Source: Acidimicrobiia bacterium
GTDB lineage: Bacteria > Acidobacteriota > Vicinamibacteria > Vicinamibacterales > UBA2999
Length of the DNA: 48,495 bases
Assembly: GCA_016871375.1 (NCBI GenBank)
Contig: VFYY01000005.1
Span: forward strand, 1-48,495
Direction of reading: 5' to 3'
The translations under genes were made by a program, and so were the position numbers. Numbering within the stretch: position 1 is the stretch's first letter; each line of letters starts with the position of its first letter. Below, in pieces: positions 1 through 48,495 of this stretch. The notes under the pieces were generated by a model that saw only the letters and a program-made list of their open reading frames with translations, did not search any database and was not told the origin of the DNA.

Positions 1-122
1 TGCCGCGTGAGCATGTCGATCATCCCTTCCCTCGCTGCTAGGTGCAGCGAGTGTGTGAGCCGAAGGGGTCAGCTCAGAGCGGCCAGAATTTCCGGAAAAG
101 GGGCGGTCAGAATTTACGGAAC
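1..122. mobile_element. Probable IS21-type insertion sequence end (partial, runs off left edge)
   Basis: Two direct 17-bp copies differing at two positions, GGCCAGAATTTCCGGAA (81-97) and GGTCAGAATTTACGGAA (105-121), lie close together. Repeated internal binding sites of this kind are typical of IS21-family ends. On the minus strand an ATG at 14 (or 23), preceded by a GGGAAGGG purine run, opens a reading frame starting MIDMLTR that leaves the window; IstA transposases often begin with MLT. The repeats are seen directly. The IS21 assignment is inference, because only about seven codons are visible and the exact outer end cannot be placed. Confidence 0.45.
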
Positions 123-668
123 CCGCAGCCGACGCTTGACCTCGCTTACAGGGATTATTTCGCCACAGATCGGCTCATGTTTCAGGTGCCACAGATTGAT
201 GCAAGGCTGAAAAACAAGGCCGAGGTTCTGGTGATGCTGTTGTCCCGTGTCTCCGGCACGACGCGCGACCGAGTGCCCGTCGCGATCGCGGCAGATTTTC
301 TCAAGCGGCACCCGCTCTATCACACGGAGGTCGCGAGTCGCCATCTGGTGATCGTGACGAGCGCGGGTAGCGCAAATCGCGTGTACGAGGCCGGCACCAC
401 ACGGTTCGGGCGCCGCTTGGGCGACCGCCTGGCCGACTCCAGCGGCCGGCCCTGGCGGATCGCCGAGGACGGGCTGTATCTGGCGGACAACCCGACGCGA
501 CGGCTCCCTCGCGTCGCGGCCCACCGAGCATTCTGGTTCGGTTGGTACGCCCAGTTTCCCGGAGACCACGCTCATCAGGTAAAGTGCCCCTTCTCCACGG
601 AGCCGGGTGACGGATCACGTTCACGGCCAGGGCGGGGGAATGAACGCCCTCGGGCGACTCCTACATAG
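123..668 (+). pseudogene. Truncated DUF3179-domain gene (C-terminal remnant)
   Basis: The open frame encodes the end of a DUF3179 protein. A YRDYFATDRLMFQVP-like opening, a central segment resembling the family's beta-strand region, and the closing AFWFGWYAQFPGD motif fit the C-terminal half of the family. The N-terminal half and signal peptide are missing, and homology stops where the IS-like repeats at 81-121 begin, so insertion probably removed the 5' end. The frame then runs on through a low-quality tail to a TAG at 666-668, directly before the sigma factor ATG. The function of DUF3179 is not established. The remnant is probably not expressed, although the frame stays open and could yield a short product. 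Confidence 0.55.
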
Positions 669-1286
669 ATGAGTCCCAGTGACGGCCAGGGCCCGCAACT
701 GGTCGTCGAGGCACCGACGCCTTGCCCGGCATACCCAATGGTCGCGGAGGAACGCGACCTCGTCGCAGCTGTCCTGCGCAAAGACCGAAAGGCCACGGCC
801 GAGTTCGTGTCTCGATGTGCCGATCCGGTCTATGCGTACGTCAGGCAGCGGCTTGCCCCACGGGTGGACCTCGTCGACGATCTCGTGCAGGAAGTCTTCC
901 TCGCCGCGCTCGAGAGTCTCGAGGGCTTTACGGGAGGATCGTCCTTGCGCACCTGGGTACTGGGTATCGCGAGGCACAAGGTCGTGGACTATTATCGCGC
1001 GCGGTTCAGAGACGATGAGATATTTTGCGAGCTCGACGATGACTTGAGGACAACAGCGGAGTTTCCACGGTTCGATGAACTCATTGACCACTCGCGATTG
1101 GTGGAGAAGACCAGACGGGTGCTTGAGCGATTGCCGGAGCCATACGGTCTCGCGCTGTTGTGGCGGTACTGGGAGCGGCGCAGCGCCAAGGAGATGGCCG
1201 TGGAGACCGGGAAGACAGAAAAGGCGATCGAGCGCCTTCTCGCACGCGCCCGAACGCAGTTCAAACAGCTTTGGGAGGCTGAGTAG
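669..1286 (+). CDS. ECF-type RNA polymerase sigma factor
   Basis: This is a 205-residue sigma-70 family protein. Region 2 is recognised by the VDDLVQEVFLAALESLE segment (residues about 67-84), followed by the LRTWVLGIARHKVVDYYR promoter-melting region. Region 4 has a helix-turn-helix (RSAKEMAVETGKTEKAIERL, about 170-190). It should bind core RNA polymerase and direct it to a small regulon. The ATG at 669 abuts the TAG of the remnant upstream and has no clear ribosome site. An internal ATG at 738 (MVAEERDLV) would give a length closer to usual ECF factors, so the start is uncertain. A small Cys-rich gene follows 6 bp downstream, the usual place for an anti-sigma factor. Confidence 0.88.
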   Translation: MSPSDGQGPQLVVEAPTPCPAYPMVAEERDLVAAVLRKDRKATAEFVSRCADPVYAYVRQRLAPRVDLVDDLVQEVFLAALESLEGFTGGSSLRTWVLGIARHKVVDYYRARFRDDEIFCELDDDLRTTAEFPRFDELIDHSRLVEKTRRVLERLPEPYGLALLWRYWERRSAKEMAVETGKTEKAIERLLARARTQFKQLWEAE

Positions 1287-1292
1287 ACCGCC

Positions 1293-1628
1293 ATGGAACC
1301 GGATCTCGATTTCCATACGCTTGCGGCTCAGACCGACGCGACGGAGCACGCACTCGAGCGCGCTCCAGCGCGTTTGAAGTCGACGATCTACTCAGCTATG
1401 GTGCAGCGTCAGGTGTCCACGGGACCTTTGCTGAGTCTGTCGGCCGTGAAGGCGGCCGGGCACGCGCTCTGCGTCTTCGAAGATGCAGTTCAGGCCATAC
1501 CGGTCAGCGATCGCGTCAAGGCGATGAATCCGTGTCGGGTGTGTCATGCGCGTCTTCTTGCGGAGCGCTTCGAGTCTCCCCCAATCGTCTGGCCTCATTG
1601 TCCGTATGTACAGTTCCACCGTCGCTGA
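1293..1628 (+). CDS. Small Cys-rich protein, possible soluble anti-sigma factor
   Basis: This 111-residue protein has no membrane segment. Its C-terminal half carries a histidine and several cysteines: GHALC (about residue 53), NPCRVCHARLLAE (C-x2-C-H, about 79-91) and PHCPY (about 102). The spacing suggests zinc binding. It starts 6 bp after the sigma gene and is surely cotranscribed with it. Zinc-binding anti-sigma proteins often follow ECF genes, which suggests it holds the sigma factor inactive. It lacks a clean H-x3-C-x2-C ZAS motif, so the role is inference from position and cysteine pattern only. Confidence 0.55.
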   Translation: MEPDLDFHTLAAQTDATEHALERAPARLKSTIYSAMVQRQVSTGPLLSLSAVKAAGHALCVFEDAVQAIPVSDRVKAMNPCRVCHARLLAERFESPPIVWPHCPYVQFHRR

Positions 1629-1639
1629 AACAAGCGCGG

Positions 1640-2332
1640 CTAGAGGGCGCGGACGATCCCGAAGAGATTCTGGAAATTTGCGAGGTTGCGCTGGCCCCGA
1701 GGCGACAGGTGGGCGCTGATTGGGTTGCGGCTCAGGCTCTCGCTGAAGCTGTACCGAAAGCTCCAGGTGCCCGCGAGCGTGATGTCCATTCCAACGGCAA
1801 CCCTCAGTGTTGTTCGAGTGGCTGCAAACCCTGGCGGCGGAAGGACGGCGCCGCGAATGCGCACCGCCGCATCAACGCGAGTCTCGAGTCGAACTATTCC
1901 TCCTCCGAACGACAAATAAGGCCGGACACGGCTGCGACGCTCCCGGAAATACACAAGCAGGTCTCCCACCACGGCGTGCTGTGAGCTGTCTTGTGGCTGC
2001 TCGTAGAACGACGGGCCGGAGTCACTCACCTGGGCGGCCACGAGCGCAAGGTCATTGCGATTCCAGATGTAGTTCGCCTGGATCGTGATGTAGTCGGTGA
2101 GGTGTGCCCCAACGAGCACGTTCAGCGCCGGGCCGTTTTCGGGCTTGTAGAGCGAAATCGCGACGCTGTCCGACGAAGTCACCGACCGCGCGTCGGCAGA
2201 CAACGTTGAGAGCCCGGCGACGGCGCCGACGAAGAGCCAGGAGCCATCCTGAGCAGCGGCGTTTGTCGTCGTGAGACAACACGCGAGCACGGCGCAGGCC
2301 GGCATCCTGGGCATGTGGATCAGCCCGTACAT
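1640..2332 (-). CDS. Predicted outer-membrane beta-barrel protein
   Basis: The 230-residue product starts with a signal peptide (MPRMPACAVLACCLT..AAAQ) and then shows alternating hydrophobic and polar residues with aromatic strand ends, such as VLVGAHLTDYITIQANYIWN and RVRPYLSFGGGI. This is typical of small OmpA-like or porin-like barrels of 8-10 strands. The ATG at 2332 is chosen because GGAG lies 9 nt upstream; the longer frame to 2425 adds an unlikely leader before the signal peptide. It converges on the small Cys-rich gene (11 bp gap) and diverges from the spondin-like gene. The ligand is unknown. It may belong to the neighbouring sigma factor's envelope regulon, but nothing in the sequence proves this. 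Confidence 0.65.
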   Translation of the reverse strand: MYGLIHMPRMPACAVLACCLTTTNAAAQDGSWLFVGAVAGLSTLSADARSVTSSDSVAISLYKPENGPALNVLVGAHLTDYITIQANYIWNRNDLALVAAQVSDSGPSFYEQPQDSSQHAVVGDLLVYFRERRSRVRPYLSFGGGIVRLETRVDAAVRIRGAVLPPPGFAATRTTLRVAVGMDITLAGTWSFRYSFSESLSRNPISAHLSPRGQRNLANFQNLFGIVRAL

Positions 2333-2494
2333 GAGGGTCCGCTCCGCATCATAGCGAGCCCCACCCAGAGTCACGAAAGGAAAAACGGAGGAGGGGGATT
2401 TCACCTCGTAGCGCGACTCATTCAACGGAACTGATCGCTGTGGAAATTCGACAGCATCGGGGAAGGAAGCCCCTTCTCCCAGGAGGAACCTGCA

Positions 2495-3178
2495 ATGAGA
2501 CGCTGCGTCGTGAGTCTTGCCGTAGCTCTAGCGGTGGTCGCCTCAGCCTCGGTGAACAAAAGCGTTCAAGCACAGTCGGTGCAGCGCTACCTGGTCAGCA
2601 TCACGAACATGACCCGCGCGCAAAGCTTTACGCCGATTCTGGTCGCGACGCACACCTCGGCTGTTCGCCTCTTCACGCCGGGCACGGCGGCATCGTCCGA
2701 GCTCCGTGAGGTCGCGGAGGAAGGAAACATCGGCCCGCTGACGACGCTCTTGCGGGGACGGCCACTGGAGGTCCGAGATATTGCCTCGAGCTCGGGATTG
2801 CTCACGCCAGGAGTCACTGTAGATGTGGTCGTGATGGCAGGCGGTCAGTTCGACCGCGTCAGTCTCGTTTCGATGCTCATTCCCACCAATGATGCTTTCT
2901 TCGGCGCCACCGGCCTGCCACTCCCCGCCGCCAATGAGATTACAATCATCGACGTCCCCGCATACGACTCGGGTACCGAGCAGAACGACGAGCGGTGCGC
3001 CTCCATTCCGGGTCCCGATTTTTCGGAGTGCGGCGGTCCGGGAGGCGGCGCCCGAGTCGGCGGCGGTGAAGGCGTCGTGATCATTCACAACGGCATCCAC
3101 GGGGTGGGCGACCTCAGGGCGAGCAACCGCGACTGGCGGAATCCGGTAGCCCGGATCATCGTTCGGCGACAGCTCTAG
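2495..3178 (+). CDS. Secreted spondin-domain protein
   Basis: The ATG at 2495 has a strong AGGAGG site 8 nt upstream. Residues 1-27 are a signal peptide ending VQA-Q. The rest matches the bacterial spondin-type domain: YLVSITNMTRAQSFTPILVATH, then FTPGTAASSELREVAEEGN, and a late IHNGIHGVGDLRASNRDWRNPVARI segment. In bacteria such proteins are small exported domains of unknown partner; the eukaryotic domain acts in extracellular matrix. A Gly-rich loop (GGPGGGARVGGGEG, about 178-191) precedes the conserved end, and two cysteines (CASIPGPDFSEC) may form a disulphide. It is a single gene flanked by a repeat-filled gap downstream. Confidence 0.78.
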   Translation: MRRCVVSLAVALAVVASASVNKSVQAQSVQRYLVSITNMTRAQSFTPILVATHTSAVRLFTPGTAASSELREVAEEGNIGPLTTLLRGRPLEVRDIASSSGLLTPGVTVDVVVMAGGQFDRVSLVSMLIPTNDAFFGATGLPLPAANEITIIDVPAYDSGTEQNDERCASIPGPDFSECGGPGGGARVGGGEGVVIIHNGIHGVGDLRASNRDWRNPVARIIVRRQL

Positions 3179-3619
3179 CTAGGAGGCCAGCACCAGCCGG
3201 GCGGCACGAAATCTAAGAGTGCCTGGAGTGCCTAAGGTGCCCAGGGTGTCTGAAGTGCGTCGCAGCACTTGTGCGCCACGCTCGCCGCCAAATCCTACGC
3301 ATATGGCGTAGTCTCGGCGCGGAGGACGGCATAGCACTCCGTGGCTCGCGTCCGTCGCAATCCCTTGCAGCGCGAATCCCGCCGAATCCCGAAGACGCCG
3401 CATCGATTCCAGAGATTCGGCGATCTGGTTCCAAGTTGGAATAGTCGGGGACACCAAGCACCCCAGGCACCCCAGGCACTTTAGGCACTTCAAGCACTTC
3501 AGGCACCCTAGCGCGGTTTCGACTTCTTCGTAGTGTCCGGCTTTAGCCGGACCACACACGGCGGTGCCGATCAACTTGGTCCGGCTAAAGCCGGACACTA
3601 CGACGTTTCAGAAACCGCT
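3179..3619. other. Intergenic repeat region without a supported gene
   Basis: These 441 bp hold no convincing gene. Near 3215-3265 and 3450-3515 are runs of short degenerate units (GTGCCTGG, GTGCCTAAG and their reverse complements such as CCAGGCAC), placed as opposite-facing blocks around a roughly 190-bp unique core. The right side contains a double palindrome at 3529-3602, described separately. The frame across the region on the minus strand reads through the repeats and has no family resemblance, so it is not called. Confidence 0.6.
3529..3602. repeat. Paired GTAG-footed palindromes forming a 26-bp-arm inverted repeat
   Basis: Arm 3529-3554 reads CGTAGTGTCCGGCTTTAGCC and on to GGACCA. Arm 3577-3602 is its exact reverse complement, with a 22-nt spacer. 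Each arm is itself a palindrome (TCCGGCT..AGCCGGA) with a GTAG foot at its outer end. This is the layout of a REPIN, two REP sequences in inverse orientation. A third copy, sharing 35 of 36 bases over an extended segment, lies at 41481-41518. Confidence 0.85.
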
Positions 3620-6118
3620 CTAATAGGCGAGTAACAAGCGAGCGGCCCGCTCCACGTCGTCTTCCGACGGCAGGAAGTACTCCTCGAGCGGCGGCGAGTA
3701 GGGGACCGGTGTGTCGAGCGCGCCGAGGATGCGGACCGGCGCGTCGAGCGACTCGAACGCTTCTTCCTGGATGATCGCCGCGAGGCTTTCGCCGATGCCA
3801 CCGGTGCGCGAGTCCTCGTGGACGATCAGCACGCGGCTGCAGTGGCGGGCCACGGCCAGCACCGCGTTCCTGTCGAGTGGCGCCAGGCTGCGAAGGTCCA
3901 GCACGGCTGCTTCGACGCCGTCGTTCGCCAGTGTCGCCGCGACGCGCATCGCCACGTGCACGTAGACGCCGTAGGAAATGATGGCGAGCTCGTCCCCGGC
4001 GCGGCGGAGCGCGGCGGTGCCGATTGGCATCGGCTCCGGTGCCCCGGGCGGCAGCACCTGCTTGATGCGCGGATCGCGGTAGAGCGCGATGTGCTCGTAG
4101 TAGAGGACCGGGTCGGGGTCGGCAACCGCGGCTGCGAGCAACGCGCGCGCGTCTTCAGGCGTGGACGGCGTGACGATCTTCAGCCCCGGCGTGCGGTAGA
4201 ACCACGGCTCGGTGTTCTGGCTGTGATAGGGGCCCGCGTGGCGCAGGCCGCCCCACGGCATGCGCACGACCATCGGCACCGACGCGCCCCAGCGGTAACG
4301 GATCTTCGCCGCGTTGTTCACGAGCTGGTTGAAGCCGCTGGCGACGAAGTCGTTGAACTGCATCTCGCCAATCGGGCGCTGGCCCGCGAGCGCCGCGCCG
4401 ACGCACACGCCCAGGATGCCGCTTTCCGCGAGCGGTGAGTTGACGATGCGGCCGCCGAACTCCTCGAGCAGCGGGCGCAGCAGCAGGAACGCGTTGCCGT
4501 ACTGGCCGCCGACGTCTTCGCCGTAGACGAACACGCGGGGGTCGGCGCGCAGCGCGTCGCCGACGCCCATCATTACGGCCTCGAGGAACGTGCTGCCCGC
4601 CTTGTCGAACGGCAGGCCCGGGTCGAGCGGAGGCAGCGCCGGGCCCGGATCGATGTCGAGCCTCGTGGAGGGTTCGAGCGGTTCCACGCGCACTCGTGGG
4701 GCTTCGGATGCGAACACACCCGACGCCGCAGCCTCGGGCTCCGGCCACGGGGCGGCGATGACCGCCTGCGCTTCGGCCTCGACCATCGCTTCGGCTTCCT
4801 GCTTGAAGCGCTCGAGGTCGTGTCGGCCGATGACTCCTTCCGCCTCGAGCGTTTTCGCGTACACCGCGATCGGGTCCTTCGCCGTCCAGAGACGGTACGC
4901 AGTCCGGTCGGCATAGGCGATGTGGCTTCCGGCTTCAGCCGGAAGATCGGGGTACTCCCAGGACGGCTGCGGCTCCCTGCCGAGATACAGCATGTCGTCG
5001 TGGTGCGCGTGGCCGCACATCCGCATGGAGATGAGCTCGATGAGCGCCGGGCCGTCGCCCGAGCGGGCGCGATCGGCCGCCCAGGTGAAGGCCGACGCAA
5101 TCGCCTCCGGATCGGTGCCGTCGATCGTGATGCCGGTGATGCCGTAGCCGCCTGCCTTGTCAGCGAACACGCGGACGGCCGACTGCTCGCCGACCGGCGT
5201 GGAGAGCGCCGTCTGGTTGTTCTCGACGCAGAAGATCGCCGGCAGGCGCCGCACGGCGCAGAGGTTGATCGCCTCGTGCCACTCGCCGAGCGAGGTGCCG
5301 CCTTCGCCGATGAAGGAGACGGCGACGCGTCCCGCCTGCCGCTGCGAGAACGCCATCGCCATGCCCGCAATCGAGAGCGTGCTGATCGAGAGCGGCGCGG
5401 TGGCGGGCAGGATGCCCCACTCGAAGTCGCCGATGTGCAGGTCCTTGCCGCCCATCGGCGGGCCGTCCTTGCCCATCTGCGCGTTCAGCACCATCCGCAC
5501 CGTTGCCGGTTCCGGCCGCATCGCCAGCGCGACGCCGAGGTCCCGGATGATCGGGCCGACCACGTCGCCCTGCCATCCACGGTCGGGGTCGCGGTACGCG
5601 GCGCCGCGGCGGAGGCGGATGCCGGCGGCATAGATCGCTTCCTGCCCGAGCGAGCGGAATCCCTTCCCCTGGAACGGCGTGTCGCGGTAGCGGACCTCGC
5701 CGGTGGCGAAGAACTGCTTCAGCCGGTTGTCCACCGCGCGGGTGAGCACCATGCCGCGGAGGATCTCGGTGCGCTCGTCGCGAGTCAGCGACGCTGAGAT
5801 GGCTTCACGGGCGAGGAACCCGTCGCAGGCGTCGGCGAGGGATCGCCGCGCGGCGTCCATACGGCTCGCAGCGGTCACGCCCGGTGTCGGGTCGGCGACG
5901 TCGGCCACGTCGATCGCCTCCAGCGCGTGCTTCAGCTCGCGTCGAAGGACCACGCGCAGCGATTCGATCGCGGGCGCGTCGCGCTCACGGAGCCGTGCCG
6001 CTCCGGCGGCGGCAATCGCGTCCTGCACGGCAGGCAGCGCGAACGGAAAGCGCTCGAGGACGAACGCCTCGAGCCTCGCCGCGACGCCCGTTGCGTGTGC
6101 GGAAGCGGCTCGCGCCAT
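3620..6118 (-). CDS. 2-oxoacid dehydrogenase E1, alpha and beta subunits fused
   Basis: This 832-residue thiamine-diphosphate enzyme combines the alpha (about 130-450) and beta (about 505-832) subunits of branched-chain or acetoin/pyruvate-type E1. It would decarboxylate a 2-oxoacid and transfer the acyl group to a lipoyl E2. The cofactor motif is GEGGTSLGEW..VENN (from about residue 268), with GEG in place of the usual GDG. The beta half has EDVGGQYGNAF, PLAESGILG and YHSQNTEPWF. Residues 1-120 are an extra N-terminal segment absent from the second E1 in this window. A palindrome at 4926-4945 lies in frame between alpha segments (residues about 391-398). No E2 or E3 gene is adjacent. Substrate is not decided; branched-chain 2-oxoacids are most likely. 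Confidence 0.88.
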   Translation of the reverse strand: MARAASAHATGVAARLEAFVLERFPFALPAVQDAIAAAGAARLRERDAPAIESLRVVLRRELKHALEAIDVADVADPTPGVTAASRMDAARRSLADACDGFLAREAISASLTRDERTEILRGMVLTRAVDNRLKQFFATGEVRYRDTPFQGKGFRSLGQEAIYAAGIRLRRGAAYRDPDRGWQGDVVGPIIRDLGVALAMRPEPATVRMVLNAQMGKDGPPMGGKDLHIGDFEWGILPATAPLSISTLSIAGMAMAFSQRQAGRVAVSFIGEGGTSLGEWHEAINLCAVRRLPAIFCVENNQTALSTPVGEQSAVRVFADKAGGYGITGITIDGTDPEAIASAFTWAADRARSGDGPALIELISMRMCGHAHHDDMLYLGREPQPSWEYPDLPAEAGSHIAYADRTAYRLWTAKDPIAVYAKTLEAEGVIGRHDLERFKQEAEAMVEAEAQAVIAAPWPEPEAAASGVFASEAPRVRVEPLEPSTRLDIDPGPALPPLDPGLPFDKAGSTFLEAVMMGVGDALRADPRVFVYGEDVGGQYGNAFLLLRPLLEEFGGRIVNSPLAESGILGVCVGAALAGQRPIGEMQFNDFVASGFNQLVNNAAKIRYRWGASVPMVVRMPWGGLRHAGPYHSQNTEPWFYRTPGLKIVTPSTPEDARALLAAAVADPDPVLYYEHIALYRDPRIKQVLPPGAPEPMPIGTAALRRAGDELAIISYGVYVHVAMRVAATLANDGVEAAVLDLRSLAPLDRNAVLAVARHCSRVLIVHEDSRTGGIGESLAAIIQEEAFESLDAPVRILGALDTPVPYSPPLEEYFLPSEDDVERAARLLLAY
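4926..4945. repeat. REP-like palindrome inside the E1 fusion gene
   Basis: CTTCCGGCTTCAGCCGGAAG is a perfect 8-bp-arm palindrome with a 4-nt loop. On the coding strand it encodes part of LPAEAGSH. It keeps the frame and sits between two conserved E1-alpha segments, so it was probably inserted in a surface loop. Confidence 0.7.
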
Positions 6119-6133
6119 GCGCCCATGTTAGCT

Positions 6134-6190
6134 TGCGATTTGCGATTTGTGATTTGCGATTGGGATTTGGGATTTGGGATTTGGGATTTG
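6134..6190 (+). repeat. Heptanucleotide microsatellite-like repeat
   Basis: Tandem units of TTGCGAT, TTGTGAT and then TTGGGAT follow one another with a single-base change between blocks. The tract lies just upstream of the E1 fusion start (6118) on the opposite strand, so changes in length could alter that gene's promoter spacing. That effect is inference. Confidence 0.7.
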
Positions 6191-6203
6191 ACTGAGAGTC
6201 ACT

Positions 6204-6518
6204 TCAAAGGTTGGGCGAAGCCCGGACCGGTTCCGCCCGGCGCGCGGTCCGCGCCCGACGTCCCAGCCGACGAATCACTCGACGCGATCGGCGGTCACTT
6301 CCCGGCATCGAGGGCGATCATTCGCAGAAGGTCGCGTGCCGCTTCGAGATGCGCGGCGACGTTGCCGACTACGCGCCCGGGCCGCGGCGCTGTCCATCGT
6401 GCGCCGACGTCCTGTCGTGTTCCGGGAAGGGGAGCCGCCGCTTGTGATCAGGGCGTCGGACGGCAGCGTGCACCCGGAGTACGCCGCCGTGAAGTTATCG
6501 GTCGGGTTTCCGCCGTAG
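6204..6518 (+). pseudogene. Decayed gene, possibly a TrmN6-like methyltransferase
   Basis: No intact frame spans this stretch, but two pieces look like protein ends. One frame gives PADESLDAIGGHF, resembling the N-terminus of small RNA or protein N6-methyltransferases (ETLDxLxGxW). Another frame ends VVFREGEPPLVIRASDGSVH...VGFPP and stops at a TAG (6516-6518). The middle, with the SAM-binding motif, is missing. The picture is an internally deleted and frameshifted gene. The family guess is weak; the presence of coding-like ends is better supported because the final TAG coincides with a palindrome foot, as in intact neighbours. Confidence 0.3.
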
Positions 6519-6541
6519 GGCGGGCCTTCACGGCCCGCCTA
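6515..6541. repeat. GTAG-footed palindrome shared by two convergent gene ends
   Basis: GTAG is followed by GGCGGGCC, a TTCAC-type loop and GGCCCGCC. TAG at 6516-6518 ends the plus-strand relic. The complementary TAG (6541-6539) at the other end stops the BNR gene. The hairpin may also terminate transcription from both sides, though no T-run is present. Confidence 0.8.
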
Positions 6542-7678
6542 TTTCTCGAACCTCACCGCATAGACCGGCGGCAGATTCGACGACAGCGTCTGCCACGAGT
6601 CGCCGCCGTCTTCGCTCACCCACAGCGAGCCCGTCGTCGAGCCGAACGCGAGCCGGTCACCGGTGTCGTCCACGTCGAGCGCGTGGCGGAAGACGAGGTC
6701 GTACGCGTGCTCCTGCGGCAGGCCGCGGGTCAGCGTGTCGAACGTCTTTCCGGCGTCGCGCGTGCGGTTTACGACGACACGTCCTTCGAGGGGAATCCGC
6801 TTTTCGTCCTTGATTGCCGGTACGAACCACGCCACGTCCGGATTCTTCGGATGCACGGCGACGGGGAAGCCGAAGGCCGACGGCTTCACGCCGCTGATCT
6901 CGCTGAACGTCTCGCCGCCGTCGGTCGAGCGGAAGATGCCGTTGTGGTGCTGCACCCACATCGCGTCCGGGTTCGCGGGGCACTGGGCGAGCTGGTGCGG
7001 GTCCTGGACGTTCTGGTCGAACTGCCGCTCCGGCGGCATGTACTCCGCGCGCATGCCCTTGCCGGCGAGCGTCCAGCGCTTCCCGCTGTCGCGGGTCGTC
7101 CAGACGCCTCCGCATGACACGCCGATCGTGACGTGCGCCGCGTCGCGCGGGTCCACGCAGATCGAGTGGATGCCCGGCTGGTCGGCGCCGCCGCCGAACC
7201 ATTCCTCGCGGCGCGGGTCGTCCCAGAGCGGCCGGTTGATCGCCCAGGAGTCGCCGCCGTCTTCCGAGCGGAACAGCCCGCCGGGCAGCGTGCCGCACCA
7301 CAGGACGCCGGGCTCGTTCGCGCCGCCCGGCGCGAGCGCCCAGACCAGCTTCAGCGCCCAGTCCACCGGCCGGCCTTCGGCCGGCGTCTTCGGCACGTAG
7401 CCGGCCGGCTTGTCCGGATACTTCGGCGCGGCGACCTCCTGCCACGTCGCGCCTTCGTCGCGCGAGCGGTGCATCTTCACGCCGAAGTGGCCGTGATCGA
7501 GCGCCGCGAGCAGGCTGCCGTCGCGCGGATCGTGCATCACCAGCGTGCAGTTGTCGCCCAGGAAGCTGGTGCGCGCGATCGCCCACTCGCTGTCTCCCGC
7601 AACGCCTTGGCGGCGTTGCTCGCCGCGTTCGAGCGTGAAGAGACCCTTGCGTGTGGCGACGTGGAATCTGTTGCTCAT
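6539..7678 (-). CDS. BNR/sortilin-type beta-propeller protein (sialidase-like fold)
   Basis: The 379-residue protein has several BNR (Asp-box) repeats: SRDEGATW, SEDGGDSW, TRDSGKRW, STDGGETF, TRDAGKTF and SEDGGDSW, spaced 40-60 residues apart, with FGSTTGSLW between the last two. This predicts a six- or seven-bladed propeller. There is no signal peptide, so it is probably cytoplasmic, unlike true sialidases or VPS10 receptors. It starts 11 bp after a MoaD-like gene. Names such as exo-alpha-sialidase or photosystem II assembly factor are often given to this fold but are not supported here; catalytic arginines of sialidases cannot be identified. Function unknown, possibly linked to the MoaD-like partner. 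Confidence 0.75.
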   Translation of the reverse strand: MSNRFHVATRKGLFTLERGEQRRQGVAGDSEWAIARTSFLGDNCTLVMHDPRDGSLLAALDHGHFGVKMHRSRDEGATWQEVAAPKYPDKPAGYVPKTPAEGRPVDWALKLVWALAPGGANEPGVLWCGTLPGGLFRSEDGGDSWAINRPLWDDPRREEWFGGGADQPGIHSICVDPRDAAHVTIGVSCGGVWTTRDSGKRWTLAGKGMRAEYMPPERQFDQNVQDPHQLAQCPANPDAMWVQHHNGIFRSTDGGETFSEISGVKPSAFGFPVAVHPKNPDVAWFVPAIKDEKRIPLEGRVVVNRTRDAGKTFDTLTRGLPQEHAYDLVFRHALDVDDTGDRLAFGSTTGSLWVSEDGGDSWQTLSSNLPPVYAVRFEK

Positions 7679-7688
7679 ACGGCGTCCT

Positions 7689-7958
7689 TCATCCTCCCGA
7701 GAGCGCCTGCACGACGTCGATGACCGCGCCGGGCGCGACCGCGTCGCTCAGGCCATCGCGGTCCTGAAGCTGCTGGCCGTCGATGAAGACGGCCATGTGA
7801 TGCCGCAGCCGGCCCTGGTCGTCGAGCACGTAGCCTCGGGCCCGATCGTTGCCGGCGAAATACCGCTCGAGGACCTCGCGCAGCGTGGCGCCCTCCACTT
7901 CGCGATCCGGACACTCGACGTGCCGCTGAATGTTCCTGGTGAATCTGACAGTGGCCAT
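7689..7958 (-). CDS. MoaD/ThiS-family ubiquitin-like sulfur-carrier protein
   Basis: This 89-residue protein has the beta-grasp pattern of MoaD/ThiS (MATVRFTRNIQRHV..TLREVLERYF..HHMAVFIDGQQL..DAVAPGAVIDVVQALSGG). It ends in the di-glycine that is activated by an E1-like enzyme and carries sulfur as a thiocarboxylate or forms protein conjugates. It lies between a dehydrogenase and a BNR propeller in a tight minus-strand run, away from any visible molybdopterin or thiamine gene. Its job is therefore open: sulfur carrier for another pathway or a protein modifier. No E1-like (MoeB/ThiF) gene is in the window. Confidence 0.85.
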   Translation of the reverse strand: MATVRFTRNIQRHVECPDREVEGATLREVLERYFAGNDRARGYVLDDQGRLRHHMAVFIDGQQLQDRDGLSDAVAPGAVIDVVQALSGG

Positions 7959-7964
7959 CTTCTG

Positions 7965-9038
7965 TCAAGCAACCCTCGCTGCCAGCGCCTGCGTGACGGC
8001 CTTCGTCATCTCCGCCGTGGTCGCGCGGCCGCCGAGGTCCGGCGTCTTCACGCGCTCGTCGCCGATGACCTGCTCGATGGCGCGCAGGATCGCGTCGTGC
8101 GCGGCCTTCTCGCCGAGGTGATCGAGCATCATCGCGCCCGCCCAGATCGCGGCGATCGGGTTGGCGATGCCCTTGCCCATGATGTCCGGCGCCGAGCCGT
8201 GGATCGGCTCGAACATCGACGGCATGTCGCGGTCCGGGTTGATGTTGCCCCCCGGTGCCACGCCGAGGCTGCCCGAGATGGCCGAGCCGATGTCGGTGAG
8301 GATGTCGCCGAACAGGTTCGACGCGACGATCACGTCCAGCGTCTGCGGATGCGTCACCATGCGCGCGCAGAGCGCGTCCACGTGATACTTCCGGAACTCG
8401 ACCTGCGGGAACTCGGCCGCCACCCGCGCGACCACTTCGTCCCACAGCACCATGGCGTGCTGCAGCGCGTTGGACTTGGTGGCGCTGGCCAGCAGTCGGC
8501 GCGGGCGCGACGCGGCACGCTGGAACGCGTAACGCGCGATGCGCTCGATCCCGTGCCGGGTGAAGAGGCCCGTCTGTGTCGCGGCTTCATAGGGCGTCCC
8601 CGCGTGCAGCCGGCCGCCCATGCCGCAGTACTCGCCCTCGGAGTTCTCGCGGACGCAGAGCATGTCGATGTCGGCCGCGGTCCGTCCCGCGAGCGGCGAC
8701 GAGATGCCGGGCAGAAGCCGCATCGGGCGCAGGTTCACCCACTGGCGCAGGCGCTGGCGCAGCGGCAGGATCAGCTCGCGCGCCGAAATGTGGTCGGCGA
8801 CGCGCGGATCGCCGATGGCGCCGAGGTAGATGGCGTCGAACGTCAGGAGTCTGTCCACGCCGTCCGGTTCCATCATCCGGCCGTGCTGCAGGTAGTAATC
8901 GCAGCCCCACCCGAACTGGGTGAACTCGCACGAGAACCCGCCCTGCGCGCCCGCGAGCGTCAGGACGTCGATGCCCGCCGGGATGACTTCCTTGCCGATG
9001 CCGTCGCCGGCAATAACCGCAATCCGATATGTCTTCAT
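7965..9038 (-). CDS. Tartrate/isopropylmalate-type NAD-dependent dehydrogenase
   Basis: The 357-residue product belongs to the isocitrate/isopropylmalate dehydrogenase family. It starts YRIAVIAGDGIGKEVIPAG and carries RLRQWVNLRP (substrate-binding arginines), DMLCVRENSEGEYCGMGG, a VDALCARMV metal-site region, VASNLFGDILTDIG, and GSAPDIMGKGIANPIA. The sequence pattern fits the tartrate dehydrogenase/decarboxylase branch (TtuC-like) better than leucine-pathway LeuB, and no leucine gene is nearby. It would oxidise and may decarboxylate a 2-hydroxy diacid. The ATG at 9038 overlaps the symporter's TGA by 4 bp, so the two are translationally coupled, suggesting the symporter imports its substrate. 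Confidence 0.85.
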   Translation of the reverse strand: MKTYRIAVIAGDGIGKEVIPAGIDVLTLAGAQGGFSCEFTQFGWGCDYYLQHGRMMEPDGVDRLLTFDAIYLGAIGDPRVADHISARELILPLRQRLRQWVNLRPMRLLPGISSPLAGRTAADIDMLCVRENSEGEYCGMGGRLHAGTPYEAATQTGLFTRHGIERIARYAFQRAASRPRRLLASATKSNALQHAMVLWDEVVARVAAEFPQVEFRKYHVDALCARMVTHPQTLDVIVASNLFGDILTDIGSAISGSLGVAPGGNINPDRDMPSMFEPIHGSAPDIMGKGIANPIAAIWAGAMMLDHLGEKAAHDAILRAIEQVIGDERVKTPDLGGRATTAEMTKAVTQALAARVA

Positions 9039-10423
9039 AGCCTCGATTTTGTCACCGATGAGACGGCGGCAAAGGCCGCCGCGGCCACGATGACCGCGGT
9101 CAGCGTCGGGTCCACCCACGGGTAGCGCTCCGCCAGCGCCAGGCGCACACCTATCAATGTCACAACCCCACCCACAATCGCCGCCAGGGCCGCCGCCGGC
9201 CCGGCGCGCCGGGTGTACAGCCCGCCCAGGAACGGAACGAACAGCGACGCCACCAGCAGCGAGTAGAAGATCGTCAGCGCGTCGATGACCGTTGCCAGGT
9301 AAATCGAGAGCAGCACGCCGAGCGTCCCGCCGGCGATCGCCGCAATCCTGGCCACCCGCAACAGCTCGGCATCCGTGGCGCCCGGATTGACGTGGCGCTT
9401 GTACAGGTCCTTCGACGCCGACGTGGAGATCATGAACAGAATCGCGTCGCACGTGTCCACCTCGGTGGAGAACACGGCCGCCAGCGCCAGCGCGCCGAGC
9501 CAGACGGGCAACCCTTCACGCAGCAGCGTCGGCAGCACGAGGTTGTCGTCCTGGATCCCCGGCAGGCTGACCGCGGCAACCATGCCGAGCAGGACCGGCA
9601 CGAACGCGAACACCATGAGCGCCGCCGCATTCAGCGCGACTCCGGTGCGCAGCGCGCCCCCGCTTCGTGCGCCATAGGACTTCTGAATCAGTCCGGGAGA
9701 GACGATGAACGCGGGCCCCGTGAGAAAGAGCAGGGTCCAGCCGCTGCCCGGCCCGGTCGAGAACGTGAAATCGCCGTAGCCCGCCGGAAGCGAGGAGAAC
9801 AGCGTGCCGAGCCCGCCGACCGTCCCGAGCGCGACGGGCATCGCGAGCAGGAAACCGGCGAGCATCACGACGAGCTGCACGGTGTTGACGACGGCGGTGC
9901 CGAGGAGGCCGCCGGCCGCGAAGTAGATCGTCATGATCGCGCCGCCGATGAGGGAGCCGACCCATCGCGGCGCGCCGGTGAGCACGTTGAGGATCGCGGC
10001 GCCGGCGATGATCTGGCCCGCCAGGATCGCCAGCGTCCCGCAGAGGATCAGCACCGAGATGACGAGCCGGACCGTGGCGTTGTAGCGGAACTCGAGGAAG
10101 TCGCCCGTGGTGTAGAAACCGTGTTCGTTCGCGAGCGCCCAGATCCGCGGGCCGACCCGGAATGCCAGCACGAGCGACGCCAGCCCCGCTGACCCGCTCC
10201 ACCACCACGCGCTGATGCCCTCGGCGTAGGCGAGCCCGGCCACGCCGACGGTCGCGCCGGAGCCGATGTTGGCCGCCAGCATCGACGCGAAGATCAGCCC
10301 CGGCCCGAGGCGGCGCCCGGCGACGAAGAAGTCGCTGCTCGAACGGATGAGGCGCGACGTCCAGAGGCCGAGCGCGACGACGCCGACCGAGTAAACGATG
10401 AGCAGCGCGAGGTGGATGGTCAC
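9035..10423 (-). CDS. Sodium:solute symporter (SSS family)
   Basis: This is a 462-residue membrane protein with about 13 hydrophobic segments. The N-terminus (LALLIVYSVGVVALGLWTSR, then SSDFFVAGRRLGPGLI and ASMLAANIGSGATVGVAGLAY) matches the SSS family sodium-binding helix region, and STEVDTCDAILFMISTSASKDLY is the conserved later segment. It would import an organic solute driven by sodium. The GTG at 10423 starts just 6 bases past a GTAG palindrome (10429-10452). The longer frame upstream lies inside the peptidase gene and is unlikely. The substrate is unknown; coupling to the tartrate-type dehydrogenase points to a dicarboxylate or hydroxy-acid. Confidence 0.85.
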   Translation of the reverse strand: MTIHLALLIVYSVGVVALGLWTSRLIRSSSDFFVAGRRLGPGLIFASMLAANIGSGATVGVAGLAYAEGISAWWWSGSAGLASLVLAFRVGPRIWALANEHGFYTTGDFLEFRYNATVRLVISVLILCGTLAILAGQIIAGAAILNVLTGAPRWVGSLIGGAIMTIYFAAGGLLGTAVVNTVQLVVMLAGFLLAMPVALGTVGGLGTLFSSLPAGYGDFTFSTGPGSGWTLLFLTGPAFIVSPGLIQKSYGARSGGALRTGVALNAAALMVFAFVPVLLGMVAAVSLPGIQDDNLVLPTLLREGLPVWLGALALAAVFSTEVDTCDAILFMISTSASKDLYKRHVNPGATDAELLRVARIAAIAGGTLGVLLSIYLATVIDALTIFYSLLVASLFVPFLGGLYTRRAGPAAALAAIVGGVVTLIGVRLALAERYPWVDPTLTAVIVAAAAFAAVSSVTKSRL

Positions 10424-10428
10424 CGGAT

Positions 10429-10452
10429 GGGCCGGCTGAAGCCGGCCCCTAC
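10429..10452 (-). repeat. GTAG-footed palindrome at the peptidase stop
   Basis: On the minus strand this reads GTAG-GGGCCGGC-TTCA-GCCGGCCC. The TAG (10451-10449) is the stop codon of the P1 peptidase, and the palindrome ends 6 bp before the symporter's GTG. It fills the whole gap between the two genes and could form a hairpin that reduces read-through. Confidence 0.85.
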
Positions 10453-11534
10453 CGTAAGCGCGCGGGCACCGTTCCGAGCTCGCGTGCGGACGGCAGCCCG
10501 CCCAGGCTTTCGGTCTGCGTGACCGCGCGCACGATCGCGTCCGCCAGCACCTCCGCCGCGAGCGCGCCCACGATGCTGGCGTCGGCCTGGCCGTCCCAGC
10601 GCCCGGTCGCCAGCGCAAACACGGTGTCGCCGTCGCCGATGGTATGCGCCGGGCTGATCGCCCTCGCCAGCCCGTCGTCGGCCATCAGCGCCACCCGGTT
10701 GACCTCCGTCTTGTTCATGCGCGCGTTGGTCGCGACGATGGCGATGGTGGTGTTCTCCACCGCGCGCGGCGCGGCGGCGCGAAGCAGCGCACCTTCGCGC
10801 AGGAGCCTGCGCGCGTCCGCGAGCTGCCTGCCGTCGGGTGTGCGGACGCCCGCGATCACCTGGCCGGTGGACGGGTCGATGACGTCGCCGATGGCATTGA
10901 CCGCGACGATCGCGCTGACGACGAGCCCGTTCGGCAGCCGGATGGCCGCCGTGCCCGTGCCGCCCTTCATCGAGCGTTCTCGGCCGGCGACCTTGCCCAG
11001 CGTCGCGCCCGCGCCCGCGCCGACGTTGCCTTCGGCGACCGGCCCGTCGGTGGCCGCCTCCGCCGCGCGATAGCCGCAGTCAGCCGTCGGGCGGATCTTC
11101 GGATCGCCGCCGAACCACAGGTCGATGAGGATGGCGGAGGGCACGATCGGCACGACGCCGGCGGTGCCGACGTCCCAGCCGATCTTGCGCTCCTCCAGAT
11201 ACTTGACGACGCCCTGCGCCGCGTCGAGGCCGTACGCGCTGCCGCCGGCGAGCACGATGGCGTTGACCTTGTCCACCATGTTGAGCGGGTCGAGCAGGTC
11301 CGTTTCGCGCGTGCCCGGCGCCGCGCCGCGCTGCGCCACACCACCTGGCGCCCCCGTGCCGTCCACGAGCACCACGGTGCAGCCGGTCGGCCGTCCCGAC
11401 AGCGTGTGATGGCCGACGCGCAGCCCCTCGACCTCGGTGAGCCCCTTACTGCGCACGGCGGAACGCGACTGCGCCGCCGGGGAAGCGGCAAGCGCCACCG
11501 AGGCCGCCAGAGCGAGCGCGATTGTCGTCTTCAT
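10449..11534 (-). CDS. P1-family peptidase (L-aminopeptidase/D-esterase, DmpA type)
   Basis: The 361-residue precursor has a signal peptide (MKTTIALALAASVALAASPAAQS), so it is exported. Family marks are the early TEVEGLRVGHHTL..TVVLVDGTGAPGGV, LAGGSAYGLDAAQGVVKYLEE, and the autocleavage zone KGGTGTAAIRLPNGLVVSAIVAVNAIGDV. In DmpA the chain cuts itself before a Ser that becomes the nucleophile; here the equivalent residue seems to be Thr in GGTGT. It releases N-terminal residues from small peptides or amides. The gene starts 7 bp after the alpha/beta hydrolase stop. Its TAG stop is the foot of a palindrome. Confidence 0.85.
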   Translation of the reverse strand: MKTTIALALAASVALAASPAAQSRSAVRSKGLTEVEGLRVGHHTLSGRPTGCTVVLVDGTGAPGGVAQRGAAPGTRETDLLDPLNMVDKVNAIVLAGGSAYGLDAAQGVVKYLEERKIGWDVGTAGVVPIVPSAILIDLWFGGDPKIRPTADCGYRAAEAATDGPVAEGNVGAGAGATLGKVAGRERSMKGGTGTAAIRLPNGLVVSAIVAVNAIGDVIDPSTGQVIAGVRTPDGRQLADARRLLREGALLRAAAPRAVENTTIAIVATNARMNKTEVNRVALMADDGLARAISPAHTIGDGDTVFALATGRWDGQADASIVGALAAEVLADAIVRAVTQTESLGGLPSARELGTVPARLR

Positions 11535-11540
11535 AAGGCT

Positions 11541-13241
11541 TCACCGAATCGCGGCGAAGGTCTTCGTGAGCCAGCCGATGATCGCCGCCGTGACGTCGCG
11601 GCTCACGTTTCGATCCGTGAGGGACCCGTACTCGGTGACCGCGCCGGTCTCCGCCGGCACGAGGAGGTGGTTGACGCCGCGCACGCTGACGACGGCCACC
11701 GCCTTCGAGTCGCTCTCGGCGCGCGCGAGCTCGGCGATCGTGTCGAGGTGTGAGACCGCGATCTGGCGATCGAGCTGACCGTGGAGGAAGAGGAGCGGCG
11801 CGCGCACGTCCTCGAGCACGCGTGCCGGACTGAACGACAGGAGGCTCTGGAACCACGGCGTATCCGCCTGCCGCCGGATCTCCAGCGGGATCGCCTCCCA
11901 GCCCTTGCCGGTCATGACCGCGGCGTTGATCTGCCGCTGCAGCGCGATCTTCGCGTCGCGGTCCATCTGCGACGTATCGAGCTGCTCGAGGCGCTGCTGC
12001 TGCTGTTCGAGCACGAGCTCCGCGCCGGTGACCGACGGCGCGGCGAGCGAGACCACGCCGGCGATGCGGCGCCGCTCGCGGGCCGCGGCCTGCAGGGCCA
12101 CCCACGCGCCTTCGCCGTAGCCGAGCACGGCGATGCGGTCGCGATCCACGTCGCGCCGATCGGCCAGCCACCTGACGACGGCGATCATGTCCTCCGCGAA
12201 ATCGCTGATCGTGGCGGACTCCGGGCGGCCGCCGCTCTGCCCGTAGCCGCGCTTGTCGAAGCGCACGGCGAGGAAGCCCGCTTCAGCCAGCGCGCCGGCG
12301 AGCTGCCCGATGACGGGCACGCCGCCCACGACGCCGTCGCGATCGCCGATCGGTGAGTCGCCGATCAGGACGACCGCCGGCAGCCGGGCCGCCGCCGTCT
12401 TCGGCCTGCCCTGAGCACCGTCGAAGGGCCGCGTGAGCGTGGCGCCGAGGTTGAACCCGGCCGCAGGAATGAACACCGGCTCGTCGCCGGGGTTCGAGTG
12501 CATCAGCGTGCGCGACGCGGTGGACGCCAGGTCGTCGCGGACGACGTCGATCGCCTGTGCGGGCACGTTGAGGCGCAGGAGCGTGCTGCGGTCCTGGTCC
12601 GCGTACAGGTTCACCGTCGCCAGCCCGCCCGGGCTCGTGAAGACGAGCACGTAGCGGCGCACGTTGAAGGTCTGCGTGCCCGTCTGCATGCGTTCGGTGG
12701 TCACGCTGCTGACGCGGAACGAGAGCTGCGGGAGCTGCGGCGCGATGAAGGCACGGTGCTCGGACCCGATGTCCGCCGCCGCCAGCCGGCGCGCGATCGC
12801 TTCGTACGAGCCGAAGAACCCGTTCGGGAGCACGAACGCCGAGCGGCCGACCACGTCGGTATGGCGGATGGCGCGGCCGCCGAGGGTGCCTTCCGAGAGG
12901 GCGGTCTCGTCGAGGAAGCTGGTCTTCAGGGTGTTCTCGCCGCCGTTGACGTTGACGTCCAGCTCCAGCAGGTCGGGCGTCCAGTCCGGGTGGTAGTGCA
13001 CCGCGACACGGTTCGTCACGGCGTTCAGCGGCGCGGCCAGGCGTCCGCGCCCGGTGATGGTGATGCCGTCCGGATTCTGCTCGATGGTGACGTCCTCGCG
13101 GCCGATCGGGACGCCGCGCAGGAACACCGTGTAGCCCGACGTCACCGGTGCCTGCGCCTGCTGGGCCTGCGCCTGCTGCGCCCACGCGCCGGGCACCGCA
13201 CAGAGCAGCAGAAGCGTCCAAGTACAATAGCGGGCAACCAT
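11541..13241 (-). CDS. Secreted alpha/beta hydrolase with N-terminal extension
   Basis: The 566-residue protein begins with a signal peptide (VARYCTWTLLLLCAVPGAWA) and a Gln/Ala repeat (QQAQAQQAQAP). Residues about 30-260 resemble the DUF3108-like sheet domain often found before such hydrolases. The catalytic domain (about 280-566) has VVLIGDSPIGDRDG, RFDKRGYGQSGG, the nucleophile elbow GYGEGAW (an atypical Glu where Ser is expected) and LFLHGQLDRQI. The Glu in G-x-E-x-G is unusual and may mean a changed or lost activity. An in-frame palindrome at 12403-12430 encodes RPFDGAQGRP between the domains. The gene is divergent from ygfZ with only 24 bp between starts. Confidence 0.75.
   Translation of the reverse strand: MVARYCTWTLLLLCAVPGAWAQQAQAQQAQAPVTSGYTVFLRGVPIGREDVTIEQNPDGITITGRGRLAAPLNAVTNRVAVHYHPDWTPDLLELDVNVNGGENTLKTSFLDETALSEGTLGGRAIRHTDVVGRSAFVLPNGFFGSYEAIARRLAAADIGSEHRAFIAPQLPQLSFRVSSVTTERMQTGTQTFNVRRYVLVFTSPGGLATVNLYADQDRSTLLRLNVPAQAIDVVRDDLASTASRTLMHSNPGDEPVFIPAAGFNLGATLTRPFDGAQGRPKTAAARLPAVVLIGDSPIGDRDGVVGGVPVIGQLAGALAEAGFLAVRFDKRGYGQSGGRPESATISDFAEDMIAVVRWLADRRDVDRDRIAVLGYGEGAWVALQAAARERRRIAGVVSLAAPSVTGAELVLEQQQQRLEQLDTSQMDRDAKIALQRQINAAVMTGKGWEAIPLEIRRQADTPWFQSLLSFSPARVLEDVRAPLLFLHGQLDRQIAVSHLDTIAELARAESDSKAVAVVSVRGVNHLLVPAETGAVTEYGSLTDRNVSRDVTAAIIGWLTKTFAAIR
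12403..12430. repeat. CCCTGAGC..GTCGAAGGG repeat inside the hydrolase gene
   Basis: The segment GGCCTGCCCTGAGCACCG followed by TCGAAGGGCC is an imperfect palindrome of a second repeat family. The same family is seen at 16740-16766 inside hpnC and, in degenerate form, at 15727-15750. Here it adds about nine residues (PFDGAQGRP) at the junction between the N-terminal and hydrolase domains without breaking the frame. Confidence 0.7.
13223..13228 (+). promoter_or_regulatory. Candidate -10 element for ygfZ
   Basis: TACAAT lies 37 nt upstream of the ygfZ ATG and within the first codons of the divergent hydrolase gene. No good -35 box is visible at the usual distance, so the call rests on the hexamer and position only. 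Confidence 0.4.
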
Positions 13242-13265
13242 CTGCTCGAATCCTATCAGAAGGCC

Positions 13266-14228
13266 ATGAACGGGTATCGCGCGCTCAAGGAGGGTGCCGG
13301 GGTCGGCGCCGTTGCGCCGCGCCGCGCGATTGGCGTGTCCGGAAAGGACCGCGCCGCGTTCCTCCAGGGGCTGCTCACCAACGACATCGACACGCTCATC
13401 GGCGGCCGCGGCTGCTATGCCGCGTGGCTCACGCCGCAGGGGCGCATGCTCACGGACATGCACGTGCTCGAGTCGGGCGACATGATGCTGCTCGACGTCC
13501 CTGCCCACCTCGTGCTTTCGACGCTGCGGCGGCTCGAGCAGTTCCTGTTCAGCGAGGACGTGCAGCTCGCCGATCTGTCGGAGGCGCTGCGCAGCGTGTG
13601 GCTGCACGGGCCGGCGGCGCCCGACGTGCTGCTGGGCGTGCTGACGGGACTGGTGGACCCCGGCTCGTGGCGCGAGTACGAGAACGCGCGCGCCAAGTTC
13701 AACGGCGCGCCGGTCGTCGTGGCACGCATCAGCCAGCTCGGCGTGCCGGGATTCTGCATGTACGTCGAGCCGTCGCGCGAGGAGGAGCTGCGGCGCGCGC
13801 TGCAGTCGGCCGGCGCGATTCCGGCGACGCACGCCGAGATGGAGGCCGCGCGCATCGAGGCAGGCTATCCGGTGTTCGGCCTGGACATGACGGAGGACAC
13901 GATCCCGCTCGAGGCAGGGATCGAGCAGCGCGCCATCTCGTTCGACAAGGGCTGCTACGTCGGGCAGGAGGTGATCATCCGGGTGCTGCATCGCGGCGGC
14001 GGACGAGTGGCGCGAAAGCTCGTCGGCCTGCGTCGCGAATCACGGGCGATGGCCCAGGGCGCGCCGATCTTCGGCGGCGGCAAGGAGATTGGCGTGGTCA
14101 CGAGCGCGGGCTCGTCACCTCAGCACGGCGTCGTCGCGCTCGGCTACGTCAAGCGCGACTTCACCGGGCCGGGCACGTCGGTGCTGATCGACGGCGTCGC
14201 CGCGGAAGTCACCGCCCGGCCCATGTAG
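13266..14228 (+). CDS. ygfZ: Folate-binding YgfZ-family iron-sulfur maintenance protein
   Basis: The 320-residue protein belongs to the GcvT-like YgfZ/CAF17 family that helps repair or assemble certain 4Fe-4S enzymes with tetrahydrofolate. It shows the family signature KGCYVGQEVIIR (residues about 229-240, K-G-C-Y-x-G-Q-E), a GVSGKDRAAFLQGLLTNDI opening, and a beta-barrel C-terminal part (RVARKLVGLRRE..GVVTSAGSSPQHGVVALGYV). The ATG at 13266 follows AAGG closely; upstream codons overlap the divergent hydrolase start region. The stop codon TAG at 14226-14228 is the foot of the first unit of an 11-copy palindrome array. Confidence 0.9.
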   Translation: MNGYRALKEGAGVGAVAPRRAIGVSGKDRAAFLQGLLTNDIDTLIGGRGCYAAWLTPQGRMLTDMHVLESGDMMLLDVPAHLVLSTLRRLEQFLFSEDVQLADLSEALRSVWLHGPAAPDVLLGVLTGLVDPGSWREYENARAKFNGAPVVVARISQLGVPGFCMYVEPSREEELRRALQSAGAIPATHAEMEAARIEAGYPVFGLDMTEDTIPLEAGIEQRAISFDKGCYVGQEVIIRVLHRGGGRVARKLVGLRRESRAMAQGAPIFGGGKEIGVVTSAGSSPQHGVVALGYVKRDFTGPGTSVLIDGVAAEVTARPM

Positions 14229-14604
14229 GGGCCGACCTTCAGGCCGGCGCTCGTGTGAGCAGGGGCCGACTTCAGGTCGGCCCTCGTGTGAGTAGGGGCC
14301 GACTTCAGGTCGGCCCTTTCGTGAGTGAGTAGGGGCCGACCTTCAGGCCGGCGCTCGTGTGAGCAGGGGCCGACTTCAGGTCGGCCCTCGTGTGAGTAGG
14401 GGCCGACTTCAGGTCGGCCCTTTCGTGAGTGAGTAGGGGCCGACTTTCAGGCCGGCGCTCGTGTGAGCAGGGGCCGACTTCAGGTCGGCCCTCGTGTGAG
14501 TAGGGGCCGACTTTCAGGCCGGCCCTCGTGTGAGTAGGGGCCGACTTTCAGGCCGGCCCTCGTGTGAGTAGGGGCCGACTTCAGGTCGGCCCTTTCGTGA
14601 GCAG
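14225..14604 (+). repeat. Tandem array of 11 REP-like palindromes
   Basis: Eleven units start at about 14226, 14261, 14293, 14330, 14365, 14397, 14434, 14469, 14501, 14535 and 14569. Each has GGGGCCGAC, a TTCAG-type loop and GTCGGCC or GCCGGC. Spacings are 35, 32, 37, 35, 32, 37, 35, 32, 34 and 34 bp, so a 104-bp three-unit block is repeated twice and begins a third time. Feet alternate between GTAG and GCAG. The first foot supplies the YgfZ stop; the last unit encodes the end of the MutT-like protein. This array fills the entire gap between two convergent genes, and no gene lies within it. Confidence 0.92.
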
Positions 14605-14964
14605 CTCGATCAGCTCCTTGTCCGCGGGTGGAAGCCCGAGCGCCGTCAGCTCGCCGCGCGGCACCCACCGCATCTCCTGCCCGAGCAGCGGCCGCGGCAT
14701 CCCAATCAGCCTGCAGCGATAGAAGTACAGCGCAATCGTGCGGTCGTCGTAGGCGTGCTCGGTGTGGAAGACGAGCTCGCCGACGTCCACGCCGGCGTCG
14801 AGCTCCTCGCGGATCTCGCGCTTCAGCGCGGCGTCGTGGGCTTCGTCAGGACCGATCTTGCCGCCCGGGAATTCCCACATGCCGGCCAGGTGGACGCCTG
14901 GCTGCCGGCGGGTGAGAAGGAAGCGGCCGGCCTGCTCGATGACAGCGGCGACGACAACGATCAC
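14581..14964 (-). CDS. MutT-like NUDIX hydrolase
   Basis: The 127-residue protein carries the NUDIX box GGKIGPDEAHDAALKREIREEL (G-x5-E-x7-REUxEE), with Asp in place of the final Gly. It resembles 8-oxo-dGTP diphosphatases (LLTRRQPGVHLAGMWEFPGGK). It would remove oxidised nucleotides so that they are not built into DNA. Its ATG overlaps the mutY stop by 4 bp (ATGA), indicating coupled translation and a shared role in 8-oxoguanine defence. The last codons (GPT-stop) lie in the terminal unit of the palindrome array, so the C-terminus was remodelled by repeat insertion. Confidence 0.87.
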   Translation of the reverse strand: MIVVVAAVIEQAGRFLLTRRQPGVHLAGMWEFPGGKIGPDEAHDAALKREIREELDAGVDVGELVFHTEHAYDDRTIALYFYRCRLIGMPRPLLGQEMRWVPRGELTALGLPPADKELIELLTKGPT

Positions 14965-15680
14965 GCGTTGCGGGGCCCGGACTCCTGAGCGGCGTTCCTC
15001 GACGCGGGCTGGCGAAGCTCAGCAGCAGAGCAGCACGATTTCGTCATCGGGCAGACCGCACATTTCGGCGTGCGGGCGACGCAGACCATCGCGCCGAGGT
15101 CCATCAGCGCCTGGTTGAAGTCGAAGACGCGCTTGCGGGGGACGAGCGCTGCCGACACGGCCCACAGGTGGCGGCGCATGGCGTGCGCCTTGGGGTCGCC
15201 GCTGCCGATGAAGACGCGGAAGAGCACGCGGGCGACGTTCGTGTCGAGGATGGCGGCGCGCTGCCGGAACGCGAAGCTGCGGATCGCGCCGGCGGTGTAC
15301 GCGCCGATGCCCTTGAAGGAGAGCAGCGTTTCCTCGTCCGAGGGCAGCTGGCCGCCGTAGCGGGTCACCGATTCGCGCGCGATCGCGTGCAGGCGGCGCG
15401 GACGGATGTTGTAGCCGAGCGGACGCCACGTCTTCGCCACGTCCGTCCGGCGCGCCGCGGCGAGCGCCTCGAGCGAGGGGTACTTGGCGAGCCACTCGTG
15501 GTACTTCGGCAGCACGCGGTCCACCTGCGTCTGCTGCAGCATCACTTCCGAGACGAGGATGTGGTACGGGTCGTCGGTCTTGCGCCACGGCAGGTCGCGC
15601 CCGTTGGCGCCGTACCAGGCGAGGAGCTGTCGGCGGAAGCGCCGGCGGGCGGCCGGCGGCGGCAGGGAAGAAGCGGACAT
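14961..15680 (-). CDS. mutY: A/G-specific adenine glycosylase, short form
   Basis: The 239-residue enzyme removes adenine mispaired with 8-oxoguanine. Visible marks are the VMLQQTQVDRV helix, helix-hairpin-helix LLSFKGIGAYTAGAI (about 121-135), the catalytic Asp in ILDTNVARV (about 146), and the 4Fe-4S motif C-x6-C-x2-C-x5-C (CVARTPKCAVCPMTKSC). It stops soon after the cluster and lacks the C-terminal NUDIX-like domain of full MutY (about 350 residues) that recognises 8-oxoG. The next gene, overlapping by 4 bp, is a separate NUDIX protein. The ATG at 15680 is preferred; a GTG two codons upstream is possible. Confidence 0.88.
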   Translation of the reverse strand: MSASSLPPPAARRRFRRQLLAWYGANGRDLPWRKTDDPYHILVSEVMLQQTQVDRVLPKYHEWLAKYPSLEALAAARRTDVAKTWRPLGYNIRPRRLHAIARESVTRYGGQLPSDEETLLSFKGIGAYTAGAIRSFAFRQRAAILDTNVARVLFRVFIGSGDPKAHAMRRHLWAVSAALVPRKRVFDFNQALMDLGAMVCVARTPKCAVCPMTKSCCSAAELRQPASRNAAQESGPRNA

Positions 15681-15687
15681 CCGCACC

Positions 15688-15693
15688 TATAAT
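15688..15693 (+). promoter_or_regulatory. Candidate -10 element upstream of the adenosyltransferase operon
   Basis: A perfect TATAAT lies 55 nt before the GTG start at 15748, in the 67-bp gap between divergent mutY and the adenosyltransferase gene. Two short hairpins (15703-15729 and 15727-15750) separate it from the start codon. Confidence 0.5.
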
Positions 15694-15702
15694 CCCCGAA
15701 GC

Positions 15703-15750
15703 GTGCCCCTCGATTAAACCTCGGGGCACCCTGAGGCCACTCGAAGGGTG
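15703..15750 (+). repeat. Two hairpins covering the leader and start codon
   Basis: GTGCCCC (15703-15709) pairs with GGGGCAC (15723-15729). The second element, CACCCT..AGGGTG (15727-15750), resembles the CCCTGAG..CGAAGGG repeat family. The GTG start codon at 15748 lies at the 3' end of the second stem, so folding would hide it. The two hairpins overlap by three bases and are mutually exclusive at their join. Confidence 0.55.
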
Positions 15751-16287
15751 AAGATCTACACAAAGACCGGCGACGCGGGCGAGACGTCGCTCTTCGACAA
15801 CACGCGCGTGTCGAAGGCGGATGCGCGCGTGGACGCCTACGGCGACGTGGACGAGGTGAACGCGTGCCTCGGCGCCGCGCGGGCGGCCGGTCTCGACGCC
15901 GACCTCGGCGGCGCGCTCGAGCAGATTCAGAAGGATCTCTTCGCGCTCGGCGCGCGCCTGGCGGATCCGTCCTCGCGCATCGCGGAGCGCGTGACGAAGG
16001 CGGCGATTACCGATGCCGACGTCGAGCGGCTCGAGGGGACGATCGATCGCCTGGAGACCGAGCTCCCGCCGCTGCGCCGGTTCATTCTGCCCGGCGGGTC
16101 GCCCGCGGGATCGCTGCTGCACCTGGCGCGCACGGTGTGCCGGCGCGCGGAGCGGCGCGTCGTCGCCCTCGGTCCCAACGCGGTCGAGCCGGTCCTCATC
16201 GTCTACCTGAACCGGCTGTCGGACCTGCTGTTCGTGATGGCCCGTGCCGCGAACCACCGCGCACGGACGGCCGAAACCGAATGGTGA
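15748..16287 (+). CDS. Cob(I)alamin adenosyltransferase, PduO type
   Basis: The 179-residue protein begins KIYTKTGDAGETSLFD, the ATP-binding signature of PduO-type adenosyltransferases, and later has RRFILPGGSPAGSLLHLARTVCRRAERRVV and YLNRLSDLLFVMAR. It attaches the adenosyl group to cob(I)alamin, forming coenzyme B12 in the cytoplasm. The GTG start lies in a hairpin stem. The TGA at 16285-16287 overlaps the hpnC ATG (16281), so it is the first gene of a coupled run hpnC-hpnD-hpnE-thiI. A link between B12 and hopanoid genes is plausible through HpnH-type B12-binding radical SAM enzymes, but none is seen here. Confidence 0.92.
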   Translation: MKIYTKTGDAGETSLFDNTRVSKADARVDAYGDVDEVNACLGAARAAGLDADLGGALEQIQKDLFALGARLADPSSRIAERVTKAAITDADVERLEGTIDRLETELPPLRRFILPGGSPAGSLLHLARTVCRRAERRVVALGPNAVEPVLIVYLNRLSDLLFVMARAANHRARTAETEW

Positions 16288-17180
16288 GCGAGGCGTATGC
16301 CGCGTGCCTGCGCGACGCCCGACGCCACTACGAGAACTTCCCGGTCGCATCCGTGCTGGTGCCGCGGCGCGCGCGGCATCACATTGCCGCCGTCTACGCG
16401 TTCGCGCGCGCCGCGGACGATTTCGCCGACGAGGGCCGGCGTTCCGTGGAGGAGCGTCACGCGCTGCTCGACGGATGGCTCGAGCGGCTGCATCAGGCCG
16501 CACGCGCGCCTGAACCCGGACCGCCGCCAAGGCCGGGCGAGCCGGCGCATGCGGTGCCGATCTTCATTGCCGTCGGCGCGACGATACGGGACCGGGGCCT
16601 TCCGGTCTCGCTGTTCGAGGACCTGCTGAGCGCGTTCCGGCAGGACGTGACGGTCACGCGGTACGAGAGCTGGGCCGACGTGCTGGACTACTGCCGCCGG
16701 TCGGCGAACCCCGTGGGCCGTCTGGTGCTTCGCATCGCGGGCCTGCCCCGAGCGAAGTCGAGGGGCCATACCGGCGACCAGCTCGATCGATGGTCTGACG
16801 CCATCTGCACGGCGCTGCAGCTCACGAACTTCTGGCAGGACCTCCACATCGACTACAGCCGCGGCCGCATCTACCTCCCGGCCGAGGAGCGGCGCTTCCA
16901 CGGCGCCCGCGAGGAGGACCTCACCGCCGGGCAGATCACGCTCGCCTGGCAGCAGGCGCTGAGGGCCGCCGTCCGGCGCACGCGGGACCTGTTCGACGCG
17001 GGCAGGCCGCTGTGCGACGCGGTCGCCGGGCGGCTCCGCTACGAGCTGCGCGCGACGTGGCTTGGCGGCGTGCACGTCCTCGATTCGCTGGAGCGCGCGC
17101 AGTTCGACGTCGTCCACCACCGCCCGCGCCTCGGCGCGCGCGACGCCGTGGCGATTGCGTGGCAAACGGTGATCTGGTGA
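16281..17180 (+). CDS. hpnC: Presqualene/squalene synthase-like protein HpnC
   Basis: The 299-residue member of the squalene/phytoene synthase family has both aspartate-rich motifs: ARAADDFADE (about 42-51) and FWQDLHIDYSRGRIYLP (about 183-199). In the HpnCDE route HpnD joins two farnesyl diphosphates to presqualene diphosphate, HpnC converts that to hydroxysqualene, and HpnE reduces it to squalene for hopanoids. The start overlaps the previous gene by 7 bp. A palindrome of the CCCCGAGC..GTCGAGGGG family (16740-16766) is in frame at residues about 153-162 (GLPRAKSRGH), between the two motifs. This insertion seems tolerated because both catalytic motifs are intact. Confidence 0.9.
   Translation: MVSEAYAACLRDARRHYENFPVASVLVPRRARHHIAAVYAFARAADDFADEGRRSVEERHALLDGWLERLHQAARAPEPGPPPRPGEPAHAVPIFIAVGATIRDRGLPVSLFEDLLSAFRQDVTVTRYESWADVLDYCRRSANPVGRLVLRIAGLPRAKSRGHTGDQLDRWSDAICTALQLTNFWQDLHIDYSRGRIYLPAEERRFHGAREEDLTAGQITLAWQQALRAAVRRTRDLFDAGRPLCDAVAGRLRYELRATWLGGVHVLDSLERAQFDVVHHRPRLGARDAVAIAWQTVIW
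16740..16766. repeat. CCCCGAGC..GTCGAGGGG repeat inside hpnC
   Basis: GGCCTGCCCCGAGCGAAG followed by TCGAGGGGC is the same family as the copy at 12403-12430. It adds LPRAKSRG to HpnC with the frame kept. Confidence 0.7.
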
Positions 17181-17992
17181 GCCGCGACACCAGCTTCTAC
17201 TACTCGTTCCTCGTGCTGCCGCCGCGCAAGCGCAACGCCATCATCGCGGTCTGGGACTTCTGCCGCGCCGTGGACGACGCGGTGGACGAAGAGGAGGCGC
17301 GGTCGCGCGCGGAGGAGCAGCTTGCCATGTGGCGCAGCGAGCTCGACGCGGCGTACGCGGGCCGCCAGCCGGCGACGCCGCAGGGGACGGCGTTGCAGCC
17401 CGTCATCCGCGAGTTCAACCTGCCGCGCGAGCCGTTCGAGGAGCTCATAGCCGGGGTGGCGATGGATCTCGACTACTCGCGGTATCCGACGTTCGACGCG
17501 CTGTCGCTGTATTGCCGCCGCGTGGCGTCGATGGTGGGACTGATCTGCCTCGAGATCTTCGGCTATCGCGACCCGAAGGCACGGTCGTACGCGGTGAACC
17601 TCGGGATGGCGCTGCAGCTCACGAACATCGTCCGGGACGTGGCCACGGACCTGCGCCGCGGGCGCGTCTACCTGCCGGCCGAGGATCTCGCGACGTTCTG
17701 CGTCACCGTCGAGATGCTCGAGGCGGGGACGGTCACGCCCGCCGTGCGCGACCTGCTGCGGTTCGAGTGCGAGCGGGCCCGCGAGTATTTCCGCCGTGCG
17801 GCCTCGGAGCTGCCGCGCGCGGACGCCCGCAGCCTCGTGGCCGCCGAGATCATGGGCGGCATCTATTTCGGGATCCTGCGCCGCATCGAGCGCGCCGGCT
17901 ACGACGTCTTCTCGCGGCGCATCCGCGTGCCGCGGCCGCATCGCCTGGTGATCGCACTGCGCATCTGGGCGCGGACCGCCATTGGCCTTTGA
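17177..17992 (+). CDS. hpnD: Presqualene diphosphate synthase HpnD
   Basis: The 271-residue protein has the two Asp-rich motifs of squalene/phytoene synthases, CRAVDDAVDEEEARS (about 31-45) and IVRDVATDLRRGRVYLP (about 151-167), plus TSFYYSFLVLPPRKRNAI at the start. It condenses two farnesyl diphosphates. The GTG start at 17177 overlaps the hpnC stop as GTGA. In the HpnD-like family the second motif is followed by the conserved AEDL segment, which is present. It is the second of three coupled squalene genes. Confidence 0.92.
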   Translation: MSRDTSFYYSFLVLPPRKRNAIIAVWDFCRAVDDAVDEEEARSRAEEQLAMWRSELDAAYAGRQPATPQGTALQPVIREFNLPREPFEELIAGVAMDLDYSRYPTFDALSLYCRRVASMVGLICLEIFGYRDPKARSYAVNLGMALQLTNIVRDVATDLRRGRVYLPAEDLATFCVTVEMLEAGTVTPAVRDLLRFECERAREYFRRAASELPRADARSLVAAEIMGGIYFGILRRIERAGYDVFSRRIRVPRPHRLVIALRIWARTAIGL

Positions 17993-19277
17993 CGCCATCG
18001 TCGTCGGCGGCGGGTTCGCGGGGTTGAGCGCCGCGACCGCGCTGGCCGAACGCGGCGCGCGCGTGCTCGTGGTCGAGGCGAGGCCCTCGCTCGGCGGGCG
18101 CGCCGCGGCGTTCACCGACCCCGCCACCGGCGAGCGCGTGGACAACGGCCAGCACGTCCTCTTCGGCTGCTACGGCGAGACGTTCCGTTTCCTGCGGCGC
18201 ATCGGCGCGGAGGACCGCGTCCGCCTGCAGGACAGGCTCGCCGTGGACGTCGTCGATCGCGACGGCCGGGCGTCGCGCCTGGCGTGCCCCCCGCTGCCGT
18301 CGCCGTTCCATCTGCTCGCGGGCGTGCTCACGTGGGACGCGCTGCCGCTGCGCGACCGTCTCTCTGTGATTTACATGCGTGGTAAGGGCGGGCTACAGCC
18401 CGGCCGCAACGAAACAGTTCGCGAATGGTTAGTGAGGCGAGGGCAGGCGCCCCGCCTCATCGAGCTGCTCTGGGAACCGCTTGCCGTCGCCGCGCTCAAC
18501 CAGTCGATCGACGTCGCCGCGGCCGCGCCGTTCGCGCGCGTCCTCGCCACCATGCTCGCCGGCGGCCCCCGGGGCGCCGCGCTGGCGCTGCCGGCCAGGC
18601 CGCTCGATCACATGTACGCGCTGCCCGCGAAGGCCTTCATCGAGCAGCGCGGCGGGGAAGTCCGAACCAACGCGCCCGCGCAGATTGCGTGTGATCAGTT
18701 GAACGTCACGGTGCGGGGCGAGTCGTCATCCGGCCGCGCGGTGATAGCCGCGGTGCCCTGGTATGCGCTGCCCGACACGCTCCTCTCGCCGCCGCCGGAA
18801 CTTGCGCGGACGGTCGCTGCCGCCGCGCACACCGCGGCGTCGCCGATCGTGACCGTGAACCTGTGGCTCGATCGCGTCGTCACGGACGGGATGTTCGTGG
18901 GCCTGCCGGGACGGACCATGCAGTGGGTGTTCGACAAGCGGACGATCTTCGGCGAGCGGGCATCGCACCTGTCGCTCGTCTCGAGCGGCGCGGAGCACAT
19001 CGTGGCGAGCGGGAACCAGGAGCTGATCGACCTGGCGGTCGCCGAGATCCGCGACGCGCTGCCTGGCGCCCGGGCGGCGACGGTGACGCGGGCCGTCGTC
19101 GTGCGCGAAAAGCGCGCCACGTTCTCGGTGGCGCCGGGCCAGCCGGCACGGCCGGAGACGCGGACCGCGGTGCCGGGCCTGTTCCTGGCCGGCGACTGGA
19201 TCGACACGGGCCTGCCCGCTACCATCGAGGGTGCCGTGCTGAGCGGCCACCTCGCGGCCGCCGCCGCCCTGTCATGA
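17982..19277 (+). CDS. hpnE: Hydroxysqualene dehydroxylase HpnE (FAD-dependent)
   Basis: The 431-residue flavoprotein has an N-terminal dinucleotide-binding fold (AIVVGGGFAGLSAATALAE, then VVEARPSLGGRAAAF), the amine-oxidase-like middle, and the closing FLAGDWIDTGLPATIEGAVLSG motif for FAD. It reduces hydroxysqualene to squalene in the third step of the HpnCDE path. The TTG at 17982 gives an 11-bp overlap with hpnD. A palindrome, GTAAGGGCGGGCTACAGCCC and on to 18405, lies in frame at residues about 133-141 (GKGGLQPGR). The TGA overlaps the thiI ATG by 4 bp. Confidence 0.9.
   Translation: MAFDAIVVGGGFAGLSAATALAERGARVLVVEARPSLGGRAAAFTDPATGERVDNGQHVLFGCYGETFRFLRRIGAEDRVRLQDRLAVDVVDRDGRASRLACPPLPSPFHLLAGVLTWDALPLRDRLSVIYMRGKGGLQPGRNETVREWLVRRGQAPRLIELLWEPLAVAALNQSIDVAAAAPFARVLATMLAGGPRGAALALPARPLDHMYALPAKAFIEQRGGEVRTNAPAQIACDQLNVTVRGESSSGRAVIAAVPWYALPDTLLSPPPELARTVAAAAHTAASPIVTVNLWLDRVVTDGMFVGLPGRTMQWVFDKRTIFGERASHLSLVSSGAEHIVASGNQELIDLAVAEIRDALPGARAATVTRAVVVREKRATFSVAPGQPARPETRTAVPGLFLAGDWIDTGLPATIEGAVLSGHLAAAAALS
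18382..18405 (+). repeat. GTAA-footed palindrome inside hpnE
   Basis: The foot GTAA precedes GGGCGGGCT, an AC loop and AGCCCGGCC. It encodes KGGLQPG within HpnE and keeps the frame. Confidence 0.6.
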
Positions 19278-20491
19278 GCTCGATCGTCGTTCACTACCAG
19301 GAAATCGTGCTGAAGGGGAAGAACCGTCCGTGGTTCATGGGACGGCTCGTCCGCAACCTGCGCGCCGCGGTGTCCGACCTCGACGTGCGCTCGGTTCGCG
19401 CGCTGATGGGCCGCATCGAGCTCGTGCTCGGCCCCGACGCCGTGCGCGAGGAGGTCGGCGACCGGATCCGCCGCACGTTCGGCGTGGCGAATTTCTCGTA
19501 CGCCTCGCGCGGGCCGCTCGATCTCGACGTGCTGGCCGCGGCGATCCTTCGCGACCTGGAGGGGCGCGACTGCGCGACGTTCAGGGTGTCGGCGAGACGC
19601 GCGGACAAGCGCTTCCCGCTGACGTCGCCGCAGATCGAGCGCGAAGTCGGCGGCCGCATCAAGCAGGCGCGCGGCTGGACGGTGGACCTGGACGACCCGG
19701 AACTGGTCATCCACGCCGAGTTCCTGACCAACGAGGTCTTCTACTTCTTCGACAAGGAGCGCGGGCCGGGCGGGCTGCCGACCGGCACCGCGGGCCGCGT
19801 CCTCGGCCTGCTGTCGGGCGGCATCGACTCGCCGGTGGCGGCGTGGCGCATGATGAAGCGCGGCTGCGCGGTGACGTTCGTGCATTTCCACAGCTACCCG
19901 GTTCTGTCGCGCGCGTCGCAGGACAAGGCTCGCGAGCTCGTCACGCTGCTGACGACATGGCAGCGGCACTCGCGCCTCTACCTCGTCGCGTTCGGCGAGA
20001 TCCAGCAGCAGGTGGTCCTCGCCGTCCCCGCGCCGATGCGCGTCGTCGTCTACCGGCGCCTCATGCTGCGGATCGCCGAGCGCATCGCCCGGGCGCGGCG
20101 CGCGCAGGCGCTCGTCACCGGCGACGTCGTCGGCCAGGTGGCGTCACAGACGCTCGAGAACCTCGCGGTCGTCGGCAACGTGGCGGCGCTGCCGCTCTTC
20201 CGGCCGCTGATCGGCATGGACAAGGACGAGATCACCGCGCAGGCGATCGGCATCGGGACCTATCCGATTTCCATCATTCCCGACCAAGACTGCTGCACGC
20301 TGTTCACGCCGCGCCACCCGCAGACGCGCGCGCGGCTCGACGCGATCGAGGCCGCCGAGGTGGCGCTGCCGATCGAGGAGATGGTCGAGCGCGCGGTGCG
20401 GGACGCGGCCGTGGAAGAGTTCGATTTCCCCGCCTCCGCCGAAGGCTTCGGCGAGGCTCGCCGAAGCGCAAAGCGCGAAGGCGGCCGGTGA
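19274..20491 (+). CDS. thiI: tRNA 4-thiouridine synthetase ThiI, no rhodanese domain
   Basis: The 405-residue protein has a ferredoxin-like plus THUMP region (residues 1-165) and a PP-loop adenylation site LLSGGIDSPVAAWRMM (about 178-193). A late conserved CCTLFTPRHPQTR follows (about 337). ThiI activates U8 of tRNA and can also feed sulfur to thiamine. E. coli ThiI carries a C-terminal rhodanese domain with a catalytic Cys; this protein ends before it. The last 19 residues (SAEGFGEARRSAKREGGR) are encoded by a palindromic repeat (20435-20488) and are probably an accidental extension. The start overlaps hpnE by 4 bp. Confidence 0.9.
   Translation: MSSIVVHYQEIVLKGKNRPWFMGRLVRNLRAAVSDLDVRSVRALMGRIELVLGPDAVREEVGDRIRRTFGVANFSYASRGPLDLDVLAAAILRDLEGRDCATFRVSARRADKRFPLTSPQIEREVGGRIKQARGWTVDLDDPELVIHAEFLTNEVFYFFDKERGPGGLPTGTAGRVLGLLSGGIDSPVAAWRMMKRGCAVTFVHFHSYPVLSRASQDKARELVTLLTTWQRHSRLYLVAFGEIQQQVVLAVPAPMRVVVYRRLMLRIAERIARARRAQALVTGDVVGQVASQTLENLAVVGNVAALPLFRPLIGMDKDEITAQAIGIGTYPISIIPDQDCCTLFTPRHPQTRARLDAIEAAEVALPIEEMVERAVRDAAVEEFDFPASAEGFGEARRSAKREGGR
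20435..20488 (+). repeat. Palindromic repeat forming the thiI 3' end
   Basis: GAAGGCTTCGGCGAGGCTCG followed by CCGAAG contains the inverted pair CTTCGGCGAG/CTCGCCGAAG, then GCGCAAAGCGCGAAGGCGGCC. It encodes the C-terminal tail of ThiI. Repeats of this kind are common in GC-rich soil bacteria; the dispersed nature cannot be shown from one copy here. Confidence 0.5.
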
Positions 20492-20515
20492 TAGGATTGA
20501 AAACCGAGGTGCACA

Positions 20516-21601
20516 GTGGCATCAGCAGGCACGATTGAACGCGCATCCGGACTGGCCGGCATCGAGGCGGCGCTTGGCGGCGACGCCACGCTGCTTCAGC
20601 ATCAGTGCAAGACGATCTCGAAGGACCTGCTGCACCTGCCGGGGCCCGACTTCGTCGAGCGCGTGCTGGCGCCGACCGATCGGCGGCCACGCGTCCTGGG
20701 CGCGCTGCAGGGCATGTTGAGCCACGGCCGCCTCGCCAACACCGGCTACGTCTCGATTCTCCCGGTCGATCAGGGCATCGAGCATTCGGCCGGCGCGTCG
20801 TTCGCGCCGAACCCGGCGTACTTCGACCCCGAGAACATCGTGAAGCTCGGCATCGAGGGCGGCTGCAACGCGGTCGCGTCCACGCTCGGTGTGCTCGGCG
20901 CCGTCGCCCGCAGGTACGCGCACCGCATTCCGTTCATCCTCAAGCTGAATCACAACGAGTTCATCTCCTACCCCAACTCGTACGACCAGATCCGGTTCGG
21001 CAGCGTCCGGCAGGCGTTCGACATGGGCGCGGCCGGCGTGGGCGCGACGATCTACTTCGGCTCCGAGGAGTCGAAGCGGCAGATCCAGGAGGTGGCGGCG
21101 TGGTTCCAGGAGGCGCACGAGCTCGGGATGTTCACCGTGCTCTGGTGCTACCTGCGCAACCCCGCGTTCAAGACCAAGGACGCCGACTACCATCTGGCCG
21201 CCGACCTGACCGGCCAGGCGAACCACCTCGGCGTGACGATCGAGGCCGACATCATCAAGCAGAAGCTGCCGGAGAACAACGGCGGCTACAACGCGGTCAA
21301 CTTCGGCAAGACGCACAAGGCCGTCTACTCGCAGCTCTCGTCCGACAACCCGATCGACCTGACGCGCTATCAGCTCGCCAACTGCTACATGGGACGCTCG
21401 CCGCTGATCAACTCGGGCGGCGCGTCGGCGGGTGAGAGCGACCTGAAGGAAGCCGTGAAGACCGCCGTGATCAACAAGCGCGCGGGCGGCATGGGGCTCA
21501 TCTCGGGCCGCAAGGCGTTCCAGCGGCCGATGAAGGAAGGCGTGGGGCTGCTGAACGCGATCCAGGACGTCTACTTGACGAAGGAAGTCACGATTGCGTA
21601 G
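20516..21601 (+). CDS. fbaB: Class I fructose-bisphosphate aldolase (DhnA/FbaB type)
   Basis: The 361-residue enzyme fits the bacterial/archaeal class I aldolase family: [51 protein letters not shown] (Schiff-base region), a [10 protein letters not shown] strand and a KTHKAVYS segment. It splits fructose 1,6-bisphosphate in glycolysis and can act in reverse. GTG at 20516 is preceded by GAGGTG 7 nt upstream and is the only good start. The gene follows thiI by 24 bp. The stop TAG (21599-21601) is part of the GTAG foot of a palindrome that also shapes the end of the convergent NUDIX gene. Confidence 0.9.
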
Positions 21602-21622
21602 GGCGGGCCTTTACGGCCCGCC
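21598..21622 (+). repeat. GTAG-footed palindrome between convergent fbaB and NUDIX gene
   Basis: GTAG (21598-21601) plus GGCGGGCC-TTTA-CGGCCCGCC. TAG ends fbaB. On the minus strand the NUDIX frame reads GGC GGG CCG and stops at TAA in the loop (21613-21611), giving a C-terminal GGP. It probably works as a bidirectional hairpin between the two genes. Confidence 0.85.
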
Positions 21623-22105
21623 ATAATACTCGCGCAGCGCCTCGTGCGTGCTGCGGAACGCGAGCTCGTCCCACGGGATCGCGTTCCGCTCGAAGAACGC
21701 CGCCTCCAGCCCTTCGTCATCACATCCAAGGCACCCGCTCACCATCGTCGCCGCGTAGACGATGATGACGGGCGTGCGCCCCGGATACGAGTAGATGTTG
21801 AGGAGCCGGTCGATGCGGACCTCCAGCCCGACTTCCTCGCGCGCCTCGCGAACGGCCGCCGCCTCGACCTCTTCGCCGCGGTCCACGTAGCCGCCCGGAA
21901 AGACCCATTTGCCGTAGCCGGGCTCGATGGCGCGCCGCACCAGCACCACGCGGTTCTGTTCGTCGTGGATGATGGTGCCGACGGCCAGCTTGGGGTCGAG
22001 GTAGAAGACGAATCCGCACGCCGCGCAGACGAGGCGCTCGGGCTCGCCGCTCTTCAGCAGGCGCGATTCGAGCGCGCCGCCGCACATCGGACAGAAACGG
22101 TACAC
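21611..22105 (-). CDS. NUDIX hydrolase with N-terminal zinc ribbon
   Basis: The 164-residue protein has a zinc ribbon (CPMCGGALE..LVCAACGF, C-x2-C twice) and then a NUDIX box GGYVDRGEEVEAAAVREAREEVGLEV (intact G-x5-E-x7-REUxEExGU, about 70-92). It resembles NADH pyrophosphatase-type or ADP-ribose hydrolases, though shorter than NudC (about 257). The only possible start is GTG at 22105, because a TAG lies two codons upstream and the first Cys is residue 5. The ribosome site AGGAGG partly overlaps that GTG, which is unusual. The gene is divergent from def with 18 bp between starts. The substrate is unknown. Confidence 0.85.
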   Translation of the reverse strand: MYRFCPMCGGALESRLLKSGEPERLVCAACGFVFYLDPKLAVGTIIHDEQNRVVLVRRAIEPGYGKWVFPGGYVDRGEEVEAAAVREAREEVGLEVRIDRLLNIYSYPGRTPVIIVYAATMVSGCLGCDDEGLEAAFFERNAIPWDELAFRSTHEALREYYGGP

Positions 22106-22109
22106 CTCC

Positions 22110-22115
22110 TATAAT
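22110..22115 (+). promoter_or_regulatory. -10 element of def, predicting a leaderless or near-leaderless mRNA
   Basis: A perfect TATAAT ends 8 bp before the def ATG (22124). Transcription normally begins about 6-8 bp past the hexamer, at or just before the ATG. No Shine-Dalgarno site lies between. The -35 region is weak (TCGGAC at a 17-bp spacing). Confidence 0.6.
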
Positions 22116-22123
22116 CTTCATTC

Positions 22124-22651
22124 ATGTCGATTCTGAAAGTCGCGCGCATGGGGCACCCGGTGCTGCGCATGCGCGGACGGGCGCTCGAGAAGAGCGAGAT
22201 CCGCCACCCGCTCTTTCAAAAGCTCATCGACGACATGATCGAGACGATGCACGAGTACAACGGGGTCGGGCTGGCGGGCCCGCAGGTCCACGAGGGCGTG
22301 CGGATGTTCGTGGCGCTGCTCGCCGAGGACCCGGACTCGAAGACGGACGCGAGCGTGATCATCAACCCCGAGATCACGCCGCTCGCCGGCAGCCGCGAAG
22401 AAGGCTGGGAGGGATGCCTGAGCATCCCCGACATCCGCGGCATGGTGCCGCGTTTCACGGACATCTCGGTGAAGGCGCTCGACCGCGAGGGGCGGAACAT
22501 CGAGCTCCGCCTGAAGAACTTCCCCGCCAGGGTCGCGCAGCACGAGACCGATCATCTCGACGGCGTGCTCTTCTTCGACCGCATGACGTCGATGCAGTCC
22601 CTGACCTACCTCGAGGAGTACTCGCGGTTCCACGCCAAGGACGACGACTGA
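22124..22651 (+). CDS. def: Peptide deformylase
   Basis: The 175-residue metalloenzyme removes the formyl group from new N-termini. All three motifs are present: GVGLAGPQV (about 46-54), EGCLS (about 96-100, Cys ligand) and QHETDHLDG (about 138-146, His ligands and catalytic Glu). A perfect TATAAT 8 bp upstream predicts leaderless translation. The stop TGA overlaps the ATG of an SDR gene by 1 bp. No fmt gene follows, unlike the common def-fmt pair. Confidence 0.96.
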   Translation: MSILKVARMGHPVLRMRGRALEKSEIRHPLFQKLIDDMIETMHEYNGVGLAGPQVHEGVRMFVALLAEDPDSKTDASVIINPEITPLAGSREEGWEGCLSIPDIRGMVPRFTDISVKALDREGRNIELRLKNFPARVAQHETDHLDGVLFFDRMTSMQSLTYLEEYSRFHAKDDD

Positions 22652-23409
22652 TGCGCATCGCACTCGTGACCGGCGGCGGCCGGGGTATCGGCCGCGCGAT
22701 TGCCCGCGCGCTCGGCGGCCCCGACACGTTCGTGGCGGTGTCGGGGCGCACGCGGAGCGCGCTCGAGTCCTCCGCGCTCGATCTCGAGAGCCTCGGCGGC
22801 AGGGCGCTTGCGATCCAGATGGACGTGACGCAGGAGGGATCCGTCGCCGGCGCCATTCGCGATCTCGCGGGCGCCGCGGGTCACGTGGACGTGCTCGTCA
22901 ACAACGCCGGCGTCGGCGGGGGCGAGCCGATTGCCGGATCCGACATCCAGCGCTGGAAGCGGACCATCGACACCAACCTGACGGGCATGTACCTGGTCAC
23001 GCGCGGCGTGGTGCCGCTCATGCGCGCCGGCGGCCGGATCGTGAACATCTCGTCGGTGCTGGGACGCTTCGGCGTCCCTGGCTACACGGCGTACTGTGCG
23101 TCGAAGCACGGCGTGATCGGCTTCACCCGGGCCCTCGCGCTGGAGCTGGCTCCGCAGCAGGTCACGGTCAACGCGCTCTGTCCGGGGTGGGTGGATACGG
23201 AGATGGCCGCCGAGGGCATGCGCCAGGGCGCGTCCGCGACCGGAACGACCTTCGAGGACTTCCGTGACCGCGCGCTCGGCGCCGTGCCGATCAAGCGCAT
23301 CATCCAGCCCGAGGAAGTCGCGGAGCTGGTCCGCTTTCTCGCCTCGCCAGCCGCCTCGGCCATCACCGGCCAGACCTACAACATCTGCGGCGGGCAGACG
23401 ATGGATTAG
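22651..23409 (+). CDS. Short-chain dehydrogenase/reductase, FabG-like
   Basis: The 252-residue protein has ALVTGGGRGIGRAIARAL (NAD(P)-binding, from residue 4), VLVNNAGVGGG, a serine in ISSVLG, and the catalytic Y-x3-K in YTAYCASKHG (about Y147 and K151). It ends GQTYNICGGQTMD. Family members reduce or oxidise hydroxy/keto groups, for example 3-oxoacyl thioesters or acetoacetyl-CoA. It is coupled to def (TGATG). The precise substrate cannot be told. Confidence 0.88.
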   Translation: MRIALVTGGGRGIGRAIARALGGPDTFVAVSGRTRSALESSALDLESLGGRALAIQMDVTQEGSVAGAIRDLAGAAGHVDVLVNNAGVGGGEPIAGSDIQRWKRTIDTNLTGMYLVTRGVVPLMRAGGRIVNISSVLGRFGVPGYTAYCASKHGVIGFTRALALELAPQQVTVNALCPGWVDTEMAAEGMRQGASATGTTFEDFRDRALGAVPIKRIIQPEEVAELVRFLASPAASAITGQTYNICGGQTMD

Positions 23410-24578
23410 TCGGTGAAGAACTGCGCGAGGCGGCGCGTCGCCTCGGCCAGATCGTCAGGCGTCGCGTAGCCGTACGACAGGCGCAGGTACCCCTCGCCTG
23501 CCTGTCCAAACGCCGCCCCCGGAATCGTGACGACGTGCGCCTGGTCGAGCAGGGCGTTCGAGAGCGCGGTCGAGTCGTCGCAGCCCTCCACGCGCGTGAA
23601 CGCGAAGAGCCCGCCGCGGGTCGGCGTCCACGCCAGGCGCCGAATCCTGCCGAGCCCCTCCTGCACGATGCGGCGCCGGCGGCGGAAGTCGCCGTGAAAC
23701 GACAGCGGGTAATTCCAGTCGTCTCGCACGGCGGCTTCGGCCGCCACCTGTGAGATCACCGGCGCGCAGATGATCATCGCGTCCTGGACCTTGACTGCCT
23801 GCTCGCAGAGGGACGCGTCGGCGAGCACGAAGCCGACCCGCCAGCCCATCATTCCGAACGACTTCGAGAAGGTGCCGATCACCACGACGTTGCGCCGCCA
23901 TTCCGCGGGCGCCGCGGCGCTCCAGTGCGCGCCCTCGAAGACGAGCTGCATGTAGGTCTCGTCGCTGACGACCAGCACGTCGCGCCGCGCCAGCTCGGAA
24001 ACGATGCGCTCGCCGTCGGCGCGATCGACGGGTGCGCCCGTGGGGTTGCTGGGATTACAGAGGACGACGGCTTTCGTCCGCGCGGTCAGGTGCGGCTCGA
24101 TGTCGCCCCACCGCACGGCAAACGTCGAGCGATCGGCGACCGGCGCTTCGATTGGAGTGGCACCGGCGGCCGCAATCGCCATCTGGTGATTGGTGAAGTA
24201 GGGCGCCGGCAGGATCACCTCGTCGCCTGGATCGACGAGCGTGGTGACGACCAGCGTGAACGCGTGATTCGCTCCGGCCGTGATGAGCAGATCGGCTGCG
24301 GTGACCGTCGAGCCGACGGCAGCGGTCAGGCGATCCGCGAGCGCCGCGCGCAGGCTCGGCAACCCGGGATCCGTGGCGTAGACGTTGACGGCCGGCGTGC
24401 CGACGGCTTCGCGCGCCGCGGACACGGCGGAGGCAGGCGGCGGAAAGAACGGGACCGCCTGGCCGAGCGAGATGACGTGGTGACCCTGCGCGCGCAGCTC
24501 CGCCGCACGGCGGTTCAGCGGGTCGAACGGCGGAAGCTCGGTGTCGCGGATGACGGCTCGGACAAACGGCGTGGGCAC
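23406..24578 (-). CDS. Class I/II pyridoxal-phosphate aminotransferase
   Basis: The 390-residue enzyme shows VISLGQAVPFFPPP, ITAGANHAFTLVVTTLVDPGDEVILPAPYFTNHQMAI, LCNPSNPTGAP (Asn binding), VVSDETYMQLVF and the lysine motif TFSKSFGMMGWRVGFVL (Lys about residue 237). It transfers an amino group between an amino acid and a 2-oxoacid and resembles aspartate/aromatic-type enzymes of subgroup Igamma. The GTG at 24578 is preferred; a -10-like TATAAA on this strand lies 12 bp upstream. It converges on the SDR gene with a 4-bp overlap and is divergent from thyX. Confidence 0.87.
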   Translation of the reverse strand: MPTPFVRAVIRDTELPPFDPLNRRAAELRAQGHHVISLGQAVPFFPPPASAVSAAREAVGTPAVNVYATDPGLPSLRAALADRLTAAVGSTVTAADLLITAGANHAFTLVVTTLVDPGDEVILPAPYFTNHQMAIAAAGATPIEAPVADRSTFAVRWGDIEPHLTARTKAVVLCNPSNPTGAPVDRADGERIVSELARRDVLVVSDETYMQLVFEGAHWSAAAPAEWRRNVVVIGTFSKSFGMMGWRVGFVLADASLCEQAVKVQDAMIICAPVISQVAAEAAVRDDWNYPLSFHGDFRRRRRIVQEGLGRIRRLAWTPTRGGLFAFTRVEGCDDSTALSNALLDQAHVVTIPGAAFGQAGEGYLRLSYGYATPDDLAEATRRLAQFFTD

Positions 24579-24592
24579 GCGCGGGCACAGTT

Positions 24593-24598
24593 TATAAT
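24593..24598. promoter_or_regulatory. Shared -10 region for thyX and the divergent aminotransferase
   Basis: TATAAT on the plus strand (24593-24598) faces thyX. The same A/T patch, TTTATAATTG, read backwards gives AATTATAAAC with TATAAA (24595-24590) facing the aminotransferase. Starts at 24578 (minus) and 24610 (plus) are each about 12 bp beyond the hexamer. The two promoters overlap, so only one polymerase could bind at a time. Confidence 0.5.
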
Positions 24599-24609
24599 TG
24601 CGTCCGTCC

Positions 24610-26145
24610 GTGCTGTCCACTGGTGCTCCGCACGTCACGCTGCGCAATGCGCCGAACGTTCCGTTTGATGGTGCCATTGCCGCGGCGCGCACCTGTTATT
24701 CCCCGCGAGTCATAGCCGCGAACGAAGTCACGCAGAAGCAGCGCGACACGATTGGTTCCCTGACGTTCGACGCCGGGCACCACACCGTGTATCAGCACGC
24801 GCACTTCGAGTTCGGCCTGGAGAACGTGTCCCGGCAGTTCGTCTGGTCGTTCCTGCACTCGTACCCCTTCTACAACTCCGAGCAGTCGAGCCAGCGCTAC
24901 GTCAAGCTCAAGGAGCCGCGCGCCTTCGTGCCGCCCATCTGCGGCGACGCGCGCGACATCTACGAACGCGCGATCGTCAGGGCATGGGACCGCTACGCCG
25001 AGCTCTCGGCGCTGCTGAAGGACGATGCCCTGGCGATCCTCAGGGAGCTGCGCTACGTCAGGCCCGGAACCAATCCGCAGCGGCTCGAGCAGATCGACAG
25101 GGACGCGGAAAAGCGCGCGATCGAAACCGCGCGTTATGTCGTGCCCATTGCGGCGTTCACGTCGATGGTCCACACGGTGTCTGGAATCGTCCTCCACAGG
25201 CTGTACCGGATGGTCAATTCCAGCGACACGCCGCACGAGGCGCGTCTCGTCATCGGCGAGATGGTGCGGCTGGTCGGCGAATCCGATCCGCTGTTCTTCG
25301 AGAAAGTGGGCGAGGGGCCCATCGGGTCCGAGCAGCTCCCCGAAACCAGCTTTCCGCGGCCGCGCGGCGACGGCGACTGCTTCGCCGCCGCCTTCGACGC
25401 GCGCCTGAACGGCCGCTGGTCGCGGCTGCGCGACATGCCCGGCGAGGCAGAGCAGGTCATCGCGGAATCGGTGCGTTCCGTGTTCGGGCTCGGCGCCGAC
25501 GACATGTCGGACGACGAGGCGATCGAGCGCGCGATGAACCCGGCGTTGAACCGCTACCGGCTCGACGTCCTCAACGTGTCGTACCACTCGCCGCTGATGC
25601 GGTCGCTGCACCACGCCAACTACGTCTTCGAGAAGCGTCTCAGCCACACCGCCGACTCGCAGGACCAGCGCCACCGCATGGTGCCCGCGTCGCGGCCGCT
25701 GATGACGTTCGCCGACACCGCGGCGCCCGACTACATCACGCCGCGGCTGATTGCGGCCAACCCCCGCGCCAGGGCGGTCTACGACTGCGCGATGCGGGAG
25801 GCGTGGGACGCGAAGAACCAGCTGCTCGCGCACGGCGTGCCGCTCGAGTTCGCGCTGTACGTGCTGCCGAACGCGAAGACGCTCAGGTTCGTCGAGTCCG
25901 GGTCGCTGCTGGCGCTGCTCCACAAGTGGACGCTGCGCACCTGCTTCAACGCGCAGGAGGAGATCTACCTGGCGTCGATGGACGAGATCGACCAGGTTCG
26001 CCGGGTGCATCCGCGCCTGGCGAAGCACATCGGCCCGCCGTGCGTCATCCGCAACGGGCTGATTGCACCGCGCTGCACCGAAGGCACGCACTTTTGCGGC
26101 GTGCCCGTGTGGCGCGACTTCCCGAACGCCGTACGAAAACTGTAA
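24610..26145 (+). CDS. thyX: Long FAD-dependent thymidylate synthase with two ThyX-like halves
   Basis: ThyX makes dTMP from dUMP with methylene-tetrahydrofolate and FAD. Usual ThyX is about 220-250 residues; this protein is 511. The N-terminal half has AAARTCYSPR, HHTVYQHAHFEFGLENVSRQFVWSFLHSY and NSEQSSQRYVKL (about 91-102), matching the C-terminal part of the RHRxxSxxExSxRY signature. The C-terminal half has LMRSLHHANYVFEKRLSHT, DQRHRMVPASRPLM (about 351-365) and PNAKTLRFVESG, LLALLHKWTLRTCFNAQEEI. The signature thus seems divided between halves. GTG at 24610 is chosen; TTG at 24598 is possible. The TAA abuts a 30-bp inverted repeat. Confidence 0.87.
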   Translation: MLSTGAPHVTLRNAPNVPFDGAIAAARTCYSPRVIAANEVTQKQRDTIGSLTFDAGHHTVYQHAHFEFGLENVSRQFVWSFLHSYPFYNSEQSSQRYVKLKEPRAFVPPICGDARDIYERAIVRAWDRYAELSALLKDDALAILRELRYVRPGTNPQRLEQIDRDAEKRAIETARYVVPIAAFTSMVHTVSGIVLHRLYRMVNSSDTPHEARLVIGEMVRLVGESDPLFFEKVGEGPIGSEQLPETSFPRPRGDGDCFAAAFDARLNGRWSRLRDMPGEAEQVIAESVRSVFGLGADDMSDDEAIERAMNPALNRYRLDVLNVSYHSPLMRSLHHANYVFEKRLSHTADSQDQRHRMVPASRPLMTFADTAAPDYITPRLIAANPRARAVYDCAMREAWDAKNQLLAHGVPLEFALYVLPNAKTLRFVESGSLLALLHKWTLRTCFNAQEEIYLASMDEIDQVRRVHPRLAKHIGPPCVIRNGLIAPRCTEGTHFCGVPVWRDFPNAVRKL

Positions 26146-26146
26146 G

Positions 26147-26221
26147 GGGGTCGGGAGTCATTTTTGGAGGACAGTTGATTCATGATTCGCGAACTGTCCT
26201 CCAAAAATGACTCCCGACCCC
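26147..26221. repeat. Perfect inverted repeat, 30-bp arms, 15-nt loop
   Basis: Arm 1 (26147-26176) begins GGGGTCGGGAGTCATTTTTG and ends GAGGACAGTT; arm 2 (26192-26221) is its exact reverse complement. The loop is GATTCATGATTCGCG. It starts directly after the thyX stop and contains the ribosome site (GGAGG, 26166-26170) and start codon (ATG, 26182) of the next gene. It looks like a small mobile inverted-repeat element (MITE or REPIN type); a dispersed copy is not visible here. Confidence 0.9.
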
Positions 26222-26904
26222 ATTTAACCGCCTGGCTTGTCCACCTCTATACGGCAAGCGGCGCGCTCTGGGCCTTCCTCGCGCTCACGCGCATCTACTA
26301 CGACCGCTATCCCGACGCGTTCTTCTGGCTGTTCGTCACGGTCTTCGTCGACGCGACCGACGGCCTGCTCGCGCGCGCGGCCGCGGTCAAGGAACGCCTG
26401 CCGTGGTTCAACGGCTCCAGGCTCGACGACATCGTTGACTACCTGACCTACGTCTTCGTGCCCGCGTTCTTCGTCTGGCATGCGGTGCTCGTCCCCGACC
26501 GCTGGGCGATCCCGATTGCCGCCGGCATCCTGCTGTCCAGCGCCTACGGGTTCAGCCGCGAGGATGCGAAGACCGACGATCACTTCTTTACCGGGTTTCC
26601 GTCGTACTGGAACGTCGTCGCCTTCTACCTGTACGTCGCGCGGTGGCCGCAGGCGGTGAATGCCGGGATTCTGCTGCTGTTGACGGCGCTCGTGTTCGTG
26701 CCCATCCGCTACGTCTATCCGTCGCGCACGCCGGTGCTGCAGGCGCCGACGCTCGTGCTCGGCGTGCTGTGGGGTGTGCTGATGATCGCGATGCTCTGGC
26801 AGGCGCCGGAGGTGTCGCGCCTCATCTTCTGGCTCTCCCTCCTCTTCCCTGCGTATTACGTGGCGCTGTCGCTCGCCCTGCAGGCGCGGCGGCGTGGAAT
26901 ATGA
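26182..26904 (+). CDS. CDP-alcohol phosphatidyltransferase, phosphatidylcholine-synthase-like
   Basis: The 240-residue membrane protein (seven or eight hydrophobic segments) has the CDP-alcohol motif DGLLAR..G-x3-D-x3-D (D58 region; GSRLDDIVD about 78-86) with a longer-than-usual gap of 12 residues before the Gly. The start AWLVHLYTASGALWAFLAL and VKERLPWFNGSRLDDIVDYLTYVFVPAFF fit bacterial Pcs, which makes phosphatidylcholine from CDP-diacylglycerol and choline. A phosphatidylserine or other headgroup role is possible. Residues 1-13 (MIRELSSKNDSRP) come from the inverted repeat, and no other start is available before the conserved region. The stop overlaps the peptidase ATG (ATGA). Confidence 0.82.
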   Translation: MIRELSSKNDSRPHLTAWLVHLYTASGALWAFLALTRIYYDRYPDAFFWLFVTVFVDATDGLLARAAAVKERLPWFNGSRLDDIVDYLTYVFVPAFFVWHAVLVPDRWAIPIAAGILLSSAYGFSREDAKTDDHFFTGFPSYWNVVAFYLYVARWPQAVNAGILLLLTALVFVPIRYVYPSRTPVLQAPTLVLGVLWGVLMIAMLWQAPEVSRLIFWLSLLFPAYYVALSLALQARRRGI

Positions 26905-28295
26905 TTGACGGCATGAACGACGTAGTCGACTTCATCAACGTCAACCGCGACCGCTACGTTGACGAGCTCAAGCAGTACCTCGCCATTCCCAGCATCAGCG
27001 CGCTGCCGCAGCATGCCGGCGACGTGCGCCGCGCCGCCGAGTGGACCGGCGACGCCCTGAAGACCGCGGGACTGCAGAACGTCCGCCTCATCGACACGCC
27101 CGGCCAGCCCGTCGTCTACGGCGAGTGGCTGGGCGCGCCCGGCAAGCCGACGATGCTCTATTACGGCCACTACGACGTGCAGCCCGTCGATCCGGTGGAC
27201 CTGTGGACGACGCCGCCGTTCGAGGCCACCGTGCGCGACGGCGAGATCTACGCGCGCGGCGCCGCGGACGACAAGGGCCAGGTCTTCATGCACATCAAGG
27301 CCATCGAGGCCTACATGAAGAAGCACGGCGCCCTGCCGCTGAACATCAAGTTCTTCATCGAGGGCGAAGAGGAGGTCGGCAGCGTCCATCTCGACGACTT
27401 CGTCCGTTCGAACAAGGAGACGCTCGCCGCCGACGTGGTCGTCATCTCCGACTCGCCGATGTTCGACCGCGGGATCCCGTCGATCTGCTACGGGCTGCGC
27501 GGCCTCACCTACTTCCAGATCGACCTGCGCGGCACCAGGAGCGACCTGCACTCGGGTTCCTTCGGCGGCGCGGTGGCGAACCCGGCCTTCGTGCTCGCGC
27601 AGGTCCTCGCGCAGATGAAGGACCGCGGCGGCCGCATCAAGATCCCCGGCTTCTACGACGACGTGCGGCCGCTGAGCGAGGCGGAGCGCGCGGAGTGGAA
27701 GAAGCTGCCGTTCAACGAGACGACGTACAAGAAGGAGCTCGGCGCCCCCCGCCTCTTCGGCGAGACGGGCTATTCCACGCTCGAGCGCGTGTGGGCGCGG
27801 CCGACCTTCGAGGTCAACGGGCTGCTGTCAGGCTTTACCGGCGAAGGCGCCAAGACCGTGCTGCCGGCCGTGGCGATGGCCAAGGTCAGCATGCGCCTGG
27901 TCCCCGATCAGGACCCGAAGAAGGTCGGCGACCTGTTCGAAGCCTACGTGCAGAAGATCACGCCGAAGACGGTGGAGCTGAAGGTCACGCGCATGCACGG
28001 CGGCAAGCCGTGGATGACGGAGTTCGACAACAAGTACGTGCGCGCCGCCGGCCGCGCCATCGAGCAGGGGTTCGGCCAGGCGCCGGTGTTCAACCGCGAG
28101 GGCGGCTCGATTCCGGTGGTCTCCACCTTCCAGGAGGAGCTCGGGCTGCCGAGCGTGCTCTTCGGCGTCGGCCTGCCCGACGAGAACGCGCACGCGCCGA
28201 ACGAGAGGCTCGACCTCGGCAACTTCCACAACGGCATCATCGCGTCCGCCTACCTCTATCGCGAGATCGCCAACCTCTCGAACGGGCAGCACTGA
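26901..28295 (+). CDS. M20-family dipeptidase/metallopeptidase
   Basis: The 464-residue protein has the dinuclear zinc site of M20 enzymes: YYGHYDVQPV (H-x-D, about 87-96), GAADDKGQ (bridging Asp, about 117), EGEEEVGS (catalytic Glu pair, about 153) and ENAHAPNERL (late His, about 432). The dimerisation lid lies between (LRGTRSDLHSGSFGG..). It hydrolyses dipeptides or related amides in the cytoplasm; no signal peptide is visible. The ATG at 26901 overlaps the previous stop, and a second ATG at 26913 is also possible. Its TGA overlaps the ATG of the DinB gene. Confidence 0.9.
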   Translation: MIDGMNDVVDFINVNRDRYVDELKQYLAIPSISALPQHAGDVRRAAEWTGDALKTAGLQNVRLIDTPGQPVVYGEWLGAPGKPTMLYYGHYDVQPVDPVDLWTTPPFEATVRDGEIYARGAADDKGQVFMHIKAIEAYMKKHGALPLNIKFFIEGEEEVGSVHLDDFVRSNKETLAADVVVISDSPMFDRGIPSICYGLRGLTYFQIDLRGTRSDLHSGSFGGAVANPAFVLAQVLAQMKDRGGRIKIPGFYDDVRPLSEAERAEWKKLPFNETTYKKELGAPRLFGETGYSTLERVWARPTFEVNGLLSGFTGEGAKTVLPAVAMAKVSMRLVPDQDPKKVGDLFEAYVQKITPKTVELKVTRMHGGKPWMTEFDNKYVRAAGRAIEQGFGQAPVFNREGGSIPVVSTFQEELGLPSVLFGVGLPDENAHAPNERLDLGNFHNGIIASAYLYREIANLSNGQH

Positions 28296-28780
28296 TGACG
28301 ACGACCGTCCCCGATCCGTTTCGCTCGCAGCTGGCGAAGGCGCTCGACTGGGGCGAGGCGCACGTGGACTTCGACGCCGCGCTGAAGAACATTCCCGCCG
28401 ACGCGCGCGGCGCGGTGCCGCCGGGCGGCCAGTATTCGATCTGGCAGCTCCTCGAGCACATGCGCATCGCGGTGCACGACATCCTCGACTTCAGCCGCAA
28501 CGCGAACTACAGGGAAATGAAGTGGCCTGACGACTACTGGCCGAAGAGCCCCGAGCCGCCGTCAGCGGCCGCGTGGGAGGAGAGCATCGCCGCGTTCAAG
28601 CGGGAGCGCGACGAGATGAAGCAGCTGGTGATGGACCCCTCGCTCGATCTCTTCGCGACGATCCCGCACGGCACCGGCCAGACGGTGGCGCGGGAAGCGT
28701 TCCTGATCGTCGACCACAACGCCTACCACCTCGGGCAGATCGTCGCGGTTCGCCGTCAGCTCGGAATCTGGCCCGCCTAG
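28295..28780 (+). CDS. DinB/YfiT-like metal-binding protein
   Basis: The 161-residue protein fits the DinB four-helix fold. The likely metal ligands are His in LLEHMRIA (about 55) and the pair in DHNAYHLGQIVAVRRQLG (about 141 and 145). Family members include thiol-dependent transferases, but the actual reaction is unknown in most. ATG overlaps the M20 stop by one base (TGATG). It ends with TAG in the palindromic CTAG (28777-28780), which also provides the stop of the convergent gene. Confidence 0.82.
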   Translation: MTTTVPDPFRSQLAKALDWGEAHVDFDAALKNIPADARGAVPPGGQYSIWQLLEHMRIAVHDILDFSRNANYREMKWPDDYWPKSPEPPSAAAWEESIAAFKRERDEMKQLVMDPSLDLFATIPHGTGQTVAREAFLIVDHNAYHLGQIVAVRRQLGIWPA

Positions 28781-29262
28781 AGGCGGATGCCGCGCGGTTT
28801 CTCCTTCGGCTCCTCGGGCCGATCCGGCTGCCGGCCCGGGCGCGCTCCCGCTCCCGGCAGCCGCGGCAGGTTCGCGGGCCGTTCGCCCTCGGCGAACTTC
28901 GTCAGCGTCTCCGTGTACACCGCCCCTTCCTTGCCGCCCATCGTCCACTCGCCAACGAGCTTCTGGCCGTCGATCTTGTACAGGGCGACGGCGGGCGCGC
29001 CGCCGAAGTAGCTCACCGCGAAGACGCCGTTGGACAGGATTCCGACACCGAGGACGGACGTATGGTCGCTGAGCGTCCAGAGAATCCGGTACGTGCCTTC
29101 GACTTTCGCGATCTCTGCGACGCCCTCGTAGGGGCTGCCGTCAGGATTGACGCCGCTGCAGCGATAAACGCCCGCAATTTCAGGCTGCGGGTCGGGGGCC
29201 GCCAGTGAGCTGATGGCGCCGAACACCACCACGATCACGCCAAGCAGGACAGTTCGGGCCAT
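28777..29262 (-). CDS. Exported hypothetical protein
   Basis: The 161-residue product has a signal peptide (MARTVLLGVIVVVFGAISSLAA) and a beta-rich domain (IAGVYRCSGVNPDGSPYEGVAEIAKVEGTYRI..GVGILSNGVFAVSYF..GEWTMGGKEGAVYTETL) seen in many uncharacterised exported proteins. A low-complexity Pro/Arg tail (about 130-161) follows. The start is firm because AGGAGG lies 6 nt upstream. A single gene, it converges on DinB with a shared CTAG stop. No function is assigned. Confidence 0.7.
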   Translation of the reverse strand: MARTVLLGVIVVVFGAISSLAAPDPQPEIAGVYRCSGVNPDGSPYEGVAEIAKVEGTYRILWTLSDHTSVLGVGILSNGVFAVSYFGGAPAVALYKIDGQKLVGEWTMGGKEGAVYTETLTKFAEGERPANLPRLPGAGARPGRQPDRPEEPKEKPRGIRL

Positions 29263-29328
29263 CGTGGACCTCCTCGGTCACACTCTGAGCAAGACGGGGG
29301 CCGTCAAATGGATGAGACGGGTTGGGGC

Positions 29329-30207
29329 CTAGTTTAGCGCAGCGACTCGGCGCCGCAGGGTTTTTACATGTTCCCAGATCTGCTGGTGTTCCTCGCGCTG
29401 CTCCTTGTCCATCTCGCTCATGCTGGCGAGTGTCAGGTAGGTCTGGAGGTCGCGCAACGCCGCGGTGACGTCATTGAGGTGATACGCCAGCAGCCCGCGG
29501 TCGCGCAGCTCGCTCAGGGCAGACGGGGTGACGGCGAGCAGCAGCTCGGTGACGTCGCGCGCCTGCGGGAACGAGCGCATGTGCACGTAGATGCGCTTCA
29601 GGTTCAGGAGCATCCGGACCACGACCTGCGAGCGCGTGGCCGGCGCGAGCAGCGACTTGTTGAACGCCACGTCCGCGCCGACGTGCTTCTGCAGCAGGAG
29701 ACGGCAATCGTGCTCGGACAGAAGCGCGCCGCCGTGGAACGGATCGATGATGAGGCCGCTGCTGCCGCGGCTGGTGACCTCGGGGCAGCGCACGAGAAAG
29801 TGTCCGGGAAAGTTGACGCCGTCAACGGCGATGCCGGCGCGGCGGCCCACCTCCATGTAGACCAGCGACAGCGTGATCGGAATGCCCTTGCGCTGGTCCA
29901 GGACCTCGTTGAGGCAGCTGTTGCGCGGGTCCTCGTAGTGCTCGCGGTTGCCGACGAAATGCTGGTCGTCGAAGAGATAGGCGTTGAAGCCCTTGATGGC
30001 GTTGAGGCTGCTGCTGTCGCCGGTCTCCTCGAAGTGCCGCTCGATGCGCAGGCGGGCCGCTTCGCCCATGCGGTCGAGGCGATCGAGATAGGGTTCCATC
30101 TCGAGCTTCGGGTACTCGATGCGGGCGATGACGAGCGCTGCCGGCGCCAGGCCGACGCCCGGAGCGTTGGAGGCCGCGGTCAGCGCGTCGGCAAGGTCCC
30201 TGCGCAT
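29329..30207 (-). CDS. SirB1-family transglutaminase-like protein with TPR tail
   Basis: The 292-residue protein has the transglutaminase-like core of the SirB1/YchA family: NAIKGFNAYLFDDQHFVGN, DPRNSCLNEVLDQRKGIPITLSLVYMEVGRRAGI (Cys of the fold, about 98) and GVNFPGHFLVRC (His, about 136). A helical TPR-like region (about 190-285) ends the chain. The name comes from Salmonella sirB1, but the biochemical role is unclear. It follows the HAD phosphatase by 3 bp on the same strand. The ATG at 30207 is the first in frame with MRRDLADAL. Confidence 0.82.
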   Translation of the reverse strand: MRRDLADALTAASNAPGVGLAPAALVIARIEYPKLEMEPYLDRLDRMGEAARLRIERHFEETGDSSSLNAIKGFNAYLFDDQHFVGNREHYEDPRNSCLNEVLDQRKGIPITLSLVYMEVGRRAGIAVDGVNFPGHFLVRCPEVTSRGSSGLIIDPFHGGALLSEHDCRLLLQKHVGADVAFNKSLLAPATRSQVVVRMLLNLKRIYVHMRSFPQARDVTELLLAVTPSALSELRDRGLLAYHLNDVTAALRDLQTYLTLASMSEMDKEQREEHQQIWEHVKTLRRRVAALN

Positions 30208-30210
30208 GTC

Positions 30211-30897
30211 TCAGCTCGCGCAGAGACGGTCCAGGTCGGGGAGCGTGAGCCGGTTCAGCCCGCTCACGATCAGCTCGGCCCCGCGGAGTTCGTCCGCCGG
30301 ATAGCTGTTCGTCACTCCGACACAGCGTAACCCGGCTCCCTGGGCGGATTCGAGTCCCCAGCGCGAGTCCTCGACCGCCACGCACTTGCGAGGGTCGAGG
30401 CTGCGGCCGGTGTGCTGCTGCAGCCGCTCGAACGCGAGGCGGTACGGGGCGGGTGAGGGCTTGCTCTCCGGCGTGTCGCCGGACGCGACGATGGCCGCGA
30501 AGAGGCCGGCGACGCCGGCGCCCTCGACGATCTCGACGATCTCGTGGCGCAGCGCGCCGGAGGCGATGGCGATCGGCACTTCCGCGGCGGCCGCCCGGAT
30601 GAAGTCCACCGCGCCAGGGAAGAGCACGTTGCCGTCGTGGAGCAGCGTCTGGAGGACCGCTCCCTTGCGCGCGACGAGCGCGGTCACCTCGCGGTCGGAC
30701 ATCGGGATCTGGCGGTCGCGCGCCAGCGCCTGCACCAGCCCCACGTCGTCGTAGCCGAGATACTGCGCGTAGTAGTCGTCGGCGGTGAGCTCGACGCCGC
30801 GCTCGGCGAGCATCTGCTGGAAGGCGGTGAGGTGCAGCGGCTCGCTGTCGGCGATCACCCCGTCGAAGTCGAGCACGATGGCCTGGAGCGCCATCAT
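30211..30897 (-). CDS. HAD-superfamily phosphatase, beta-phosphoglucomutase-like
   Basis: The 228-residue protein has the four HAD motifs: VLDFDGVIADSEPLH (Asp nucleophile, about 9), IASGALRHEI (motif II Ser), a Lys in PESKPSPAPY (motif III, about 145) and VAVEDSRWGLESA (motif IV). A helical cap lies between motifs I and II. It probably removes phosphate from a small sugar phosphate or similar metabolite. ATG at 30897 overlaps the TGA of the DUF1684 gene (ATGA); a second ATG is the next codon. Confidence 0.87.
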   Translation of the reverse strand: MMALQAIVLDFDGVIADSEPLHLTAFQQMLAERGVELTADDYYAQYLGYDDVGLVQALARDRQIPMSDREVTALVARKGAVLQTLLHDGNVLFPGAVDFIRAAAAEVPIAIASGALRHEIVEIVEGAGVAGLFAAIVASGDTPESKPSPAPYRLAFERLQQHTGRSLDPRKCVAVEDSRWGLESAQGAGLRCVGVTNSYPADELRGAELIVSGLNRLTLPDLDRLCAS

Positions 30898-31555
30898 GCG
30901 CCGGGCAGCTTCTCGCCGGCCTGAATCGCGACCTTCAATCTGTTCGACGGCGGTGGGAACGGGCACTCGTAGCTAGCGTTGTAGGCGCAGTACGGGTTGT
31001 ACGCCTGGTTGAAGTCGATCGTGTAGAAGCCGGTGCTCGTCGGTGTCAGATCCAGGTAGCGTCCGGCCGGGTAGGTGTCGGTCCCGGTCGTCACGTCGGC
31101 GAACGGCACGAACAGATCGACGATCTGCTGCGTCCCTTCGGGGACGAACGCGCCCAGGCTGTGCGACTGGCCCTGGAACGTGAATTCGAGCGTGCCCACG
31201 AGCTGCATGCGGCGCGGCTTGCCGGTGGACGTCGGCATCTCGAAGACCGGGCGCTGCTCGGCGAGGTTCAGCGCCGCCGGAACGCGATAGGCCGGATCGA
31301 TCGGGAAGTACTGCAGCGGCAGCAGCGTGGTCTTCTTGTCTGCGGGGACCGGCGATTCGGGGTTCTCGCGGAAATCCTGGTCCTTGAACGCGCGCGCGGC
31401 CGCCAGCGACTCGACGTACGACGCGCTGTCGGGAGCCGACGGGCCTGACGAGCAGCCGACGAGAAGCAAGCAGAAGGCAGTAGGCAGTATGCAGAGACTG
31501 CCGCGCGACCGTCTGAAGTTCTGCGTACTGCCTACTGCATACTGCCTACTTCGCA

Positions 31556-31556
<1 letters not shown>
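30894..31556 (-). CDS. DUF1684 lipoprotein with repeat-derived signal peptide
   Basis: The 220-residue protein carries the DUF1684 end motif (FNQAYNPYCAYNASYECPFPPPSNRLKVAIQAGEK) and a lipobox LLVGC-S (about 31-36), so it is probably anchored in a membrane by acylated Cys. Its first 36 residues, including the hydrophobic LCILPTAFCLLLVGC, are encoded by an inverted repeat (31477-31550) built on GCAGTAGGCAGTA units. The start TGATG overlaps the fadE stop. The role of DUF1684 is unknown. Confidence 0.8.
31477..31550. repeat. Inverted repeat of GCAGTAGGCAGTA units encoding a signal peptide
   Basis: GCAGAAGGCAGTAGGCAGTA with TGCAG at about 31479-31503 faces TGCGTACTGCCTACTGCATA with CTGCCTACT at about 31522-31550. 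The two arms are inverted copies made of 7-bp near-repeats (GCAGTAG). They lie fully inside the coding start of the DUF1684 lipoprotein. Confidence 0.8.
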
Positions 31557-33325
<1,769 letters not shown>

Positions 33326-33335
33326 GGATCACTCC

Positions 33336-33360
33336 GGCGGGCCGTCAAGGCCCGCCCTAC
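33336..33360 (-). repeat. GTAG-footed palindrome at the thiolase stop
   Basis: On the minus strand it reads GTAG-GGCGGGCC-TTGA-CGGCCCGCC. TAG (33359-33357) is the thiolase stop, and the palindrome lies 11 bp before the fadE ATG. Confidence 0.88.
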
Positions 33361-34523
33361 ATGCGCTCAAAAATGCCCGCCGCTCCCATCCCGCCGCCCA
33401 CGCACATCGTCACCATCCCGTAGCGCACGTTCCGCCGCCGCATCTCGTAGAGGAGCGAGGCCGTCAGCTTCGCGCCCGTGCAGCCGAGCGGATGGCCCAG
33501 CGCGATGGCGCCGCCGTTGACGTTCAGCCGCTCCGGGTCGATGGGCAGCTCGCGCAGGCACGCGAGCACCTGCGCGGCGAACGCCTCGTTGAGCTCCACC
33601 AGGCCGATGTCGTCGAGCGTCAGGCCGGCCATTTTCAGCGCCTTGCGGATGGCGGGAACCGGACCGATGCCGAAGCGCTCAGGCGCGACACCCGCGGTCG
33701 CGAACGTGACGAACCGGCCAAGCGGCTGCAGGCCGCGCTCTTTCGCCAGCGCGGCCGACGTGACGACGACTGCGGCCGCGCCGTCGCTCATCTGCGACGA
33801 GTTGCCGGCGGTCACCGTGCCGCTGGCGTGAAATGCGGCCCTCAGCTTTGCCAGCGCCTCGGGCGACGTGTCGCGCCGCGGCCCTTCGTCCACCGAGAAG
33901 GTGACGTCGCGGATGTCGTCTGAAGCCGCAGCGACCTTGAACGTCAGCGGCGTGACCTCGTCGTTGAACCGCCCCGAGTCGAGCGCCGCCAGCGCGCGCT
34001 GGTGGCTGCGCAGCGCAAACGCGTCCTGCTCCTCGCGCGAGATGCCGCTCTCGCGCGCGTGGTTTTCGGCCACGAGGCCCGTGCTCAGGTACACGTCCGG
34101 GTAGCTGTCCACGAGCGCCGGGTTCGGCGACACCTTGTTGCCGCCCATGGGAACCAGGCTCATCGACTCGGTGCCGCCGGCGACCGCCGCGCGCGCGAAG
34201 CCGCACATGATGTGCTCTGCGGCGTAGGCGATCGACTGCAGCCCTGACGAGCAGAAGCGGTTGACCGTGACCGCCGACGCATCGACGGGCACGCCGGCGC
34301 GCAGGCTCGCGATGCGCGCCACGTTCAGCCCCTGTTCGGCCTCCGGCATCGCGCACCCGATCACCACGTCGTCGATGTCGGAGGCGTCGAGGCCGGGCGC
34401 GCGGCGAAGCACGTCGGCGATCACCGCGGCGGCCATCTCGTCCGGCCGTACTGTCTTCAGCGAGCCGTTCGGCGCTTTCCCCACCGCGGTCCGGGCGGCC
34501 GAGACGATTACGGCATCTTGCAT
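33357..34523 (-). CDS. fadA: Acetyl-CoA C-acyltransferase (3-ketoacyl-CoA thiolase)
   Basis: The 388-residue thiolase has NRFCSSGLQ (nucleophilic Cys, about 91), ELNEAFAAQ (His-region, about 314), GGAIALGHPLGCTGAKL (about 337) and CVGGGMGAAGIFE (second Cys near the end). It splits 3-ketoacyl-CoA to acetyl-CoA and a shorter acyl-CoA. ATG 34523 overlaps the end of the first alpha/beta hydrolase gene by 16 bp (34508-34523). The stop is a palindrome foot. Together with FadN and FadE it completes a beta-oxidation set. Confidence 0.93.
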   Translation of the reverse strand: MQDAVIVSAARTAVGKAPNGSLKTVRPDEMAAAVIADVLRRAPGLDASDIDDVVIGCAMPEAEQGLNVARIASLRAGVPVDASAVTVNRFCSSGLQSIAYAAEHIMCGFARAAVAGGTESMSLVPMGGNKVSPNPALVDSYPDVYLSTGLVAENHARESGISREEQDAFALRSHQRALAALDSGRFNDEVTPLTFKVAAASDDIRDVTFSVDEGPRRDTSPEALAKLRAAFHASGTVTAGNSSQMSDGAAAVVVTSAALAKERGLQPLGRFVTFATAGVAPERFGIGPVPAIRKALKMAGLTLDDIGLVELNEAFAAQVLACLRELPIDPERLNVNGGAIALGHPLGCTGAKLTASLLYEMRRRNVRYGMVTMCVGGGMGAAGIFERM

Positions 34524-35143
34524 GTGAAATCCTCGAGCAGATCCTGGAGCGCGTCGCCCACCTCGCTGGCCTGTCCGTCGAACAGGTGATTCGCGCGGTC
34601 GATCTCCACGAGCTCTTTCGGCTCCGGAAGGCCCGCGTAGAAATGCCGGACCTGGCGGAGCGAGATGAGCTCGTCGCGCTCGCCGTGGACGATGAACTTC
34701 GGCTTGGCGGACTGTTTCACCCTCGCGAACTCGTACCTGTCCACCGGCGGGGCAATGGCGATCAGCGCGCAGACGCGATCGTCGCCGGCGCCGACTTCGG
34801 CGGCGATGTACGAGCCGAACGAAAAGCCGGCCGCCCAGAGCTCCAGGCCCGGGTGCTGGCCGGCCAGATAGTCGAGCGCGGCGCGATAGTCGTCCTTCTC
34901 ACCGTTGCCGCGGTCCCATTCGCCGGCGCTGCGGCCTACACCCCGGAAGTTGAAGCGCATCACCACGCAGCCGATGCGGGTCAGTGCCTTCGCGCTCTGA
35001 AAGACGACTTTCGTATGCATGGTGCCGCCCTGGATGGGCAGCGGATGCGCGAACACGACCGCCGCACGTGGTTCGCCGGCGGGCTTGTCGATGAGGCACT
35101 CGACGGCGCCCGCCGGCCCGGTGATCTCACGAACGTCAGCCAA
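34508..35143 (-). CDS. Small alpha/beta hydrolase (KANL3/Tex30-type, DUF-like)
   Basis: The 211-residue protein has CLIDKPAGEPRAAVVFAHPLP, RFNFRGVGRSAGEWD (glycine-rich strand), nucleophile elbow GFSFGS (about 106), the acid in HGERDELISL (about 155) and His in DRANHLFDG (about 186). This is the OsmC-adjacent alpha/beta fold of small uncharacterised esterases. TTG at 35143 is chosen because GGAGAGG lies 5 nt upstream; no ATG is available. It overlaps the preceding hydrolase by 8 bp. An acyl-CoA or ester substrate within beta-oxidation is plausible but unproven. Confidence 0.78.
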   Translation of the reverse strand: MADVREITGPAGAVECLIDKPAGEPRAAVVFAHPLPIQGGTMHTKVVFQSAKALTRIGCVVMRFNFRGVGRSAGEWDRGNGEKDDYRAALDYLAGQHPGLELWAAGFSFGSYIAAEVGAGDDRVCALIAIAPPVDRYEFARVKQSAKPKFIVHGERDELISLRQVRHFYAGLPEPKELVEIDRANHLFDGQASEVGDALQDLLEDFTCKMP

Positions 35144-35983
35144 CGCGCCTCTCCGGGGGCGAGTAAGGCGGGTGGGGCGAGTGAGGCGGGTGGGGCGAGT
35201 GAGGCGAGTGTGTTCTTCCCACTGGCCCCACCCGCCGTTGAGCGGACTCCGCAAAGTCGACGACCACGCGCGCAAACTCGTCGGGCCGCGTCATGAGTCC
35301 GAGGTGCCCTGTGCGCAGGATAGTGACGAGCTCCGCGTCGGGCCAGATCCGCAGGTACTCCCGCGTCCTGTCGATGGGCACGACCCGGTCGAGCGCGCGT
35401 TCACCAGTTATGACGAGCGCAGGCACCCGCACGGTCCGAAGCCGCGCTTCCAGGTCCGCGGCCGGCAGCAGACGCGCCCGGCGCGCCATCAGCCTGGACG
35501 AAAACATGTGCGTCAGCACGCGCCAGGCGTGGCGAATGCCCGCCGAGGCGCCGCGCACGTAGCCGCCGTTCGCGGCGGCGATCTCGCGGTACATCCGGAG
35601 GGAGGCGACGAGAAACAGCGGGGTCAGGAGCCGCGGCGCGCGCAGGTAGAACGTCACCCGCGGATCGGGCCGCCACGACGGCGGCAGCGCCGACACGAGA
35701 ATGACGGACGCCACGCGCTCCGGATAGCGGACGGCGAACGCCGACGCGATCAGCCCGCCGTACGACACGCCGCAGATCGCGGCCTTCCGCAGGCCCGCTG
35801 CGTCGAGCGCCTGGCGCACCTGCTCGACGAGGCCGTCGAACATCTCCGCATCGTCGGCCAGCGAGAAGGTGACCACGTGGCAGCGGTGGGCGAGCGCGTC
35901 GATCGCCGGCTCCATCCATTCCCATCGTCCCTGGATGCCGGGGATGACCACCACCGGCAGTCCGCCGCCCCTGTCGACAATCT

Positions 35984-35987
<4 letters not shown>
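35136..35987 (-). CDS. Alpha/beta hydrolase with repeat-derived tail
   Basis: The 283-residue protein has VVIPGIQGRWEWM (oxyanion strand), nucleophile elbow GVSYGGL (about 73-79), an acid in TGERALDRVV (about 215) and His in RTGHLGLMT (about 243). It fits the general alpha/beta hydrolase family. The last 25 residues (SPHSPHPPHSPHPPYSPP) are encoded by an 18-bp tandem repeat (35158-35211) and are not part of the fold. The TTG start overlaps the fadN TGA by 4 bp. No substrate is assigned. Confidence 0.78.
35158..35211. repeat. 18-bp tandem repeat, about three units
   Basis: Units GGCGAGTAAGGCGGGTGG, GGCGAGTGAGGCGGGTGG and GGCGAGTGAGGCGAGTG follow one another. They encode the Pro/His/Ser-rich tail of the second hydrolase and lie just before the TTG start of the first hydrolase gene. 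Confidence 0.85.
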
Positions 35988-38190
<2,203 letters not shown>

Positions 38191-38191
<1 letters not shown>

Positions 38192-38775
38192 CAGCCCTTG
38201 AAGTACTGCGGCTCGTTGCCCCGCTTCCACTTGATGTTGCAGCCCATGCTTGGCGTCTGCTCGGCGGAGACGGGGTGGCCGGCGAGCACCGCGTCGAGCG
38301 CCGCGCGCAGGTCGCGGCCGGTGACCGGCTTGTCGCTCTTCGGGCGGCTGTCGTCGAGCTGACCGCGGTAGGCCAGCCGGCGCTCGCGGTCGAACAGGAA
38401 GAAGTCGGGCGTGCACGCGGCGGCGTACGCCTTCGCCACCGCCTGGCTGTCGTCGTAGCAGAGCGGGAACGTGAAGCCCAGCTCCTGCGACATCGCCTTC
38501 AGGCTCTCCGGCGCGTCGTCCGGATGCGTTGACGCGTCGTTCGAGCTGATCGCGATGACGCCCACGCCCCGCTGCTGGTATTCCGTTCCGAGCCGGGCCA
38601 GCTCGCCCTGCACGTGCTTCACGTACGGGCAGTGCCGGCAGATGAACATGACGAGCAGCGCGGCGGAGTCCTTGAATTCGCCCGGCGAGATCGTCCGGCC
38701 GGTCACCACGTCAGGCAGGCTGAAGTCCGGCGCCGTCGTCCCGAGCTCGAGCATCGTCGAGAGCGTTCGCGTCAT
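38191..38775 (-). CDS. Thioredoxin-fold peroxiredoxin-like protein
   Basis: The 194-residue protein has the AhpC/TSA-type fold: LGTTAPDFSLPDVVTG, then FICRHCPYVKH (C-x2-C, about 45-55) in place of the single peroxidatic Cys motif, and GVIAISSND, PDFFLFDRERRLAYRGQ. It is the kind of thiol-disulfide or peroxide reductase often called the thioredoxin-family protein with CPYVK motif. It is cytoplasmic by the lack of a signal peptide. It is the first gene of the beta-oxidation run, perhaps protecting against peroxide or keeping enzyme thiols reduced. Confidence 0.87.
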
Positions 38776-38793
38776 GGATCCAGCATATCGCGG

Positions 38794-39597
38794 CTACTTC
38801 CAGCGGGTCAGGATCGACTCGCGGTCGAAGAGGGCGATGGCGGTCTTCATCAGGGCCGCGTTGACGGCCGCCAACACGAGCGCAATGAGGGCGATGACAG
38901 CGGCCGTCAGCAGGAACGCCCCGGAAATCTGCGCCACAAACAGGCCTGCCATCGGCAGGATGACCAGCGCCCCAAGCTGCTGCGCGCTGCGCGGGTCGTT
39001 GACGCGTGACGAGACGCAGACCGCCAGCTGCAGCGCCGCGAGGGCGGCAAGCGGGCCGAGCAGAAACATCACGGCGAGCGAGCGGCCGGTGAGGAGCGCG
39101 GCGTACACACCGGGCCTGGCGAACATCGCGATGCCCGCCACGTAGATGACGTAGCAGCCGACGCTCAGCAGCAGCGTCGGAACCAGCGCGGCCAGTACCT
39201 TGGCCAGGAGCAGCTCGAACGTCGTGATGGGCGTCGCCAGCAGCGGTTCGAGCGTCCGAGCCTGCTTCTCGCCGATGACGCTGTGGGCCGCGACCGCCAT
39301 CGAGGCGGCGGTCGGAGCGAGCATGAGCATCACGAGGAACTGCTGGAACAACCACGCCTGAATGGCGCCTTCCGGATCCAGGTCGCGCGTACCCGGCTGC
39401 TCGCGATACATCTCGAGCGCGACCTGGAAGTCGCCCGAATCCGCGAGTCTCTCGCCCGCGACGTACGGGACGATGATCGCGACGAAGAACGGCATCACGA
39501 TGCCCGACGCCGCGACCAGCAGCGCCGGGATGAAGATGGCGGGGTTCTGCCGCAGGTCGGCGAGGTCCTTGCCGAGGACGGCGAGGACGCGGCTCAT
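38794..39597 (-). CDS. ABC-2-type transporter permease
   Basis: The 267-residue membrane protein has about six hydrophobic segments. The N-terminus VLAVLGKDLADLRQNPAIFIPALLVAA and the middle AAHSVIGEKQARTLEPLLATPITTFELLLAKVLAALVPTLLLSV match ABC-2 exporter permeases such as the Na+ or multidrug type. A soluble loop (about 45-85) faces outside. GAGGAGCG precedes ATG 39597, which overlaps the ATPase stop by 4 bp (ATGA). It must pair with that ATPase. Substrate unknown. Confidence 0.88.
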   Translation of the reverse strand: MSRVLAVLGKDLADLRQNPAIFIPALLVAASGIVMPFFVAIIVPYVAGERLADSGDFQVALEMYREQPGTRDLDPEGAIQAWLFQQFLVMLMLAPTAASMAVAAHSVIGEKQARTLEPLLATPITTFELLLAKVLAALVPTLLLSVGCYVIYVAGIAMFARPGVYAALLTGRSLAVMFLLGPLAALAALQLAVCVSSRVNDPRSAQQLGALVILPMAGLFVAQISGAFLLTAAVIALIALVLAAVNAALMKTAIALFDRESILTRWK

Positions 39598-40463
39598 CGC
39601 TCCTCCAGCAGCCGCAGGTAGACCTGCTCGAGCGGCTGTTCCTCGGCGGCCACCGAGACGATGCCGGCGCCGCCGTCGACGAGGAGGCGCACGATGCGTG
39701 GTGCCGCAGCGGCCGGGTCGTCGACGGCAATCGAGAGCGTCTCGCCCTCGGCGAGCACGTCCGCGAAGCCGTGCGGCGCGAGCAGCCCGGCGAATGCCGC
39801 CGCCGGCTGCGCGGTGACGACGCGGAGGCGGGCGCCGAACATCCGGGCGCGCAGCGCTCCCGGCGTGTCCACGGCGATGAGCCGTCCGCGCAGCACGGCG
39901 ACGCGGTCCGCGATGCGCTCGACCTCGTCCAGATTGTGCGTGCACAGCAGCACCGCGTGGCCGCGATCGCGCAGGCCGAGCACGAGCTCACGCACGTCGC
40001 GCGCGCTCTGCGGGTCGAGCCCCGCGGTCGGTTCGTCGAGGAGGACAATCGGCGGCTTGTGGAGCAGCGCGCGCGCGAGCGCCACGCGCTGCTTCAGTCC
40101 CTTCGAGAGCTGCGCCGCCAGGTCGCGCGCGCGGTCCAGCACGCCGAATGCCGTCAGCGCCTCGTCCACCGCGCGATCGACCGGCGTGAGGCCGTGCAGG
40201 CGCGCATAGACCGTGAGGTTCTGCCGTACCGTCAGGCGTTCCCACAGGCCGGGCGTCTCCGTCAGGAAGCCGATGCCACCTTCACGCAGCACGGTCCCGG
40301 ACGTCGGCGCGATCAGTCCCGCCAGCATGCGCAGCGTCGTCGTCTTGCCCGCGCCGTTCGGGCCGAGCAGCGCGAAGATCTCGCCCGGCCTCAGGTCGAA
40401 CGACACGTCGTCCACCGCGAGGCGATCGCCGAAGCGGCGGGTGAGGTGCGAAGCACTCAGCAA
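39594..40463 (-). CDS. ABC transporter ATP-binding protein
   Basis: The 289-residue ATPase has Walker A LLGPNGAGKTTTLRML (about 37-52), a signature region LSKGLKQRVALARALL (the LSKG form common in ABC-2 exporters), Walker B PIVLLDEPTAGLDPQS and H-loop LCTHNLDEVE. Residues about 215-289 form the C-terminal domain typical of this subgroup. The TTG at 40463, 6 bp after the previous stop, is the best available start, without a clear ribosome site. It works with the downstream permease. Confidence 0.87.
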   Translation of the reverse strand: MLSASHLTRRFGDRLAVDDVSFDLRPGEIFALLGPNGAGKTTTLRMLAGLIAPTSGTVLREGGIGFLTETPGLWERLTVRQNLTVYARLHGLTPVDRAVDEALTAFGVLDRARDLAAQLSKGLKQRVALARALLHKPPIVLLDEPTAGLDPQSARDVRELVLGLRDRGHAVLLCTHNLDEVERIADRVAVLRGRLIAVDTPGALRARMFGARLRVVTAQPAAAFAGLLAPHGFADVLAEGETLSIAVDDPAAAAPRIVRLLVDGGAGIVSVAAEEQPLEQVYLRLLEER

Positions 40464-40468
40464 CGGAG

Positions 40469-41533
40469 TTACGGACGGAATTCGAAGCAGCCGGGGGTGA
40501 CGAGGAGGCGGCCGTCCCGCGTGAAGAAGAGGCTGGTCGGGCTCACCGCGCCGGCGGCGTTGAACTGCACCGTGCGGACCTTGTCGCCCTGACGGTCGAA
40601 CACGTACGTGTAGGGCACGCTGAGCGACACCCAGAGCTGGCCACGGCCGTCCACGGCCGCCGCGCGGACCGTCGGCTGCACGAACGGCAGCTCGCGGTCC
40701 TCGATGCGCCGCCGCGGCCAGCGCGTCGGCAGCGCGGAGACGAACGCGTCGAGCTCGACGCCCTGGATGTGGCGCTCGAACAGCAGCCGCCCGTCGGCGG
40801 CGTACTTGTGGAACATCGGGCGGCCGGCGAGGAAGACGTAGTAGAAGCCGCCGGTCGGATCCACCAGTGGCAGCCCTGAATTGAGTGCCACATGGAGATC
40901 GCGGTCCTGCTCGAAGCCGGTGTCGCGCAGCCGGCCGATGCTGCGCAGCGCGCGGCCCGAGGTCGAGTACTCGGTGAACAGCGCGCCGCTCTCCGGGTGG
41001 CTCAACAGCAGGTTCTCGCCGCTGTACTGAATCGAGGCGAGGCCGTTCAGCACGATCGCGCCGACGGTCACCGTTGGATTCAGCCGTGCCGGCAGCCTGA
41101 ACCCCCACTGCAGCAGCCCGGCGGCGCCGAAGATCTGTATCCGCTCCACGCCGTTCGGCGCGTCGGCCACGACGAAGCTGCCGGTGGGCGAGGTGTCGAA
41201 GCCGCGCGGCTCGATGACGCGCCCCTGCTCGTGGCCGATCTCGATCAGCTTCCGCGCGGACGTCTTGCCGGCGTCCACCGTGTAGACGCTGTGGCCGCGA
41301 CGGTCGAACACGTAGTACGGCCCGTCCGGCACCTGCTGGAAGCCGAGCGGCGCCTCGAAGAGGCCGACGATGTGCGGCGGCAGGCCGCCGATCGAGCGCA
41401 GCGTCTCGACGGCGAGCGCGGCGTCCACGCGCGCGCCCGCGGACATCGCCGCGAGCAAGAACAGCACGAACGCCCCAGCATGGTCCGGCTGAAGCCGGAC
41501 ACTACGAAGAAGTCGACGCAGCCCCAGGCGCAT
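40469..41533 (-). CDS. Predicted secreted beta-propeller protein
   Basis: The 354-residue protein has an N-terminal hydrophobic segment (AGAFVLFLLAAMSAGA), probably a signal or anchor. The rest is beta-rich with NHL/6-bladed-like motifs (YYVFDRRGHSVYTVD, GSFVVADAPNGVERIQIF, GLLQWGFRLP, QLWVSLSVPYTYVFDRQGDKVRTVQF), as in propellers. The residues before the hydrophobic segment (about 5-17, RRLLRSVRLQPDH) are encoded by a GTAG-footed palindrome copy (41481-41518). ATG 41533 is chosen over GTG 41539. The gene precedes the ABC ATPase by 5 bp and may serve as its extracytoplasmic partner. Confidence 0.6.
   Translation of the reverse strand: MRLGLRRLLRSVRLQPDHAGAFVLFLLAAMSAGARVDAALAVETLRSIGGLPPHIVGLFEAPLGFQQVPDGPYYVFDRRGHSVYTVDAGKTSARKLIEIGHEQGRVIEPRGFDTSPTGSFVVADAPNGVERIQIFGAAGLLQWGFRLPARLNPTVTVGAIVLNGLASIQYSGENLLLSHPESGALFTEYSTSGRALRSIGRLRDTGFEQDRDLHVALNSGLPLVDPTGGFYYVFLAGRPMFHKYAADGRLLFERHIQGVELDAFVSALPTRWPRRRIEDRELPFVQPTVRAAAVDGRGQLWVSLSVPYTYVFDRQGDKVRTVQFNAAGAVSPTSLFFTRDGRLLVTPGCFEFRP
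41481..41518 (-). repeat. GTAG-footed palindrome with extended flank, inside a coding start
   Basis: On the minus strand the segment reads TCGACTTCTTC-GTAG-TGTCCGGC-TTCA-GCCGGACCA. It matches 3519-3554 at 35 of 36 positions, including the TCGACTTCTTC flank, so the mobile unit is longer than the palindrome alone. Here it lies in the signal-peptide region of a predicted secreted protein. Confidence 0.85.
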
Positions 41534-41541
41534 GCGCACCC

Positions 41542-43692
41542 TCAGTACTCGGCTGTCTGCTTGATGGCTTTGAGAATGTCGGGCGTGCCCGGGAGGATCA
41601 CGTCCTCGAGCACCGGCGCGTACGCGACGGGGGCGTCGAGCGCCGCCACACGCTTCACCGGCGCGTCGAGGTACTCGAAGAGCTCTTCGCCGATGCGCGC
41701 GGCAATCTCGGCGCCGAAGCCCGCCGTGAGCTGGTCCTCGTGCGCCACGACGACGCGGCTCGTCTTCTTCGTGAACGCCGCGATCGTCTCCCAGTCATAC
41801 GGGATGATGGTCCGCAGATCGACGACAGCGACGTGGATCCCGTCGCGCTCCGCCTGCTGCGCGGCGAGGAGCGACCGCTGTACCAGCGCGCCCCACGTGA
41901 ACACGACGACGTCGCTGCCGTCGCGCCGGACGGCGGCCGTGCCGAACGGGATCGTGTAGTCAGGCCCCGGATAGGCGCCCTTGTTGTACGTCTGCCGGTA
42001 CAGGTGTTTGTGCTCGAGGAAGAGCACCGGGTCGTCGCAGCGAATGGACGTGCGCAGCAGCCCGGCCGCGTCCTGCGCGTTCGACGGAAACGCGATGCGG
42101 ATGCCCGGCGAGTGCGCGAAGATCGCGACCCCCGACTGGCTGTGGTACGGCGCGCCGCCGCGCAGGTACCCGCCGATGGGCACGCGGATGACCATCGGGC
42201 ACGACCAGTGGTTGCTCGAGCGGTAGCGCATCATGGCCATCTCGTCGCGGATCTGCATGAACGCCGGCCAGATGTAGTCGAAGAACTGAATCTCGACGAC
42301 CGGCTTCAGCCCGCGCAGCGCCATGCCCACGCCGCGGCCGACGATGTTCGCTTCGGCCAGAGGGGAGTTGAAGACGCGGTCGCTGCCGAAGTGGCGCTGC
42401 AGGCCGTGCGTCACCTTGAACACGCCGCCCTTGCCGGCCACCGCGCCCAGCGCGTCCTCGCGGCTGACGTCCGCGACGTCTTCGCCGAAGACGACGATGC
42501 GCGGGTCGCGCTTCATCTCGTCGCGCAGCGTGGCATTGATGGCGGCGACCATCGTTTCGGGGTGGCCCTTCGGGTGTGGCTCCGCCTGGAACGCCTCGGC
42601 GCCGGGATCGACGTCCGGCGAGAAGACGTAGAGCGTCGCCGTCTCCGGCCCCGGCTTCGGCGCCTCGAGCGCCTGGTCGGCGGCCGCATTCACCTCGCGC
42701 TCGACTCCCGCCAGCACGTCGGCGAGGTCCTCGTCGGTCGCCAGGCCTTCGTGTGTCAGCAGCTGGCGCATCCGCAGCAGCGGGTCGCGCCGCGCCTCGG
42801 CCTCGCGCTCGGCCGGCGTCTTGTACAGCTTCTCGTCGTCGGAGAGCGAGTGCGAGTAGGGACGGATCGTGGTCGCGTGGACGAACGCCGGCCCCTTCCG
42901 CGCGCGCACGTGCGCCACCGCGTCGCGCATCGTGCGGTAGCTCGCCAGGTAGTCGGTGCCGTCGGTCCGGAAGACGCGCAGGTTCGGGAAGCTCTCGACG
43001 AGGCGCGAGACGTCGCCGCCGGGTGTCTGCACTTCCACCGGCACCGAGATCGCGTAGCCGTTGTCCTCGACGAGGTAGACGACCGGCAGCTTCTTCGTGC
43101 ACGCGGTGTTCAGCGACTCCCAGAACTCGCCTTCGCTCGTCGCCCCGTCGCCGACGGAGAGGTAGACGACCTCGTCCTTGTGGCACTTCGATTCGCGATC
43201 GGGAATGGCGGCGACGCGCTCGTAGAGGACGCCCGCTTCCGCGGCGCCGATCGCGTGCAGGCACTGCGTGCCGGTGGCGCTGCTCTGCGAGGGGATGTGC
43301 AGGCGCACGTGGCCCCAGTGCGACGGCATCTGCCGTCCGCCCGAGGCGGGATCGTCCTTCGCGCCGACCGACGCGAGCAGCATCTCGAGCGGGGTGACGC
43401 CGATCGCCAGGCAGAGCGCGCGGTCGCGGTAGTACGGAAAGAACCAGTCGTAGCCGCCGCGCAGGTGCGCGCCGGCCGCCACGAGGATTGCTTCGTGACC
43501 GGCGCCGCTGATCTGGAAGAAGGCCTGGCTCTGGTTCTTGAGCTGGATCTCCTTGTCGTCGATCTTCCGCGACAGGAGCATCGTGCGGTAGGCGCTGAGG
43601 AGCTCGTCCCGGGTCAACCCTTCGAGGTCGCCCCCTCGTGTGCGGCGGCCCGCGGCGCGCGCCTCCGCGCCACCGGCCAGGGTGCCCTTCAT
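41542..43692 (-). CDS. 2-oxoacid dehydrogenase E1, fused alpha-beta (second copy)
   Basis: This 716-residue TPP enzyme resembles branched-chain 2-oxoacid dehydrogenase E1 alpha plus beta. The alpha half has [46 protein letters not shown] (TPP site, about 180-212), [10 protein letters not shown]; the beta half has [45 protein letters not shown]. The TPP motif is canonical GDG, unlike the GEG of the copy at 3620-6118, and it lacks the long N-terminal extension. ATG 43692 has a CATAAT-type -10 about 11 bp upstream, near-leaderless. No E2 or E3 gene adjoins. Confidence 0.9.
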
Positions 43693-43722
43693 ACCAGCGA
43701 ATTATGGCACTATCGAAAACCT

Positions 43723-44067
43723 ATGGCCAACGTGCGCCTGCATCGCTGGGACGAAATCGCGCTCGAGAAAATCACGGAAATGATCTCGCAGAAGATCGTC
43801 GCCGGCGAGCGCGAGATGCTCGCGCAGATCTATCTCAAACGCGGCGCGCTCGTGCCGATGCACGCGCACGACAGCGAGCAGATGACCTACATCCTGCAGG
43901 GCGCGCTGAAGGTGGTCGTCGACGGCGAGGAGATCACCGTGCGTGAAGGTGAGGTGCTGCACATCCCGTCGCGCGTGCCGCACCAGGCGGAGGCGCTCGA
44001 GGACACGTTCGAGCTCGACGTGTTCAGCCCCGTGCGCGCAGACTGGATCAGTGAACGCGACGATTGA
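43723..44067 (+). CDS. Cupin-domain protein
   Basis: The 114-residue single-domain cupin has the metal motif LVPMHAHDSEQMTYILQGAL (two His, Glu; about 44-62) and the second motif GEVLHIPSRVPHQAEALED (His about 88). Such small cupins bind a metal and often act in sensing or as isomerases or dioxygenases. The gene is divergent from the E1 gene with a 30-bp gap and converges on the rhomboid gene with a 20-bp overlap. Substrate unknown. Confidence 0.87.
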   Translation: MANVRLHRWDEIALEKITEMISQKIVAGEREMLAQIYLKRGALVPMHAHDSEQMTYILQGALKVVVDGEEITVREGEVLHIPSRVPHQAEALEDTFELDVFSPVRADWISERDD

Positions 44068-44797
44068 TGTCGTCCGCGCGGCCGCCGGAGTAGACGTCGA
44101 AGCGCTTGCGCATCCGGTTGATGCGCCACTTCAGGTAGCGGTACTTGATCTCCGACAGCAGGTGCAGGCGGCCGCCCTTCAAATACAGCCAGGCCGCGGC
44201 GAGCCCGCCGAGATGCGTGGTGTGCGCCACGCCCCCGCCCGGCCCGTTCATCGACGACAGCAGCGAGATCGCGCCGATGATCATGACGAAGTACTTCGCC
44301 GGGATCGGGAAGAAGAAGTACATGTAGATCGGCCGGTTCGGGAAGTAGAGCGCGTAGGCGAGCAGCACGCCGTACACCGCGCCCGACGCGCCGATCGTCA
44401 GCGCGCTGTAGACGTCGTCCGCGAACGGCACCGGCAGGAACGACACGACGATCGTCGTCAGCGCCGCGCCCACGCCCGAGACGAAGTAGAACTTCGTGAA
44501 GAAGCGGGTGCCCCACATCCGCTCCAGCTCGACGCCGAACATCCACAGCGCCAGCATGTTGAACAGGATGTGGAAGATCCCGCCGTGCAGGAACATGTAC
44601 GTGACCGGCTGCCACAGCCGGAAGCCGGTGACCACGTCGGCGGGACGCAGGCCGAGGCTCAGCGTCAGGGCCGGCATGGCGAGCGTGACCAGGAACGCCG
44701 CGACGTTGGCGATGATGAGCGCCTTGATCGCGGGCGTCACGGGCCCCGGCCCGAACGAGTAGGAAAAACTCGACGTCGCGGGAAACCGGGAACGCAT
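44048..44797 (-). CDS. Rhomboid-family intramembrane serine protease
   Basis: The 249-residue protein has six transmembrane segments and the catalytic pair: Ser in GASGAVYG (about 137-144) and His in AHTTHLGGLAAAWLY (about 190). The FLHGGIFHILFNMLALWMFG segment (H..N) is also conserved. It cleaves membrane-protein helices within the bilayer. A C-terminal cytosolic tail (about 205-249) is basic. The ATG at 44797 is the only one before the first segment. It is convergent with the cupin gene. Confidence 0.9.
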   Translation of the reverse strand: MRSRFPATSSFSYSFGPGPVTPAIKALIIANVAAFLVTLAMPALTLSLGLRPADVVTGFRLWQPVTYMFLHGGIFHILFNMLALWMFGVELERMWGTRFFTKFYFVSGVGAALTTIVVSFLPVPFADDVYSALTIGASGAVYGVLLAYALYFPNRPIYMYFFFPIPAKYFVMIIGAISLLSSMNGPGGGVAHTTHLGGLAAAWLYLKGGRLHLLSEIKYRYLKWRINRMRKRFDVYSGGRADDINRRVH

Positions 44798-44834
44798 CGG
44801 GGACCTGTCTGATCCAGTCTGTTACAACAGCGGC

Positions 44835-46052
44835 CTAGTCAGCAACATCCGTACCTGTGGTCTCGACCGTGGCCACGTCCGACGCCCGGGCCGCCGTGTG
44901 CGCGAATTTGCCGTCAGGAAGTGGCCATGCCAGCGCGGCCGCCACGAGCGGAATGAACGCCATGGCGACCAGGGTGTGCTCGATCCCGACACGGTCGGCC
45001 AGCATTCCGACGAACGGAATATTCATGCCCGCGGTCCCGAACGCGAAGCCCAGCATCAGCGACGACACGGTGGCGGCGCTGATGGGGGCGATCGTCTGGG
45101 CGAAGGTCACGTTGACCGGCAGCGTCGACTGCATCAGCAGCCCGCCCAGCGACACGACGACGACGAACGCCCATCCCTGCAGCAGCGGTGCCGTGGCGAG
45201 GAACGGCACCGACGCGGCCAGCGACCACATGATCACCTTGCGCGAACCCCATCGGTCGGCGAGCGTGCCGCCAAGGAACCCTCCCGCGCTGCTGGTGAAG
45301 AGATAGATGCCGGCGGCGGCGCCGGCCTGGCCGAGCGACAGCCCCTGCCGCGTCAGCATGACGGGCATGAAGGTCGAGAAGCTCGTGGCGGCGAGCGTTC
45401 GCAGCACCACGATCAGGTAGAGCAGCGTCAGCGGCTTCGCGTAGGGCCGCAGCTCGCGGAAGCCGCCCACCTCGTGCCGCTCCTGCAGGCGCTCGATGCG
45501 TGGGATGTTCAGGACGAGCGGTACGAGAATCAGGAGCGCCGGGATCATGAGCAGCGGCGTCGCGCTCAGGCCGTAGCGCCCGGCGAACGGCGCAAACACC
45601 AGCGGACCCAGCGCGAAGCCGAGCGACCCGCCCGTGATGTGCACCGACATCGCGAGCCCCTTCTTCTCGCCGCCGCTGCGGTGCACGAGCGCCGCCGCCG
45701 GCGGATGGAACGCGGCGGCGCCGAGGCCGCCCATCATGAGGATCAGCGCCAGCGTCCAGAAGCCGGATGCCAGGCCGATCAGCGTGAGTCCGGTCAACGT
45801 GACGATCGGCCCCACGACGAGCAGCAGCCGCGGCCGCCACCGGTCCGCGAGCTGGCCGAAGCCGAGCTGCGTGACCGAGTTCGCCAGCTGAAACAGCATC
45901 TGCAGCGTCCCGGCGGCGGCGAGCGAGAGATTGAGGTGCGGGATCAGCAGCGGCAGCAGCGGCGCGTAGATGTTGCTGAAGCCGTCGACGAGGAAGTGCG
46001 TGCCCGCCAGCACGAGCACCGTGGGACGGAGCCCGAACGGACGGCGCGTCAC
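44835..46052 (-). CDS. Major facilitator superfamily transporter, FosR-like
   Basis: The 405-residue membrane protein has about twelve helices and MFS motif A-like LGFGQLADRWRPRLLLVVGP (about 67-86), with a repeated GTLADRWGSRKVIM in the second half. The early AGTHFLVDGFSNIYAPLLPLLI and later FSTFMPVMLTRQGLSLGQAGAAAGIYLFTSSAGGF resemble fosmidomycin-resistance (Fsr)-type exporters. GTG at 46052 overlaps the murJ TGA (GTGA). It probably exports a small molecule; fosmidomycin specificity is a guess from similarity. Confidence 0.8.
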   Translation of the reverse strand: MTRRPFGLRPTVLVLAGTHFLVDGFSNIYAPLLPLLIPHLNLSLAAAGTLQMLFQLANSVTQLGFGQLADRWRPRLLLVVGPIVTLTGLTLIGLASGFWTLALILMMGGLGAAAFHPPAAALVHRSGGEKKGLAMSVHITGGSLGFALGPLVFAPFAGRYGLSATPLLMIPALLILVPLVLNIPRIERLQERHEVGGFRELRPYAKPLTLLYLIVVLRTLAATSFSTFMPVMLTRQGLSLGQAGAAAGIYLFTSSAGGFLGGTLADRWGSRKVIMWSLAASVPFLATAPLLQGWAFVVVVSLGGLLMQSTLPVNVTFAQTIAPISAATVSSLMLGFAFGTAGMNIPFVGMLADRVGIEHTLVAMAFIPLVAAALAWPLPDGKFAHTAARASDVATVETTGTDVAD

Positions 46053-47632
46053 CGTGGTCTTCGGGCGAGCTTCCTCATGACGAGCGCCATGCCCTCGCGG
46101 AACTCGGTGACGTGCAGGACGTGTGCGGCGCCGGCCAGCACGAGCAGCGACACGCCGATCGTGAGCGCCAGCCGGACGATCTGCGCCAGCAGCGCGCCGC
46201 CGGGCAGCCACACGGCCAGCGCGCGATCGGCGGCGAACGTGGCGACGCCCATGGCGGCAGAGGCGACGGCGATCTTCATGAACGAGGTGAACACGCGGCC
46301 GCCCTCGATGCCGTGCAGCCGGCGCCGGAGCAGCACCATCAGCAGCACCGCGTTGAAGAGCGCGGCGATGGACGTGCCGAGCGCGAGGCCCCGGTACCCG
46401 AGCACGCGCACGAGCGCGATGTTGAGGCCCGCGTTCACCAGCACGGTCGCGACGCTCACCAGCACCGGCGTACGGTTCTGGCCGAGCGCGTAGAAGGTCG
46501 GCGACGCGATGCGGACGACCGAGTACCCGAGCAGGCCGAGCGCGTAGAACTGCAGCGCTCCCGCCGTCGCCGCGGTGTCGGCCGGCGTGAAGGCGTTGCG
46601 CTCGAAGATCACGCGCACGATCGGCGCCGCGAGCAGCATCAGCCCGATCGTCGCCGGCACGTTCAGCATCATCATCAGCGACAGCCCGTCGGCGATCGTC
46701 CGCCGCGCCGCGGGTTCATCCTCGAGCGCCACGTAGCGCGAGACCGCGGGAAGCGTCGCCGTGCCGATCGAGACGCCGAAGAGGCCGATGGGCAGGTACA
46801 TCAGGCGGAACGCGTAATTCAGCCACGACACGGCGCCCGTCCCCTCACCGGTGGCGAGCACGGTGTTGACGAAGACGTTCACCTGCGTCGCGGCGAGCCC
46901 GATCGTTCCCGGTCCCATGAGGATGAGCACGCGCCGCAGGCTCTCGTCCCGCCAGTCGAGCGCGGGACGATAGCGGAATCCTTCCCTGTTGAGCGCCGGC
47001 CACTGCAGCGCCAGCTGCGCGAACCCGCCGAGCAGCGACCCGATGGCGATGCCGGCGATCGCCGGCAGGCCGAACGCCGGCATGAGCGGCACGACCGCGA
47101 ACGCGCAGGCGATGGTCGCCACGTTGTACATCGCCGGGGACAGCGCCGGGATGAAGAACCGGTGCAGCGAGTTCAGCATCCCCATGAACGCCGCCGCGAG
47201 CGCGACGAACGTGAGGAACGGCAGCATCATCCGCGTGAGGAAGACCGTCAGCTCCAGCTTGCCGGGCACGCTGCGGTACGCGCCCGCGAAGGCGCCGACG
47301 ATCGGCTCCGCGAAGATCATCCCGAGGACCACCAGGATCACCGTGATGACGATGAGCGCGTTGATGACGTGGTTGCCCAGCCGCCACGCCGACTCCCTGC
47401 CCGACGTCGTCAGGTGGCGCGTGAACATCGGCACGAAGGCGCTGCTCATGGCGCCTTCGGCGAAGAGATCGCGGACCAGGTTGGGGATGCGGTACGCGAC
47501 GTTGTAGGCGTCCATCGCGTTGCCGGCGCCGAAGAGCGCCGCCAGCACCTGTTCGCGGACGACCCCGAGGATGCGGCTGGTGAGCGTGGCCGCGCCGGCG
47601 GATGCGGCGGAGCGCGCGAGGCTAGGCGCCAA
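46049..47632 (-). CDS. murJ: Lipid II flippase MurJ
   Basis: The 527-residue MVF-family protein has about fourteen transmembrane segments and family segments SRILGVVREQVLAALFGAGNAMDAYNVAYRIPNLVRDLFAEGAMSSAFVPMF. It moves the peptidoglycan precursor lipid II across the inner membrane. The TTG at 47632 overlaps the YqeY gene stop by 11 bp, as also seen with hpnE, and the TGA is coupled to the MFS gene. Basic R-rich C-terminus (MRKLARRPR). Confidence 0.92.
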   Translation of the reverse strand: MAPSLARSAASAGAATLTSRILGVVREQVLAALFGAGNAMDAYNVAYRIPNLVRDLFAEGAMSSAFVPMFTRHLTTSGRESAWRLGNHVINALIVITVILVVLGMIFAEPIVGAFAGAYRSVPGKLELTVFLTRMMLPFLTFVALAAAFMGMLNSLHRFFIPALSPAMYNVATIACAFAVVPLMPAFGLPAIAGIAIGSLLGGFAQLALQWPALNREGFRYRPALDWRDESLRRVLILMGPGTIGLAATQVNVFVNTVLATGEGTGAVSWLNYAFRLMYLPIGLFGVSIGTATLPAVSRYVALEDEPAARRTIADGLSLMMMLNVPATIGLMLLAAPIVRVIFERNAFTPADTAATAGALQFYALGLLGYSVVRIASPTFYALGQNRTPVLVSVATVLVNAGLNIALVRVLGYRGLALGTSIAALFNAVLLMVLLRRRLHGIEGGRVFTSFMKIAVASAAMGVATFAADRALAVWLPGGALLAQIVRLALTIGVSLLVLAGAAHVLHVTEFREGMALVMRKLARRPR

Positions 47633-48071
47633 GCTGGCGGCGGACGGCCTCGTTGATCGTGCGCCCGTCGGCGTGCTTGCCGGCGAGCTTCGGCATGACG
47701 GCCTTCATGACCTTGCCGATGTCTTTCGGCGAGGCGGCGCCGGTTTCGGCGATGGCGGCGGCGACCGCGGCGTCGATGTCCCCGGCCGAGGCGGCCGGCG
47801 GCAAATAGCCCTCGAGGACGGCAATCTCCGCCGTCTCCTTCTCGACGAGATCGTTGCGCCCCGCCTTCGAGAACTGCTCGATCGAGTCGCGGCGCTGCTT
47901 CACGAGCGAGGTCACCACCTGCACGACCTCCGCATCGTCCAGGTCGCGCCCCTTCTCGACGCCCTTGTTCATGATGGCGGCCTTGAGCATCCGGAGCGCG
48001 GAGAGGCGCCCCGGGTCCTTGGCCTTCATCGACGCCGCGATTTCGGTGTTGACGCGTTCAGCGAGCGACAT
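47622..48071 (-). CDS. GatB/YqeY-domain protein
   Basis: The 149-residue helical protein has the YqeY pattern: LAERVNTEIAASMKAKDPGRLSALRMLKAAIMN, then VVTSLVKQRRDSIEQFSKAGRNDLVEKETAEIAVLEGYLP and a C-terminal GKVMKAVMPKLAGKHADGRTINEAVRRQL. This domain resembles the tRNA-binding tail of GatB and is thought to act in amidotransferase or translation-related processes; the free-standing form has no proven role. Its ATG overlaps the stop of the upstream GNAT-like gene by 1 bp. It often lies near rpsU and dnaG, but not here. Confidence 0.9.
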   Translation of the reverse strand: MSLAERVNTEIAASMKAKDPGRLSALRMLKAAIMNKGVEKGRDLDDAEVVQVVTSLVKQRRDSIEQFSKAGRNDLVEKETAEIAVLEGYLPPAASAGDIDAAVAAAIAETGAASPKDIGKVMKAVMPKLAGKHADGRTINEAVRRQLGA

Positions 48072-48495
48072 CAGTGATCCTGATCGGAGTCGCCATAGGT
48101 GATGTGCCAGCCGTCGGTCTCCTCGTAGAAGCCTTTCGGCACCTGCACCGCGTTCACCTTGACGCTCACGCCGATCGTCGACTTCACGTTGAAGTAGCCG
48201 TTGCGCTTGAGAATCCTGCGCAGCGCCCCGTGCATCGCGTAACAGCGGACCTTGTCCGCGTCTTCCGCCCGCGCCGCGCGGTCCACCCAGCGCAGCAGCG
48301 TCTTCAGGCCAGACACGTCGTCAGGGTCGACGAGAAAATCCACCAGCATGGTCACGCGGCCGAGCGGCTCGTGGCGATGGCGGTACACGGCGTAGCCGTG
48401 CAGCTCGCCCTGGCGCTTGAGCGCGACGACGGAGTAGCGCACGTGCGGCGGCTCGATGTAGCGCCAGTTCAGGTACGGCGCATCGCGGCGGACCG
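48071..48495 (-). CDS. GNAT-like acyltransferase (5' end outside the window)
   Basis: Only the C-terminal 140 or so residues are present: APYLNWRYIEPPHVRYSVVALKRQGELHGYAVYRHRHEPLGRVTMLVDFLVDPDDVSGLKTLLRWVDRAARAEDADKVRCYAM and on to a stop at 48071. The pattern (NWRY..PP..Y, G-x-x-GYAVYR, a helix, C-x-x-x-MHG..RILKRNGYF) fits GNAT or FemAB-like proteins. The frame stays open to the right edge, and the internal GTG (48442) need not be a start. The substrate and full length are unknown. Confidence 0.6.
   Translation of the reverse strand, partial: VRRDAPYLNWRYIEPPHVRYSVVALKRQGELHGYAVYRHRHEPLGRVTMLVDFLVDPDDVSGLKTLLRWVDRAARAEDADKVRCYAMHGALRRILKRNGYFNVKSTIGVSVKVNAVQVPKGFYEETDGWHITYGDSDQDH

Follow-up and report, generated by a model that had tools for sequence, protein, structure and literature searches.

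We find that the hairpin holding the start codon of a phosphatidylcholine synthase-like (pcs) gene belongs to a recurring family: the evidence supports a small mobile hairpin of which the same genome (bin G000; all genomes considered here are metagenome bins) has about two dozen copies. It is very probably a short, non-autonomous element of a RAYT-type (HUH/Y1) transposase family that habitually supplies start codons, and often upstream stop codons. Judged by sequence, these hairpins appear to land repeatedly between genes of this bacterial family and to capture the start of the next gene and often the stop of the prior one, housekeeping genes included. The initial annotation of the window (the whole stretch of 48,495 nucleotides analysed) had proposed a mobile inverted repeat that became the leader of the gene. 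Many copies, a cognate transposase gene with the same arms and empty orthologous sites all bear this out, with the element now forming both leader and N-terminus of pcs. What that reading missed is the recurrence: at one gene junction after another, the family captures start (and stop) codons.

The hairpin lies between thyX and pcs (Table 1). Its arms are exact reverse complements over 30 bp, and such a perfect inverted repeat is far beyond chance. The initial description of the arms, the 15-nt loop, the GGAGG motif and the loop ATG is right in all particulars. The element itself extends a few bases further, with an A/T-rich tip on either side, and its left tip overlaps the thyX stop TAA (26143-26145), which may be native in origin rather than derived from the tip. 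Behind the right tip, T-A-W marks the place where orthologs start, a few codons before the W. As first read, the pcs frame runs from the loop ATG through the 3' arm and stays open to its stop. Ahead of the conserved AWLVHLYT region it contains no further ATG, GTG or TTG, and one CTG (26194). The 3' arm also carries the family's arm ATG (26207-26209) and an overlapping TGA (26208-26210), neither in the pcs frame. The minimum free energy of positions 26130-26240 (111 nt) is -60.8 kcal/mol (z -10.0), with no shuffle equally low, in agreement with the earlier proposal that a read-through transcript from thyX would bury the ribosome site. That site, GGAGG, is indeed in the 5' arm, 11 nt ahead of the ATG. 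It is nevertheless ruled out as a dedicated pcs ribosome site, since the motif belongs to the arm itself (consensus GAGGACA).

Table 1. Features at the thyX-pcs junction, with positions numbered in the window.
Feature	Position	Strand	Description
thyX, flavin-dependent thymidylate synthase	ORF 24598..26145	+	Pfam Thy1, 1e-48; C-terminus HFCGVPVWRDFPNAVRKL before the stop, as in orthologs
Left tip	26142..26146		GTAAG; family forms TAAT/TAAAT/TAAG; basis: flanks of about 50 copies and empty sites
5' arm	26147..26176	+	30 bp, complements the 3' arm perfectly; GGAGG (26166-26170) inside
Loop	26177..26191	+	15 nt, GATTCATGATTCGCG; pcs ATG (26182-26184) inside
3' arm	26192..26221	+	pcs frame reads E-LSSKNDSRP
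Right tip	26222..26226		ATTTA, then directly ACC GCC TGG (T-A-W)
pcs-like gene	26182..26904	+	240 aa, phosphatidylcholine synthase family; start within the element

Searching the genome of origin with 91 bp returned 54 matches (both strands counted) on many contigs. These resolve into about 22 full copies plus several lone arms; the consensus arm is GGGGTCGGGAGTCATTTTTCGAGGACACTC. The search for further arm copies suggested in the initial annotation thus yields about two dozen recurrences. Across five genomes (G000, G053, G013, G052, and G016) there are about 50 full copies, whose lengths cluster at 74-77 and 84-87 bp with loops of 14-17 and 24-27 nt. The two clusters of loop length lie about 10 nt apart despite unrelated loop sequences, as if one helical turn mattered. 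The tips outside the arms are A/T-rich (ATTTA on the right). Most copies are located at gene junctions, with gene starts and stops lying inside the element. The arm pattern is patchily distributed, being present in 9 of 162 genomes of the order.

The same arms flank a RAYT-type Y1 transposase gene on contig C78 of G000, where they lie about 740 bp apart (L029, 204-233 and 942-971). The gene exceeds the cut-off for PF01797 (49 bits) and matches the NCBIfam model for REP-associated tyrosine transposases (NF047646) over its full length at 63 bits, below the cut-off of 80. ORFs with the MPNHWH signature are likewise flanked by arms in G053 and G016, which represent two further genera. In both of these RAYT genes (L168 and L198) the stop codon is the TGA in the arm, which shares bases with the arm ATG; the ATGA motif may have originated in this way. 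G000 has three more Y1 transposase genes (contigs C139, C205, and C59; L036-L038), which do not have these arms nearby.

Empty sites are found in a relative. Flanks of 15 G053 elements were used as queries against G011, which belongs to the same genus and yields no element match. The flanks meet directly, with neither arms nor loop, at two clean empty sites (L172/L199 and L171/L201), where a few bases are lost and target-site duplication is not clear. At those sites the loop is therefore not host DNA, and a loop of captured host DNA is ruled out there. The upstream gene's stop is the TAA at the element tip in 18 of 38 cases. Four of the five corresponding sites in G011 have a different native stop (TGA, TGA, TGA, and TAG), and at these four sites the upstream stop has been replaced by the tip TAA. 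One 55-bp element lies in frame inside an apparent uvrC (L176/L252, contig C138 of G053); the corresponding position in G011 holds a different insertion, about 90 nt long (L206).

Start codons show a marked preference of frame. We called genes around the 43 elements that have longer flanks, using GC3 and open frames over sequence lying 75-375 nt off the element; the calls are mostly statistical, with about ten gene ends checked by family profiles. Among 38 gene 5' ends at an element, the frame is open back to the element in 36. These 36 abutting genes are divided 24/9/3 among the three frames, where equal use would give 12 each (chi-square 19.5, p ~6e-5). The most common register (24 of 36) is that of the arm ATG in AAAATGACTCCCGACCCC, which gives proteins beginning MTPDPI or MTSDPI. 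Nine genes use the register of pcs (VSSKNDSRPH). The remaining three have the register closed by TGA, and all three have a native ATG within 13 nt. Eight more elements contribute 4/1/1, for a total of 28/10/4. Many of the downstream genes retain a candidate native start no more than 30 nt away and may not use the one in the element.

Nine element-started proteins were run against NCBIfam. For eight of them (MeaB, FolD, MobA, Tmk, 3-oxoacid CoA-transferase B, Tag, a NifS/IscS-like protein, and Mpg) the family profile starts at residue 6-13, just after the element-coded residues, and PheS is matched only in its later part. In relatives, tmk mostly starts in a stop/start overlap (TGATG, GTGA, or TAATG). 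This overlap is gone in G000, where the gene reads MTPDPIGLLVAFEG and the frame of the gene upstream is closed by a TAG in the 5' arm. The pheS start ATG overlaps the end of rplT in relatives (L20 was recognised by reading the sequence only). In G000 the old ATG persists and opens a 25-codon frame across the whole hairpin, and the TGA closing this frame overlaps the arm ATG that opens the PheS frame. The frame upstream of purL in G000 (L224) likewise extends to the arm TGA. In G053, the native N-terminus of a glcD-like gene is replaced by MTSDPF and the native GTG of mpg is lost. Comparison with relatives thus shows the native start replaced in tmk, the glcD-like gene, and mpg, and moved to the arm ATG in pheS; donation of starts and stops is evident at the level of sequence.

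Some genes carry the element in more than one genus. The meaB start lies in the element arm in two genera, within a transposase-bearing element in G053 (L168) and a short form in G000 (L220); purL, mobA, and mpg also have the element in more than one genus. In G000 (L226) and G013 (L259), mobA and its neighbour are divergent and the entire gap between them is one element, so their promoters must lie in the element or in the neighbouring genes.

The thyX-pcs junction itself is mostly free of the element. In orthologs a short gap separates thyX from pcs, whose [AGT]TG start precedes the W of WLVHLYT by a few codons. Our tree set includes 21 element-free orthologs, in which [AGT]TG follows soon after thyX where readable. 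A hairpin conserved among orthologs over large distance, which the initial annotation had named as evidence against mobility, did not appear when relatives were searched. The element-carrying pcs genes are those of the window, G013, and G053, from three genera. All three have it at the identical position, with the final thyX codon on one side and the two codons that precede the conserved W on the other, and read the arm in one common frame. In each, the loop ATG is the sole canonical pcs start (MIRELSSKNDSRPHLTAW, MAAELSSTNDSRPHVAAW, and MTRLSSKNDLRPHFAPW, respectively). The retention of this lone ATG and arm frame in two other genera supports 26182 as the start, as initially assigned. GATTCATG is common to the window and G013 loops, and a paired change distinguishes the arms of these two copies; in G013 the 5' arm includes a run of N. 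The G053 copy has a different loop and its own genome's arm type (GGAGGTC). In a ThyX+Pcs tree, a single clade of the three carriers is rejected (AU p 0.0012) and a clade of the window and G013 is disfavoured (p 0.019). This excludes a single ancestral insertion with the carriers as one clade, although the window and G013 share GATTCATG. Repeated insertion at the same junction and early insertion followed by losses are both possible histories.

The junction is occupied by other repeat types in several relatives (L072, L043, L050, L069, and L135). One repeat, GCGGGGCGTAAAGCCCCGCC, encloses the pcs ATG (MAGRKAPPYT), and arrays of CTTCCACTT and of CAGAACCC also fill the junction.

The window gene is a putative Pcs-like CDP-alcohol phosphatidyltransferase: it matches NCBIfam phosphatidylcholine synthase models at 5.9e-61, with a best score of 206 bits that does not reach the curated cut-off of 440. 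It keeps 45 of 46 otherwise invariant residues, and the G013 and G053 proteins keep all 46. This retention indicates that the gene is under constraint, and Pcs sequences give no sign of decay. Contig C67 of G000 holds a second M20 peptidase-pcs-thyX set (L069; L159:59-3957), which has no element and is closest to the G053 copy. Other family genomes having Pcs have one copy each, so the second set may be bin contamination; it may also be a true duplicate.

Could the hairpin instead be a conserved cis-regulatory structure of pcs, its sealed start opened by a signal and selected whatever its mobile origin? Three genera do have perfect or near-perfect arms at the same junction, and the window and G013 combine paired changes on both sides with a common loop motif. 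Most orthologs, close ones included, have no hairpin, however, and arms at unrelated genes are paired equally well, so that pairing needs no pcs-specific selection. The G053 copy, moreover, follows its own genome's arm type. An RNA thermometer or riboswitch-like leader fits poorly with a structure that is not conserved across orthologs and is absent from the junction in most. We regard such a regulatory role as improbable. Still less probable is that the window Pcs is a pseudogene in the making, with the insertion having killed the start and the loop ATG being accidental. A start sealed at a predicted -60 kcal/mol and a second thyX-pcs copy in the bin speak for this, yet the frame is intact for 240 codons with nearly all invariant residues kept, all three carriers share the loop ATG and an identical arm frame, and the second copy is suspect in a family where Pcs is otherwise single-copy. 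The least probable of these readings is that the loop is host DNA, with arms inserted or copied around the native pcs start. Loop sequences differ among copies, and the codons after the ATG (I, A-A, T) resemble the native N-termini MIG, MAA, and MT; against this stand the absence of the loop sequence at the two clean empty sites and the clustering of loop lengths.

A more serious contender, though one we think unlikely, concerns the frame agreement, which could be a by-product of target choice if elements enter at stop/start overlaps in one preferred register, with no selection for start donation. Several native junctions are indeed overlaps (TGATG, GTGA, and the ATG in the last rplT codons). 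The elements occur in each of the three frames, however, and lie at several different distances from the native start, and among the 36 abutting genes the TGA-closed frame is confined to cases with a native ATG no more than 13 nt further on. Target choice of this kind alters the reason for the pattern, not its outcome.

We return to the mobile, start-supplying hairpin as the preferred reading. Judging from its family, the element would be moved by RAYT acting on single-stranded DNA in folded form, as happens in REP/RAYT systems. An element would land in the gap between two genes, where its tip TAA could end the upstream frame and its right arm open the downstream frame in two of three phases, reading ATG ACT CCC GAC CCC or GTG TCC TCG AAA AAT GAC. 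Insertion between genes would be tolerated because both frames are provided for in this way, and the native start could be lost afterwards. In the window the insertion would have fallen in the second phase, with an arm that has CTG in place of GTG, so the loop ATG would be used. With that start sealed on a thyX read-through transcript, Pcs output is probably low, or Pcs is made from transcripts starting inside the element. At pheS, the leader frame would melt the hairpin and end in ATGA, an attractive setting for initiation. Since thyX stops at the hairpin base, pcs has no such frame through the hairpin, which makes low expression or internal transcription likelier. More tentatively, and short of an even chance, the elements could be evolved stop/start cassettes, palindromes whose TAA tip and far-arm ATGA (a stop and a start that overlap) on either strand would allow entry into almost any operon junction and capture of both termination and initiation of the host genes, with initiation by coupling.

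The closest known kind is that of REPINs and RAYTs (Bertels and Rainey 2011, PMC3116915; Nunvar 2010, PMC2817692). As in those systems, a RAYT-kind Y1/HUH transposase gene lies between two inverted arms, and multiple short copies in intergenic gaps have two inverted arms that fold into one long hairpin around a less conserved spacer of preferred length. Our elements differ in their long (28-30 bp), nearly perfect arms and in copies that number in the tens rather than hundreds. The arm, GGGGTCGGGAGTCATTTTTCGAGGACA, is itself no palindrome and has no GTAG-like tag at its head, and one arm folded together with its flanks is no more stable than shuffled sequence (z +2.6). Furthermore, whereas REPINs are strictly extragenic, genes start and stop inside the elements described here. 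We thus file the family as a RAYT-associated variant rather than a classical REP.

Other palindromic elements offer partial parallels. Rickettsia palindromic elements, summarised in PMC10969869, are palindromic mobile DNA read in frame in host proteins, a feature shared here; those elements sit inside genes, whereas most of ours lie at junctions and supply starts, with the in-frame uvrC copy as the one exception. Prokaryotic MITEs such as ERIC (PMC10969869) are also short and non-autonomous, have inverted repeats, and are sometimes fused to genes. Our elements differ from MITEs in having no clear target-site duplication, a Y1/HUH-type transposase, and recurrent start donation. Liang 2015, as cited in PMC12306157, reported that E. 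coli ribosomes stall where a REP lies no more than 15 nt from a stop codon. The hairpin base is 1 nt past the thyX stop, so by analogy thyX output may be lowered too. The E. coli effect is on the upstream gene, whereas here the downstream start lies inside the hairpin as well, and any effect is putative. A literature search of incomplete coverage found no direct precedent for start-codon donation by REP or MITE elements, which leaves novelty unproven.

If true, our reading describes a recurrent route for selfish DNA into host genes, among them pheS, tmk, purL, nifS-like, and folD, and explains how insertions are tolerated in densely packed operons. For annotation, N-termini of the MTPDPI/MTSDPI type in these genomes would be element-derived. 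The system also offers a clean test of ribosome initiation inside or next to a perfect 30-bp hairpin.
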